Part shown: positions 1 to 64,000 of the stretch, piece by piece | How the letters are laid out: the number at the start of each line of letters is the position of its first letter | How positions within the stretch are numbered: the stretch's first letter is position 1 | Origin: Coriolopsis trogii | Taxonomy: Eukaryota > Basidiomycota > Agaricomycetes > Polyporales > Polyporaceae | Direction: 5' to 3' | Assembly (NCBI GenBank): GCA_020543525.1 | Contig: JAHYIO010000033.1 | Span: forward strand, 682,001 to 746,000 | Length of the DNA stretch: 64,000 bases | Program-made: the position numbers and the translations under genes | Notes under the pieces: model-generated | The model's input: the letters and a program-made list of their open reading frames with translations, nothing else | What the model was told of the DNA's origin: nothing | Database searches by the model: none

Positions 1-1049
1 CCGGAAACGAAGCCAACGGCGGCGTCAAAGGAGTGAAAAGGTGTAGTGGGTGGAAAGGGGAAGGAGAAAGAGTAGGGATCAGCGGGAGGGAGGTACGGCT
101 ACCTGCCATCACCTATATACCCCTCCTCGACGGCGACAACGGACAGGATGACACTTTCATCCGGACTCACCACGGTCCGCGCGACGCATCCAATGTATCA
201 TCATCCCCTGGCGTCCTGGACCTTTCTTCAGGAACGACATTTCGAAAGGACGTACGAAAGTATCTGCATGGCATCACCCATTGCAACGGAGGGCAGCGCG
301 GAGATCGTAGACGCTCGAGCGGGCGCGGTTCCGTTACATTCATGCATCTGTTTGTTGGATCGGAATCACCAACGACGCCACGGAGAGCGTCGTCGCATCA
401 ATCGGCTAGGTAGCATGCGCACAAGTACCTGAAATTACGAGATCTCCGCCGGACGGTGTCGGGTACCAGGACCAATAGACCCATACGAAATGAAATGCTC
501 TGGACGAACTACAGGTTTCACGAATGTCAGACTTTGGCGACCGCAAGCAGATGCATGCATTCAACTCACCTGCAGGTACTTACTGGAATGCGTGGTCATA
601 CTGGAAGCCACCTGGTGATCCGGGGACCGTTTGCTCAACATCAGATCTTCTTTCTGGAAAAGGAAACGCGGAATTGATTGGACATACTGACCACCTTCAC
701 TTCATCCTTGCAAGCAACGCCCTGCCGCTCTCCATCACGAGCGCACCATATGCAGCAGTATGCAACACGGCACAAGCAACGACCCGGTCCCAGGCTTCAG
801 CCTTGGATATCGCCATCAACGAAATTACAATCTGCATGACAAGTCAGATTTCGCAGATTGTCAAGAGTACATAAGCAAGCGTTGCTCAGCTACACATCAC
901 AATGATACATCTCTGATTGAGTCCCAAAGCACAAAAGCAGGAACATTAGAGAGAGTCGCGGAGTACAAAGCCCCTCAGAGGCTAAATGCTGCAAACTGCG
1001 CGAAGCAGGACCAGGTACGAAGGCTGAAGCTCAGCTGAGGGCGATGAGC
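1..1049. other. left-edge stretch, no gene resolved
   Basis: No convincing gene. On the minus strand there are short protein-like blocks bounded by splice-like signals. One lies around 690-835 and reads through residues such as AWDRVVACAVLHTAAYGAL. Another lies around 585-655 and contains SPGGFQYDHAF, followed by a GTAAGT donor. They could be exons of a gene running off the left edge, but I could not join them in one phase. Confidence 0.3.
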
Positions 1050-2472
1050 CTACACGAACGTCCGTCCGACCCCGTTGCAGATCCCGCAGGTCTCCTCGTC
1101 AAAGATGAGGAACGACGTCTTGCCCTTCCCGCCACAACGCCAGCACAGCCGCCCGCCAATGCGCGGATCCCCAGGCGGATAAACGGCAACGCCCCCGCCC
1201 GCTGTGGGCGGACCGCCGTTGTGCAAAAGTCCTGGTGAGCCCCACGAAGGCGGCGGAAAGTAGGCACCGGGACCGGGACCAGGGCCAGGACCACCGCCGC
1301 CCAGGTACGGCGACACAGGCAGGACCCCTCCTGCGATGGGGATGACGCGTGCGGATGATGCGCCAGGGTAGCCGTTGCTCGCCCTGGACATCGTCGCCGA
1401 TCGCCCAAGGCCCTGATCCCCGGCGAAGGGACCGGACCAAGACGCGCTTTGTTGGTGGAGAGATGATTGCGGCGCGTGAAAGGTCGGAAGCGGGCGCTGA
1501 AACGAGGAACTTGAGGAGGAGGAGGATGAGCCGTCAGCCGACCAGGGCGCATATGTGATGGGACCGCTGTACGGTTTCGCATATTTGTCCCAACACCGGG
1601 AGCACGGATGGGAGGGGTCGAAGTTCCTGTATCCTGTGTTTCGACCTGAAGATCAGGAGTTTAGTTTATCATAAGATAGCTTCAAAGATGGCATATAGAA
1701 CGCCACAAGCAGAACACGGACACTCACATTTCTGACATTCGAATCCGTTTGGATATACGAGTACCTTGCCGTGACGCAAAAGCGGGTGCCCAGGCACTGG
1801 ACGTTCGGTTGGACGACCATCATCTGGGACACCATCACTGGTAGGGGACGTCGGAGACGTGGGCGCGTTCTTGCGTGAAGGCTCGCCAGGAGGTGGCGCA
1901 AATCTCCCCATTGAGGACGAGGAAGACGTACCAGGACTCCCGCTCGAGTACTGTGCGCTCGCCCCGCCATATAACCCTCCATCGCCTCCACCTGCGGCAT
2001 AAAAATCCCTCACAAAGTCCGAGGCATGCCCTGCTGGGGAGTTTGGCGCTGTCGACGGACGGGCAGACTGCGGATGGACAGGGGGAGGTGGCAGATATTG
2101 GTTTCCAGTACGTTCACGATGAAAGTGACCAGGGAATGATGACCAAGGTCCAGTGCTGGTGTGCTGTGGAGGTATGCCCCATGATGGAGGAGGAAACTGC
2201 GCAGGGTGTTGTGGAGGTGCTGCTACAGGTTGTTGGAAGGGCCGGCGTGGGCCAACCTCGAGGGTGGCTTCGCCTTCATAAACGTTGGGAGCGGGCGTAT
2301 ATGCGGGTGGGAGCTCTTCAGTGAGAAGATCGTTCACCGAATCCGACGATGCTCTGGTTCGCGCATCATTGTTGGATGTCGCAGCTGCGGCTGATGAGGA
2401 AGACGTGGTGGAAGCACCCGTAGGCGTGGGCGTCACCCCTGGTGTGCGGAATGGGTTATGAGTTGCAACCAT
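1050..2472 (-). CDS. Hua1-like proline-rich zinc-ribbon protein
   Basis: Two exons (2472-1728 and 1645-1050; intron 1727-1646, GTGAGT...TTCAG) give a 446-aa protein. The N-terminus is Ser/Thr/Ala-rich and low-complexity, with a PPAY motif of the type bound by WW domains. The centre is rich in Pro, Tyr and Gly. Two paired-cysteine modules follow: FECQKCRNTGYRNFDPSHPC then SRCW, and at the C-terminus LCWRCGGKGKTSF followed by CGICNGVGRTF. The second resembles the CxxCxGxG repeats of DnaJ zinc fingers. This order (PPAY, GHPLLRHGKVLVYP, two zinc ribbons) is that of fungal Hua1-type proteins, cytoplasmic proteins linked in yeast to actin-patch and ubiquitin-ligase partners. The splice completes a Cys codon and restores the first zinc ribbon, which supports the model. 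The role in this organism is inferred from the family only. Confidence 0.85.
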
Positions 2473-2995
2473 AGGCAGACCTCTGTGAGTTTCGCTGCTG
2501 TGATAATCGTAGTGGTTAAAGAAGAACGAGGTGGCGGGGAGCAGGAGGTTGGGATGATGGGTCTTGTTGCACTCGTTTGTTAGAGCTCAGGCCTACAACG
2601 TGTGATGTAATGGCAATTGACCCAACCGAGCGAAGCAGACAGCGTACAGGCTACCAGAGGCAGGTCAGTCGGAAGGTGTAGGGCAAGGGTTATCGGGAGG
2701 TGGTGTGTGTTACGAGAAGAGAATACATATGTGCGGTGCGGTGCAAGTGCAGCCGCCGACGCAGCAGCTGTGGCACGCTCTGGGCAGCGTCACAACAGAC
2801 ATCCGACTTCACCAGCTTGACTCCTCGCAGCGCACAGGCGGTACATATCGTGACAAGACAACCGGCAACAATACAGATAGCGGTACCAGTACAGGCTGGT
2901 CGTGAGTGAGAACGACGGCGCATACATACCCAACATCGGATGGCCACTCCGCCACAAAGCTCTCGCCCTGTCCGGGCAGAACAAGTCATCCTGCA

Positions 2996-4050
2996 TTATG
3001 AATTGTCCTCCTTCCCACTCAAGCTCCTGAAGAACTCTGCGTATGCATGCTCGATATCGAATGACAGCTACCCGGGTCAAGAGCCTCAGCGAGCATTCCA
3101 GTGAGACCACACAGCAGGCTTGACTCACCTGCCGCGCTTGCTCCTCGGTCAGCTCTTCCGACGCCTTCATTCCGTTCAGCGTAATCAGCCTGTATGACAT
3201 CGGACACTGCAGTAAGCCTCGCCTCATGACGCCCCGAACACCCACTTCGGACCACGGAGCGCGGAAGACGCACCATCCGACCATCTTGCTCCGCCCCTCC
3301 CAATCCTTGCTCCCCTTGAAGCGAGCGTAGCTCGTCACGAGCTCCTGCAGGATCGGGTGCAACTGGTCCTTCGCGCGCATGCGCAGCTTCAGCGCGTCCA
3401 CGAATGTGATAAAGTTCTGTTCCGCGCACGCAGGGCGAGGTTGAGATCGGATGCGAATTTGAGTCGGGTGCACGAGTAACACGCAGACGGCAGACATAGA
3501 CGTACCTGAGTCGTCTCCGCGACCCACTTCGCCGTCTCCGGCCCCGCCTCACTCGAGTGCTCCACTGTTGCGGGCACCCCGACCTGTACCCGATGCAGCG
3601 CCGCCGGGTGGTCCATCTCCCCGCCCAAACAAGCCGAGCATGAGAACCCTCGCACAATAGGACGGCTCGGGCAGAGCAAGGAAAGAGACAACTCACCCGG
3701 TACCGGGACATAAACTGCTCGATCGACGGCACGTCGTCGCTCACCAGCTTCAGCATCGTCTTGTATTGCGACAGCAATCGCGTGCACGCGGGAGAATACC
3801 TCTTCCGCAGCGCGGCTCAGCATCATCAATGTTCAAACCCCATCGTGTAGCTGTCGACAATGGGGGAGGGGGAGAGACATGGATAGGGTACTCACTCCGC
3901 TGCCGTCACCGAATCCCGCACATATGCACGCTCCAGGTACTCCAGGGCTACGATGATTCCAAATAGTGTCGATAGGAGTCCATACTTCTCGCGCTCGGCG
4001 TTGGTTGTGTACAGTCGGACTTCTTCGTCCAGGTTCAAGTGGGTGGTCAT
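2996..4050 (-). CDS. VPS28: ESCRT-I subunit VPS28
   Basis: Six exons (4050-3896, 3799-3697, 3616-3506, 3416-3274, 3189-3129, 3067-2996) join in phase to a 214-aa protein, close to the 210-240 aa usual for VPS28. The N-terminus reads LNLDEEVRLYTTNAEREKYG, a VPS28 signature. It is followed by ALEYLERAYVRD, the SPACTRLLSQYKT segment, and a C-terminal helical domain with NFITFVDALKLRMRAKDQLHP and ASEELTEEQARQ. VPS28 binds Vps23 and Vps37 in ESCRT-I on endosomes and through its C-terminal domain contacts ESCRT-II, so it acts in multivesicular-body sorting of ubiquitinated cargo. The ATG at 4050 is the only one that yields the family N-terminus. All introns are 60-97 nt. No damage is visible. Confidence 0.95.
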
Positions 4051-4436
4051 GGTCAAGGTAGGAGGGAAGTCGCGGAGACGCCCATGGCGCTCCGTCCGAT
4101 TAGGGGCTGTCAGCGGTGCGATCTATACTAGCTTCAATAGGTTGAGGCCGCTACACCAACCAACATGTGCAGTAGGAACAGGGCACAGATAGATTGTGGC
4201 AAGGGAGCATTTAAATACATAACAACTATTAGATGGGATAGCAGTGTGCGGTTCGTCCATGTCCATGAAAGTCCGTTAACCCAGAACACGTAGGAATTGT
4301 TCGCGGGTTGGAATAGAGTCGTCATAGAGGTATGTGGTTTTGTCCACAATGGTAAAGACGATTATGCGCAAGCTGCAGAGGCCAACTGTGATCAGGACTC
4401 CAGATTCGCGCCGTACGAAACCAGACACGACTCACC

Positions 4437-6240
4437 TCAAGCCGGGACCGACGCACTGGTTTTATAGATGGACAACAAGTCCGTCGCATTCGCGACGGTG
4501 CTGTTAATCCCGCACGCCCCAATAAAATCTCCGTATAGACCCGTCCTCTGCTGCACAAACTCTGAGAATGCCGCAAGCGAGCACGAACCCCCAGGTCCGT
4601 CCTGGCAGTCCGGCACCGGGATCGGGGCGCCGTTCACGAGCACGCGCACGAACGCGCCGTTGTCCCACACGTCCTCCGAACCTGCCTGGCTGCTCTCGGT
4701 CGAGTTCAGCGTCGCGTTCGCGCACTGCAGCCGCTCGATCCCGACGTGTCCGAGGAAGGGCAGGATCTCGGACGTCCGCCACGCACGCGCATAGTTGATT
4801 CGGTCGGTGGGCATCGTGCCGTTCACGTCAAGGTTGGGGTAGTACGCCGAGTTGTTGAAGAGATTTAGAGCGGTTATTACTAGTGGGGGCTCCTCGCGAT
4901 GCGTGAAGGAGACGTAGAGTGATTGGTTGAACGTTGAGGTGTCGTTCGCGGAGAGAATGTCGAGCGCGCTCCGCACCCAGGGCAAACCCAGCTGGGGCGC
5001 GATAGGATTACCGTAACTACATAATGAATCAGTGAAGGCATCCAAAGGAGCGCAGGGAAGGAAGACGTACCCGATGCTGTAGAAGTACATGATGTCATTT
5101 GCGTACTCGAAGCTCATCCACTCGTCGGCGGTGAAGATGTTGCAGAAGTCGGTGGTATTTCGGATGACGACGTCGTACCCACACAGTTGCTGCATGCCAT
5201 ATATATCCGTCTTCGTGAAGTTGAAGCCCGGTGCCACCTTGTTGAATCGTGCGACAAGCGGAGCGGTATACTTCTCTATCCACGCACCAGACTGCACCGA
5301 ACCCAGAGACGCATCGAATGCAGGGCAGGAGGTCTACAGAAGTCAACGGTCAGGACGGGTATCGCATTTTGAATTTAAACCAGGACGTACGTGAGGGGTG
5401 AGCGAATCCGCACTGTCATTCTCGCCTTCGTCGACGACGACAAGGGACGCCTCATTGCCGAGACCGTTGATGAACGCGTTCGCAGTGTCAACATCCCGAC
5501 TCGCTGTATGCGCATGATTGTCAGTGTTCATGCTTTTCCGAACCGTCAATTCTACATACCGGACGCTGACCAAATCCTGAACGTCTCATTCGAGGCCAAA
5601 GAGTTGAGCATGTCGGGATACAGCTGCTTGATGACACCACCGAACGCGGTCGCAGCCTCGCCACCGGAGGGCGTCATCTTCTCCAGCTGCTCCGTCTCGT
5701 TCGTTATCGGGGAGGTGTAGTTTGCTAGGAAGGCCAGGTTGGGCATATGCGAAAACATAGACCTATCGCTATAGTTCCCGAGCTTTGAGAGAAAGGGCGA
5801 GATGTATGTTTCATAGTCGAACTACACAGTCGTCAGGCAAGCAATAAAATATGGAACACCGGCAATACTCACATCATTGGCGTATATGTTTGAGTGACGG
5901 ACGATATAGGTCGCTTTGCTGACATGGCAGCCGTCCGGAGGATTGGGGTCTAGATGGACTCCCGGAGAATCAAAGTAGGGAGCAATGCCTGCCAAGTGCT
6001 CCAGTACGTTGAACTCATACCCTCCAGGGCCTTCAATAATTCGCCTCTTGTCTAGAGCATAATTCTTGTCGATACAGTCTGCAAGATGCAGAAGGGAAGA
6101 AGTCACTCACGATGTGGTATGCGGACACCTCCCACAACGCTGGGCTCGCTGGCAACATCTTCTACTATCCACCTGCGAGGTATGGCAGCAGCTAACGCGG
6201 CTACAAGCAGTACCTCGAGAACATACAGGTGGGAGTGCAT
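4437..6240 (-). CDS. secreted histidine-phosphatase-family (acid phosphatase/phytase-like) protein
   Basis: Six exons (6240-6111, 6078-5873, 5821-5560, 5503-5391, 5333-5071, 5016-4437) give 517 aa. Residues 1-20 form a signal peptide with a hydrophobic core (VLEVLLVAALAAA). The catalytic N-terminal motif appears at residues 102-112 as IVRHSNIYAND, so the usual RHG reads RHS (R104, H105). The C-terminal proton-donor segment is FTHREEPP near residues 362-369, so the usual HD pair reads HRE. Many NxT/S sequons and scattered cysteines (a cluster in exon 5, for example LCGYD and FCNIF) fit an extracellular glycoprotein. The family includes acid phosphatases, phytases and MINPP-type inositol-polyphosphate phosphatases. 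The substrate cannot be told. Because both motif positions are non-canonical, either a variant active site or loss of catalysis is possible. A GTGAGT right after the stop may mark a 3'UTR intron. Confidence 0.85.
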
Positions 6241-7013
6241 ATTAGCAGTTCCGAGGGATGCGTCAGGTAGGGAGCGGCGGGAATACTCTGCGCTGAGAGC
6301 GTAGCAGGCCGAATTGGCGAAGTTTATATGCGGTTTTCGGCTATAACGAGGCCTGAGTGTATGATATCACTTGCCCCATGCCCCAAGGTATGATGTCTCC
6401 TGTTTGAACTCCAACGGTGGGCGCAACGAGGGCGTTGTGGAGCCAACGTTGTCGCAGCAACCGTGACGGACATGTTACGGACACGCCAAAAGGGGACGTC
6501 CAGTTCGTTGAAGACATCGGGTCGCCTTGGCATGTTGCGACACTTGTATGTTGAGATTGAACAGACTCAGAGACGCGATTAGTGAGTTGAGAGGAATCCA
6601 TGGAGGGCCCGGAGTGGAGACAAATCACCGGAGATGAGAACGGCGAGGCATATGCCCTCAAGCGCTCAGCGCCACCTTGGGAATGACGTACCCACATGTG
6701 GAAGCAACGCGGTCACCTGACCCGCGGCGCGTTTCTGTGGCTGGCAGTTGTCGACCGCTCGTCGAACTCTGGGTACTCTATGACTCGTCTCCTCGCCAGA
6801 TCTGTCTGCTTCTCCTCATCAGACGTGTATAGCACGGTGAATGCTGCAGCATGACTCAGACGTAAGCAGCCCAATATGGAAGAGCAAAATGCTTCATTCG
6901 AGAACTTAAGGTCGCGTCATACGGCGTGCCCGGGCCTTAAATACTGGGATTAGTAGGGGCCAAAGGTCACTCATCGCCAGCCCTGCAACGACAACGTAGA
7001 GCTCCTTTACCAG
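6241..7013. other. intergenic region
   Basis: Contains the promoter of the phosphatase gene on the minus strand. No coding exon is seen in the remaining 0.7 kb up to the next gene. Confidence 0.5.
6321..6330 (-). promoter_or_regulatory. TATA box of the phosphatase gene
   Basis: Read on the minus strand the sequence is CATATAAACT, about 80 nt upstream of the ATG at 6240. That distance is plausible for a TATA element with a short 5'UTR. Confidence 0.5.
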
Positions 7014-8077
7014 ATGTTAGGTATGCATTGTTTTCTGTTTTGTCCTACGACGTCGCCTAATATCACTCTAGAGCAACTCATCCTCCCTCCCACGGCAAAG
7101 ACCGTCCGGATATACATGAAAGATCCAGGAGACTCGTTGTCACTACAAGTGCAAATGTGCATGGAGAACTGTGCCGACATAATGCAGGCTATCTGGGTAA
7201 TTGTGCTACTACCTAGCACTCGAACCCTATACTGAGCTGTCTACCAGGCGGAAGTAAGGCTGACGTGTCGCAAGCACGGCGTTGACCTCAACGCCAACTA
7301 CACCAAACAAGACCTGGACGTTCTCGCAGACGTTGAACGAGAGGCAGGCTATCATTCTTACAGGTTTGTAGCCTTGCTGACATGGATGCAGGTTTCGGCA
7401 AAGCTGGCCGTGCTTCGCGAGTACAAAGATGGGTGGCCGATCACGCAGTATCTGAAAATGGAACTCAAGCCCCATCACCAAGTGTTCGTCAGCCCAGTCT
7501 CCCACCTCCGAGGACTCCGGGTGAGTGTATCTGGGTGTGGTTTGAAGTTAGTATGTATGCCCTACTCATGCGCCGTCTGACAAGCCCTCCCGCACTCGAG
7601 GCGACACCAATGCCCACATCAGTAGGTCGAACGCCCGACAGCAAGGAGCCTCCGTCTCCGCCGCACGCACCACGCGCATGTACGTCGAGGTACCCACGAT
7701 GAGTCATCGTTTGAGACGCAGCCAAGCCCAAGTAATGTTCATCCGTTCTTTCGGAATGACTGCCTCTGATGGTTGGCCAGAGCTCCAGCCCCGTCTCTGC
7801 CTCTCCGACAAGCGCAACCGTCACGTCCTCCGCGTCCCAAGCCAACTCCGGGTCGATCCTCAACTTGCTCCTCTCATACTCCCTTCCTCTCACAGACGCG
7901 CAGCGCCTCGATCGACTCTTCGCGTCTCTTGGTATCGTCGACATCACGTACCTGCGCGTCTTTGCGCGGATGGCGTCACGAGATGAATGGCTGCGCGAGC
8001 TGCGGGAGACGGGCGAGATGAGTGAAATCCAAGTTCGGATTCTCCGCGAAATTGTCGAGCGTGTTGCTGCTCCCTGA
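7014..8077 (+). CDS. lineage-specific protein, copy 1 (SAM-like C-terminal domain)
   Basis: Five exons (7014-7020, 7072-7196, 7248-7520, 7585-7689, 7781-8077) join in phase to 268 aa. The first coding exon is only 7 nt (ATGTTAG), the same layout as the paralogue at 20566-21841. The N-terminal half has a helical segment (VRLTCRKHGVDLNANYTKQ) and a short conserved block REYKDGWPITQYLK. The paralogue has RDNYEDGWPITFYLK at the same place, which fixes the reading frame here. A Ser/Pro/Thr-rich linker leads to a compact C-terminal domain of about 65 residues (LTDAQRLDRLFASLGIVD, TYLRVFARM, DEWLRELRETGEMSE). That domain is predicted helical and SAM-like in size and pattern. No known function. The DGWP block looks like one seen in other uncharacterised Agaricomycete proteins, but I cannot name a family. 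Confidence 0.7.
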
Positions 8078-8324
8078 TAGGAGACTCAGGAACGCTGTCA
8101 GGCTGGTGACTGGGCTCGGAGGTGCGCTAGTTGGGATAGGGAGTCGCGATGCGTTGTCTCACGTCGTTGTGCCCGCTATGTACGCGGATCATCCGAGATG
8201 TTGATCTGTTTGAAGCGGTAGTGTCTACAGTTTATACTACTTCTCCTAGTGACATCACTGAATAAGGCACATTCAATGCGCGTTCGCTATAAGTTGATAG
8301 AATGCCTCACGACTTTGTATGAGA

Positions 8325-9988
8325 CTAGTCCTCATCCCCGCCGCACTCTCTGACGTACCATGGTATCCGATTGCATGACACCAGAGGAACTATCTCCCTG
8401 AGACGGTCGACGTGCTCGATCTTCCCGTTGATCATGTAGTCCAATTGAAGTTCCTCGACCGGACAGTTGTAGAGACGACGTTTCTCTAGACAGGCAATAA
8501 GCAGCGCCAGGGGCTCCTCGAGTGACCCCGTGAGAGTAGCTCTCAGGTCTTCCCATTCAGTCCTCCTCGCGGTAAGCCAAGTACATGCCAGGCAATGGGA
8601 GGTTCCGACCGTCAATCTCCATCTCCAAGTCCCCCCGGGTGGACGCCAAAGCTTTGAGGAGGTTCTCGCCTTGTGCGCTAGTGACGGAGAGGAAGCGCAG
8701 CTTCGGCCATCTGGCCAGACAGTCCTCCCATTTCAGTGGAAATGCGGAGACGATCTTCATGATTTCCACCGAAGCGAACAGTTTCGCGTCCCCTAAGAAG
8801 TCTGCGAGGTCGGTTCGGGAGAGCTCCATTTCGATCGCTATGGGGTTTGGATCAATTCCTTGAACATCGTAGCTCGCCGAGAAGACGACCTTGTCACTGT
8901 CCAAAATCTCCAGAGCCACTGAGCGCAGTGGCGGATAGAAACGGAGTCGGTCCTTGACAATGCTGATGAAGAATTCCGAGCCCGGGAGTCTATATCCCGC
9001 GATGAGGAGAGAACATCGGATGGGAACTTCAATGTGGTTGATCGCATTGGCGCAGTCGATGCTCTCGCCTTCTAGAGAAAGTTTCGAAAGGTGTGGAAGA
9101 GTGATTTTGCCAGGGGGATGTACTGAGGGGGATGTCGGGACTGGGAGGGGCGGGATAGTATTTGACAGTGATAGATCTCGCAGGCCAGTCATGTTCTTGA
9201 GAGCATGAAGAAAGTCGTCAAAGGAACCCAGCCGGGTGCACTCCCCAAGAAGGCCGTTTAAGATGAGGGAGGTGAGACTAGAGCAGAATACGGGGTTCTG
9301 CCAGCTTACTACAAGATGGGAAAGCGTTAGGGATGTAAGACTGGGAAATGGTTCCTTGGCGGAACAGTGTGGCAGCATATAGCCTCCTACGTGTGCATTG
9401 GAAGCGGCAGAAAGTGACAGCGTCTCCATGAAAGAAGCTGGTCCATCGAACTTCAGGGCGAGGTAGTTAAGTGTTCGAGGTGTAGCATAAAGATTGAGCT
9501 CTCGAATACGACCGAACTCGCGGGAAATGAGATCGCCCATGCTGTCAGACTCTCCGATGCAGAAGCAGCTCGCGCTGACATACAGCGGAACGCTCCTGGA
9601 CCGCGAGCGCAACTCTGTTGACCATTGCCGTTTGATATCAATGATGAAGCTCCAAAGCCTGGGCGTGTGAGCGCGAGATCTCTCCAGCTGCGACAAACTT
9701 GTGTAACCGTGAGGTGGGTGTATCTCAGGTGTGAGAGTTCTCGTCGTCTCGCATAGGTGTCTCGAGCAACATGGACGAAGATCTCCCCGAGAATTTCAGG
9801 AGGCAGGCACGTGATTATTATCAAAGTGTTGAGTCGATTCTTGAGCTTCACGATGGCTCTGGCATGCTCTTCGATATCGCCCTCGATGGCCCGACGCGCA
9901 TTTGCGATTGCCACTGGATCCCATGCACTTTCGTCACAAATCATCAGCATCTTGAGCAAGATGTATGATGCATTACAGCTTACCACAT
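8325..9988 (-). pseudogene. F-box/LRR protein pseudogene (two frameshifts)
   Basis: Paralogue of the intact gene at 10474-12229. A 5-nt first coding exon (9988-9984, ATGTG|GTAAGC) joins the main exon at 9927, as in the sister gene. An F-box follows (LPPEILGEIFVHVARD, then QVCRSWRDLALTRP). The frame is lost near 9659-9663, where CGCCCAGG would need one more C to continue into PRLWSFIID, the match to PRLWGFILA of the sister gene. About 370 codons of leucine-rich sequence are then open to a TGA at 8557. The homologous C-terminus (LRATLTGSLEEPLALLIACL to the stop at 8325) continues in another frame. With two independent single-base shifts, a full F-box/LRR protein cannot be made. Both shifts could also be assembly errors. 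F-box proteins act as SCF ubiquitin-ligase receptors. Confidence 0.75.
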
Positions 9989-10473
9989 TTTATACAGCTC
10001 TGCCCGGTCAGTACGGGTGAGATACGGTCAAGTTGGGCTCAGCTTCTATTTGCAGCGTCAGCGGGGTGACTTCCAGAAGAAGTATGTGTCCATGCACAAA
10101 GACTTACCAGTATCTGCGGAGCTGAGAGATGGTACACGAGTATTCGGGTGCACAACGTAACCAAGGTGGGGGTGACCTAAACAAGGGAGGAGGGTAGAGG
10201 ATGGTGGCCGACAGATGGAAAGACGCATCTGACTCATGTGGCGTGAGCGCCCCTCTCCCGTAGCACGCGTCCGGGCGATGCCACACGCGGCATGGCCCTA
10301 ACTGCTGCCAGTCACGTTCACCACGAGCTTCTCGAGCGTGTCGCTGGAGAGCTTTCTCAGGCAAATTTCAGCATTGCACTGTCTCAATTCGTCGTCCGTG
10401 ATCATTCTAGCCACTGCTATCGGTCTGTTGTGCTGACCGCTGCTATTCTATATGCTCATCCTATATGCTCATT
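9989..10473. other. spacer between tandem F-box genes
   Basis: It holds the promoter of the pseudogene and the 3' end of the intact paralogue. No exon is seen. Confidence 0.5.
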
Positions 10474-12229
10474 CTACCACTCGTCGTACGACACCACACC
10501 ATCCCACCGCACCACTGGCACGGTCACCCTAAGACGGTCGATGTCGGCGGCGGCTACGTTGATGACTTTGGTGAGGTGAAGCTCCCGAAGCGGACACTCA
10601 TGAGAGGCACGCGCCAGAAGGCAGTCGATGAGCAAGTCCAAGACTTGCTGCTCAGCGTTCGTCACGAAGCCGTTGTTATCGGACGCGTGGTAAGCTAACC
10701 GCATGCCCGACAACTTGAGGACTTCCAAACGCGTGACCGGCACCTCGCCCGCATGCGGAAACCGCTCCTCCGACTCTCCCTGCTGCCCGACTTGAGGAAG
10801 AAGAGCGGGGAGGAGCCACCGACTGGGTTTCTCGCCATCGATGGAGAGGACGCGTAGCTGTGTCGCGCTAGCAAAGAGGGGTTCCCACTTTGTCTCTCGG
10901 AACGGTGAACCTATGAATCGTATTGAATGGACGTGCTCGAACAACTTGTGGTCTTGAAGGAGGCGTTCAAAATTTGGCGCGGACAGCTTCATTTCGAGGG
11001 ATACCGGAAAAGCAGGTACAGATGGGACGTCCAGGATGTCAACGTTATCCCAGTGCGCCGAGAAACCCACACTGTCGCCAAAGGCGCGCGTCAGGGAAAC
11101 GACCCGCGGGGGTGCGAAGGCAAGCAGTCGCTCTCTGACAAGAGTGAGGAGAACTTTTGACCCCCTGTCAGCGTTCGAGCTATATCCCATGACATGGAGT
11201 TCGCAGCGAGCGGGGAGGACAAAGTGATTGAATGCATTGGCGCAATCCAGCGCATCTCCACCGAGCGACAGTCTTGTTAGGCTCGGAAAGGAGATTGTGC
11301 GACAGGGTGTGGGCAGAGACATCACCTGGACAGGGACTTCTGGGACGACACCCGCTAGGGTAAGTTCTTGCAGGGCCTTCATGTTCTCGAGGGCGTGAAG
11401 GAAGTCCGTGAAAGAACCTAGCCGGGTTCGCTCATGGTCCGTGGTGGAAAGGTGGAGAGTCGACAAGCTAGAGCAGAGTATTGGGTTGGTCCAGCTAATC
11501 GGTACGCTCAGGATAGAGAGATGTCGGAGGCGTGGTAAAGATTGTTGAGTGAGGAGGTGTGGCAACATCGGCGCATGATGACCATTCGCATCGGAGGCTC
11601 CGAACAAACCCAGCTTATCCAGAACGGGGGCCTTCCCCTGGAGCTTCCGGCAGAGATCATGGATGGACGGCACTGTAGCACAAAGGAGTAGTTCCTCAAG
11701 ACGATGTCCATCTTTGGTGAGAATGTCCTCAATGAGGGTCTGAGTCGCGCTGCTGTCGTTGGATGGTAGCCTTGCGTTGATGAGCAGCGGAGCGTTCTTG
11801 GACCGCAGGCGTAACTCCTTGATCCATCGTGGGCCGCTGGCCAAAATGAAGCCCCATAACCTCGGAGTCTCGAGCGCGATCTCTCTCCAACTATGGCAAA
11901 CATGGGCGACATTGATCCATGGGTTAGCGGCGATATGATGATTGTCGAGTAAGTCGACTCGTCGGGAGGGTGAGAAGTGGTCTTCTCGATCAATGAAGTT
12001 ATCACGGGCAACGTGGACGAATATCTCTGCGAGCATCTCCGAGGGCAAGCGCGCCGCAGGTGTCAACGTATTGATATATCCTTTGAGCTGCAAGATCGCC
12101 GTGGCATGCTGCTCAATTGCTTCCTCGGCGACTTTGCGAGCGTTCGCGAGACCCACCGGATCCAATTGCCGACTGAATTCACATATTCATATCGGCTTTC
12201 TGGGCGCAATAGCAAGTAACTTACTTCAT
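10474..12229 (-). CDS. F-box/leucine-rich protein
   Basis: Two coding exons: a 5-nt start exon (12229-12225, ATGAA) and 12172-10474, giving 567 aa. The large reading frame has no in-frame ATG before an upstream stop, so the start is placed in the micro-exon; splicing yields MNRQLDPVGLANARK. A helical N-terminus (residues 5-35) precedes the F-box: LPSEMLAEIFVHVARD, then NVAHVCHSWREIALETPRLWGF. About 400 residues of irregular leucine-rich repeats follow. This is the common Agaricomycete type of SCF substrate receptor: the F-box would bind Skp1 and the LRRs the target. The target is unknown. It lies head-to-tail with a broken copy just downstream, showing a local duplication. Confidence 0.85.
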
Positions 12230-13256
12230 GAGTTTGTTGTAGGTATGTATTGGGGTGGCTGTGGCGTATGGAGACCTTTCTCGTACTCTCTGGACAGTAA
12301 ACCTGGTGATGACCAGTGCGTGAGTGATGCGTCGATAACTTGAAGGTTTGTTCGGGGCCTTCCAGCAGCACAAGTACTTACTTCATTGGCGACTCTTGAA
12401 TGGACGTACATTCCAAATCAGAGCATACTAGGGGTTGAGTATAGCGTGCAGAGAGCAGTGGGTTGAGTAAAGCGGGTGAAAAATGGAAGATGACTAGGAC
12501 TGGCCATGGCGCAAGATGTCGGGCGTCTCTGTCCAAGGCCACGACTCGCAGGCGCTAACCAGGCTGCACTCCTTCCACCACTGCCAGCGCCACTACTATG
12601 ACGAGGACAAACACCTCCGACTTCATCTACCATATTAACTAAAATGATTTCATACGGTTTCTGCCGTCAGAGTATCTGTGAGTGTTATAGACTGGTATTG
12701 ACAGCCGTATTTTGCGGCATCGTGCTACCCACGCTTGGCTCTTACGTACGTCTTTTGCGACGCAACTGAGGTCTCTTATCTCTTGCAGAATGACGTGACG
12801 CCAGGCTCAGAAGACACGAGACCTGCGTTCCATGCATACGGGCGGTGTCATCTCCTTGAATATCATCACCACTTCTCCCTTCTGACAGCCGGCATGAGGT
12901 GCATGTGACAATGAGTGGAATATGCGCCCATAATTCTGTATGCACTCCAGGTAAGCTACCGTATACATCTACCACGAGTCACGAACCGCATGCTACTATG
13001 AAGGCTTACGAGCAAAATGTGCCGCCCCACGCGCTTGCTACTGCTCTCGCTCACTGTCTGCGATGGAAGAATGCTCGCCTGAGTTAACGATAAGAATGTC
13101 TCGGGCGGGCATCGTGTACTAGCGGTAACGTATTCTGCGAATTCTCAACTCGTGTAACAACCAGGCCTCCGATCTAACGACTAGTATAAAAACCCCGCTA
13201 CTACACCTCCAGGATCCCATGCTAGCGGTCCTGCGGACTCCGGCTTGAGTTTCAGC
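12230..13256. other. intergenic region
   Basis: About 1 kb without a supportable gene. It contains the lipase promoter at its right end and the F-box promoter at its left end. Confidence 0.5.
13185..13192 (+). promoter_or_regulatory. TATA box of the lipase gene
   Basis: TATAAAAA, 65 nt upstream of the downstream start codon at 13257. It is the clearest TATA element in the window and fits a strongly inducible secreted-enzyme gene. Confidence 0.65.
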
Positions 13257-14576
13257 ATGGTCCTCCGTCTCTCGTCTCTGTCCTTGTCGGCTTTTGCTGT
13301 CGGCCTTGCGGCTACCGCAGTGCTTGCGATACCCGCACCCCTTGTCTCGCAACACTCCGAATGGCGACGACAGAGCGAAGGCGGAATCATCCCGCTCACC
13401 CAGGACGAGGTCGCCTACTTCAAACCATACACCTATTACGCGGTCGCGGGCTACTGCACGCCTCCTGCAACCGGAAATTGGTCTTGCGGCCCACCCTGCG
13501 AGGCGAACCCATCGTTCATGCCAATCATGACTGGTGGCGACGGAAACGTGACCCAGTTTTGTGAGTGCTGGGACTCATGAAGTGGTCGTGTTAGAGGCTT
13601 CTCACGCGCATGTGGCCATAGGGTTCGTTGGATTCGATGTTGCCCGTGGTGAGGTGATTGTATCGCACCAGGGGACGAACGGGTCTAACTCGTAAGTATA
13701 AGCCTATTCACACACGCAAGGGGGGTTTCGCTGATACCGCAAACCCCAATTGATAGGATTCCGCCTTTGATCGATATAGACATCATCTTGAAGCCCTTGG
13801 ATGAGGCCCTCTTCCCTGGCCTCGGAGAGGCCACTGGTATACTAGCCCACGAAGGTTTTCAAGGCACTCAAGCGAGGTACGCATGACTCTTCAGAATGAG
13901 GTATATGAGCTCAAGATTCAACTTCCAGGTCCGCTCCCGGAGTGCTCGACGCTGTGAAGCATACGCTGAGCTTGTTCCAGGCTCGCAAAGTGACTGTCGT
14001 CGGGCACTCGCTAGGTGAGAAAATTTCGCGTGGCACCAGCGCATCCACTGCTCACGCGCATGTCCATCGTAGGTGCGGCAATTGCCCTCTTAGACGCCGT
14101 GTTCCTGCCTCTTCACTTGGGAGAGGACATCTCTGTCCGAGCGATCACATACGCCATGCCCCGAGTCCGTCTTCATCCGCAATGATAACTCATTTGTGCT
14201 GACGTCCCGTAGGTGGGGAACCAAGCGTTCGCGGACTACGTAGACAGCCATCGCGCCAAAACCTCCGTGACGCATATTGCCAACAAACTCGACCCCGTCG
14301 CGGACCTACCCCCGACTTGGCTCGGGTACAAGCAACCGAGCGGTGAGATCCACATCATGGAGAACGACGAGTGGGTCTATTGCCCAGGTACGTTTTTAGA
14401 TGTCGCGGCCGTGCCGCTCGTGCACCGGGAGGAGGCTGACAACATCGTTTGGCGGATGGACAGGCCAGGACAATCCGAGCGAGCAGTGCATCTCCGGTGC
14501 TGTGACGTTGACCCACCACAACGCCATGGACCATCCCGGACCTTTCGATGGCGTTTCCATGGTGTGCTATCTCTAG
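13257..14576 (+). CDS. secreted class-3 lipase (alpha/beta hydrolase)
   Basis: Seven exons (13257-13560, 13622-13691, 13757-13876, 13929-14014, 14073-14164, 14213-14387, 14464-14576) join in phase to 319 aa. Residues 1-24 are a signal peptide ending near VLAIPAP. The lipase-3 features appear in order: FVGFDVARGEVIVSHQGTN (the strand and oxyanion region), VTVVGHSLGGAAIAL with the nucleophile Ser192 in GHSLG, YAMPRVGNQAFADYV, then NKLDPVADLPP with the likely acid Asp251. Near the end, THHNAMDH gives the candidate His (300, 301 or 306). Paired Cys near residues 62-82 and 281-291 fit disulfides. It would hydrolyse extracellular acylglycerols or related esters. The donor after ATGCCCCGA is GTCCGT, which is weak but restores the conserved PRVGN. 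The last acceptor was chosen because it restores the GQDNPSEQC sequence. Confidence 0.9.
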
Positions 14577-15608
14577 AGGCTGCGCCATTCGGATAGTGCT
14601 GTCAATGAAGTGTTCATTGTCAAAGTAATTGTCCAGTCGTCCTCATGTTCAGACTCAGAATCACTATCGGGCTCCTGATCGTAAGACACCACTACGTCAA
14701 GATAGCTGCCGACTTCGACAACGATCACGTTCAAACCAGCGGACGCTTCGCTGAGCGATGGTCAGTGCAGGCCTCATGACGCCCCAGCGAGGAGTTACGA
14801 AGGTGAGATAACCGCAGGCAGGCAATCCTGAGCAAGGGTTGCCTTGCTTTATTGACCGAGACTGGACAAGTGGGTCGTTCTCATCTTGCCACCAGGCCCA
14901 CGGGCGACTACGTCGACGTCGATGACACGCTCTAGACGTCGAGCCCTGTGAGGCGCGATACTTGCACCGACCAGCCCAACTAATACAAGGAGAGCTTCAT
15001 GGATGCACTGACGTCACATACATCACTCAGTTCCTTCGCCCCTCGCCTCATACAGATCCTTGGCGCGTTCGCGTTGGGTGCCTGTACTCAACGCCGACTG
15101 CGGTTCACGTCTGGCCAGATCGCCGGGTCAACGGATCTGGCCCGCACGTATCACGGCATCGAAGGGTGAAGCGGTGTGCAGAAAGTAACTGGTCCAAACA
15201 TCCTGAGCGGAGACGTCGCCTTGATGTTTTGCATGTATCGCTGCCTACAGCCACCATAATCGACCACTGACTGATGGATTGTTCTACCATTTGTGTAGTC
15301 GGGACGACGGTGTTGCGTAGAAGACGAAAGGCCGTCTCGAATGAGCTCATACCGAAACGCGAGATGTCGTCAAAATTTGCTAGGTTTTCTTCAATACGTT
15401 GAAGTCCAATGGTAAAAATATATGCATGGCAATGATAGTACGCTACAAGTCACAATGTCCCAATTATGCAGCAATCCCCATACGTACGGGGATAAAGTAT
15501 AATAGAGTGTGGATATTATACGAAGACAACGCTCTAAAACCGGAAGCAAGGCGACTAGTTGGTTCTTGACCAAGGCGACTGAATATGCACCATGTGAATA
15601 CGCGAACT
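14577..15608. other. intergenic region
   Basis: About 1 kb between two convergent genes. Nothing coding is recognised on either strand. Confidence 0.45.
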
Positions 15609-16213
15609 TCACGAACGGTGGTATGAATGATGACTTACGGTGCCATTGGTGACATGGGCGGGCGGCGGTGAGGCAGGGGTATGTGGTGCGACGAATCCGC
15701 CAGGGCTAGGCGCACCCTGGGCTGTAGGTGGGGGAGGGCCATAACCGTTGTTCTCCTCGCCGTCGTAGCCCTTGGGTTTACCAGGGTACGGCGGGGGCGG
15801 GGCGTCATCTTGAGGCGGGGGTCCCAACGGTGGAGAATAGTAAGGCTGTGGCGGATGACTCGCCATGGGGTACGCTGAATAGGATCCTTGGTTCGGGTTC
15901 TGCGTGATGACCGTTCCTCGGCCATACCGTGGCAGGACAGTCAGGCCCCGTCTGCGGCGGCGGAACATGAGACTGAATATGATGAGGAATATGAGGGCGA
16001 TGCAGATAGCTGGTGATGTACATGCAGTGAGTCTGACTGCGCTGAATCGCTGGATTAGAACGCACCTATGATAATCCCCGCTATGACCCGTCCAGGAGTG
16101 CGACCATCGTTGTAATACGGATCTCCGTATTGAGCTGCTGCTAGAGCAGGCAGGGATAACAGAAGGATAGTGCGACACGGCGAAGGATGTGGTGTGGAGG
16201 TCGTGACGGTCAT
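15609..16213 (-). CDS. small single-pass membrane protein with Pro-rich tail, copy A
   Basis: Two exons (16213-16066, 16009-15609) give 182 aa. There is a signal peptide (LLLSLPALAAAQYGD), a short lumenal segment, one transmembrane helix (RVIAGIIIAICIALIFLIIF), a basic stop-transfer cluster (RRRRRG), then a cytosolic tail rich in Pro, Tyr and Gly ending near PSPGGFVAPHTPASPPP. The layout and the SPGGFVAP motif match the neighbouring gene at 16601-17184, which is transcribed away from it. A GTAAGT sits 27 nt before the stop, so the last residues may differ if a further intron is used. Function unknown; the form suggests a small adaptor or receptor at the plasma membrane. Confidence 0.7.
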
Positions 16214-16600
16214 GTCTTGTAGTGTGGGACTGAGGGTATGGAGAGAAGTGTGGGCCAAGCTACTGCGTTCATGGCTGACTTATGGATGGACGAGTCGGAC
16301 TGTCGGGGCGGAGAGAGATGGAGTCGTGGCTGCGGCTCGGCTCGGCTGGAACATCCGATGCGTGACATGCTGTGACCCCCTGTCACGATGACGAAGTGAC
16401 GTCAGAGCAGTCTCGCAAGGCGCTCGTGGCGAAACTTGACTTTGAACTGCGCCCCTGCTCTAGGTGCGGAAGCTGTAACACCAATCTGGCGACTCGTCAC
16501 TCATGCGACTTGGCTGTGGGGCTGCAATGGGGCGTCCATGTAGCATATAAGAGCCAGCATCTTGCGCACATCCTGTCTTCATTCCTTTGTTATCCCCATC
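16214..16600. promoter_or_regulatory. shared divergent promoter region
   Basis: 387 bp separates the start codons of the two paralogous membrane-protein genes. On the plus side CATATAAG at 16544-16551 is a TATA candidate 50 nt before the ATG at 16601. Common regulation of both genes is inferred from the shared spacer. Confidence 0.5.
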
Positions 16601-17184
16601 ATGTCTCTCCGCATCCTACCTTTTGCCCTGGTCGCCCTCTCCGTGACAGGCTCGGTCGCCGCACAAATCAGCAGAAGGCCCAGTAGAGGGCGGCGTCTTG
16701 TTGGAGGTGCCATAGCGGGCATTGTGATAGGTATGTCCATGTCTCCATTTCTACTCTTTTTCATGCGTTGACGTCGCTCTAGGCTCCGTTGTCTTAGTTC
16801 TGCTCCTCGCCCTCTGCTGTTGCCTCTGCCTTCGTCGCAGACGTAATAAGGGCGTCGTGACCGGCCCCGGAGGCGGATCCGGTGGTACAGGCGGATTCGG
16901 TAGGCTCGGTGGATTCGGTCGTCGCCCTAATGACTATGCCGCCGAACCCGGCTACCAGGAAGCTGGCTACGCTTCAGGTCCTCAAACTGGTCCGCAAGGA
17001 GCTTGGAACGGTACCGCTCAGCCTGTTCATCAAGGGCAGTACCAGCCTCCCGCCGGACCTCCGCCCAATGCTCCTCATCCTGGTGGATTTGTAGCGGTAT
17101 GTCTTGCTCTTCCCTGTTGTTAGGCCATGCACCAACTTACCCGATTACTAGCCTCCTTCAGCCGCACATGCCAAACCATACTAG
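16601..17184 (+). CDS. small single-pass membrane protein with Pro/Gly-rich tail, copy B
   Basis: Three exons (16601-16730, 16783-17096, 17152-17184) give 158 aa. It has a signal peptide (residues 1-21, ending SVAAQ), a basic spacer, a transmembrane helix (GGAIAGIVIGSVVLVLLLAL) followed by a cysteine cluster (CCCLCL), a possible palmitoylation site, and RRRRNKG as the cytosolic anchor. The tail has Gly-rich repeats (GGFGRLGGFGRR) and ends in APHPGGFVAPPSAAHAKPY. It is the divergent paralogue of 15609-16213. Function unknown. Confidence 0.75.
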
Positions 17185-17691
17185 TTCGCCCGTAGTGACG
17201 GTTCGGAAAATCATACATAACCACAATATCCCACTCCATTTCCGTACGACCGTTCCTGTGAAGGGTCGACATTGCCCTTGTTCTGTATCATTACGAACGG
17301 ACTTATATCCCTCCGACTAACTCTTGATGTATTCATATTCGATCCCATTCTCTCTTCCTCGCTCGCGTAGCCAATACAGATAGTGCTTACCTCGTCTGTT
17401 ATACCGTAATACCCTGATTTCGTGAATCGTTGTGAGATACTTCTCGTCTGCAATTCAAAGTTCCTCCACTTGGTGATACTGGAGCAGGCGCTGGTCCGAC
17501 TCCAGCTTTCTGATACCGGTCCATTGCAGGGTACATACGATGTCAGGGTCTTAAGTTTTAGTGTTCTCAGCAACATCCGGGGATCTTCGGCGCTAAGTGA
17601 TTGCCGTAATGCCTGTTGGAAGGCTGTTGGCGTCGCGTCTTAGTCTGTTCACCACCTTCCACTACTACCACCACTCGTCTTTGCTCCGCGC
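17185..17691. other. intergenic region
   Basis: About 0.5 kb holding the promoter of the next gene. No coding signal is seen. Confidence 0.5.
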
Positions 17692-20361
17692 ATGGCTCCG
17701 CGCAAAAAACCGAGAGATGACGCTGCTGCTGGGCCAAGCACTGAGGGACGCGTTGTGCGGCGCAGCAGAGGGAGTCTGCAAGAGCTGCCTGACTTCCCTC
17801 TCGAAATACAGCTAGAGGTGAGTCTGCGCCTGCCAGAGACCCCTACGATTTTACTGCTCGACATTCAATCCGCATATATGGATATATGTCTTTGTCTGTG
17901 CGCGAAACTCACTGCGTGGACGTGCTTTCTCTACCATGGGTGTCTTCACCGGGGTGATTGGGCAGTCGGATTACGTTACTTGCTTCAAGTTGGTACGCTA
18001 GACTCATGCACCTTCGCAGGTCTTCAGCAATCTCCATCCACGGGATCTCCTCAATCTAGCGCGGACGTGCAAGAAGTTTCGTGCCTTCTTCCTCCACCCA
18101 TCCAACGCGCAGCTTTGGAAGGCCGCGCGCAAGAGCGTCGGCGACCTACCGGAGCGGCCGCCGTTCCTCAGCGAACCGGCGTTTGTCAATCTCTTGTTCT
18201 TCTCCTCGTGTCACGTAAGTAATCTCTTCTCAGTTCACGTATGCACTCTCACAGATTGTCAGAATTGCGGCCGGTCGAACATCCGTAAAGTCATCTGGCC
18301 GTGGTTTGTCCGCTATTGTCCGAGCTGTCTGATTGAACTGTGTGTATTACCAGTCACCACGTTCACATTATACTGACCCGTGTCTCTCAGGTCATATACC
18401 TACAAGGACATCTTCCATAGATGTTACAAAGTTGATCCGCATCGCATCTATTATGATGGTTCTCTCTTCCCTCTCTTCGCAATCCATGAGGCTTCCACGT
18501 GCGTATTTTCAGCTCTGGTAGTGCTTGTCAATAACCTTCTACTGCAGGCGCACTCGCTTAGACCAGTCCCATCGAATACACCGAGGACATCTGGATGTGT
18601 TCCTTGACCGACTGCGAGAAGCCGGACCTCCATTGACCGATGCGGCACGAAAGCAAATCTTTGAAGAACAAAAGCAAGAGAAAGAAGCCCGGGAAAGGGT
18701 ATGTCCATTCACTTTCATAGATTTCAGATCTGCTGACTACATTTCTCATTTCGCAGTATGCGAGACAATGTAGCATTTGGCACGCCAGACAGGAGGATCT
18801 TAGAGATGTCGAACTGGAAACGAAACGAGAGCACCGGTTCACCGAGTGAGGCCTCTTCCACCATTTCGAGCAGATTGTGGTTCATGGCATATATTACAGG
18901 ATTGTAAGTCGGTTGCGAACCGCAGGTTGGGACAAGGAACTCGACTTTCTAGGGAATGGAGGCCTACGACTGCTAGCCAACCTCCCTGTTGTTAGGCAGT
19001 CCGCCAAGCTGACGCCGAAAAGTATGAATCGCATGATCAATTCCTGTATCGAAGCTAACGCAGTACTCTCCAGCGTGGGAGAAAGTTGTTGAGGCGGCGC
19101 ACACATTCCTCGAGGACACCCGTCGGCGACGACTTCGCGAAGAGCGCACGGCCGTATTGCAGTCTCGGTTCGACGACCTCAAGCGGTCGATCATTTCCCA
19201 CTACGTTCGCCTTCCGAGAACGGCCGAGATGGACTTCCGGCCTCTGCACGTCGACTTTGCCATGATGGACAGGTGCAAGGCCATTGCGGACGCTCCAAGC
19301 ACCGACACCGTCACTCGCGAGGACTTTGACGCGATCGTGCCCGAACTCGCGCTGACCTGGGAACAAGAGCGAAAGAACGAACTGAAGGAAGCCATCTGCA
19401 AAGTAATCGGGCCCACAGAAGACGTCGACCCGCTCGGCCTTGCCGTGGCCGTCTTTCCGTGCACCCGCTGCCCTCACGAGCCTCTGCCCAGACGACGCTC
19501 GTTCTTCCACTACCCTGCTGTCCTAGGCCACCCGTGCGCCCATTCCAAGGGCCCCTCGTTCAATCCGGACGTGTTCGGCCATGGGACGATGGACATCCAC
19601 GAGGAAAGGGACGTTTATGTAGCCACGGCCGTCCGACCGGAGGACCGGAGCCGTTCCTACTCGCCGGAGCACTTCCCGTTCTCGCTCGATGTCATGTGTA
19701 GACCCAGGGGGACAGTCTTTGAGGATATAATCAAGAGCGTGCAAGGTATCATCAAGGAGCTCGGGCTGGACCCGACGCGGGCGACGGTGGGGGACCTGCA
19801 GGGTTGCGACGCGAGGCTGCGGTGCAAGGATTGCTTGAAGTGGTCCCGAGGCGAATATGAGGACGGGGTGTACACTTGGGAAGCAGCGGTGCGTCGTCTA
19901 TGTCCGGCTCGGCAGGGGGCTCTCGTTTCCAAGTCCAGCATCGCTCACGCTCGTGCCCCCACCGTCTCGGCAGATTCAGCACGTGTGCACGACTGCGAGG
20001 TCTTTCAGTGGGGTTCTGCACAAGCAATGGACGCGCGTGGACGAGAAGGACATGCGCCTCGTGCGAGAGCTAGAGGCGGAGGCGCATACGACTGTCGCTT
20101 CTCTCACCACGCCTCATGCCGTTTGGGTGTGCTCGCGCTGTGTTGATTGGGACGGAGGGGAGGACGAGGTGGCTGCACATCTTCAGGATCAGTGAGTGGG
20201 TTCTGTCAGACGCACGGGGTCGTTTGTCGAGCTGATATTTGCTCTGTAGGCATGGCCTCACGTTTTCTGACCAGCATATCACGGACGGGACGATCTACCT
20301 TCATCAGAGCAAGGGTGTTCCTTTCTTGCGGCCTGCAGTCATCCTCCCCAAAGAAGGTTGA
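17692..20361 (+). CDS. F-box protein with zinc-ribbon-like module
   Basis: Ten exons (17692-17817, 18020-18214, 18263-18339, 18391-18498, 18548-18698, 18757-18845, 18900-19021, 19074-19888, 19974-20191, 20250-20361) join in phase to 670 aa. A basic N-terminus (MAPRKKPRD) precedes a canonical F-box (LQELPDFPLEIQLEVFSNL, then RDLLNLARTCKKFRAFF). Next come paired cysteines (CHNCGRSNIRKVIW, then RYCPSC) that look like a zinc ribbon. A charged coiled-coil-like segment (EEQKQEKEARER) and a long C-terminal region with further CxxC pairs (FPCTRC, RCKDC, VCSRC) follow. The likely role is an SCF ligase receptor. It is the only complete member of a three-copy family in this window; the copy at 22684-24645 is decayed and that at 38395-39720 lacks the F-box. 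Confidence 0.85.
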
Positions 20362-20565
20362 AAGCAGGACATCATCGGGTCGCCCTGTATCAATTGTACT
20401 TGCCGTCCTCGTCATTTGCTACTCTACAGCTAATATCGTACGCCAGTCTGGCGAGGATGTCTTACAATGCAACTTGGATCCCATCGCTAATTCGGTCTTC
20501 TCACACTTGATATGGTACACTCCTGCTCCGTCTGCGTGCAATTTCCGATGTCCGGCGTCGTGAAA

Positions 20566-21841
20566 TCAATCCTCTGCGATGTGCTCGAGCAACTCGCACA
20601 AGACCCGCCTCTGGATCTCGCTGATCTCCCCATTCTCACGCAGCTCCCGGAGCCAAGCGTCGCGCGAGTGCATGCGAGCGAAGACACGGAGGTACGTCAT
20701 ATCGACTATGCCGAACGAGGCGAACAGTTTGGTCAACCGGTTGGCGTCGCTCTGCGGGAGACCATACGTGGAGAGCAAGTCGGGAACTAACCCGGATGAC
20801 TCAGAGTCGGAGGTAGCCTGCACCGTTCGTATGTCATCCGAGGCGGAAGACGGGTTACGACGTGTGCCTGGGGTACTAGTGGACGTGAACGTTGGCCCTC
20901 TGATGGGCAATGTGCACGACTTGAGCATCGTCCTTGGGATGGATGGTCCGCTCGATGTAAGGCTCTGGCTCGACGTGGACGCTCGAGTAGACGAAGAGGT
21001 CGAGGACATCGTGCTGCTTTGTCTTCTGGTGGCGTGCGGTGCGCTCTGCTAGGGTGTGATGTTTCAGTTAGTTAAGGCGGTCGGCGACAACTCTGACAAG
21101 AAGGCGATAGATGCTGACCGTGATTTCAGGCGGCGAGCCGAGGGGTGTCGTGGCGTGGTGCCTATTCGGTTTCCCGCGAGTCGCGCGTGCAGGGAGTACC
21201 TTGCGCTCGAGCTTCTCTCGTGAGAGCTTAGACGGTAACTGGTATAGTCCCTAGGACAGTATCAGCTCATGCATGCTGGCGGAATGATGAATAGTCAACA
21301 GGTACACACGTCTGCAGAATCCTTGTGGCCGCGAGACGTATGTATTCTAAGCGCCTTCTTCAGGTAGAATGTGATAGGCCAGCCATCTTCGTAATTGTCT
21401 CGGACGAAAGGAAGACGCCGGAGAGCCTGGTGAGCAGACGATCAATGGTACCGAAGGTCTCGCGCACGCTAACAGGGCACGCACCTCCTCCTTGACTTCT
21501 TGCATGAGTGCAGGATCCTGTGACTTGTACCCGACGTTGGAATCGACTCCAAGCTCTCGCCACACCTCCCGTATGACACCCTGTATATGCGGCGAGATGA
21601 TACCTCAGACATGCGCTTTGAAAGCAAAGAGGAATCTGACGCTTACCAGGATGTTCTCGAACTCTTCGGTATGGTCTTGGAGGCCCATGGAGCTTTGAAG
21701 AGTGGGTACCTCGTATTTTTCACAACCGGGTCCAGCATCGTACATGATGTTGATGAGTGTAGCAGGAGTGGGTATGATGCCTGGCAGCGCTCACGTTAAT
21801 TCATTGACGACTAGGGAGTGGATCGTGATGTTACGGTGCAT
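20566..21841 (-). CDS. lineage-specific protein, copy 2 (SAM-like C-terminal domain)
   Basis: Six exons (21841-21835, 21780-21647, 21580-21485, 21426-21310, 21238-21200, 21048-20566) give 291 aa. The first coding exon is 7 nt (ATGCACC), as in copy 1 at 7014-8077. Conserved blocks are VWRELGVDSNVGYKSQD, RDNYEDGWPITFYLKKAL, a long Ser/Thr/Pro linker, and the C-terminal domain LPQSDANRLTKLFASFGIVD, TYLRVFARM, DAWLRELRENGEISE. Compared with copy 1 the C-terminal domain is about 75% identical by eye, while the linker is not alignable. The small fifth exon and its borders are the least certain part. Function unknown. Confidence 0.7.
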
Positions 21842-22683
21842 CGTTGATGTCGGCCGGCAGTGCTCCTTCTCCATGCTTGTGCCGTTGAAGCCGGGAGAAT
21901 GTGAGGTGACTCCTGTTAATTGCAACCTTTTTATACGCCTACCGCAGTACACCTTACATGTTGCATTTGGAACTATCAGAAGGACTAGATATGAGCCACA
22001 GACAGGCCCAGTGCGAAGATAGATGACTTGCCTCGAAACAGAAAAGAGAAATAGGTTGACTCAATGTCGATGTCCGAGTCATGACGGATCCCACTTTGCG
22101 ACTTTTGCTGAAGTTCACCAGACATCAATTGTGTCATCGTCGGCCTCATGTTCATCCAAATTGGCTAACATGTCATTTGATATCACTCTGTATATGTCAT
22201 GCTACCAGCCCTGAACTTCGAAGATAGCGCACGAGAGCTGCTGCGGTAGGAAGAATGGGACTCTCACGGCACCGCTGAGACATCGTATGTGCACGAGAGT
22301 CAAAGAAGTCGGCCTCGAATGGTGTTCAGAGGTTCGCAGATGATTCGACTTCGACGCAAGAGAATCATCTCATAGGTAGTCAATGAGTCATTTACCCTGC
22401 ATTGAACCTGCCCCACGGCTTCGGGATGAGCGTTGATTTAGCTGGGGGAGTAGAGGTGACGTACTCACAATCTAGAGGAACTGGACCTCTCAAAGAATAA
22501 TTCAGCAGGGTAAGGGGAAATCAAATGGGCGCTTGTCTGGATGAGTTGGTTGCACGGCCATCACCGACGCCGGCGCCAAACGCGTCGCGAGTCGCGTTCA
22601 AGTTCAAGTTCCTGCCCTGACGCCTACCACATCCATCACTACCTCCGGCGGTCCTCCGTTCTTCATTCACTCCCCTGCCACTC
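21842..22683. other. intergenic region
   Basis: About 0.84 kb between divergent genes. No coding exon is recognised. Confidence 0.5.
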
Positions 22684-24645
22684 ATGGCGCCGCGCAAGAA
22701 GCAGAAGGTTATTGAGAAACCCTTAGTGAACGATGAGGGAGGCGACTTGCAAAGGAAGAGGGGCAGTCTACAAGATCTGCCTGACTTTGCGGTCGAGATA
22801 CAACTCGAGGTAAGCTACATTTAACCTGACGACTCTCCGTCTCTTGCTCTTGCATCTCCCACGAGCCCCTGCTACTATGAGTTGCGGTTTCTCTACGAAA
22901 TATAAATAAACAAGGGCTATTAATATAACGTGTATGCATCTTGCACCACTTCGAACGCATTATAAGAGACGAGTTTACAGGTTTTTGGTAACCTGCACCC
23001 ACGAGACCTCCTCAATCTCGCCCGGACGTGCAAGAAGTTCCGCCCTTTTTCTCTTCACAGGTCCAACGATCGACTCTGGAAGCGGGCATGCGAAAACTTG
23101 GAGGGACTGCCTGACCGGCCGCCGTCCCTCAGTGTGCCTGCATTCGTAAACCTCTTGTTCTTCCCACAATGCACTGTGTGTCCATCAGCCTATCATTCTC
23201 TTATGTGTAATCTCATTTGAGAGATTTTCAAGGGCTGTGGACGCTCGAATATTCGCAAAGTCATCTGGGAATGGTCCGTATGATACTGCTCAGCTTGCCT
23301 AGCGACTCAGTGCGTCGAAGTTTATCTCCACATACGAACGTAAGGCCGGGGTTTTGATAGCAGACCACTAGGTCTTGTCCCCTCGACGAGGCACGCAAAG
23401 AGCTTTTTCGCACGATACGTCAGCCGCGTCTTTTCGCATGCGTTGAGGTGGTGCAATCCCGCTTCCTCGAGCTCAAGCGGGCCATCGAAGCGCACTACAT
23501 TCGTCTCCCCAGGACGCCCGATGTGGACTCCCACCCTCTGTACGTCGACTTTGCTATGATGAACCAGTGCAAGGCTCTAGCAGACTCTCCCGACTCCGAC
23601 GCTGTCACTCGGGAAGACTTCGACGCGATCCTATCAGAACTAGATACAGCTTGGAAAGACTCACGTAGACTTGAGCTGCTCAGTTTCATCCAGGGGTCTC
23701 TCGGGCCGATAGCCGCAGAGATCGATCCTCTCAGTCTTCTTCATTTGCACCAACTGCAACTGTTGGGACAAGGACCGTAGGACTCTGTTCTTCCACTACC
23801 CTGCCGTTCTTAGCCATCCATGTGGACGATGCTCGAGCTCTAACGAACACACACGCGACCCGTTCGAGTTCCCGCACCCGGGCGAAGGGGGCTGTAAGTA
23901 CGAGAAGGTGTATCGTGCAACAGCAGTTTCGAAGCATACCGACCCCAACAACAGAACCGGAGAAAACCGCTACCCCTTCTCGCTCGACAACATGCGCGGA
24001 AAACAAGATGTGGACAAGCATCAAGCCGCTGTTCTCTCCATGCGGAATATCGTCGAGGCGCTTGGTCTGGACCTCTCTCGTGCGACGATCGCGGACCTGC
24101 AAAAGTGCGAGGGTCGCGTGCGCTGCCGCCGGTGCTCAGAGGGGAACTCTGCCTCGTCGGGCAAGCCGGATGCGAAGTACAGGGCGTACACCTGGGGAGT
24201 CTTCTCGACCTATGGACTTGCGATACTTGGATACGATGCTCATGTCTTGCCGACAGCTCGCGCATACGTTGGAAGTGTGCCATAGGAAACCAAACTACAA
24301 GCACGTCCATTGGGCGCGCGTCGGCCCCTCGGACATGCCCCTCGTGAACAGCGGCGCACGCACAGTTCCACTCTGTGACTGACCCTCACACGTTTTGGGC
24401 GTGCGCGCTGTGCTCCGACTGGGATGCAGAGGAGGAAGAGATCGTCGCACACCTTGCGGACGAGTGAGTCATTGTCATTCCGAATGTTCTGCGGATTCTC
24501 CAACGAGGTGTACTCATACCTCTCGTCTTCCTCATGTGGCAGGCATGGACTTGTGTATTCTGAGGAGCTCGTCCAGAACGGGACGATCTATGTCCATCAG
24601 GGCAAGGGCAGTCCTATGGTCGTCCTACCTCGGGAATCTGTCTGA
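22684..24645 (+). pseudogene. decayed paralogue of the F-box/zinc-ribbon gene
   Basis: The 5' part is intact and parallel to 17692-20361: MAPRKKQK, LQDLPDFAVEIQLE, an intron, then NLHPRDLLNLARTCKKF and GCGRSNIRKVIWEW. An in-frame TGA at about 23281 then replaces an arginine of the intact gene. The next four exons (the YKDIF block, coiled-coil segment and IVSRL block) are missing; sequence resumes at about 23450 (VVQSRFLELKRAIEAHYIRLP). A frameshift near 23735 breaks the DPLSL...CTNCNC region, and another near 24345-24365 separates MPLVN from the HTFWACALCSDWD block. The terminal exon (GTIYVHQGKGSP) is still recognisable. One stop, one large deletion and two shifts make function very unlikely. 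Confidence 0.85.
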
Positions 24646-25405
24646 AGAGATGTTGTCGTGTAGTATCTTCGGCAACCTTGTGCGAGCTTGCAGCACCTAT
24701 CTGCTGATAAATCCCGCTCGGTGTTGCATGCAACGATTGTCATGTTACGCATATCAAGAGCCCACACGCTTGCGACGCAATCATATCACGATATCTAGAT
24801 GATAAAGTTCGAGTATCGATTGTTCTGAAGTTATCATGATCAGGGACAAGAGGTAGAGACGACGACATGACGTGGGTATCGAAACAAGCAGAGGACGTGA
24901 CCGCGTCGCCGAGATGACCGACGTCTCTACTTCTATCTGACTGAATCTTCTTCAGTATCAAGCGGCGCACTCCTGCCGTAGGATGTCGGACAGACAGTGC
25001 TGTTGCAAAAGAGGATGATGCGTAGGACGAGCGAGCGGAAGACTGACAAAGTCTAAAGATGCAAGACGAGACACCAAGCGATGTGCGTATGTACGTATAC
25101 AGCTCTGAGAGCGATTACTTTACTACTGCCAGTCCGGTCCGATCTGCGCGAGCCAACTCCTCGCGTGCGCACACCCGCCGCGATGGTACGGATGCACATC
25201 CACCATCTCACCAAGCCCCGCCCTGGTTCCTCCCAAGTCTCCGCAGGCTCAAGGCCAATGCCCGAGCACACGCGCAAGACCTCAACCACGCGCGGCAGCT
25301 CCACCATACCCAACGAGCTCAAGCTCGAGCCCACCAGTCGAGGCTGTCTCCACCGCCCTCCCACGACATGCACACGCGCTTCGTAGAGAGGCCGGCGCGC
25401 ACGAG
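24646..25405. other. intergenic region
   Basis: About 0.76 kb between convergent genes. Nothing supportable is seen. Confidence 0.5.
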
Positions 25406-28091
25406 CTAGCTCTTCCTGTCCGCCCCGCGCCCGTTCCCGATCGACACGCTCATCTCGCGCTCCCTCCCCATCCCCATACTCCCACCACCACCGTCCGCGC
25501 TCTCCCCACTATCGCTCAGCGCCCCACCCCCACCCCCACCGCCTTCGTCCCTCAGCCGTTTCCGGCCAAGGCCGGGCGAGGACCCTGGTCCTTGCATCGC
25601 AAACCGCGCGCTGTTAAGCGGGGGCACGGGCGGGGGAAGCGACAGTCCTGCGGCGGACACGTTCGTGTTCTGACCCGTGCCCGCGCCGAGGAAGTCGAAC
25701 CAATTGCTGTCGCCGGGCGGCGAGCCTTGTGGTGCCCCTGTCAGAGTGTCCATGTGTCAGGTAAGATGCGAATCAACCGTTCATCCCTCAGAAGCCAGGC
25801 CGCCGGGGCGCAAGGATGCGAAAGCGATGAAGCAAAGGATGACGTGCGTTGCGTTGTAAGCACGGCGGAGCGCAAACACAAAAGGCACGACGGGATGGTG
25901 GAATGGAAACAAGGAAGGCCGCGAAGCGTCATCGAAGGACGTGCTTGTGGGAACGCACGCGTGTTGCTTAATGGCGTGGGTGGCCGCTGCCACGCTGCCC
26001 GCATCGTTCTCGACGCTCGCCGTGAACGGACGAGGGTGGCAGATGCGAAGCGAAGACACGGAGAGACCGAGAGCGGAGTTTCCCCGCGCAACGTTTAACC
26101 GCCAGGCCACCGTGACAGAGTGAAGGGAGGAGAAGAAGCAGGGCCGTGATAGCTAGGGAAATGGCGGCGCAATGGCCCAAAGAGTGCGAGTGAAAGCACG
26201 CACCATTATCGGGTTGCCCTTGGCCGCTCTGCTGCGACGCCTGCGTCGAGTGCACGGGCCAATCGAAGGACGGGAATTGGCTCGAACTGCCGTGACCTCC
26301 TGCGCCGTTCCCATGCTCACCTGAGGAGCCCAGGAGCTCCGCGAAGATGTTGCCCGCGCTGTTCTGGGTGTGCGAGTTGTGCCGCCCAAAGAGACTTGGA
26401 GGCTGCTGATGTCCGTGCGGCGAATACTGCGACTGTGATGACGCCGAGTGGGGGAACGACATCGTGCGCAGCGACGGCGGTTGTCCTTGCTGTCCGCGTG
26501 AGAGATCGAACGACTGTGAGAGGAACGATGAAGACGCCGCGCTCATGATGTTCGGTATCGAAGAGCTCGGATAGAGAGCGGTCAAGCTCGGGTGGGGAGA
26601 ATGCATCTGCGACAGCGAAGGGATGGCCGACGAGGGGTACGATGACGGCAGGTCTACGTCTAACCGGAACGGAAATGTCGGGCTACCTCCGGCGCCGACG
26701 TGATTGGAGTTTGCGCTCAGTCCCGCCGGCGGCGACTGCACCATATGGGAAGGGTCGTCAATCCCCAACCGTGGACGTTTGGCTGTACTGCTTATCGGCA
26801 CGCCGCGGGTAGCAGACGTGATAGCGGATGTGTGTCGCTCAACAGATAGTGGCAGGCCGGGAGACGAGGTGCTTGCAGTGGGCGAAACGCGCATATTCGA
26901 CCGATAGCCCAACTGTATGGGTCAATATACATGAGTCTGTGGCGACAGCTGACAAGCATAGGGTAATGCTCACGTCCGGACTCGCAGAAGGATCGGTTGG
27001 GGATTTGAGGCCTCCGCGTAGCGGAATGGTGTTGTTCGTAGAACCTTCATGCTTGACCTTGACGGACCTGGTGCTGTCGCGACGCTTTTGAGAACTGTCG
27101 TCGTCATCTACTTCATCGTCATCGTCAGCAGGTTCGTCTGCTTTGGTGGCATTGTTGAAGTCGGAAGGCCCTTTCGTGTCCCTTTCTCCGTCGAACTACA
27201 ATGCCGTGTCAGAGTGAGATATGGCCGGGCCGAGAGGTTGCGCGAGGCTTACACGAAGATGACGTTGGACCATGCTGTTGACATCGGTGGAACAGTACTG
27301 ATATAGCTTTGCATGGTGACCTGGGCGTTCCTCTGGCAACAGAACAGGATGGGGTCAGCGTCCAGTGGCCTTTGCGACGATTCGAAAAAGCAGTGTGATG
27401 GAAGACTGCGCGAAGGTGGACCAATGGCGACAGAAAGCCCATTTCAGCGCATATAGTCATGTTGGGAACGTCCAAGCCCCTCTCCGGGCGAACGGGTTCA
27501 CTGAAAACGCGCAAGGCCGTCTGGCCAGCACGGAATGTAGCCTACAGCAAGGTAAAATTTGCAAGTCGGGGTCGTGACTTGGGCACATCTGCGCAGCCTG
27601 CCACTCATGGGGGTGGATTGGTGGTAGGAAGAAGGATTAACCATGGAGAGAGGGTGATGACTGCGGTCGAAGAAGACTGACAGGGGAGATGCGAGGGTCG
27701 GAGCGACAGATGGGCGGCGACTCACCGAAGATGATGACGGCGACGTCGACGGAGCAGAGGACGCCGAGCTCGTACGCTTTCTTGAAGAGGCCGTTCTTGC
27801 GCTGTTGGAGAGTGTGTATGGACGTTTGTGTTGCGTTGATGGCGCGCGTGAGCCCAGTGAATGCCAAGAGATTGGACATATTTATAGCGACTGACCTTTA
27901 AAAAGGTGACAGAACGATTCCGTTCGTGCTATTATCGGCGAGCGAGACGCAAAATAAGCAGCCGTTAGCGAGAAGACAGATGGACACCGCGAGGCTGCGT
28001 CGTATACGTATACTTGGACTCGCCCGCGCGGGCTATTTCGAGGAGGGGGACGTACTGTGATGGGCTGGATCTCAATCTTTCGTCTCCCCAT
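25406..28091 (-). CDS. RLM1: MADS-box transcription factor, Rlm1/MEF2 type
   Basis: Seven exons (28091-28056, 27928-27896, 27801-27726, 27332-27253, 27195-26974, 26912-26204, 25737-25406) give 495 aa. The MADS domain is split over four exons and rebuilds exactly: [43 protein letters not shown], then VIIFEERPGH. The [10 protein letters not shown] start and the following [18 protein letters not shown] segment place it with the MEF2-like Rlm1/Smp1 group, which in yeasts acts downstream of the Slt2 cell-wall MAP kinase. An acidic stretch ([14 protein letters not shown]) and a basic nuclear-targeting candidate (SQKRRDS) follow. The rest is Ser/Pro/Gln-rich and probably disordered activation sequence. 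The 466-nt intron before the last exon is unusually long here. Symbol by family resemblance. Confidence 0.93.
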
Positions 28092-31000
28092 CTCCGTGCA
28101 GACGCGACGGGTGCAGCGGGCAGTCAGAGGGTGTCGGTGGCAGGGGCGGCGAGGGGCGTGGGCAGCGAGAGGGCGAGGGAGAGGCGAGGGGAAGATGAAG
28201 AGAGAGGTTGAGAGGAGAGAACGCTGAGGACATATGGACCTGGATGGACAAGCAACCGCAAACGCCGCGTCCGGAGCTCCTACGATGCTCCTGCCAGTCA
28301 CACAATTGCAACCGGAAGGATGCCGTCAAGTGCGCAGCAGACTCCCTTCTCTCCTCTCTCCCTCCGACCCTCTCCTCGTCCCACGCCCCGACGCCGCCAT
28401 CGTCTCCCAGCCCAGCGCGCCCCTCTCTCTCTCCGTCGCCTCCCGACCCCCGCCAGCCGAGCGCGCAGATCGTCGGGCGACTCTCTCGGCTATCTCGCAT
28501 CACATCTTCTCCACGCGCGCCGTCCAGGACCGTCCGCAGCGCGTGTTCTCACCAGACCCACACCAACGTCCAGCGTGCCTCATCGAACCGCCTGCTTCTT
28601 CCCTCCCATCCCGTCTGCTGACTTGGCTTTCTCATCCTCCTCGCCTCTCTCCTCGCCCGTGGCACCATTCGCCAGTCCGGGAACGCGAGATCCCTGGCAC
28701 GCACAGAGATCCAATGACGCGCTCCCTCCTTCCGCGTTCCCTCACAAATGCTCCCTATCGCCGGACGCAATGACGTTTCTTGTCCTCCCTACTACCTACG
28801 GCCTCCTTCGGCCTCTACAGGCTGCACGTGTAGCTTCCCGCTTCGCCGCTCTGGCCTGCGTGCAGAGCCATATGGCCCGTGCGCGTGCATCGTATCTCTG
28901 ACGCCGCCAACCCGGTCTCCGGCCGAGGAACTTTAATCCTTCGGCACGGAGCGCGCCGCGGCATCGCGATCCATCCAGCGCAGATCGCAATCTCTCCCTG
29001 CCCCAAGAAGCATTCGGCGCCAAACTGCATTTCACCATCGCGCGCCCCGCAGTCTCTTCGCATTCACTCTCCTCTCTTCAAACTGCCGCCAACCCCGCGA
29101 CGCCCTCAAAGCGAGCTAGACATTCTTAGAGTCCAATCGATGGCCGTATATTCTTGGTACGTGCTATCTTTACCCCATTTATTTTCGTCTCGTTCTAAAA
29201 ATATCGCTGGCAAGCCAGGTATCGCCCCGGCTTCCTAGACGAAAATACGCGGCGATCGCGCCCTCCATTCACAGTCGGTGCCGTAACTTTCTATGTAGTG
29301 CTACTTTTACCGCCAGTAGTAAGTGCGGTTTGTTCCGAAGTAGGCCTGCACTGCTTACGGCGAGACCACCCGAAACATAACATACTGCTGGCGGAGTCCT
29401 CTAGATCTCAAGTCAGTCCGCTCCTTGTCCGCGAACAAAACCAGAATAACTCTAACCCGATGCATCTCAAAGCATACACCGTCGGCAGAGCCCGTTGCCT
29501 GCGTTTGAATTGGTTCGTTGTACAACAAGGAGCTCCCGGACGCGAAAATCGCTCCCACCCATTGACCAAGTTACCGTCCATGATCTTCGAACCGTGATCA
29601 AACTGCGCGTCCTTCAGCACGGTGCCCAATTTCGACATGCCGCCCTTGAAATTACATGTACGTCGCTTCGGACATCCCACTACACCCGCATCTCTCCTGA
29701 CGTGCTGGCGACCCGTACATTGCTTCGACACTAGCGCGAAAGCCCCGCCCGTATCGGCGCAAACGGAGCTGCGTGTACATAACGCGCAGTCGCCTTCTTC
29801 GTCTCCATCGGTCACCGTCGACCATGAGCCCCATCATCCCTGCGTGATGCTGCTGTCAGCATTCGCTGAATATTGGTCATGGCCCGCTCTGCGCTTACGA
29901 GTCGGACCACAAAGCGACAACGATCTCGGCTGACCCTGAGCATCGCACTTAGCCTATCACTACTGCCAACCGGCCAGTACGTAGCCGCTGCATGCGCTTG
30001 AATGTGGGCAAAGCTGATCGTACGGTCCGTGGTCTGGCCTCTGGACGTGTCGCCGCACACTGCGTGGTACAAACTTCCCAAGGCGGGCGTTGTTGCCCGT
30101 TAGCGGCCCCCGGCTAAGTCCGATACAGCTTGGCCGGTTTGTATGGTTTGTTGGCCGCCGGACGCGTCAAGGACAGGAGAGCGGCCAGACAACTGATCCT
30201 TCTCCTTCCACCAGGATTCTCAACAAAACGTTTCCTATTCGCGCAAACCACACGGACGCTCGCTCACACGTGTACGTGGTCAGCGCAGCAGTCCTCCTGA
30301 CCGCTGTTGCACGAGCTACACGCCATCCACGGGACTACCGCCGAACATCCGGGCCCTTCACGACCTGAGGAGGGGGACGATCCTCCGAGGACTTGGCCGT
30401 CCACTGTGCCTCGTGTGTAGTAGCATTGCACGGCGGGGTCTGCGGCTCGCCGAGGGAGTGTGCACCTGATATCAGTCCCTTACAAACCCATCCCAGCTGG
30501 AATCCTTCTCCATCCTTGTCGTCTGGGCCTCGAGGCAAAAAGCTCTAGACGAAACGGCCCTTCCCGCGAAGGTTCACATCGACCCCCGCGCGAAGCTTCG
30601 TACGCCGAATCGCCGGATACGGCCGCCCGCCGGTGGCAAGAAAGCGGGAAACGAGGTCCGACGATCATCCTCCCCCACCCAGTCCGTCTACGTCTCTCAC
30701 TTGTACCTACCGATGTCGTGAGGCTCCTGTAAGCCTCATACTTCGCATCGTCAATCAGCTACTCGCAGTCACTGGCACTCGTCCTCCCTCCCTCAGATTT
30801 CCCAGGGCCCGGAGACGGACGTCCGCTCGTACGGCGCATGTTTTCCTCTCACAGAAGGGGGTTACGAGAACCTAGCCACCATGACTGCTCCCACCTCATC
30901 TCCTGTGCGGACATCACTGACGTACGTGGCGTCGAACACGACCGTCGACACAGAGTGCGCCACCACCACGCACGGGCCACTGCTTGAGCTTGAGCTACGT

Positions 31001-32728
31001 CTAGCTATATGCGCTCCACCGCGACCGCAAAAGCTTCATCAGAGCTTCGCGTTCGAAGAACGAAACCTTCGACACGGACGGGCGCCGCAATCACGCGCCT
31101 CGGCCTCTCTCTACCTCGAGCCCCGCATTGTCGACGGCGGAGCGTAGACTCTCATCCAGTCCCTCGCCGGTGCCCCATCGACCTGAAGAGCGAGGGGCCG
31201 AACCCGAGAACCTCTCACCTTCCCAGCCGACGGCCGCAGACACAACCGCAAGGCAAGGCGAGGGGTGCGCTCTCTAGCCGCTCGTCGGTGAGAGCCAATA
31301 TGTCCTACCTCGTCCGTCCCCACTCGCACTGTGTGAAGCGGGCCCATGAGCTGACACAGCTCAGCGCGTGACCTACAGGGCCACGAGAGCACGAGAGCAC
31401 AAGAGCACAGGTCGACGGGCGCAGCTGGACGGCCCTCAAGAGCCGCATATGGCAATCGTGGTAGTCGTCGCGGAGGCTCAACAGGATGCGTGGTGGCCGG
31501 ACGTCATGTCATATGCACGCCTCCGAGCATGGATCGGAGGTTGAGCTCTCGCTGACACGCACGCCATATCGGCCTCTCGCATATGCGCAGCGTAGCTCAG
31601 CTCGCGCCAAGGCTCTGAAAAACGGCCCTCTGGACCGCACAACGCACGCGTGATCCTGCACAAATACCACGATGTGTGCTCAGCAGCGGTCCAAGGTCTC
31701 ACCCGAGGCGGCAGCGCCCCTCGCCCCTCGCCCCTGACTCTCGAATCTCCACTCCCGCTGAGAGCTTCCCTGCTTCCCTCCACCTCCAACTCTCCCACCC
31801 AGGCCCGAGCGTGAGCTTCGCCCCATCGCCCCACACGCTGTCACCGCCTTGGGAACGCGCCGCCGTCGGGCCTCACGTTGCACGTTCCACGGACGACGGT
31901 CGCGGAGTGCACGCTGCTGCGCATCCGCGAGACCACGGGAATGTGCGCATGCGGCTCCCAGTGGGCCGTCCCGGGTCACTGGAGACAGGGGCCATGGACC
32001 CGGGTATGTGTACGGGACCGTAACGGAACCAGACTCGAGAGGCGAGCCAACGCTGGGGAGAGAGGGACGAGTGTGGTTATGCCATGCATGCCTGCTGCCG
32101 GTGGTCATCGTCGAGGTTGAGGTTACGGCCTCGTGGCGCATCCTTCTGAAGTCTAGTACGTACTGCATTGTCAGAACGGTCTTATCTTTACGTCGAGACC
32201 TCCGGGCACACGTCGGAGGTGAAACAATCGAACTGTCCGATACGCACGTCTCCTCTTCCATTCTGCCACTCGTTCATCTTGCGGAACTCTCCGCTACACT
32301 GCAACCGCGAGCTACAACGACAAAAACGACAAAACCCAGGAGTAGACTGTACGTTTACAAATCGAGTTCATGTACAACGGAGAACGACCATCGGCCGCTG
32401 AAACACCAACACCTACCAAACTCGCCACAAACGCTCTCCCGCAGCCTCGATCCCTGAGAAGCCTAGGAGTAGATCCCCGACGTTCCCTGGCCACGCAGGC
32501 CGCCCTCCCTCTCTCTCTCCTTGGCTGCCGCGCGTTCTTTGGCCCGCAGGACCCACGGACTAGGCCCCATGTTGCTCTTCGTCGCCCGTTCCTCCAGGCT
32601 GATGTTACTCCTTGTACGGCGCAGTCGCGGCATTCCGGGATCACGGTCTTCGAACGCTTGGGGCTCGACGTGGCTGACAACGCGTAGGGTAAGCTCTCTA
32701 TCATAGAATCACAGAAAGACCTGCCAAC
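28092..32728. other. 4.6-kb gene-poor region upstream of the MADS gene
   Basis: Open frames exist on both strands but are low-complexity (Ser, Pro, Arg-rich) with no recognisable domain, splice-consistent structure or paralogue. The first 0.8 kb is strongly pyrimidine/purine-biased (28150-28650). I find no tRNA or other RNA gene by eye. It may be a long regulatory region with 5'UTR introns of the MADS gene, or contain an untranslated transcript. Confidence 0.4.
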
Positions 32729-34994
32729 CTACCTCTGAGGGATGTCACGTCGCATACCGTGCGACTGGTGCTCGAAATACGGCGCGTTCTGCTTTCCCCT
32801 CTCACCCGCGCCCGCCGCAAAACCGAGGCTCGCGTTCCTTGGCCGCGAGGCCCTCCCTCGGGACGCATGCACCCCTTCTCCCGTACCTGCAGATACACTC
32901 GCTCTCCTCTCGCGCCAAGCAGCAGGCGTGCCGGACGTCGTCACAGGAGGGCTGGTGGCCTGCCGTGAGCGACCTAGCGGTACGCTCACGCTGGGCATAC
33001 GCGCACGGATCCCACCGGAGCTGGACGACTTGCGGACCTTTCTCTCCACCGTGTTCCATTGCTCCCCGTCCTCACACGAGCGGCGGTCGAGATTCTTCCG
33101 TTCCTCTGCGTTAGCGTCAACAGCGCCTTGGAAGTCCATCTGCGCCCCGGTACGGGTCTGTATCCGCTCGCGCGATGGTCGAACAGGGGACGCCTGAACA
33201 CCACCATGCTCTTCTGTGGTCACGATTTCACGACCCTGATTATACTGCGCTTGCGCAGTGCATGGAGGAATGACAGTTGCGATCGAAGGTCTCGCAGAGT
33301 GCCGCCGGTTTGTAACGCGTTCCTGAGCGGTCCAGTCGGCCAGGTGAGTCGACGAGATTTCACTGCAGTCCTTGCTGACAACCTCCTTTGGTTTGTCGTG
33401 CGTACGGTGATCATCGTCTTTCAAAGTAGGGTAAATGGGTTGCGCAGATGCGGACTTCAGTGAGTTCAAGTCAAGCGCATCCCGGATAGTCTTGGTGCTC
33501 GGTGATGACTGAAGCCCGTCGTCGGCCGTCGCAGTCGCATTGGTACGCGTCCCGACAGGCAAGCGGAGCCAGGAAGACACGACTTTGCCCAGTGATCTCG
33601 TGCGCGAGGACGTGGGTGTTGTCGGCGGAGAGAGCATTTCGCCAGCCTTTTCCGAACGCTTGACGGCTGCCGGCAGGGTCAAGCCATGTCGGTTCGATGA
33701 TTCCATTCGGGGCAAGAGGGCGTGTCCGACCGCTGCGCGCGGATAAAGCACAACGTCTTCCTTGCAAGGTGGGGCGCCCATGACTAATTCCGATTCCAAT
33801 CCAGTCACGACAGCTGGCAAAGGTGACATCTTCACTTGCGCGTTGACAATAGGTGACCTATAGGCAGAGCTAGAACCAGCAACACCGTATGCAACATGAA
33901 GTACCGCTGTAGAGATCGTAGAAGCCCCTGTAGCCTCCATAGAGAGACGCCTAGAGCTTTGCGTTTGACCAGACTGGGGATCTTTGGCCGGGTCGTCGAG
34001 AGACTCGTTCGTGACCGAACTCCTGTGGTTGAGTGCAGCGACCTGAAAGGGCTGGGTGGGAGGATTCTTCGCCAGACTCCTAGGCATAGTTGTAACGGCG
34101 CTCGCGAGCGCAACGCCCAACACATCCCTCTCCTGTCTGAGCTCTACGATTGCAGCTTGCGAGCGCTCTAGAGCACAGAGGGTCTCTGATTGGCGGTTGT
34201 GGAACTCATCGACTTTGAATGCGAGCTCATACGCGCGCGATCTATACATGTCGCGTTCTTGTTTGAGCTCCTGCGTTTGGAGGGCGGCTTCCGCGGCGAG
34301 CATGGCTGATGGCGCGGTTGAGAAAGCCACAAGTGACTCGTGGTGTACTGTTTGTGAGGCCACAGAACGGTGATGTGAATGACGAAGACATCCAGGCTCC
34401 TCAGGTGGGGAGGAGTGGATGTCTGATGGAGCAGAGCTAGGGTCCTGGGAGGGCGCACTTCGATCCAGACGAGGTACAGAGATGGGCGTTGGGTTGGCGT
34501 GGTCCACATCGAGTTTCGCTTCAGGGAATACCGGTATCTCATCCGGGCCATTAAACTGCTCGGTAGACGGAGAGATGTTTGCCATCGAGTTCTGCTGGGA
34601 CCGGACGCATATATCCAGGTAATCAGACCTGAACGTGAACATGCGACGTACAATCAACCCAGGTACTGATGTCTGCGGTCTCCCCATGTGTTCGCCCATA
34701 CGGACGAAGTACGCGACGCAAGTCATGATGCATCTGTGGTAAAAGTCCTACAAATATTCGCACGAACAATTGGTGAGTGGGTAGTCGGAGCGCATCACGC
34801 GGAGGACTTACTGCCGAAAAGTAAAACCCGAAGGTGATCTTGATGAGTACGGCGACCGACATCTCTAGTTTGTAGTCGTTCAATAGCGCAGGAAACCAGC
34901 GCCAGGCCAGCCCGAGCGTGATGGCGACGTCGAGAAGTATGAACACGGAATCGATGATGGTGTTGGCGACATGGCGAGAAGAGGTGGTAGACAT
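32729..34994 (-). CDS. membrane-anchored protein with long disordered, coiled-coil tail
   Basis: Two exons (34994-34812, 34747-32729; GTAAGT...TTGTAG) give 733 aa. The first 105 residues hold two hydrophobic helices: TIIDSVFILLDVAITLGLAWRW, then MSVAVLIKITFGFYFSADFY, followed by MTCVAYFVRMGEHMG. This block looks like a short membrane-embedded module. The remaining 600 residues are Ser/Pro/Thr-rich. They include a helical stretch (about residues 190-260; ELKQERDMYRSRAYELAFK, AIVELRQERD) suited to a coiled coil, and basic C-terminal segments (ERKVRKSSSSGG, SRGRASRPRN). Function unknown. A protein tethered to a membrane with a scaffold-like tail is the best description. Confidence 0.65.
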
Positions 34995-35198
34995 GGGGGC
35001 TGATAGTGAGAATGGGAGATGGTGGTGGAAGAAAGAGGAGTCACTGAGCGAAAGCCAACGAGAGGAGGGACGCCATACACATGGCCATGTTCGCTTCCGT
35101 ACACCGTCATGTGAAGGGGTACATCACATCGCCGAATCGTCCAGTGTCCTGCACATTTACCCTCGCTCGCAAAGCTGGCCCAGTGTTGCCGTACCTAC

Positions 35199-35630
35199 CT
35201 ATCTTGACTCCATACTTCGCGGCCTTTGGCTGGATATAGCTGAAGCGAGTCGATCCAATATCCATCTTGGACGATCAATGGCGCTTGCCAGTTTCTCCAG
35301 TGTTGCGGTGGCATCATTAGATAACTGGATGGGAGCACCTGCTCGATCCGCAGGGCGATGTGACATGGAGAGAGGGCTGCTAGACCCCCCTGCGACGCTG
35401 AGCCATGGTGAGCATACTACTAGAGAGTAAAGGGACATGCGACACATAGGCCAAAACGGTTCGGTGATCGTGACACCACAATATATACTATGGAGGCGAA
35501 GTGGAGAGAACGTACTAAGAACCGAGGCTGCCGTTGCAGAGCTGTGTACATGGTCCTCCTTGCTATCCGGGTTCCCTAGCTTGAGGGGGGTAGCCAGTAC
35601 GCGGCAATCATCAGTAGATTGAATAGTCAT
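35199..35630 (-). CDS. possible small protein
   Basis: Two candidate exons (35630-35516, 35389-35199) join in phase to 101 aa. The second carries a helical, conserved-looking segment (ATATLEKLASAIDRP, then WILDRLASAIS). No family is recognised. It rests only on splice signals and composition, so it may be spurious. Confidence 0.3.
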   Translation of the reverse strand: MTIQSTDDCRVLATPLKLGNPDSKEDHVHSSATAASVLSTFSPLRLHSIYCGVTITEPFWPMCRMSLYSLVVCSPWLSVAGGSSSPLSMSHRPADRAGAPIQLSNDATATLEKLASAIDRPRWILDRLASAISSQRPRSMESR

Positions 35631-36112
35631 CCCATAGGCTGCAGAAAGGTTTAAGGCTTGTCACGGATATCGGTATATGTTCAGATTCCAAGAAGACTCT
35701 GGGGGAGACGGCCCTATGGTTAGTCACTGTCGCACCGTCGTCGAACAGGTTTGTGGTTCGAGCGGGGATGGCCCAGCCGCCGCATTCTGCATCGTCAGAG
35801 TGTGACGTGCTGTGACATATGACACAGTCACAATTGTGCTGAGCGCCGAGGACTACATTTAACTACGGTCTCGCTACTATGATTACGGCCACTGCGCGTG
35901 CAATACCGGACGAAGGCTGCAAGCGCGCTCCACTGACTCGCTGCGTCTGTCTGAGGGCGATAGTGCGGAACCGCCTACATAGCCTCTCGCGATAACATCG
36001 ACGCCGTACTTTCGAGTCAGCCGGTGCTAGTACTACTTACTGCTACATACTAGTACTTCGACTCGTATGCTCTCTTTCCCCTCCCTGTCGGTCACGACTC
36101 ACCTTCCAACTC
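35631..36112. other. intergenic region
   Basis: Promoter-side spacer of the F-box gene at 36113. No exon seen. Confidence 0.5.
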
Positions 36113-37969
36113 ATGTCACTCTCCACCAGCTCAAATCACTCTGCCCATTCCCAGACTGCCTGTCATCGGGCTCTGCTGTGCACCGACATACTCCCGTGCA
36201 TCTTCGATTCGGACGACGGTCCATGGTTCCAAGGTCGCAGATGGAAGCGAGACTGCATTAATGCCGCCCTAGCGTGCCGCCCGTTCTATGAGCCGGCATC
36301 AAGGCTGCTCTGGCAGAATCAGGAGGGTTTGCTGCCTCTCTGGAACATTCTCATCCCGGACGACGTGCCCGCCATCATTCCTCACACTCATCGACGGAGC
36401 GAGGATGAATTAGGTGTATATGCGAAGCGGGTGAGCGATTCTCGCGATGGCAGATTCTAGACATGCACTCATGACATGTGCGTACAGCTCGTGCAGTCAG
36501 AGCGATTCCGGGATAAGACGATATGGGAGATTTTCATGCGCTGTTCTGCTAGGATCCAAAGGCTCGGAGTCTTCGGGGCCCTAAACCACTGGCACGGTCA
36601 CTTCAAGCCTTTCCCAGGAGAGCTCGAGATGATGCGCGTGCTGATCGATTACAACGACGGGAAGACGTTCCTGCCTCGTCTTCAGGTTCTGCAGTGGTGG
36701 ACAGCGTTCTGGGATGCGCCCTCTGACCTGACGAGCTTTGTGTTGGGAGCTCTTGCATTCCCGTTATCAAGCCTCCACATCAACCTGTTGTGGAACTCGG
36801 GGGACGTCAACAATGCTGACGATCCTTCTGGTCTTACATTTCTCCAATCCATCTTCCCATCACCGTCGTGTGCTCCCTCCCTGGGCACGTTGACTCTTTA
36901 TTCCTCCGGTCACTGCATGCCTGACACCATTGTGGACATGGTGTGCAAGTATAGGCGATTGCATAGAGTCTCCACAATCCATCCATGGTGGTGGAGACAA
37001 CCGGCGCTCTATGATGAGCGCCCCGAACTCCTGATTCTGACACCCTCGCTGATCCAGGCCCTGTTCAGCCATCTTGGCTTGGAGGAACTCGAGTGCTGGA
37101 TTGATTCGGAAGCCCGAGGAGACAGGCAAGTAGCAATCCGCGCCCCCTGCCTCAAGATCTTAAAGTGCAAGGGCACGTGTATAGGCTATGCCGAGTTCCT
37201 CGCAGCCACGACTGCTCCCCGTCTGACCTCCGTACACTTCAAAGACGACTTTTCCTCCACATTGCCTCTGTCGCACGTTCATCTTCTTATACGCGCTATA
37301 GCCGCCCCTCAAGTCTCTCGGAGCCTGCGGATCGTGTCACTCGAAATAGGGCAAGGCTGGTCGCTCAATGGAGACGAACATCGTGCTATCGCGCATCCCA
37401 TACCCACCGCGACGGACATCCTTGCCCCGCTCCTGTCTCTTTCAGAACTCACCGAGTTCAGCATCCGGATAGACAGCTTCGACCCTCTAGCCATCTCAGA
37501 CACCGACATCCTCGCTATCACCAAAGCGTTCCCCAACCTCCACGAGCTCGCCCTCCGGTGTGCGGGCACGTCCACCTTGGGATTCCTCACCCCACTCGCC
37601 TTTGTGCACGTATTCCGTCACTGCCAGAAACTCCTCTCCCTCTCCCTCGGCCCCATGGATACAACTGGCAGCAGTCTGCAGGACGTCCTGCCGCTCCCAC
37701 AGCGCACCGAGCTCACCGAGCACCCACTGCGGTCCTGGCGCGGATGGGAGCCCATTCCAGTCGAGGACCCAGTGTCGCTCGCTGGGCTGTTGCGCGAGCT
37801 CTTCCCGTCTCTCAAGCTCGAAGACGTGTACGTGGAACACATGCCCCAACGACGGACGCTGTCTCTGCGCCAGCTCGAACAGGAGATAGTGAGCGGCGGA
37901 GATCTACCGGCCAAGGAAGCGGAGGAGTTCCTTTGTATCCTTCCCGCTCCAACACCGCCTTATGTATGA
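36113..37969 (+). CDS. F-box-like/leucine-rich protein
   Basis: Two exons (36113-36430, 36488-37969; GTGAGC...TACAG) give 599 aa. The N-terminus has a divergent F-box-like segment (RALLCTDILPCIFDSDD, then CINAALACRPFYEPASRLLW), the usual form of short-N-terminus Agaricomycete F-box proteins. The rest is an irregular leucine-rich solenoid (for example PSLGTLTLYSS, LGLEELECWID, PCLKILKC, FPNLHELALRC), typical of substrate-binding LRRs. It ends in a charged helix (TLSLRQLEQEI). The likely role is an SCF ubiquitin-ligase receptor with unknown substrate. A 20-bp tandem duplication lies over the stop codon. Confidence 0.8.
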
Positions 37970-37990
37970 GAACACCGCCTTATGTATGAG
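37951..37990 (+). repeat. 20-bp perfect tandem duplication over a stop codon
   Basis: The unit AACACCGCCTTATGTATGAG occurs twice back to back (37951-37970, 37971-37990). The first copy contains the TGA of the F-box gene, so the coding sequence is unchanged. Confidence 0.9.
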
Positions 37991-38394
37991 TTGTGTTGAG
38001 AGGAAGCCTCTCCGGGTCACTTTGTCTTTCGCGCCTCGTTCATGATGTTGGGTGGGCTCCGTCTGTGTAAGTCTCCAAGTCTCGAACGATCCGTGTGGTG
38101 GTGGTACTGTTCATGACGTCGCGATTTCCACCCGCCCCCTTCCTCTCAAGCCAATAGCCGTCTACAAGACGGTATAGAGTAGCTATGAGGGTACATTTGC
38201 TGTAACATAGGACGAACAACTACTGGATGTATAGTAAGAGTACGTTCTCGACATACGGGAGCAGCTGAGACTCGTGATGATGCAGTACATAACTCGAAGT
38301 ATATGAAAGGCGGAGTGAATGTTGTATCTCACAGCGCAACGGGATCACGGATCACGGAACACACTTGAACGACGGGCTGACCATCCGTGCCTCA
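37970..38394. other. spacer between convergent genes
   Basis: About 0.4 kb of 3' flanking sequence for two converging genes. No exon seen. Confidence 0.5.
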
Positions 38395-39720
38395 TTACCT
38401 CTTCGGAAGAGTGACCGGAGCCCGAAGGCATGTTGATGCGCCTTTACCCTGATGGAGGTAGATCGTGCCGTTCGCGATGAGCTCGTCCGAGTACGTGATA
38501 GAATGTCTGCGCGCGGCACCGCACGCACGGCATGTAATTAGTGTTTCCGTTTCGCAGCAGAAGACTACGAAGAATCCAACGACTCACGCATCAGCAAGAT
38601 GGGCTTCCACTTGCGTCCCTCTGCCGTCCCAGTTCACACAAAGCGCGCATGCCCAGATGCTGTGGGGTGTGGTGAGAGGAGGAACGTTCGCATAGGCCGC
38701 CGCCTCTAGCTCCTTCACAAGTGGCATCTCCTCAGAGCGCACACGCCTCCAATGCACATGCGCGCCCACCCCAATCACGCGATCCGAGGTATCCAAAGTA
38801 TGTTGAAGCTGGGTGTCATGACATGAGCTGCGTGGAGAGACAACAGACCGAGGGCCATCGTTACTACGATGTCGATATGAAAGACTCACCGCTGTTTCCC
38901 AGGAATACACTTTATCTCCCTTGCCCACAGCCCCCTCGGCACCGGAGATACCAACTAGGGAGCAATCGTGACAGCGTAGACGGCCGTCGCAGCCACGCAG
39001 ATCCTCGACTGTTGCACGAGTTGGGTCCAAACCGAGTGTTTCTAGAATATTACGCATGCTCCCAATTGCGCATTCGTGAGCCTGATGAGCATAAGAGCTG
39101 CGCAAATGTTCGACAGAGAATGGGTGAAGCTCCAGCTTCTCCTCATTGCTAGGGTCGGTGAGACTTGAGATGGCTGTGGCTTCATAGACGTCTATCGGAG
39201 AGGTATGTCTCACGATATACGGAAACCCGAACGGATCGTGGGCGAGGCTGGCATACCATCTCCAAATATGTCCGCATGGATGGCCGAGTACAGCTGGGTA
39301 GTGGAAGAACGAGCACCGGCCACTTCTGTACCAGTCAGAGCACGGCATGCAGATGAACACAGCGATGGCGAGACTTAGTGGATCGACGTCCTCGGAGATC
39401 GGACCGATGTACGGTTTGACAGTTTTGACCAGTTCTTCCTTGCGTGCTTGTTCCCAGGCGAGGGACAGCTTGGGCACGAGCGCGTCGAAGTCTTCCCTAG
39501 TGACAGGCTCAGATTCCGGGACGTCTATGAGGGCTTTGCACGAGTCCATCAGAGCAAAGTCGACGTATAAGGGGCGGAAGTCCATGTCGGGGGTTCTCGG
39601 TAGTCGGACGTAGTGAGCCTCAATCGCTCGCTTGAGGTCGAGAAATCGAGGTTGCAAGACGATGGCCCGCTCGTAGCTGATTCGCCGCTTACGCGTGCTC
39701 TCAAGGAAGGCATGGGACAT
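38395..39720 (-). CDS. 5'-truncated paralogue of the F-box/zinc-ribbon family
   Basis: Three exons (39720-38890, 38808-38588, 38506-38395) give 387 aa matching the C-terminal 60% of the protein at 17692-20361. Matching blocks include FLDLKRAIEAHYVRLPRTPD, FFHYPAVLGHPCGH, LGLDPTRATVEDLRGCD, the CxxC pairs MPCSDW and RCHDC, HSIWACALC, and TYSDELIANGTIYLHQ. The F-box, the zinc ribbon and the exons before the HAFLES segment are absent: sequence similarity stops near 39730 and the next 0.9 kb upstream has no match. The first intron is 81 nt and in phase, so an unspliced form is also open. Either a gene fragment, or a retained C-terminal-domain protein without ligase contact. Confidence 0.7.
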
Positions 39721-40672
39721 CAGGAAAAACCTGAAATCCTAATGAGGAGCATCTTCAGTACGACGGATGCATCCGACCACGGAGGAGTCCGTCCGAATGG
39801 ATGCATCCGGCCCCCGAGCACATTCTTATTCTACCCGTCAGTCCATCAGAAGTTCAAATGTATACGGATAGTAGTAGTCAATTATATGTATCTTCCTTAT
39901 GTGTCAATCTGAAACGGTTCTCAAGCGCGGAGAAAGCGCCGAGACAGGGAGGAGGGGCATGAGGTCAAAAACGTCTGTTCTCACTTCCGTCTTCCTTGAG
40001 ACGTCATGATATGATAGATGCGGAAATGAGGAGGCGAAGTACAGAGAAAAAAGGACAAACAGAGACGAAGATGAGGACGAGGATGGCACTGCTCACCATC
40101 CTGACCCTCGTTGTCTATGCCGCCTCGTCTGTCACTGTTACTAGAAACAAGGGTAAAAGACGGAGAGAAGAGCAACAAGACAAGAGATGAGAATGGGAGA
40201 GAGACGCAAGGCACGAGAACGTACCCTCCTCTCAACCCTCGTCACCGATCTCATCCCTCCCCCCTCTTGTCCTCTTTGCTACTCTCGCCGTCCGGTCCAT
40301 TGCCCTGCTCGCCGTCCGCATTTGCCTATCGTGACTTGCCACAGCCACTCTTGCGGCCCTGCGCTGTTGCGGCCCTCGTGTTTGTCGTCGTAGTCGCATT
40401 CAGCCCTATTGTTGTGGTTTCACGGAGGCATTGTTGCAGTAGCCAAAGCAAGAGCAATGCGGCGGGAGAGGAGAGAAGGCAAGAGAGCAAAGGAAAGCAC
40501 GACTTAGGGTTTAAGACACAGAGAGACACGGAGACGAGGCGACACACTGAAAGTTCAGCCGACAAGGTTTGACAGCTGTTTGCAAAACGATAGACCGGCC
40601 CGGCTCGCGCGACAACGGCGTGCCTTGTTTGGCCGCCAACCCCAAAAGGCAGGTACGGGTAAATAACACAAG
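39721..40672. other. left flank of the mobile element
   Basis: About 0.95 kb without a supportable gene, up to the 9-bp target duplication of the helicase element. Confidence 0.5.
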
Positions 40673-40681
40673 GCCCGACAC
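40673..40681 (+). repeat. 9-bp target-site duplication, left copy
   Basis: GCCCGACAC, directly abutting the left inverted repeat. An identical 9-mer abuts the right inverted repeat at 53161-53169. It does not extend to 10 bp. Confidence 0.85.
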
Positions 40682-40763
40682 TAGTCTCGTGACCAGACGT
40701 TTGGAGCGTGAAAATTTGGGAGTACCCGCGCTCCTGAACGTCTGGTGGCTTTACCCCCGTGAC
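40682..40763 (+). repeat. left terminal inverted repeat with internal hairpin
   Basis: Matches the reverse complement of 53068-53160, best over the outer 27 bp and over the inner block CTCCTGAACGTCTGGTGGCT through ACCCCCGTGAC. Inside, 40693-40708 (CCAGACGTTTGGAGCG) and 40729-40745 (CGCTCCTGAACGTCTGG) can pair as a stem around a 20-nt loop. Confidence 0.85.
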
Positions 40764-41124
40764 TCCCCGCTCGGTGACAAATGTGACATACTGGACCCTG
40801 CCTGAGGCTTTTCGAGGACAGGCGCGCATACCGCGCGCGCGCGCACTCCTCCACATCTGCTACACTACTGTACCCGAACTGCTTAATTCTATGACCTCTC
40901 GGCAACCATATGTCTTCTCGTCATGTCTCCCATGAAGAGGAGGCCGCGCGGTCGTACGCGCTTCTACAGGCGGCCCGGGAGCGTGCGCACAAAGATAGGG
41001 GATACAACTCCAGTAGGACAAGGATGGAGATGACACGAGTATTCCGTGAGCGGATGAATAGTAAGTCTCCGCATCCATGGCAGCTGGATGTAGCGGAGGC
41101 ATTGTTGCTGGGGTTGGACTGTAC

Positions 41125-41129
41125 GGTCA
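41125..41129 (+). repeat. 5-bp target-site duplication of the LTR element, left
   Basis: GGTCA, repeated at 47681-47685. Removing one copy and the element restores the helicase frame. Confidence 0.95.
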
Positions 41130-41438
41130 TGTAACGGCCCCGCCGTTACACGAGCCTCATGGTCACTCGTAGACACGGTCCCGTGATGTACTTACCTTTT
41201 CTGTAGACCGCGACGTCGCGCACGGTCGTCCCCCGACTCCCTTTGTACCTGTTTGCCCCGCTCGTGGCCGCCACCATCGATAGCGGCCTCGTATATAGTC
41301 CTGTACGCGCTCGTTCGCGCCCCTCGCGGAATCAACACCAGTCTCGGGCCCCCTGCCCTCTCTCTCTCTGTCTCTCTGCCCGTCCGCCGTCTGTCTCTCC
41401 TCGGTCTCCCGCCCTCGGACCCCGACGCGCCCGTTACA
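41130..41438 (+). repeat. 5' LTR
   Basis: 309 bp, TG...CA ends. The first 21 bp are a short palindrome (TGTAACGG...CCGTTACA). GTATATAG at 41292-41299 is a TATA candidate. A CT-rich tract precedes the 3' end. No clear tRNA primer-binding site was recognised just downstream. Confidence 0.95.
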
Positions 41439-41603
41439 GTTTGATTCCGCCGCCCACACTCTTTTCGTCCGACTTATCCCCATCCGACCGCCGCCCATAC
41501 GTAAATCGTGTGGGAGCCATCTGTCCAACGCCCTCCGACTTCCATTTAGCGCCTACGGCGCTCGACAGCTCCCCCGCTCTATTATACTCGACCCCCTCTC
41601 GCG

Positions 41604-42836
41604 ATGGCCTTCCCAGGACACCCCGACGACCCCCCGAACGCATGGGGTGGCCCCGCGCCGTACGACGCCCCGCAGAATGCACCCCAGTTACCCCCGCAGC
41701 CTGCTGCACCTGTGTCGACGGCCCTGCTTGGCCTCGACCAGGCTCAATTCCAACAGCATCTCGCGCAGGCCATTATCAACCTCAGCACACGCTCCGAGGC
41801 CGTCGAACACTTCCAGAACCTCAACGCAGAGGTCTTCGAGTCTCTCGGCGAACGCCTCCGCGAGCAATCCGCGCACAACCAGGAGTTCTACGACAACCTG
41901 AAGGACCTACGCGATAAGTTTTCCTCTTTTTCTTTTTCTTCTTCGTCTCCCTCTGCGCCGTCGGGCTCTGGCACCTCTCGCGCACCATCAATCAAGGTGC
42001 CTGAGCCCCGCAAGTTCAACGGCTCCGCTACGCAGGTCGAGCCGTTCCTTCGGGACCTCGATACTGCTATCTATCTTCAACGTGACGCGTTCCGCTTGGA
42101 TCGCGAGCGCTCGATGTACCTCGTCTCTCATTTGGGTGATGGTGCACCGACGTCTTGGTACGTCTTCATTCAGCAGACGAACAACGCGCTCCTGGACGAC
42201 TATCCGAAGTTTGTCCAAGAGTTCAGGCGCCGTTTCCAGGACCCCGACCTTGCTACAACGTACCTAGCCAAGCTCGACAAGCTTGAGCAGACTGGGTCCG
42301 CCGCCGTCTACACTAACCTTTTTACCGAATATTTAGGTCACCTCCACTGGACCGACGAAGCCCTCAAGATCGTGCGCTTCGACCGCGGCCTCAAGCCCGA
42401 CCTCCGCCGTGAGCTCGTCCGCGTTGAGCGTCCCAACACTCTGCAAGCATGGATTCCGACCGTCATCGACATCGACAACAAGATCCATGCTCTCGAAAAT
42501 CAACTCAAGGCCTCGTCGCGCAAGTCTGGCAAGGACGCGCGTCACGACCGCACGTTCACGCCGCGTGGTCCGACCACAACCACGACTGCCACCACCACTG
42601 CTCCTGCTGCGGCTGGCTCCAACGAGCATGTGCCCATGGAGATCGATGCGACCAACAACCAGCCCCCGACGACCACGAAGCGTGGCCCCATCACGCAGGC
42701 CGAGCGTCAGCGTCGCATTGACAATGACCTCTGCCTCTACTGCGCTCAGACTGGCCACCGTCGGGACACCTGTCCTCGACGTCTCGCTCACGCCGCCGCA
42801 TGCGCTGCAAGGGCCAATCCTTCGGGAAAAGCCTAA
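41604..42836 (+). CDS. gag: retrotransposon Gag polyprotein
   Basis: 410 aa. A Pro/Ala-rich N-terminus is followed by a capsid-like helical region (FNGSATQVEPFLRDLD, then WYVFIQQTNNALLDDYPKFV and FRRRFQDPD) of the retrotransposon-gag family. A linker rich in Thr/Ala precedes a single zinc knuckle CLYCAQTGHRRDTC (CX2CX4HX4C, about residues 376-389), which would bind the RNA. Its last 37 nt overlap the pol frame, which lies -1 relative to it. A slippery heptamer sits just before the gag stop. Intact. Confidence 0.95.
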   Translation: MAFPGHPDDPPNAWGGPAPYDAPQNAPQLPPQPAAPVSTALLGLDQAQFQQHLAQAIINLSTRSEAVEHFQNLNAEVFESLGERLREQSAHNQEFYDNLKDLRDKFSSFSFSSSSPSAPSGSGTSRAPSIKVPEPRKFNGSATQVEPFLRDLDTAIYLQRDAFRLDRERSMYLVSHLGDGAPTSWYVFIQQTNNALLDDYPKFVQEFRRRFQDPDLATTYLAKLDKLEQTGSAAVYTNLFTEYLGHLHWTDEALKIVRFDRGLKPDLRRELVRVERPNTLQAWIPTVIDIDNKIHALENQLKASSRKSGKDARHDRTFTPRGPTTTTTATTTAPAAAGSNEHVPMEIDATNNQPPTTTKRGPITQAERQRRIDNDLCLYCAQTGHRRDTCPRRLAHAAACAARANPSGKA

Positions 42837-45796
42837 GCCGGAGCTCATCACCTGTCCCGGAGCTCCCGGCCGTCAACACTGGGACGCAGGCTATCCCGCC
42901 AGGGGTTCCGACGCACGTCCGGCTCGATAACGGTGTGTGGATACCGAGTCTCCCTGCGGAGGCTCCCGTTTTCCGTCTCTCTACTCACGTTCATGCATCT
43001 CCACACTCATCTCATCATTTCTTCATCCCTGTTTCTCTCAAGTTTCCGAACAGAAAACCCATCGACACGTTCGCGCTCGTTGACAGCGGCGCGACGGACT
43101 CATGCATTTCCCTCTCTTTTGCTACCATACATAATCTCCCGTGCCGTCTGAAGGACGAGCCTATACCTGTCCGCGCCGTTGATGACCGCCCGATCGCGAC
43201 GGGTTTCGTTACACATGACGTTGTGACTTCGCTTCACGTTCATGAACACTCGGAGATCATCTCTCTGGGTGTTGTCTCTGTTGCTTACCCCATCATCTTA
43301 GGTCTTGACTGGCTTAAACGCCATAATCCGTCCATCGACTGGACGCGTTCCCAGCTGGCTTTGTCTTGCTGCGGGAAAAGTATCTCCCCTGTCTCCTCTG
43401 GTGGAATTGGCAGAGGCCATATCCATACTCCGATCTCTGTCTCTGCACTCCAGTCGTGTGCACCCACCGCTGTTGGTCTCGGTTTGAGCCTTTGCGGTTG
43501 TACTCTCGTTCCATCCGTTCCTGACAACCTCGCTCGCTCTGATCAAGCGTCGGGTTGGCCTCGTGCTCGAGGCTCTCCGTTCCTCTCCGCGTCCATTCTC
43601 CCTTGGTATTCTCCACGCTTCGCGTTCCCCCTTGGCAGTGGCCGAATAGGGACGCCTCCGTCTACTGACTCTGTTTTATATCCTAGGCCTCCGACCTCTG
43701 TTGTTGCTCACCTTGGCAGCGGCCGAACCGAGCACGACATGTCTTCCGACTCCTCCGCAGCCCCACGTCCAACGCTCGATGTCAAGTTCATTAACTCTGC
43801 CCGCTTTCGCAAGATTGCGCGCAACAACGAGACCACTGCCCTCTGGTACCACCCGGAAGGATCTCGGGGCTTCACGATCGCCGCTGGGTACCTTGGTGAC
43901 TCGACCCATGCTGTCCCAGGCCCAGCGTCCGTTCCTCCCGAGCCTCCACCATCCGACGACTTCCTCCAGCACATTCCCAGCAAATATCACGACTACGCCT
44001 CGGTCTTCTCGCCTGTCGAGGTCGAGAACCTCCCGCCGCATCGCCCAGGCTTTGACGCTGCGATCGAGCTCGAGGATGGCAAGTCGCCGCCGTTCGGTCC
44101 TCTCTACCACCTGTCCCAACAAGAACGCGAGGTCCTCTTTGACTATGTCGAGACCAACCTTCGCAAGGGATTCATCCGACGCTCCTCTTCTCCTGCCGCC
44201 TCCCCCGTGCTCTTCGTCCGCAAGAAGACTGGCGAGCTCCGCCTCTGCGTCGACTACCGCGGGCTCAATGCCATCACGAAGAAGAACCGCTATCCTCTCC
44301 CACTCTTTGACGACCTTCTCGATCGTGTTCAGAGTTGTCGAGTCTTCACGGTCTTAGACCTGAAGAACGCGTTCAATCTCATCCGCATACGCGAGGGTGA
44401 CGAGTGGAAAACCGCGTTCCGCACCCACCTCGGTCTTTTTGAATATACGGTTATGCCTTTCGGCCTCACTAATGCTCCCGGCATCTTTCAGGGCTTCATC
44501 CAGGACACGCTGCGCGACTTGCTCGACGTCGTCTGCGTTGTCTACATCGATGACATACTAATCTTTTCGAAGTCCCAGGAAGAACATGACGAGCATGTCC
44601 GTCTCGTCCTCGACCGTCTACGCTCTGCGGGACTCTTCGCTAACGCGAAGAAGTGCGCCTTCGACCAGCCTGAAGTCGAGTACTTAGGGTATCTCGTCGG
44701 GTCGGATGGCATCAAGATGCACCCCGCCAAGCTCGACACCATCGCGGACTGGCCTGAACCTGCGAGCGTGAAGGATGTCCAGTCCTTCCTCGGGTTCACC
44801 AACTTCTACCGCCGGTTCATCGACAACTACGCGCGCATCGTCCTCCCGCTCAACGCTCTCACCAAGAAGGACGCACGAGCAGCTCCGTTTACCCTGACCT
44901 CTGCGGCCGCCAACGCGTTTCATGCACTGAAGCGTGCCTTCATGTCCTCTCCTCTACTTCGGCACTTCGACCCTCGTCTCCCATGCACGCTCGCCACGGA
45001 CGCATCCGACTATGCTATCGCTGGTGTCCTTCACCAACCCGACGAGCTTGGACTTCTCCACCCCGTCGCCTACTTCTCACGCAAGCTCTCTCCAGCTGAG
45101 ATCAACTACGAGGTGTATGACAAGGAACTCCTCGCTATTGTCGAGTCCTTCCGCGACATGCGCGCATGGCTCATCGGCACCAACCCTCCTGTCTCTGTTG
45201 TCTCCGACCACAAAAACCTCGAGTATTTCATGACGTCGCGTGTCCTCAACCGCCGTCAAGCTCGATGGTCGATGTTCCTCTCCGAGTTCAACTTTCGCCT
45301 CGACTATGCCCCAGGCCTGAAGAACCCCGCTGATGCGCCCTCGAGGCGTGTCGACTTCGCGCCTCGGAAGGGGGACGACGTCCTCCGAGAGAACGAAAAG
45401 ATCCTGTTGACTCCTTTGCACACAGAGCGCCTTCGTGACAAAGCTGACGCTTCGGCGAATACTACGTCTCCCTCGCCTCCCAGAATCCAGATCTCCGCCA
45501 TCACGACTCTCAGCCTCGTTGACTCCGAGTTCCATGAGCGCTATCAGCGCGCGCTGCGCTCCGACCAAGAGTGGCGCGCCGCTGTGGCTCGGAATGACAA
45601 GGACTTCACCGTCGAGGGCGATCGCATACTCTACCGCGGTCTCCTCTTCGTTCCTATGTCTTTGCGTGCTGACGTTCTTCGCTCTAGGCACGATTCTGTT
45701 CTTGCAGGTCACCCTGGTTGTCAAAAGACCTTAAACCTTGTCCTTCGGGACTACTCGTGGCCTGGTGTGACCCAGACGGTGCGCAGCTACGTTTAG
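42800..45796 (+). CDS. pol: retrotransposon Pol: protease, reverse transcriptase, RNase H, start of integrase
   Basis: Open for 998 codons and probably entered by -1 frameshifting from gag rather than at its own ATG. Aspartic protease motif VDSGATD near residue 95. RT with KNAFNLIRIREGDEWKTAF, VMPFGLTNAPGIFQ and the catalytic YIDD at about residue 581. RNase H starts at LATDASDYAIAGVL (about 731) and contains SDHKNLEYF. Next is the integrase zinc-finger half with its two histidines (SRHDSVLAGHPGCQKT). The frame ends in TAG at 45794-45796, in the middle of that zinc finger. The next codon continues the same frame with ACDTCGR, the two cysteines. A CAG-to-TAG change would explain it. Confidence 0.93.
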   Translation: MRCKGQSFGKSLSRSSSPVPELPAVNTGTQAIPPGVPTHVRLDNGVWIPSLPAEAPVFRLSTHVHASPHSSHHFFIPVSLKFPNRKPIDTFALVDSGATDSCISLSFATIHNLPCRLKDEPIPVRAVDDRPIATGFVTHDVVTSLHVHEHSEIISLGVVSVAYPIILGLDWLKRHNPSIDWTRSQLALSCCGKSISPVSSGGIGRGHIHTPISVSALQSCAPTAVGLGLSLCGCTLVPSVPDNLARSDQASGWPRARGSPFLSASILPWYSPRFAFPLGSGRIGTPPSTDSVLYPRPPTSVVAHLGSGRTEHDMSSDSSAAPRPTLDVKFINSARFRKIARNNETTALWYHPEGSRGFTIAAGYLGDSTHAVPGPASVPPEPPPSDDFLQHIPSKYHDYASVFSPVEVENLPPHRPGFDAAIELEDGKSPPFGPLYHLSQQEREVLFDYVETNLRKGFIRRSSSPAASPVLFVRKKTGELRLCVDYRGLNAITKKNRYPLPLFDDLLDRVQSCRVFTVLDLKNAFNLIRIREGDEWKTAFRTHLGLFEYTVMPFGLTNAPGIFQGFIQDTLRDLLDVVCVVYIDDILIFSKSQEEHDEHVRLVLDRLRSAGLFANAKKCAFDQPEVEYLGYLVGSDGIKMHPAKLDTIADWPEPASVKDVQSFLGFTNFYRRFIDNYARIVLPLNALTKKDARAAPFTLTSAAANAFHALKRAFMSSPLLRHFDPRLPCTLATDASDYAIAGVLHQPDELGLLHPVAYFSRKLSPAEINYEVYDKELLAIVESFRDMRAWLIGTNPPVSVVSDHKNLEYFMTSRVLNRRQARWSMFLSEFNFRLDYAPGLKNPADAPSRRVDFAPRKGDDVLRENEKILLTPLHTERLRDKADASANTTSPSPPRIQISAITTLSLVDSEFHERYQRALRSDQEWRAAVARNDKDFTVEGDRILYRGLLFVPMSLRADVLRSRHDSVLAGHPGCQKTLNLVLRDYSWPGVTQTVRSYV
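42824..42830 (+). promoter_or_regulatory. candidate -1 ribosomal frameshift site (GGGAAAA)
   Basis: GGGAAAA fits X_XXY_YYZ in the gag frame (G GGA AAA) two codons before the gag stop. Slipping back one base enters the pol frame directly. Confidence 0.7.
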
Positions 45797-47254
45797 GCTT
45801 GCGACACCTGCGGTCGCATCAAGACTCCGCGCCACAAGCCCTTCGGACTCTTGCAGCCGCTTGAGATCCCCGACCGGCCTTGGAGATCCATATCCATGGA
45901 CTTCATTGTCAAGCTGCCGTTGTCGCATGGGTATGATTCCATTCTGGTCGTCTGCGACCGTCTCACTCGCTACGCACACTTTATTCCTTGCAATGAGTCA
46001 ATGGATGCGCCGGCTCTCGCCTGGCTATTCCTCGACCGTGTCATTCGTTATCATGGCCTCCCTTCGTCCATTGTTTCGGACAGAGGCTCGACTTTTGTTT
46101 CCAAGTTTTGGACAGAACTTACCTCTCTTCTGCGCACAGACCTCAAGCACTCGACCGCCTATCATCCACAGATGGACGGCCTCACGGAGCGTACGAATCA
46201 GACCCTTGAGACGTACCTCCGGGCCTATGTCTCGTACCAACAGGACGATTGGGTCGACTATCTGCCGCTTGCCGAGTTTGCGTTCAACAACCACGAGAGC
46301 GACTCGACGAAGCAGTCTCCCTTCTTTGCCAACTACGGCTTTCACCCCGCCTTCGATCCTCAGCTCTCCGACCGCTCCTCCGTCCCTGCTGCTGCCGATA
46401 TTGCTGCGCGTTTAGCACGTCTTCACGATGAGCTGCGCCTGCAGTTGAAGGCTGCGCAGGATCGACAATCCGTCTACTACAACCGCCGCGTCTCGGACAG
46501 TCCGTCGTACAAGCCTGGCCAGCTTGTGTGGTTGCTTCGACGCCACATCAAGACGACTCGACCATCCGACAAACTTGATCATCGACGCCTCGGTCCCTTC
46601 CCCATCGAACGCGCTATATCCCCCTTAGCTTACAAACTCACTCTCCCTTCGTATCTTTCTCGCCTTCATCCCATTTTCCATGTCTCTCTTCTCGAACCCT
46701 ACCATGATCCGTCTCCACTTCATCCCGCTCCCGCTTCTGTTCCTTTTGAAATCGCTCCGGACGAATCTCCATCTCCGCCCATCGCATCCATTCTCGACTG
46801 TCGGAAGATCGGACAGCGTTACAAGTACCTCGTGCGCTGGAAGAACCTCTCGACGGACGAAAACTCTTGGGTTCCCCTCTCCGACATTCCTACCTCCGAC
46901 AACGAACTGCTCGAACGGTTCCATCGTCGACACACTCGTTCTCCGCATCCCCCACGTTCTATATTTGAGCGCCGCGCGCTCGTACCGTCTACTACTGACA
47001 CTGTTTCTACCCCTTCTGCTCCACAGGCCCCATCTGCTCCTCCCGCGTCGCCTGCCTCCGAACCCGCTCCCGCTGCCTCCGTGCCATCCTCCGCACCTGC
47101 CCCTCGTGCTCCTCCTGCCATCCTGCATGCCGCTCCACGTCCTCCGTCACCCGCACCCGTCCGCGTCAACCCCCGAGTGGAGTACACTCCACCCACGCAG
47201 ACTACGCTCCGTTCCGGACGAGTCTCGCGTCCACGGCCTCGTGCAGATGCGTAG
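45797..47254 (+). CDS. pol: retrotransposon Pol, downstream part: integrase core and chromodomain
   Basis: Same frame as the upstream pol part, separated only by one TAG. It begins with the CxxC of the HHCC zinc finger (ACDTCGRIKTPRHK). The integrase core has the D,D,E residues in ISMDFIVKLP, SIVSDRGSTFVSKFW and GLTERTNQTLE. A GPF/Y-like segment (LGPFPIERAISPLAYKL) and a chromodomain (RYKYLVRWKNLSTDENSWV, near 46815-46880) follow, then a Pro/Ala-rich tail. Chromodomains of this class can steer insertion to marked histones. With the stop in place no full integrase is made except by readthrough. Confidence 0.92.
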   Translation, partial: ACDTCGRIKTPRHKPFGLLQPLEIPDRPWRSISMDFIVKLPLSHGYDSILVVCDRLTRYAHFIPCNESMDAPALAWLFLDRVIRYHGLPSSIVSDRGSTFVSKFWTELTSLLRTDLKHSTAYHPQMDGLTERTNQTLETYLRAYVSYQQDDWVDYLPLAEFAFNNHESDSTKQSPFFANYGFHPAFDPQLSDRSSVPAAADIAARLARLHDELRLQLKAAQDRQSVYYNRRVSDSPSYKPGQLVWLLRRHIKTTRPSDKLDHRRLGPFPIERAISPLAYKLTLPSYLSRLHPIFHVSLLEPYHDPSPLHPAPASVPFEIAPDESPSPPIASILDCRKIGQRYKYLVRWKNLSTDENSWVPLSDIPTSDNELLERFHRRHTRSPHPPRSIFERRALVPSTTDTVSTPSAPQAPSAPPASPASEPAPAASVPSSAPAPRAPPAILHAAPRPPSPAPVRVNPRVEYTPPTQTTLRSGRVSRPRPRADA

Positions 47255-47358
47255 CGGCTTGGATGGCTGTTGGCCAAGAGCTATGCGTGCGAGGCTCGCA
47301 CGTCGTGAACTTGACGGCCCGTTGCGGGAATCTTGTCCGCGTCGTCGCGCTCTCCCTT

Positions 47359-47371
47359 GAGGAGGAGGTAG
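47359..47371 (+). other. polypurine tract
   Basis: GAGGAGGAGGTAG directly before the 3' LTR, the expected primer site for plus-strand synthesis. Confidence 0.8.
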
Positions 47372-47680
47372 TGTAACGGCCCCGCCGTTACACGAGCCTC
47401 ATGGTCACTCGTAGACACGGTCCCGTGATGTACTTACCTTTTCTGTAGACCGCGACGTCGCGCACGGTCGTCCCCCGACTCCCTTTGTACCTGTTTGCCC
47501 CGCTCGTGGCCGCCACCATCGATAGCGGCCTCGTATATAGTCCTGTACGCGCTCGTTCGCGCCCCTCGCGGAATCAACACCAGTCTCGGGCCCCCTGCCC
47601 TCTCTCTCTCTGTCTCTCTGCCCGTCCGCCGTCTGTCTCTCCTCGGTCTCCCGCCCTCGGACCCCGACGCGCCCGTTACA
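47372..47680 (+). repeat. 3' LTR
   Basis: 309 bp, apparently identical to 41130-41438 on direct reading. Confidence 0.95.
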
Positions 47681-47685
47681 GGTCA
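47681..47685 (+). repeat. 5-bp target-site duplication of the LTR element, right
   Basis: GGTCA, the second copy of 41125-41129. Helicase coding resumes at 47686. Confidence 0.95.
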
Positions 47686-49280
47686 TAGCGGGAACAGGGT
47701 GTGGCAAGACTATGCCGTTTGTCATGCTCACCTTTGTAGAGGATAAAAAGATATATTTTATTATCTCTCCCCTGAATGCACTGGAAAGCGACCAAGTAAG
47801 ATACCAATTCGACTGAGGGGAACACAACAACAGCGTAACTTACCAAAGTGACTACCGTGTCACCTTTGACAGGCTCGCCGCTTTGTGGATCTTGAGGTGA
47901 CAGCTGCCGCTGTTAACAGTGAAACATTCAGCAAAGGTCTTCTAGAGGTGCGTGATCAAATTATCAGACATCAGATCCTCGCATTGAAGGCATGCGCAGG
48001 ATATCGAGAAGGGAAGATATCGTATGGTCCTAACCTCACCCGAAATGACGCAGAACACGGAGTTTCGGAAGCTCATCTCGAAACCCAAGTTTGCATGTCT
48101 CATCGGGGCGTTCATTATCGATGAGGCACACTGCATCCCGCAGTGGGGCGACGATTTCCGTGAAGAGTATAATACTCTGGATCAGCTGCGTGCACTTGTG
48201 CCATGGCCTGTGCCGATTCTCGCAACCTCTGCAACGCTCACGCCTGCCGCGCTCACAGACACTCGGAAGCAGCTTGGCATTCAAGCGTCACGGTCGTTCC
48301 ACCTCAATTTGGGTAACGACCGTATCAATATCAAGCAAGAACTTCGTTATATGAAGTCTGCAGGCGACTACGCCGCACTCGACTTCATTGTGAAGAACGC
48401 GAGGTGCCGAGAAGACTTACCACGAACCATTGTATTTGTCAACTCTATTCCGAAATGCCACGCCGTAGCGTATCGACTACGTGAGGTCGTCGGAGAGTCG
48501 CTGCGAGACGAAATTCGTATCCTGCATGCCAAACGAACGGCGTCAGCTAAATCCTTTGATTGGGCGCTCTTTCGGGAGGGGAAGGCACGGATTTTGGTGG
48601 CAACAGAGGCAGCGGCGATGGTATGTACTTGTATATGGGTGGAAGATGAAGGTGATAGCTGATCTGATGTAAGTAGGGCATGGACGTACCAGACATTCAA
48701 CTGGCCGTCCAGTTTGGCGTCCCTGAGAATCTGGGGGTCTGGCTGCAGCGGGCGGGGAGAGCAGGCCGTTCGATGACACTACAAGCACGATGCGTGATGG
48801 TTGTCGAAATGTCGGTGGTTCAGCAAGTAGGAGGTAAGACTAGGAAGGTCTCGGACGGTGGTGGCGGTGCTACGGAGGAGGTGTCGGACTCTAGCGAATT
48901 TGAGGAAGAAGAGGAGCGAGACGCCAATGCCGCAACACAGCAGCTGAAGTACAGGAAGGAGATTGAAGAAAATCTTCGTGAGTGGATAGAGACAGAAGGA
49001 TGTCGGCGTCGAGTCGCAGACGCATACTTCGACAACCCACCACGACGAACAAGTACGTAATGTTTAGACGCTGTCACACCCTCGTGCCGTGTGCCTTCTT
49101 CTCCGCCAACTCATCTCTTTCACAGTGATTCCTCCTGCTCTCTGCTGCGACAACTGCGCCAAGACCGTACGAACGTCCGAACGTCCAACAACTGCACACG
49201 TGGTCCCTCGCCCTTCCATGAACCACAACACACAGGTTATCCTAGAAGAGCACGAAGACGAACGGACAGGAGACGAGAAG

Positions 49281-49327
49281 GAGGAGGAGGAGGAGGAGGA
49301 GGTGGTGGTGGCGGTGGCGGAGGAGGG
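49281..49327 (+). repeat. GAG/GTG trinucleotide tract in helicase exon
   Basis: Seven GAG units run into GTG/GCG/GAG codons, coding a Glu then Val/Ala run. In phase, so length changes would be tolerated. Confidence 0.9.
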
Positions 49328-50440
49328 CGAGGACGTCGGATTGCAGGTATGCCTACATATATTGCTCACTCGAGGAATAAACTAATATGCCTAGGACGAG
49401 AACAATCCGACAGCCTGCCCGCTCACTCCTTCGCATCAACATCGTCCGGAACCCCGTCAATCACCCAAGCGTCGTGCAGGCGATCATCTCAAGAACGTTC
49501 AACGCGCTCTCCGCCAATGGCGACGAGACATCCGACGGGATAAGTACCCATACGGGTCTCTTAAGGCCGTCAACATTCTTCCTGGTGCCAACCTTCGCAC
49601 CCTCGCCTCAAATCGACGTGGAATGAAGACCATTGGCGGCCTGCGGGCCATTCTCAAGCCCTCATGGGCCTTGCTGGACGAACACGGTCCGGATGTCATT
49701 CAATTACTCAAGCAACTCGACGCGGAACACGATGCCAAACGACAATCTGCGACTCTGGCAGCACGAGCACAGAAGAAGGCCACCACACAAGCACGCCGCG
49801 CCCAAGAGGCTGCACAACGGGCTGCCGCTAGGGCTGCTGCCCAGTTCGCACCTCAGACTTTGCCTACCTTCCGTCCAGCAATGGCTCCCTCGGGCGCAAT
49901 CAACGTCCCCGTGACACCGCACCCGCCACATTCACCGTATCACTTTGTTTACTATTCTCGTCCTTCTGTCGAGCCGTCTTCGTCAACCTCCACGCCTGCC
50001 TACTCAGGCTATGCTTCTGTACCATACCCTCCTTTCGCTCACTACACGGCCATGCCTGTTCTGGTTGCGAGATCCCCACCCTATCCCAACCCGCTTGTTT
50101 TTGTCAGTCCTGCACCAGTTCCACCTCGTCCCCTCAGAGCTCCCGACTTCTCCAGTACTGCGAATGTTTCGGAGGAGGAAGGCGTGCCTGCTCACGACAG
50201 GTCTGCGGTGTGAGCACGTGGTTGGGTTGGTGTTTACGCGTCCGCACGCATGTCCTCCCAGCGTTGTGAAGTTGAGTGCTCGTATATCTTGCGACGCTGC
50301 ACCCATTTTGGTACGATTCTACTGTTTGCAAGCTGGATTCCATCGCTGACGAATTCTTTAACAGTATCGGTGGTGTTGGAGATGGTGCGACCCGGTTGGT
50401 ATCTGTGTACGTTTCCCTTGATGTAGTGATCACAGAGTTT

Positions 50441-52984
50441 CTATATGTCTGCCTCTTTGGCGGGGTCTGTATGGCTTGTACCACGGTAGATTGTTCGGAA
50501 TTGCCTGTTGAAGTCTCCGTCAAGGGTGCGCAAGCTCGGAATAGCTGGTGCGCGGGCCTTCATCAAATTCCAAGACGCGTTTGGCCCTCGTGGACGGTAC
50601 GTCACTTTGACTTCTTTGACTGTGTGTTCTTCAACCAGGTCGATCGCCACGAAATCCTCCTCTCCCCCTGTCAAATTCACAAGCCAGCAGTTTTCCCTCA
50701 CAAACTCCCTAGATGTACCACGGTACGTCGTATCAGTATATTTGAAGCATTCATCTTCAGAGCATACTTACTTGACCTCCTGCGTCCACTCCTTATGCAG
50801 ACCTTGCAGCAATTCTAGAATCTCCACGGCGTACTTGTGATTGCCCCCGCCACAGAAGCGGAAGAACAGGTGCGGTAGAAGGTCCTCCATTAGACCGATA
50901 TCGCCTGTCTGCATAGAGCGGTGGAGGAGGATGTAATAGAGTACGTCACGATTTCACATCACCGCTTGCCGCAGAACATCATCCTCCTGACCATCCATCT
51001 TATTTTCTAGATCCTCGACGGCGTTGTTTGATGCAAATTCTTCAACAAGTTGCTCCGCAAGGGCACGTAGCTCTTCTGGGTCCCGGCGGCAAAGCTCCTC
51101 GATTTTCTCCACCTCTCCAACCTTCAGCCAACAATCACGGATGTGCGCCTCTGCCACATGAAGAATGCCCTCGTGTAGGTGGTGATGGAATGGGCCCTTG
51201 ATCTGAACTGACTGAAGGCCGGTGCGGTTCAACAGTGCAAAGGCCTGTCGGAGGCCTTTGGTACCTGTTGACCCGAAGTACTGACGATGGAGGGAGTTTG
51301 CGAATGCCATGAGCAGGTGGAACCATCCGAAGACAACGACAAGCCAGTCCATCCGGTCAAGGCCGTTGTGATCCTCGCAGCGGAAGTTTGACAGGCCGCG
51401 CAAGCGGTCAACTGTGAGCTGATCTCCGACCCAGACTAGCACACGATCCATCCCTGTACGTTTCTGTTCCTCTTCGCTGTTGAGCTTCAGCTGCCGCATC
51501 CACTCTTCGATAAGCTGATCCGTTCCCTCGTAGCTTGCCTCGTCTATATGCACCGTGCCGAGTACGTATTGTTTGGTCACATGTTCTGGACCACAGGGGA
51601 GGCGGCGGACTGGTGGGGTAGGTGTGAGTGCAGGGTGGGTGCGATGGCCGTACGTGTTCTTGTCAAATGCAGGAGTTTCAAGGAGCATATGCAGTACAAT
51701 GTCAACAATGTGGCGGTGAACTCGAGGTGCCGACGATGCCTCGAGTTTAATGATCTCCTCCACAGTCATTGGCTCAAGACGTCCTATCCGCCTCTGCTCC
51801 TGGAGAGCCGCACTAGACATAGGAGGGGGCTGTGGTGCAAACGGTTTGACGAAGACTGAGCCGGTTGTTCCGGAGTCGAAATGCGACTGGTGGTTCAACC
51901 GTTGCGAGTACACCCGGAATGCAAAATTGACGTTGTCATACGCGAGCCACCAAGCCATGACGAGAATGATCTTGCACAGCATCTCCATTGCATGAGCTGA
52001 CATCTTCGCATAAGCTCGCACGCTCCAGCTGTGACTCATGGTGATACCGAGACCATGAAGGAGGTCGAGAGCCTTGGCTGAGGCGCCCTTAGCCTTCAAG
52101 AAGATTGTCAAGGGCTTTGTCCATGCAGTCAGGCTATGAGAGCGCAGATATTGTATTTGGCTGAGAACCATCACCGTAGCCTATTGTATTGGATAAATAA
52201 GACAACCATCCACCAAACTACTTGTATGAATACATACATAAGTTGGATTCTTGCGCAACTTGCCTTCCCCGCTGACCTGATGCCCTACAACTCGAACACG
52301 CCGATGCATAGCTCCATGGAGGAGAGCAAATGTGTTTGGTGCACCAGTGTCGAGTTGAAGCTTTGCAGCCACCTCTGAGAATTGGAAGCTTGTGAGACCC
52401 TCCTCTGAGAGACAGTCCTTGCGTGATCGGAAGATGTGTGCTGTGGCTTCCAACTCGCGATCGACAATTTCGGACACGCACTCGACTGCAAACTTCTCGA
52501 GAGCCTTGCGCGCGCCTTGCGGTCGGACATGGTGATGCTTTGAAGTGCTTGCACGGGGAACCTTGTACCATCGCTCAAGAATACCAGGGAGTTCCTCGCT
52601 GACCATCAGAGCCGTGCGCGCATACTGGACTTTGGCATTTGAGATACAGCCATCATCACCCCAGCTCAATGCGTCCAGAAAGATTGGTAGATTCATATCC
52701 AATAACTCCATGAAGTCCAGAATTTGGACTACACGATCTACTTTGTTCGCAGAACCGAGGCGTTCGCGGAGTGCTCGAGTCTGCTGCAATTGAATTGGGG
52801 GGACGGGTGGAGGAGGATCTACTGCTACTAGATCCCATTCGGAAATGTCGGACAGGCGATCGCTCTCGTACCCGGGTTCTGAGGGATTGGGCTCATATTC
52901 TCCATCATCGTCGTGGTCGAAGAGAGAGCCCCAGCCGGTGTGCAGTTCGTCCGGAGTAGGATCGACAGCCTGAGAAGCGTCCAT
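50441..52984 (-). pseudogene. DUF6589-family protein with in-frame stop
   Basis: Exons 52984-52238, 52180-50772, 50708-50441 read as 808 codons with a single TGA at 50956-50954 (codon 658). Reading resumes in the same frame with NRDVLYYILLHRSMQTGDIG for about 150 more codons, so the TGA is probably a nonsense mutation of a TGG. The N-terminal 250 residues are acidic, then helical. The core has DRVLVWVGDQLTVDRLRGL and DRMDWLVVVFGWFHLLMAFA, which I recognise as the basidiomycete DUF6589 domain. The C-terminus has FFRFCGGGNHKYAVEILELL and KEVKVTYRPRGPNASW. Function unknown. The alternation of a hydrophobic strand with acidic and His residues (GDQ, MDW, FH) could suit a nuclease fold, but that is a guess. 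It converges on the helicase gene inside the same element. Confidence 0.8.
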
Positions 52985-53067
52985 AGGCGCGGAAAAGAAG
53001 CAGCTCGGAGTGGTCGGAGATCAAGCCAGAATGTCACAAACGTCACTCTATGGTCACCGCGGGGGGT

Positions 53068-53160
53068 GTCACGGGGGTAAAGCCACCAGACGTTCAGGAG
53101 CTCGGAACCGCCCGATTTTTCGGTTCCGATTGAAGCTCCGAACGTCTGGTCACAAGACTA
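53068..53160 (-). repeat. right terminal inverted repeat with nested hairpins
   Basis: Inverted copy of 40682-40763. Arms 53086-53102 (CCAGACGTTCAGGAGCT) and 53134-53149 (AGCTCCGAACGTCTGG) can pair. Within the loop, TCGGAACCG (53102-53110) and CGGTTCCGA (53121-53129) form a second, perfect 9-bp stem that the left end lacks. Confidence 0.85.
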
Positions 53161-53169
53161 GCCCGACAC
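53161..53169 (+). repeat. 9-bp target-site duplication, right copy
   Basis: GCCCGACAC, identical to 40673-40681. Confidence 0.85.
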
Positions 53170-53180
53170 CTCAAGTTGCA

Positions 53181-53449
53181 CGACGGGCAACGGCGTATGC
53201 CACCCCCCAGAACAGGCCAGGAAGATTGCCGGGATTGGTCTCCTGTTCCGGGCCAGAATACTGTCGTGACATCACCGGAGCGCCGAATAAAAAGGATTCG
53301 AACTCCGAAAAGCCCATTAGTCCCAGCTGCTTATCGGCCTTACCCAGATTCCGGCACGATCTCCGAAGATATTCTGGACCAGAACAGGAGACCAATATCG
53401 GCAATTTCCCCGGCCTGTTCAGGAGGGCGGCTTTGGCCATTGCCCGTCG
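53181..53449. repeat. palindromic (foldback) repeat
   Basis: Arms of about 80 bp, 53181-53260 and 53370-53449, are inverted copies with scattered mismatches. Shared blocks are CGACGGGCAA, GAACAGGCC, ATTGGTCTCCTGTTC and CCAGAATA. The spacer is about 110 bp. It begins 12 bp beyond the right end of the helicase element. It could be a small foldback/MITE-type element or a structured target. No target duplication was identified. Confidence 0.75.
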
Positions 53450-54436
53450 TGTTGGGTCGCGTTGAGGCTCCCACTTCCCTGGAAATGGTACCAGGCAAAT
53501 GAACCCTGTGCTGTTTACGGTGGCGGGAATAACTCCTCGGGCGGTTAATAACCATGTTATTAACCTGGGGCAGAAGTATCGGAATTCGTCCGCAAGCTGC
53601 AGGCTTCATTCGGGTTCTCGCTCGACCACAAGTCATATGTCTCGGGACTACTCGTCTCAGTGATTGCGACGCTCTCGCGTACACACATCAATTCTCCACC
53701 TGAATGGGTTCGACGCGAGGCATCTCCTCGTTGTCTTGAGGCGCACTCCGCATGGGGTCCACGCAACGCAGACAATCCCGCCGGATAGACCTTCTTCTCG
53801 CACGACATCTTTGGAATCTCCCTTCACGGGCGGCACGTCCGGAACACTGATCAAGCGGCCTATGGCTCCCCGTCGTTGAATGGGTGACGATCGTGTCCTT
53901 CTTTTGATCTGGTCCACTTGCTTGTCGAGTACTCGAGCGAGGAAAGGGAGAAGTGTAACTACTATGACAGCCAGGCGCAGGCGTGGCGCCAGGACAGCCG
54001 GATGCCAAAGACATCAATAGTAGCTCGGCGGAGAGTAGCCATTCCTAAGTCAAATGTGACGATTATCGTGAGGCTGAAGTGGACGAAGACAGTTCTGACC
54101 AACCGGACTCAGAGGGAGGTGTATAAGCTTAGGCTATCGCGGACATCTCGACCGTAGAACGGGCACTGATACTAATGAGGCGGCAGACAATTAGCTGGGG
54201 ATGAGATCGTTGTTGCCACTTCGGTAGAACTATTTTGTCGAAGACGTATTCCTACATATATCTGCACACGTCCACCCCTTGGTATTCGGATATCTGATGG
54301 AATAAGGGCCTGCCCCGTCATGAAGAGCATGTGTGTGAAGAAATAGCTCTCGCTACAATTACCGATACTACTATACATCGTGGCACACACTCGTGTGACA
54401 ATTATATGTTCGTATGCTCGCCTCGCTCATCGACGC
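53450..54436. other. right flank of the mobile elements
   Basis: About 1 kb with no supportable gene, ending at the 3' side of the ankyrin gene. Confidence 0.5.
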
Positions 54437-57400
54437 TCAGATAGTATCGTCATCGAAGAGGCTGAACGAGCCTGTGTGCCACTTCGAGACCGCACTATGC
54501 TGCTTCGTCTTCTCTACCTTGTCCTCCACGACCTCGGCATCCAGCCCTTCCTCCACCGCCACGTTGGTCCTATAGTCGTTGAGAGTCCGCTGTTGACGAG
54601 AAGTCGCCTCCAAGGTTCCTCTAACTGAGCGATGGACGTCGATGAGGTGGACGAGCTGTCGTCGCAAGCCGAGCTTCTTCGACAGGACTTCGACGATGTA
54701 GTCGAGGGTCTTCCCAGGGTCTCCCCCCTCGTCGAGCTGCTTGAACTCGGCCTCGGGATCGTCCTCCGATGGATCCTTCGCAGACTGATCCTCGAGCATA
54801 CGCTTCTTAGCGTCAGCCTCAAGTTGGTCGGCCCACGACGTCAGGTCGCTCGCAAGCTTCGTACCCTTCCGCAGTCGGCCGTGGGTGAACAGCCGATCCA
54901 AAGTCTCCTTCAGCTCCTTGACCTCCGACTCCGAGGCGTGATGTCTGTCCTGCTGGTACTGATACAGACTATCCGAGATGAAGTTCGGATGCGGGAGGTC
55001 ACCGCCAAAGGCCGTTCCGACCGATGATTTGAGCCAGTTAGAGACTGCGACTTCCAGCGGGGTGTTTCCGACGCCGTCCTCCGTGGTGAAAGCTTCGTCT
55101 GGACCAGCCTCTCCGACCATGCGTGAGATCTCGGGTCGAGTGGCCTGGACAGCAAGGTGCAAAGGGATGTGACCGTCTCGGTCGCGTAGGAGCAACGTGC
55201 CAGCAGGTGTCCGGAGTAGGAGTCGAACGGCCGTGATAGATCCCTTCCTTACTGCGATGTGCAGAGGCTAGGAGAAGCCACTCGCATGTAAGCAATTAAC
55301 ATGTTCGGGGAGTAGCAAGACGACGTACCGTGTTCTCAGCGCCCTTCGATTGCTGCTGTAGCATGCGCACGACCAGATCTTCAGGTAGCTTGTCCAGTAT
55401 GTGTTTCAGGAGCTTCATGTGGCGTGTGGTGTTATGAGCGCATAGGACATGCAACACATTCCAGCTGATGGCACGTAAGTGACAAGGCGGGTGAGTGGCT
55501 GGTTAATGCGGCTTACTATCGAGTATCGGTCTCTGATGGGGAAACACCCTTTGACAGGAGGTAGTCAAACATCTCAGTCGAGCAGCCCCAATTGGCGGCG
55601 ACCATGATGTGGTTCCATCCGACGTACTGGATCCTTCAGACAAAAATCAGAACATGCGTGTGCATATAAGCTTGCGTATGTTGGAGGCTTACCTAGCCAT
55701 CAGAGCAGCCTGCAGTTGCGCGGGTTGCAGGTCGATGACAGCCTTCAGGATATCCAAGTGATCCCCGATGACAGTGGCGGTAACGACAGACTCGTTGAGC
55801 TGGTCACTAGCCCACCCAAGCCATTGCGGTATCTGCTCCTTGATGCGCTTGATATACTGCGCGCGCTCGTTGCTGTGGGTCGATGCATAGTATTGATATG
55901 CGCTGAGCGGACGCTCGCTTGAGAGGTACCGCACACACTCCGTCGCACCCCTGTGAGCAGCCTCCCACAAGAGCGGCAGTTCTTCATTATTCTGATGCTG
56001 AGCAGGGGCGTTGGGATCGGACTTCGCCACAAGGTCCTTGCGCTTCTTGCCGTGTACGTTCAGGCCGAGGTACGTCTTCGGTGGTAGCTTCTTTGACTTG
56101 CGCTCCTCCGTGATTTGGGTTTCCTCCTCGTCCACTTGGTGGCTGGGAGGCTCGATACCTGCTCCTGTTCTGCGAATGTATTCGTCCAGCATCGTCGACC
56201 GGTCGTAATCGAGGATCCATGTTAACGTGGATGAAGGGAGGTGGAGGGCCTTCGGCAGGGACTTGTAGAGGTCAGCGATCTGTACGAAGGCCTCAAAGTC
56301 GTCGTCCATGACGGCTCGGAAGAGCATATTTCCATTTGTCTCTAACTTCGTCTTCGGTTCCTGCCACCTGTGCGCTTGCTGCAGCATCCGCTCCGGAGGA
56401 GCCTGTGTCTCAACTGCCGACCGCCGCTGCGCGATGTCGATAAAACTGACTTCAGCTGGTTCGTCGTCATCGTCATCCATATCGTCTTCAACTTCGTCTG
56501 ATCCGTCCTCGGAGTCGTCCTCTACGAGATCCTGGATCAGCACCCTGCCTTCCTCATACCGAAACGGAGCGCCTACCGAGAGCAACCTTTCGGACGCTGA
56601 ATTTCGGCGCCTTCTCGCCCCTAGGCTTGTACTGTGCGACAGCAATGGCGAGAATGAGCTTAGCACTCGCCCAATGCCGATATTGAAGTGCAAGATACAA
56701 CGGTGTCACTCCTACCACCGGTGCAGGATAATTGTCAGGTACGGGGCAGTGAGTCTAGATGAACAAACAAGTACACACCCCAGTGCTGCTCGCCGTAGAT
56801 GGAACCAATTTGAATCGGCTGCCTGTCCGATTTGCCCTCCTCCGGCAGGCAGAGCGCCTCGATTTTCGCATTGTCCCCATCACAGCATGCCTGGAAGAGC
56901 TCCTCGTAGAGAGGAACCAAGTGCGTAGGGACTGTCTCGTAGTACCATTGGTTGGTGTATCGGGAGAACGTCGGAGGGGCATTCGCCCCAGACGAGCGCC
57001 ACACAGACGAGCGGAAATACTGAGAAGGGTCGTCATCGGTTTCGTCGTCGGGATGTAGTTCTCTCCACGTCTTCGCGCCATGCGACGTCAACAGCTCCTC
57101 TGCCTTGGTGAGGTACTCAACGGACTCCTTGTAGTTCTTCAACTTGCGATCCGTGGCGGCGCCCAGGCGCAAGCGTCTCGCCATCGAATTTCCGGCGTCG
57201 ATGCTTTGTCCGATGGTACCGTCCTCGACGATCTTCAAGAGATGCTTACCATGCTTACCTTTCCATCCGGGCATAGCTGAGAGATCCCGGAACTTGTCCT
57301 TGTCGCTAGACTCTAACTGGCCCTTCGATTCCTCCTCCATGTCCTTCTTGATCCTCACAATCATGCCGCGGACAGCGTCGAGGATCGTCTTCTTTGCGCT

Positions 57401-60373
57401 CCTCTGCACATTGTTAACGTATCCGGGCTTGATGGTGATATTGAGGTCTGCACCACGGCCAATGAGCAGGGACAATGTATCGCTGACTTGGTTGATGGCC
57501 ACGTCAACGGGCCAATAGATGTTCCATTGCCACGGAGTATTGCCCGATGGCCAGTAGTTTCCGACAGATTTCCTGAGTCACGGAGACATCTATTAGCCAT
57601 CCCAGCGATTCTACTGCGCAAGCAGCTTACCGGAGATCCATCGCAACACTGTAGTCTTTCTCGGTGAGCGACATCTTGGCCCCGAAGGCGAGCAACACCG
57701 CCAGTGTCGCGTACTGGTTCTTTGCGATGGAGCTAACAATGGGGTAGAGAAAGAAGTTAGACTGCACGGCAGGCGAGTCGAGAACAGCCTTGGCACTGGG
57801 GTCGTTGCTCAAAATGCTCTCCACAAGCTGAGGTTTGCCCGCACAGACAAGCCTGTGGAAGATCGTGACCAGATTATCGTCGGCCTGCGAGGATGTTGCG
57901 CCCGCGGATGCCAGCTTATTGACGATCGTACCCGCTGTTCCGGGGTCTTTGATCAACGCAGTGAGCGTCATGGGATGGAACGGCTGGCTCTGCCATCCTT
58001 CCATCTTCGTGACTATCGTAGCATCCGCACCGCCGGTGAGGAGCTCGTCGATGGCACCGAGCGAACCGAAGATGACTGCGTACTGGAGCGGAGTGAGCGC
58101 GTAGTCCCAGTCCGGCAAGTTGACGTCGAAGACGTCGGGGACGTCCTCGTCCTCGGGTATCTGGCCCACTTCCTGCTTCTGCTCCTTATCCTTTTGCTCG
58201 CCGTCAGAGGACCAGTCGTCCTCGCTGCTACCGCGCTCGCCGTCCTCGCTATCATCGTCGCCGATATCCTCACTCGCTGCGTCTTCTTCCTCGTCAACTT
58301 GCATCTTCTCGTCATTCTTGGCTTCTTTGGCGCACTTTGCCTCCTCCTCTTCCTCTTTTGCCTTTTCCGCGTTCACAGCGCTACGCTCCAGCAGCTTGCG
58401 GATCACCACCGGGAGATCGAGCTGCGCTGCTAGGTGGAGTGCCGTGCGTCCGTCGACGAGACGAGACGTCATGCGCGCTCCGGAGTCGATCAGGTCGCAC
58501 GCGACATCAATCTCCTTTGCCAGGATTGCGATCTGGAGAGGCGTGCGCCCGACGTGGTCACGGCGGTCAAGGTCAGTTCCCTCCTCTGCGATGATCTTTG
58601 CAAGCGCTGCGCGATCGCCTAGGACGATGGCGTTGAAGAGCTTCTCGGTCGGACCCATGTACGCTTGTTCAGCCCACTCGCCGTCGTCGATCGGGTTGAA
58701 GCTACCGGAGATGCTCTGTCGTCCGGGGTCCTCCTCGATGAACCTAGAATCCATAGGTTAACTATACGACGCTGGCAATAGCGCGAAGACGAACGCACTG
58801 GACACGGCCGCGCACGTAGGACTCGTCCTCTTTCTCTTGCAGCTCCTTCTCTTCGTCGTCTTTCGCTTCCGGACAGAATTCACAGCAATCTTCGAGGCAT
58901 TCCTGCAAGGTGCCAAAGAACGCGGGATGACGGTGGAGACGGCGATCTTCATTCTTAGGGTTGTAGGGCGCTGTATATTCGTTAGCACATGATCAACGGG
59001 CTTGCATGGCAAACTTCACAATTCATGCCCAAGTCCTACATAAGCAAAGCGAAATGTGAGTACGAGACCAGGGACGACTCGCGGATATCGATGGAACGTA
59101 CCGTCTGATAGACAAGTTTGTCGATGCGACGGGCATCCCATCCTGGTCCGTATGGGATGTGCAAGGACACGACATCGTAGTCATTCATCTCCAGCCCGCC
59201 AATATCGACGTTACCCTTCAAGTCGCCCTTGAGCGCCTTCTTGCGCCTCCTGTAGTCGAGATGGGCCTCGGGCCGGTTACGGAGCCTACGACGCTCAAGC
59301 AAGTATCTCTGACGCGACTCGGCATCTAGGAACCGTTCGAGGACCAGTAGCCGAGCCAAACCTTGCACACGCTGAATCGACCGCTCGAAGATCTGAGTGA
59401 ACAGTGAGCATACACGGTGAGATCATGAATGGGGGTATCGCAAACATACCGTAGGGTCGATGTCTTCTCGGCGCAAGGTTGGGACATACACCTCAAAGTC
59501 ACGGAGCGCATACTTCGTGAGACGCACTTCGTATGAAGGCGACCGGCGCGTCATGTCCACCGTGTTGCACTGGCGCATCATTGCTACAATGGAGCGAGGG
59601 TTCGCCCACACGCGCTGGCCGTCGAACGCGCAGCACGGCGCATCGACGTCAAAGCCGGTCAAGATCTCCGCAGGAGAGCTGTAGAGACGGAGCACAATCT
59701 GCACAGAGCGGTAAGGATATTGGGAATGTATCGAGACCGTATGCTTTGTGCGAACGCAAGTCACGTCCCAAGGGACAGAGTCGCGTACGGCCTCGTAGAT
59801 TGATTGCATCTTCGCTTCAGCTTGCTCAGGGGTCAGGCCGTACAGAAAGAGGTCGACGTCGGAGGTAGGAAAGGCGTTGTTATGGAAGTACTTGCGCATC
59901 GCACGCTTTGACGTTCTGGCGGACTCGGGTACAGGCGCGAGGCATGCCAGAACGGACCCGCCGGCTGCAATGACATTATTCCAGTCGGTGAGCTGCGAGA
60001 GGGAACCCTCGGTGAAGAGCCCCCAATTCTTCTTGAATTCATCCAAGGACGGAACCATGCATAGGTCTCCCTCCTTGCGGCGGCGACTCTCTTCGAGAGG
60101 ATGGATGTAGTGAGCGGAGAGGTCAGTCTCGTCTGTAACCACACGAGCCCGGGCTTTGCGAATGTCGTCGGGGGCATCGAATATGTCTACCAGACCGACA
60201 TAGGGGTCTTGGAGGCGAGGACTTGTTTTCTCTGTGGCCCAGAGCTTACGAAGCTGTGCCTCGTCGTCCAACGATGGCTGCAGCACTTGAGACAGGAGAT
60301 CAGCGGCACCGGTTCCGGGTGGGAGCTGGGCGATGCGCGCGAGGAAGACTTGAGCTTCAGGGGTTTGAGGCAT
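54437..60373 (-). CDS. giant ankyrin-repeat protein with nucleotidyltransferase-like N-terminus
   Basis: Eleven exons (60373-59450, 59392-59102, 59035-59020, 58970-58799, 58743-57631, 57572-56779, 56711-56587, 56531-55693, 55633-55517, 55464-55329, 55267-54437) join in phase to 1785 aa. Exon 3 is only 16 nt, and the weakest junction is 56587/56531. Residues 130-320 contain AGGSVLACL and NAFPTSDVDLFLYG (near 172-180), a G...DxD pattern like nucleotidyltransferases. VQIVLRLYSSPAEILTGFDVD and DMTRRSPSYEVRLTKY follow. Next are a Cys-rich block (CLEDCCEFC) and ankyrin repeats (GRTPLQIAILAKEIDVACDLI, GRTALHLAAQLDLPVVIRKLL). Two long acidic linkers and more repeats (ENTPLHIAVRKGSITAVRLLL, GHIPLHLAVQ) lead to the C-terminus. 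It resembles long ankyrin proteins conserved in fungi, role unknown. Confidence 0.85.
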
Positions 60374-62238
60374 GTCTAGCACAAGAGGGCGGTTGTATCT
60401 GTGGAAGTATGAGAATTGCAGAGGATCGTTCCAGAGGACGATGGAGGGGCTCGATCATAGAGCCTCGCGACTATATAGTATACCGTTGTGTGCGACCATC
60501 ATGACTGCGGCGGGCGGAGCCGCCTCGAGTCGCCGCGGCCGTGGTCAACGGTTCAAGACTTCTCTCCGTACCTGACACATTCTTCCCATCGATAGGAGTC
60601 GGGTGCTTTGTGACTCACCCAGCGGTGAATACAGTCGCTCTGCCGACCGGTCGAGGGCGGGTTGTGTGGGTATGATGTGCGCCGTATTCCCTGATTAGGA
60701 AGTTCCCGCTCTCGCGCCGCCATCACGCGGCTGTAGCACCGTCGCCGATTGTCTGTCTCTGAGTCATTCTGACATTCTGACTCTGAGCTGCCGCACGTCT
60801 GGTGACTCCGCTGTTACCTAGCAGTATATGACAATACGGCCTTCGGGCCTAGCAGACTGCAAGGAAGAGGACGGGAGCCTCATAATTTGTTATGCGCTGA
60901 CCATGCGGAACAACGTGTGTCTTGCCGTACTTCCATCCTCTCACGCAGCCGAGCAAGGGTAAGACAGCGAAGTAGGCGGAAAGGCACGTACCACGCTAGT
61001 CCACGCAGTCCGCAATGCCCTCTGGTATAAGCTGGCGCACGGCAGTTTGTTATACCTACTCTCTCGCCGATGCACAGATTGTACGTCAGTTCCCAGTGTC
61101 TTCACAATCTTACTGCTGCGCGAAACATGGTACTCACCGGCTTCTGGCTCCCCCTTTATGGACTTGCAAAGGGTTTGCGACGATACTTTTACGTCGCGGT
61201 CGACCAGCAAGACCCGGCGCTTGAGAGACATGAAAGTGCCACTTCACCGCTCCGGTCGGCCCGGATGATGATCACGCGAGTCTCGTGACAGCGACGCGGA
61301 GAACGCGTCCCATTGGGGGCCCTGACCGGTTCACTTCCTTCTCTAAACCACGACTGGCACTACGACCAAGTAGCCCAGACGATCCATCTGTGCCATCCGA
61401 AGGAAGGTTGGCACAGTTGAATTGTTCTGCAGCTTCCATACAGCATCGAAGCTCACGCACTCGAGATGAAGCCGTGGTCTGTGAATAGTACGCAGGGTGT
61501 TACGAGCTGTAGCCCGGAGCTACCCAATGGTAGCTATCCCCTCTTTTACAGGTGACATGATATACTTGCCCCAGACCCTCTTCTTTCCAACGGCTGACAA
61601 ACAGACAGTGCTGTCTTCTCCAACGTCCGCGGGCTGCCGTGAGCGCGATGCCAGTAGTGATCCGTTCCGGGAATTCGGTCCCTGGTGGAAGTCCCACCCA
61701 CGGCAATCCAAAGCGCGTATTCAAGCCGGGGCAGCTAGAAGCTTCACGCGTACGGAAGCTAACCAAACTTGCTTGCTGGCCATGGCTATTACCTCCGGTA
61801 CGCGGTCGTCAGCACCAGGCATGTCCCCTTGGCACGCCAGTGGGCGGCCATAGTAGCATGTATTCGTTTTGCGATTTCTCCTGTACTGTGCTGAATGGCG
61901 AATATCTGCAGAATATTCAAGGACCCCAATACATAGCTGCCATGTCGAGGACACTCATGACGAGAGCATTCGGGACGTGTTGTACGCACATCAATTGGCT
62001 GAGCACGCGCCCCAGAACCTGGCATGACCGATCGGAGGTGTGTAGTCGGCGTCCGAGCTCACAGGGAAACCTCTAGTCTGGTTCCCGTGGCGGCCCCTAG
62101 AAGACCAGATGGGGTCGGGCGATGAACAGATTGTACACGTCAATTACAGATGATAGTGAGTTGGATCCGCGGACGGTTCTCACAGGCCTGATGCGATACA
62201 AACCCTGCAGGCACCATTCCCCTGTCTCTTGTCCTGCC

Positions 62239-62272
<34 letters not shown>

Positions 62273-63813
62273 CGAAGTTTCAACAAAGCGTGCGCTTCTA
62301 CGCTTCAACCTCATACCCCCCCTCTCTCTACATGCACCGAGCGCGCGCTCCAACTCACTCGAACATTCACTCAACACCCGCGTCAAAACGGCCGGCCGCC
62401 GCGCCCGCTATAGGCAGAGGGCACAACGGCAAAGCCCCAAGCAAAGCGGGAGCTTCGCCCGCCTACGGACCCGGACTGAATAACCATCACCCGTCCGCTG
62501 ATCAGCCCCGCAACAGATTCGCACCTACCGATCGCGCGCAGATCCCGGTGCCGCGCGCGCGTGGTTGGCCCGCCGGCGCAGTACTGTATGCGCATGTGTC
62601 GGCCTGCCCCTTGGACCCACAAGCCACAAGCCACAAGCCCATGCAGATACGTCCATCTCCGTGCCCTGCGGCACTCGCACCCTCCGAGTCCGAAGCCCCG
62701 GCGACTAGCCACATCACTCTACTCACTCCGTCCGTATCTCAGCCCCCCGCGCTCCGCGTGCTATGCGTGCACATTGCCCTCCGGCACAGCTACTCGAGCC
62801 TCCAATGGCGGCCGGTGGATCCAGGTTCCTTCCCCAGCCTCCTCGGCCGCCGTTCCCATATATGGGCAGTTTGGTCGGCAGCGTGTCATACGCTGTGACA
62901 CGCGCGTTACGCCTCGCGTTCGTGACGCCACGCCCCCCAGTCCATGCCGCCGCACCCTGGTCCCTGGCGTGTTCGCGCCCTGCGCCGTGTGTCGCGCGCC
63001 CACCGTGTCAGTCCCATTCGACCCTCCCGGAGTTCTCCCGACGTATTGCCCCTCCCGAGCTGCCCGTACCTTTTTTCGTCCCGGCGAATTGACCGGCCTC
63101 TTATCTCGGCTACTCACGCGCGGCCCACCGCGAGATTCTGAGCCCGTTTCGTGGCCAAAAACGTCTCTCGCGAGACGCGCTGGGCTCTCTCGGGGCAGCC
63201 GTCTCGCCTCTTCCAGCTCTGATGCCCTCAGTGCTCAGCGTCTGACTGATGAAGGGAAGCCAAGACGGCATGCATGCATGGAAAATGAGAAAACGCGCCC
63301 CTTCCCGATGCACCCTCTCGGTCCTTACGGTGGGATTCGACTCTTGTTCAAAGACGCCTGTTATCGTTCGTGGATTGGACGGCAGATGGCTACGGGACTA
63401 GGATGCAAGCACATGCGGACAATTACTACGTACAAGAAGTGGGGAAGAGATACAGCTCGGCTCTGCGACACAAGTCGATCAGGTAAATACAGCAATCAAA
63501 TCAATGCGAGGTTTCGGGAGGCACTGGCAACATCGTACAAGGTTCTTTCACCATATGCGCCGCCCACGCGTATACCAAGAAAATCATCAGTCCGTCTTCG
63601 TTGACCCCCACCCACGGCTCAGGCCCAAGAGCAGGACACGGTCCCGGTCATCGTCTCCGCAACCCCACGATCGGGAGATACACCGGAGCACTCGGGGAAT
63701 TTTGCACATTCGTCAGTGTACGGCGGAAAGACACCATCGGCATCAGCAGCGTCCAAAGGCCTCGCCGAGGGCCTCCGCTGCGTCTCTCTCGGAACCAGAA
63801 GACCGCCTCGTGC
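60374..63813. other. 3.4-kb region without a resolved gene
   Basis: Open frames are present, the longest 62561-63604 on the plus strand, but it is Pro/Arg/Ser-rich with no domain, ATG context or splice pattern I would trust. It holds the (AAC)11 microsatellite. No tRNA was recognised. Confidence 0.4.
62241..62273 (+). repeat. (AAC)11 microsatellite
   Basis: Eleven perfect AAC units in noncoding sequence. Confidence 0.95.
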
Positions 63814-64000
63814 TCACTCGGGTATCCGGATGACGTCGCCCTCAAAGACGTACGCCCCGCGCTCGTGCAGCGCGCTCATCGACTTGGTCACCTCCGCCGT
63901 GTCAAAGTCCTCGTGCTTGTCGGGCGGCATCGCCGCGTTCAGGTACGTGACGAGCGCCGCGATCGTCAGCTCGTCCGTGCGCGCGTACGTCGCCCGGAAC
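63814..64000 (-). CDS. C-terminal exon of a probable MCM-family (MCM3-like) protein, partial
   Basis: The last 62 codons of a minus-strand gene that runs off the right edge. They read ELTIAALVTYLNAAMPPD, EDFDTAEVTKSMSALHERG and YVFEGDVIRIPE, stop at 63816-63814. The pattern (helix, F-x-TAE-V helix, then a beta hairpin ending in GDVIRI) resembles the C-terminal winged-helix tail of MCM3 (GVVYRI-type ending). MCM3 is a subunit of the replicative helicase. The assignment rests on 62 residues only. The coding status is firmer than the name. Confidence 0.5.
   Translation of the reverse strand, partial: FRATYARTDELTIAALVTYLNAAMPPDKHEDFDTAEVTKSMSALHERGAYVFEGDVIRIPE

Follow-up and report, generated by a model that had tools for sequence, protein, structure and literature searches.

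A DNA transposon carrying RecQ-type helicase and DUF6589 genes in Coriolopsis trogii, very probably of the AcademH type

Results

Positions 40682-53160 of a 64,000-nucleotide stretch of the Coriolopsis trogii genome (the window) are occupied by a DNA transposon whose inverted ends read TAGTCT...AGACTA. Units of this build, in which inverted ends enclose one gene for a RecQ-type helicase and one for DUF6589, have inserted at several sites in the genome, leaving 9-bp duplications, and short forms bounded by the same ends have also moved. By its anatomy, as AcademH is described, the window element is very probably an AcademH-type DNA transposon.

Table 1 Features of the transposon in the window.
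Feature	Position	Strand	Basis
Left 9-bp target-site duplication, GCCCGACAC	40673..40681	.	exact repeat check
Left terminal inverted repeat (TAGTCTCGTGACCAG...)	40682..40763	+	inverted-repeat comparison
Subterminal hairpin, left end	40692..40746	+	single-strand DNA fold, z -5.26
Helicase gene, 5' part, cut by retrotransposon just upstream of Walker A motif	40910..41129	+	start codon and motif by inspection
Ty3/Gypsy-type LTR retrotransposon, nested, not part of the transposon	41130..47680	+	repeats and profile matches
RecQ-type helicase gene, remainder	47686..50213	+	profile and solved-structure matches
Helicase, DEAD frame	47988-48662	+	profile match
Helicase, Helicase_C frame	48677-49060	+	profile match
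Helicase, presumed C-terminal part	49395-50213	+	weakly supported
DUF6589 gene, presumed transposase	50471..52984	-	Pfam E 1.2e-70
DUF6589 exon 2, after intron	from 52180	-	edges by inspection; Pfam match extends to 50471
DUF6589 exon 1	about 52984 to 52238	-	edges by inspection
Right terminal inverted repeat	53068..53160	-	inverted-repeat comparison
Subterminal hairpin, right end	53085..53150	+	single-strand DNA fold, z -5.95
Right 9-bp target-site duplication, GCCCGACAC	53161..53169	.	exact repeat check

The earlier note on this DNA had described inverted terminal repeats, an exact 9-bp direct repeat on both sides and two convergent genes within 5,923 bp once the nested retrotransposon is removed, and each of these descriptions held. 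The inverted arms align in two blocks, one of 69 nt (86%) and one of 32 nt (88%) (combined span 40681-40778 vs 53053-53161), the direct repeat is exact, the genes encode a RecQ-type helicase and a DUF6589 protein, and 5,923 bp is the length of the element minus the retrotransposon. These ends are beyond chance, because they also bound five short copies elsewhere in the 38.8-Mb genome, four of which have exact 9-bp duplications. The short copy C1:3815472 has its duplication directly after an end without the last base, and no target duplication was found for C39:638080-639265.

Element ends occur at at least 14 distinct places, 12 of which form six pairs, and the termini are TAG or CAG. Exact 9-bp duplications flank all eight two-gene elements with both ends (window, L036, L047, L039, L040, L041, L042 and L048) and both further derivatives (L053 and the CAGGCTCC element in L030). 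A search for 8-11 bp repeats, reaching up to ~120 bases around the arms, located the duplications of L036, L039-L042 and L045/L053; an end-motif scan located those of the outer element in L030 and of L047 and L048, and all were then rechecked. Pieces of 1.3-4.7 kb from copies at separate sites share 97.8-98.8% identity (L041, L043, L046).

Empty sites, which the earlier note had suggested searching for along with further copies, were found for two insertions, neither with a gap at the junction. The joined flanks of the short copy C1:28252-28864 match a paralogous site in C5 (L058) at 701/713 positions, with 4 gap columns, all far from the junction. Those of the window element continue into L056 and L057, where 142/167 columns match and the remaining 25 comprise 6 of end overhang, 1 gap ~30 bases off the junction and 18 mismatches; this site is more diverged, and its 9 bp differ from the duplication at 2 positions.

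All ten helicase loci from the protein search, the window included, lie within 4 kb of a DUF6589 locus, a co-occurrence that the earlier note had suggested testing within 6 kb, and in eight of these pairs both ends are present and the 9-bp duplications exact; in L038 and L046 one end is not recognisable. There are 12 DUF6589 loci (grouped from 21 matches), two of them without a helicase. The proposal that both genes form one mobile unit is thus borne out by the paired loci, common ends, 9-bp duplications and empty sites. The reading of two adjacent host genes in a repeat-rich stretch, with ends and duplication produced by chance, is refuted by ends that recur with exact 9-bp duplications, by the empty sites and by the pairing at 10 loci; nothing was found in its favour, and we give it practically no credence.

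The same note had held that such a unit would explain the expansion of these gene families. RecQ models gave at least 38 matches (37/50 candidates scored) grouped into 26 loci. Ten of these, whose match covers the second half of the model only, were set aside as C-terminal parts of helicases in general. Ten of the 16 left are DUF6589-linked (10/26 without setting loci aside), all counts being lower bounds, and for these the explanation stands. It fails for the six RecQ-type loci apart from DUF6589, one of them ~11 kb from a contig end, so the transposon is rejected as the source of all RecQ copies. Subtelomeric RecQ helicases of fungi, located at chromosome ends, are reported in parts of PMC4522978 and PMC10817607; these are likewise RecQ-type and in several copies, whereas the DUF6589-linked helicases are scattered and have transposon ends.

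The window copy itself appears dead, since a retrotransposon splits its helicase gene and its DUF6589 frame has an in-frame stop at 50954-50956, absent from the earlier note. The retrotransposon inserted recently, its LTRs (41130-41438 and 47372-47680, 309 bp each) being identical with 0 differences, and it is flanked by a 5-bp duplication, GGTCA, at 41125-41129 and 47681-47685.

The hairpin-forming ends that had been proposed were recovered for the window element, where 0/200 shuffles were as stable in single-strand DNA folding. For the left arm of L032, of which 58 bases were given, z was only -1.89. Hairpins as a general feature were rejected, as three CAGGCTCC ends showed no excess (z 0.46, -1.71 and 1.96), and hairpin ends are limited to one sub-lineage.

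The window helicase is RecQ-type, with BLM and WRN as closest solved relatives (TIGR00614, E 2.1e-23). Selection was assessed in five pairwise comparisons, three of DUF6589 and two of the helicase. DUF6589 was under constraint (pN 0.18, pS 0.80 for L039/L040; pN 0.26, pS 0.83 for L036/L037; 8 synonymous and 10 non-synonymous changes for L041/L043), and the helicase piece showed no constraint between the recent copies, neither for L041/L043 (dN 0.024 vs dS 0.020) nor for L046/L043 (dN 0.028 vs dS 0.027). In an alignment of nine DUF6589 paralogues, D82, D253 and D401 were invariant (9/9), and one E was conserved in all eight paralogues reaching that position; the window protein, read beyond its stop, seems by eye to be without the E common to the other eight. 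The Pfam DUF6589 match covers exon residues 136-408, with D82 outside it. These invariant acidic residues, together with the constraint on the gene, make it plausible that the DUF6589 protein is the transposase. A single-sequence AlphaFold model of the 408-aa exon had a pLDDT of 35, too low to be usable as a structure.

Relatives of DUF6589 were sought in IMG/VR contigs (12 pattern matches, and 60 in a further search) and in bacterial and archaeal species genomes (99 pattern matches), with none confirmed. A comparison of the nine DUF6589 proteins with transposase models gave no convincing match, the one Tc3-type HTH (E 0.28) being at chance level, and the nine-row DUF6589 profile, searched against solved structures, matched no transposase, the lone match being a histone methyltransferase (E 0.87) taken as chance. 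DUF6589 was not mentioned by name in the literature searched, where a text match to PF20231 was an unrelated optics paper. Both the missing match to known transposase models and this silence would suit a separate, undescribed superfamily whose transposase would not be nearer to Academ than to other transposases and which gained its RecQ helicase independently. Against this, the helicase, the 9-10 bp duplications and the presence in basidiomycetes are AcademH traits as far as the sources report them, and we consider such a superfamily improbable. Similarly doubtful is the fuller version in which DUF6589 is a transposase lineage separate from Academ, units of DUF6589 plus RecQ form an unrecognised superfamily, and the helicase takes a direct part in transposition, working in one branch on hairpin-capable ends.

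AcademH elements have terminal inverted repeats, as DDD/E transposons generally do, and DDD/E transposases have an RNase H fold. AcademH DNA transposons were reportedly treated by Kojima (2020, Mob DNA 11:15). They are described, in the portions of the sources available, as known from animals and fungi, as having target duplications of 9 or 10 bp and an encoded helicase (PMC10045372), and as occurring at low copy number in Basidiomycota with a DEAD/Helicase_C helicase (PMC10799480); PMC9587614, in part, lists Academ among DDD/E transposons. The element described here likewise encodes a DEAD/Helicase_C helicase, has exact 9-bp duplications (8/8 two-gene elements) and terminal inverted repeats, and is present at low copy number in a basidiomycete. 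Compared by description, helicase, target duplications and inverted ends revealed no difference from AcademH. The earlier note had called the transposon a candidate new one, which is not borne out, because both its helicase gene and the 9-bp length of its duplications agree with the descriptions of AcademH. If the window element's membership holds, AcademX too belongs to its superfamily, but an excerpt of PMC10045372 gives AcademX 3 or 4 bp duplications and apparently a nuclease replacing the helicase.

Two known groups were weighed against the AcademH assignment. A Mutator-like element (MULE) that acquired a helicase would fit duplications of 8-11 bp and long inverted ends, and such elements can gain extra frames according to part of PMC6446971; yet a MULE model was listed for 0/9 DUF6589 proteins at E up to 10 (HMMER filters drop most weak matches), and we judge this origin very unlikely. 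KolobokH, reported from fungi only, combines a RecQ helicase and a transposase within one element (PMC9587614, in part), and a RecQ helicase is also present here. Kolobok elements are described with 4-bp TTAA duplications and RR...YY termini, whereas the elements here have 9-bp duplications and TAG or CAG termini, which leaves KolobokH extremely improbable.

Discussion

In the mechanism we propose, the DUF6589 protein, as putative transposase, would bind the inverted ends, cut there through an RNase H-type acidic centre and attach them to target strands that have been cut with a 9-bp stagger; filling of the gaps by host repair would then leave the 9-bp duplication. The helicase may open or remodel DNA at the ends or the joint, or alternatively may help repair or copying through the joint. 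Its role in such transposition can be tested, because one genome contains both near-identical full-length copies and short copies whose ends are defined.

Ends, duplications and empty sites tie DUF6589, a Pfam family without assigned function, to a mobile unit that also carries a RecQ helicase, and the acidic residues of DUF6589 are concrete catalytic candidates. Counts of RecQ helicase or DUF6589 genes in such fungi would be in part counts of transposons.

A helicase–DUF6589 unit in the window and across the genome

The structure reported in an earlier note is true and well supported: the inverted ends and the exact 9-bp direct repeat were both recovered in the window, which occupies C30:682001-746000 of a 38.8-Mb assembly (39 contigs) and whose genes and repeats suggest a basidiomycete fungus, and the element measured 5,923 bp, as the note had given, after subtraction of the nested retrotransposon and one GGTCA copy. 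The retrotransposon probably inserted recently, since its LTRs are identical, and despite this its long frame carries an in-frame stop at 45794-45796.

Features of the window element and duplications at loci of the same genome that pair helicase with DUF6589
Feature	Position	Strand	Details
Window element	40682-53160		12,479 bp; inverted ends; exact 9-bp direct repeat GCCCGACAC
Nested Ty3/Gypsy-type LTR retrotransposon	41130-47680		two identical 309-bp LTRs; 5-bp duplication GGTCA
Helicase gene	frame 47988-48662	+	matches RecQ helicases
DUF6589 gene		-	408-aa exon; PF20231 match, E 1.2e-70
Host repeat of the element, with inverted arms	40571-40681 and 53455-53496		relatives L056, L057
Other paired loci, 9-bp duplications			L036 TACCTGGGA; L047 CCGCGCACG; L039 ACACCGGTC; L040 AGGTCACGC; L041 GTCTACTCC; L042 GACTTGAAC; L048 GATTATTCA

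The best solved relatives of the helicase frame were BLM (E 3.9e-12) and WRN, and its match to TIGR00614 had an E of 2.1e-23. By inspection, the retrotransposon interrupts this gene shortly before the Walker A motif, while a stop at 50954-50956 closes the DUF6589 frame with the Pfam match continuing past it, so both window genes are broken.

Searching with the window helicase frame returned at least 10 loci, window included (a lower bound, as the best candidates were scored), and a DUF6589 locus lay within 4 kb at all 10, inside the 6 kb over which co-occurrence had been proposed. DUF6589 itself gave 21 matches, which we grouped into 12 loci; helicase was absent at a degenerate one on contig C7 and at L053, a 1,677-bp form with the duplication AGGATAAAG. 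Both ends and exact 9-bp duplications were present in eight of the ten pairs, and a single end was found at each of the remaining two, L038 and L046, although L038 carries inverted arms (349 nt, 99%). Judged from coordinates, the genes were convergent in eight pairs and divergent in two (L036 and L047). The idea that the two genes form one mobile unit is thus sound. L041, L043 and L046 were 97.8-98.8% identical to one another over pieces of 1.3-4.7 kb, and L041 does not share its duplication with L048, which is the same locus as L043; one family or more has therefore transposed recently. L041 sits at the extreme end of an apparent TAG-ended element (L041:2430-2477; branches are named by terminal bases), whose final bases overlap the L041 duplication.

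Short copies and empty sites

The window-type transposon is mobile. A genome search with either window end found at least 14 separate sites, of which two lie in the window, ten pair up as five short elements (117-1,186 bp) and two are unpaired ends. Exact 9-bp duplications flanked four of the five short elements (GCTTCGAAG, ACAAATTAC, CTGCACCAC and CTGCCTGTC, the CTGCACCAC copy having lost its last base), and inspection of the flanks of the fifth (C39:638080-639265) found none. The 613-bp copy at C1:28252-28864 is nested within a CAGGCTCC-ended element bearing its own 9-bp duplication. At L030:1459-3137, a CAG-ended non-autonomous copy contains a TAG-ended short copy, each with a separate 9-bp duplication.

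Empty sites, which the earlier note had suggested seeking, were found for two insertions. The joined flanks of the C1 copy, with one duplication copy kept, aligned to a C5 sequence (L058) with 701 of 713 positions identical and the junction itself ungapped. The window element was inserted into a repeat with uninterrupted relatives at L056 and L057; once both the element and the 273-bp repeat beside it were removed, the flanks aligned to these relatives without gaps at the junctions and with 142 of 167 columns identical, the others being end overhang (6), a gap elsewhere (1) and mismatches (18, two of them within the 9 bp). The 273-bp repeat (window 53179-53451) is palindromic and lies between TTG triplets, with 82-nt arms that are 83% complementary; at least 19 other places match its arm at 88% or more.

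Hairpin ends

Hairpin formation held for the window ends (folding z -5.26 and -5.95 against shuffled sequence) and for TAG-ended relatives, but not for three CAGGCTCC ends, which showed no folding excess over shuffled sequence (z 0.46, -1.71 and 1.96). The 613-bp copy reached z -5.08 at its left end, and the 117-bp copy, almost entirely one long palindrome, z -12.57; excess was lesser at the L036 left end (-3.51), and the 58-base L032 left arm folded more weakly (-1.89). Within this sample hairpins therefore characterize the TAG-ended branch, and movement in general cannot depend on them; they may simply hold inverted binding sites.

DUF6589 as a probable transposase

By exclusion and from its conserved residues, DUF6589 is probably the transposase. 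Among nine aligned paralogues, two of them nearly identical (L041 and L043), D82, D253, R259, H288 and D401 were invariant, two further columns contained only acidic residues (D or E), and a later E was constant in all eight paralogues reaching that position; D82 falls outside the Pfam match. Read past its stop, the window copy appears by eye to be without this E, which leaves D-D-D and D-D-E as candidate triads. Substitution patterns indicate that the gene is under constraint (L039/L040, pN 0.18, pS 0.80; L041/L043, dN 0.009, dS 0.022). Recent copies of the helicase piece showed no constraint (L041/L043, dN 0.024, dS 0.020; L046/L043, 0.028 and 0.027), which may be noise or decay given so few changes. 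DUF6589 would cleave the element at its ends and link those ends to a target whose strands are cut with a 9-bp stagger, and the helicase could remodel ends, help at the joint or serve in copying.

Contribution to the RecQ family

The TIGR00614 model had at least 38 matches in the genome, which we grouped into 26 loci, setting aside ten with matches confined to the model's second half. Ten of the remaining 16 RecQ-type loci were DUF6589-linked and six were not; the transposon therefore accounts for part of the helicase family here, and the proposal that it explains the family's expansion fails for the rest. One unlinked locus, C5:11203-12204, lies ~11 kb from a contig end and is a candidate telomere-linked helicase; its match closely resembles that of C33:2869153-2870154, also unlinked. 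RecQ genes at chromosome ends of fungi have long been reported, according to passages of two papers (PMC4522978, PMC10817607).

Relation to known transposons

The earlier note had called the transposon new; very probably it is of a known kind, AcademH. AcademH is reportedly attributed to Kojima in 2020. As described in passages of PMC10045372 and PMC10799480, these are helicase-encoding DNA transposons of animals and fungi with 9- or 10-bp duplications, and the likeness to those descriptions lies in the helicase gene and 9-bp duplications found here. Putative Academ elements are mentioned in a report on the mushroom Marasmius oreades (PMC8290104). That the element is instead a MULE is unlikely, as no MULE model was listed for any DUF6589 protein. 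KolobokH was ruled out because Kolobok is described with other duplications and termini. Our literature search found no paper naming DUF6589, though other papers or databases may do so. The useful point is the link of DUF6589 to a helicase-bearing transposon unit.
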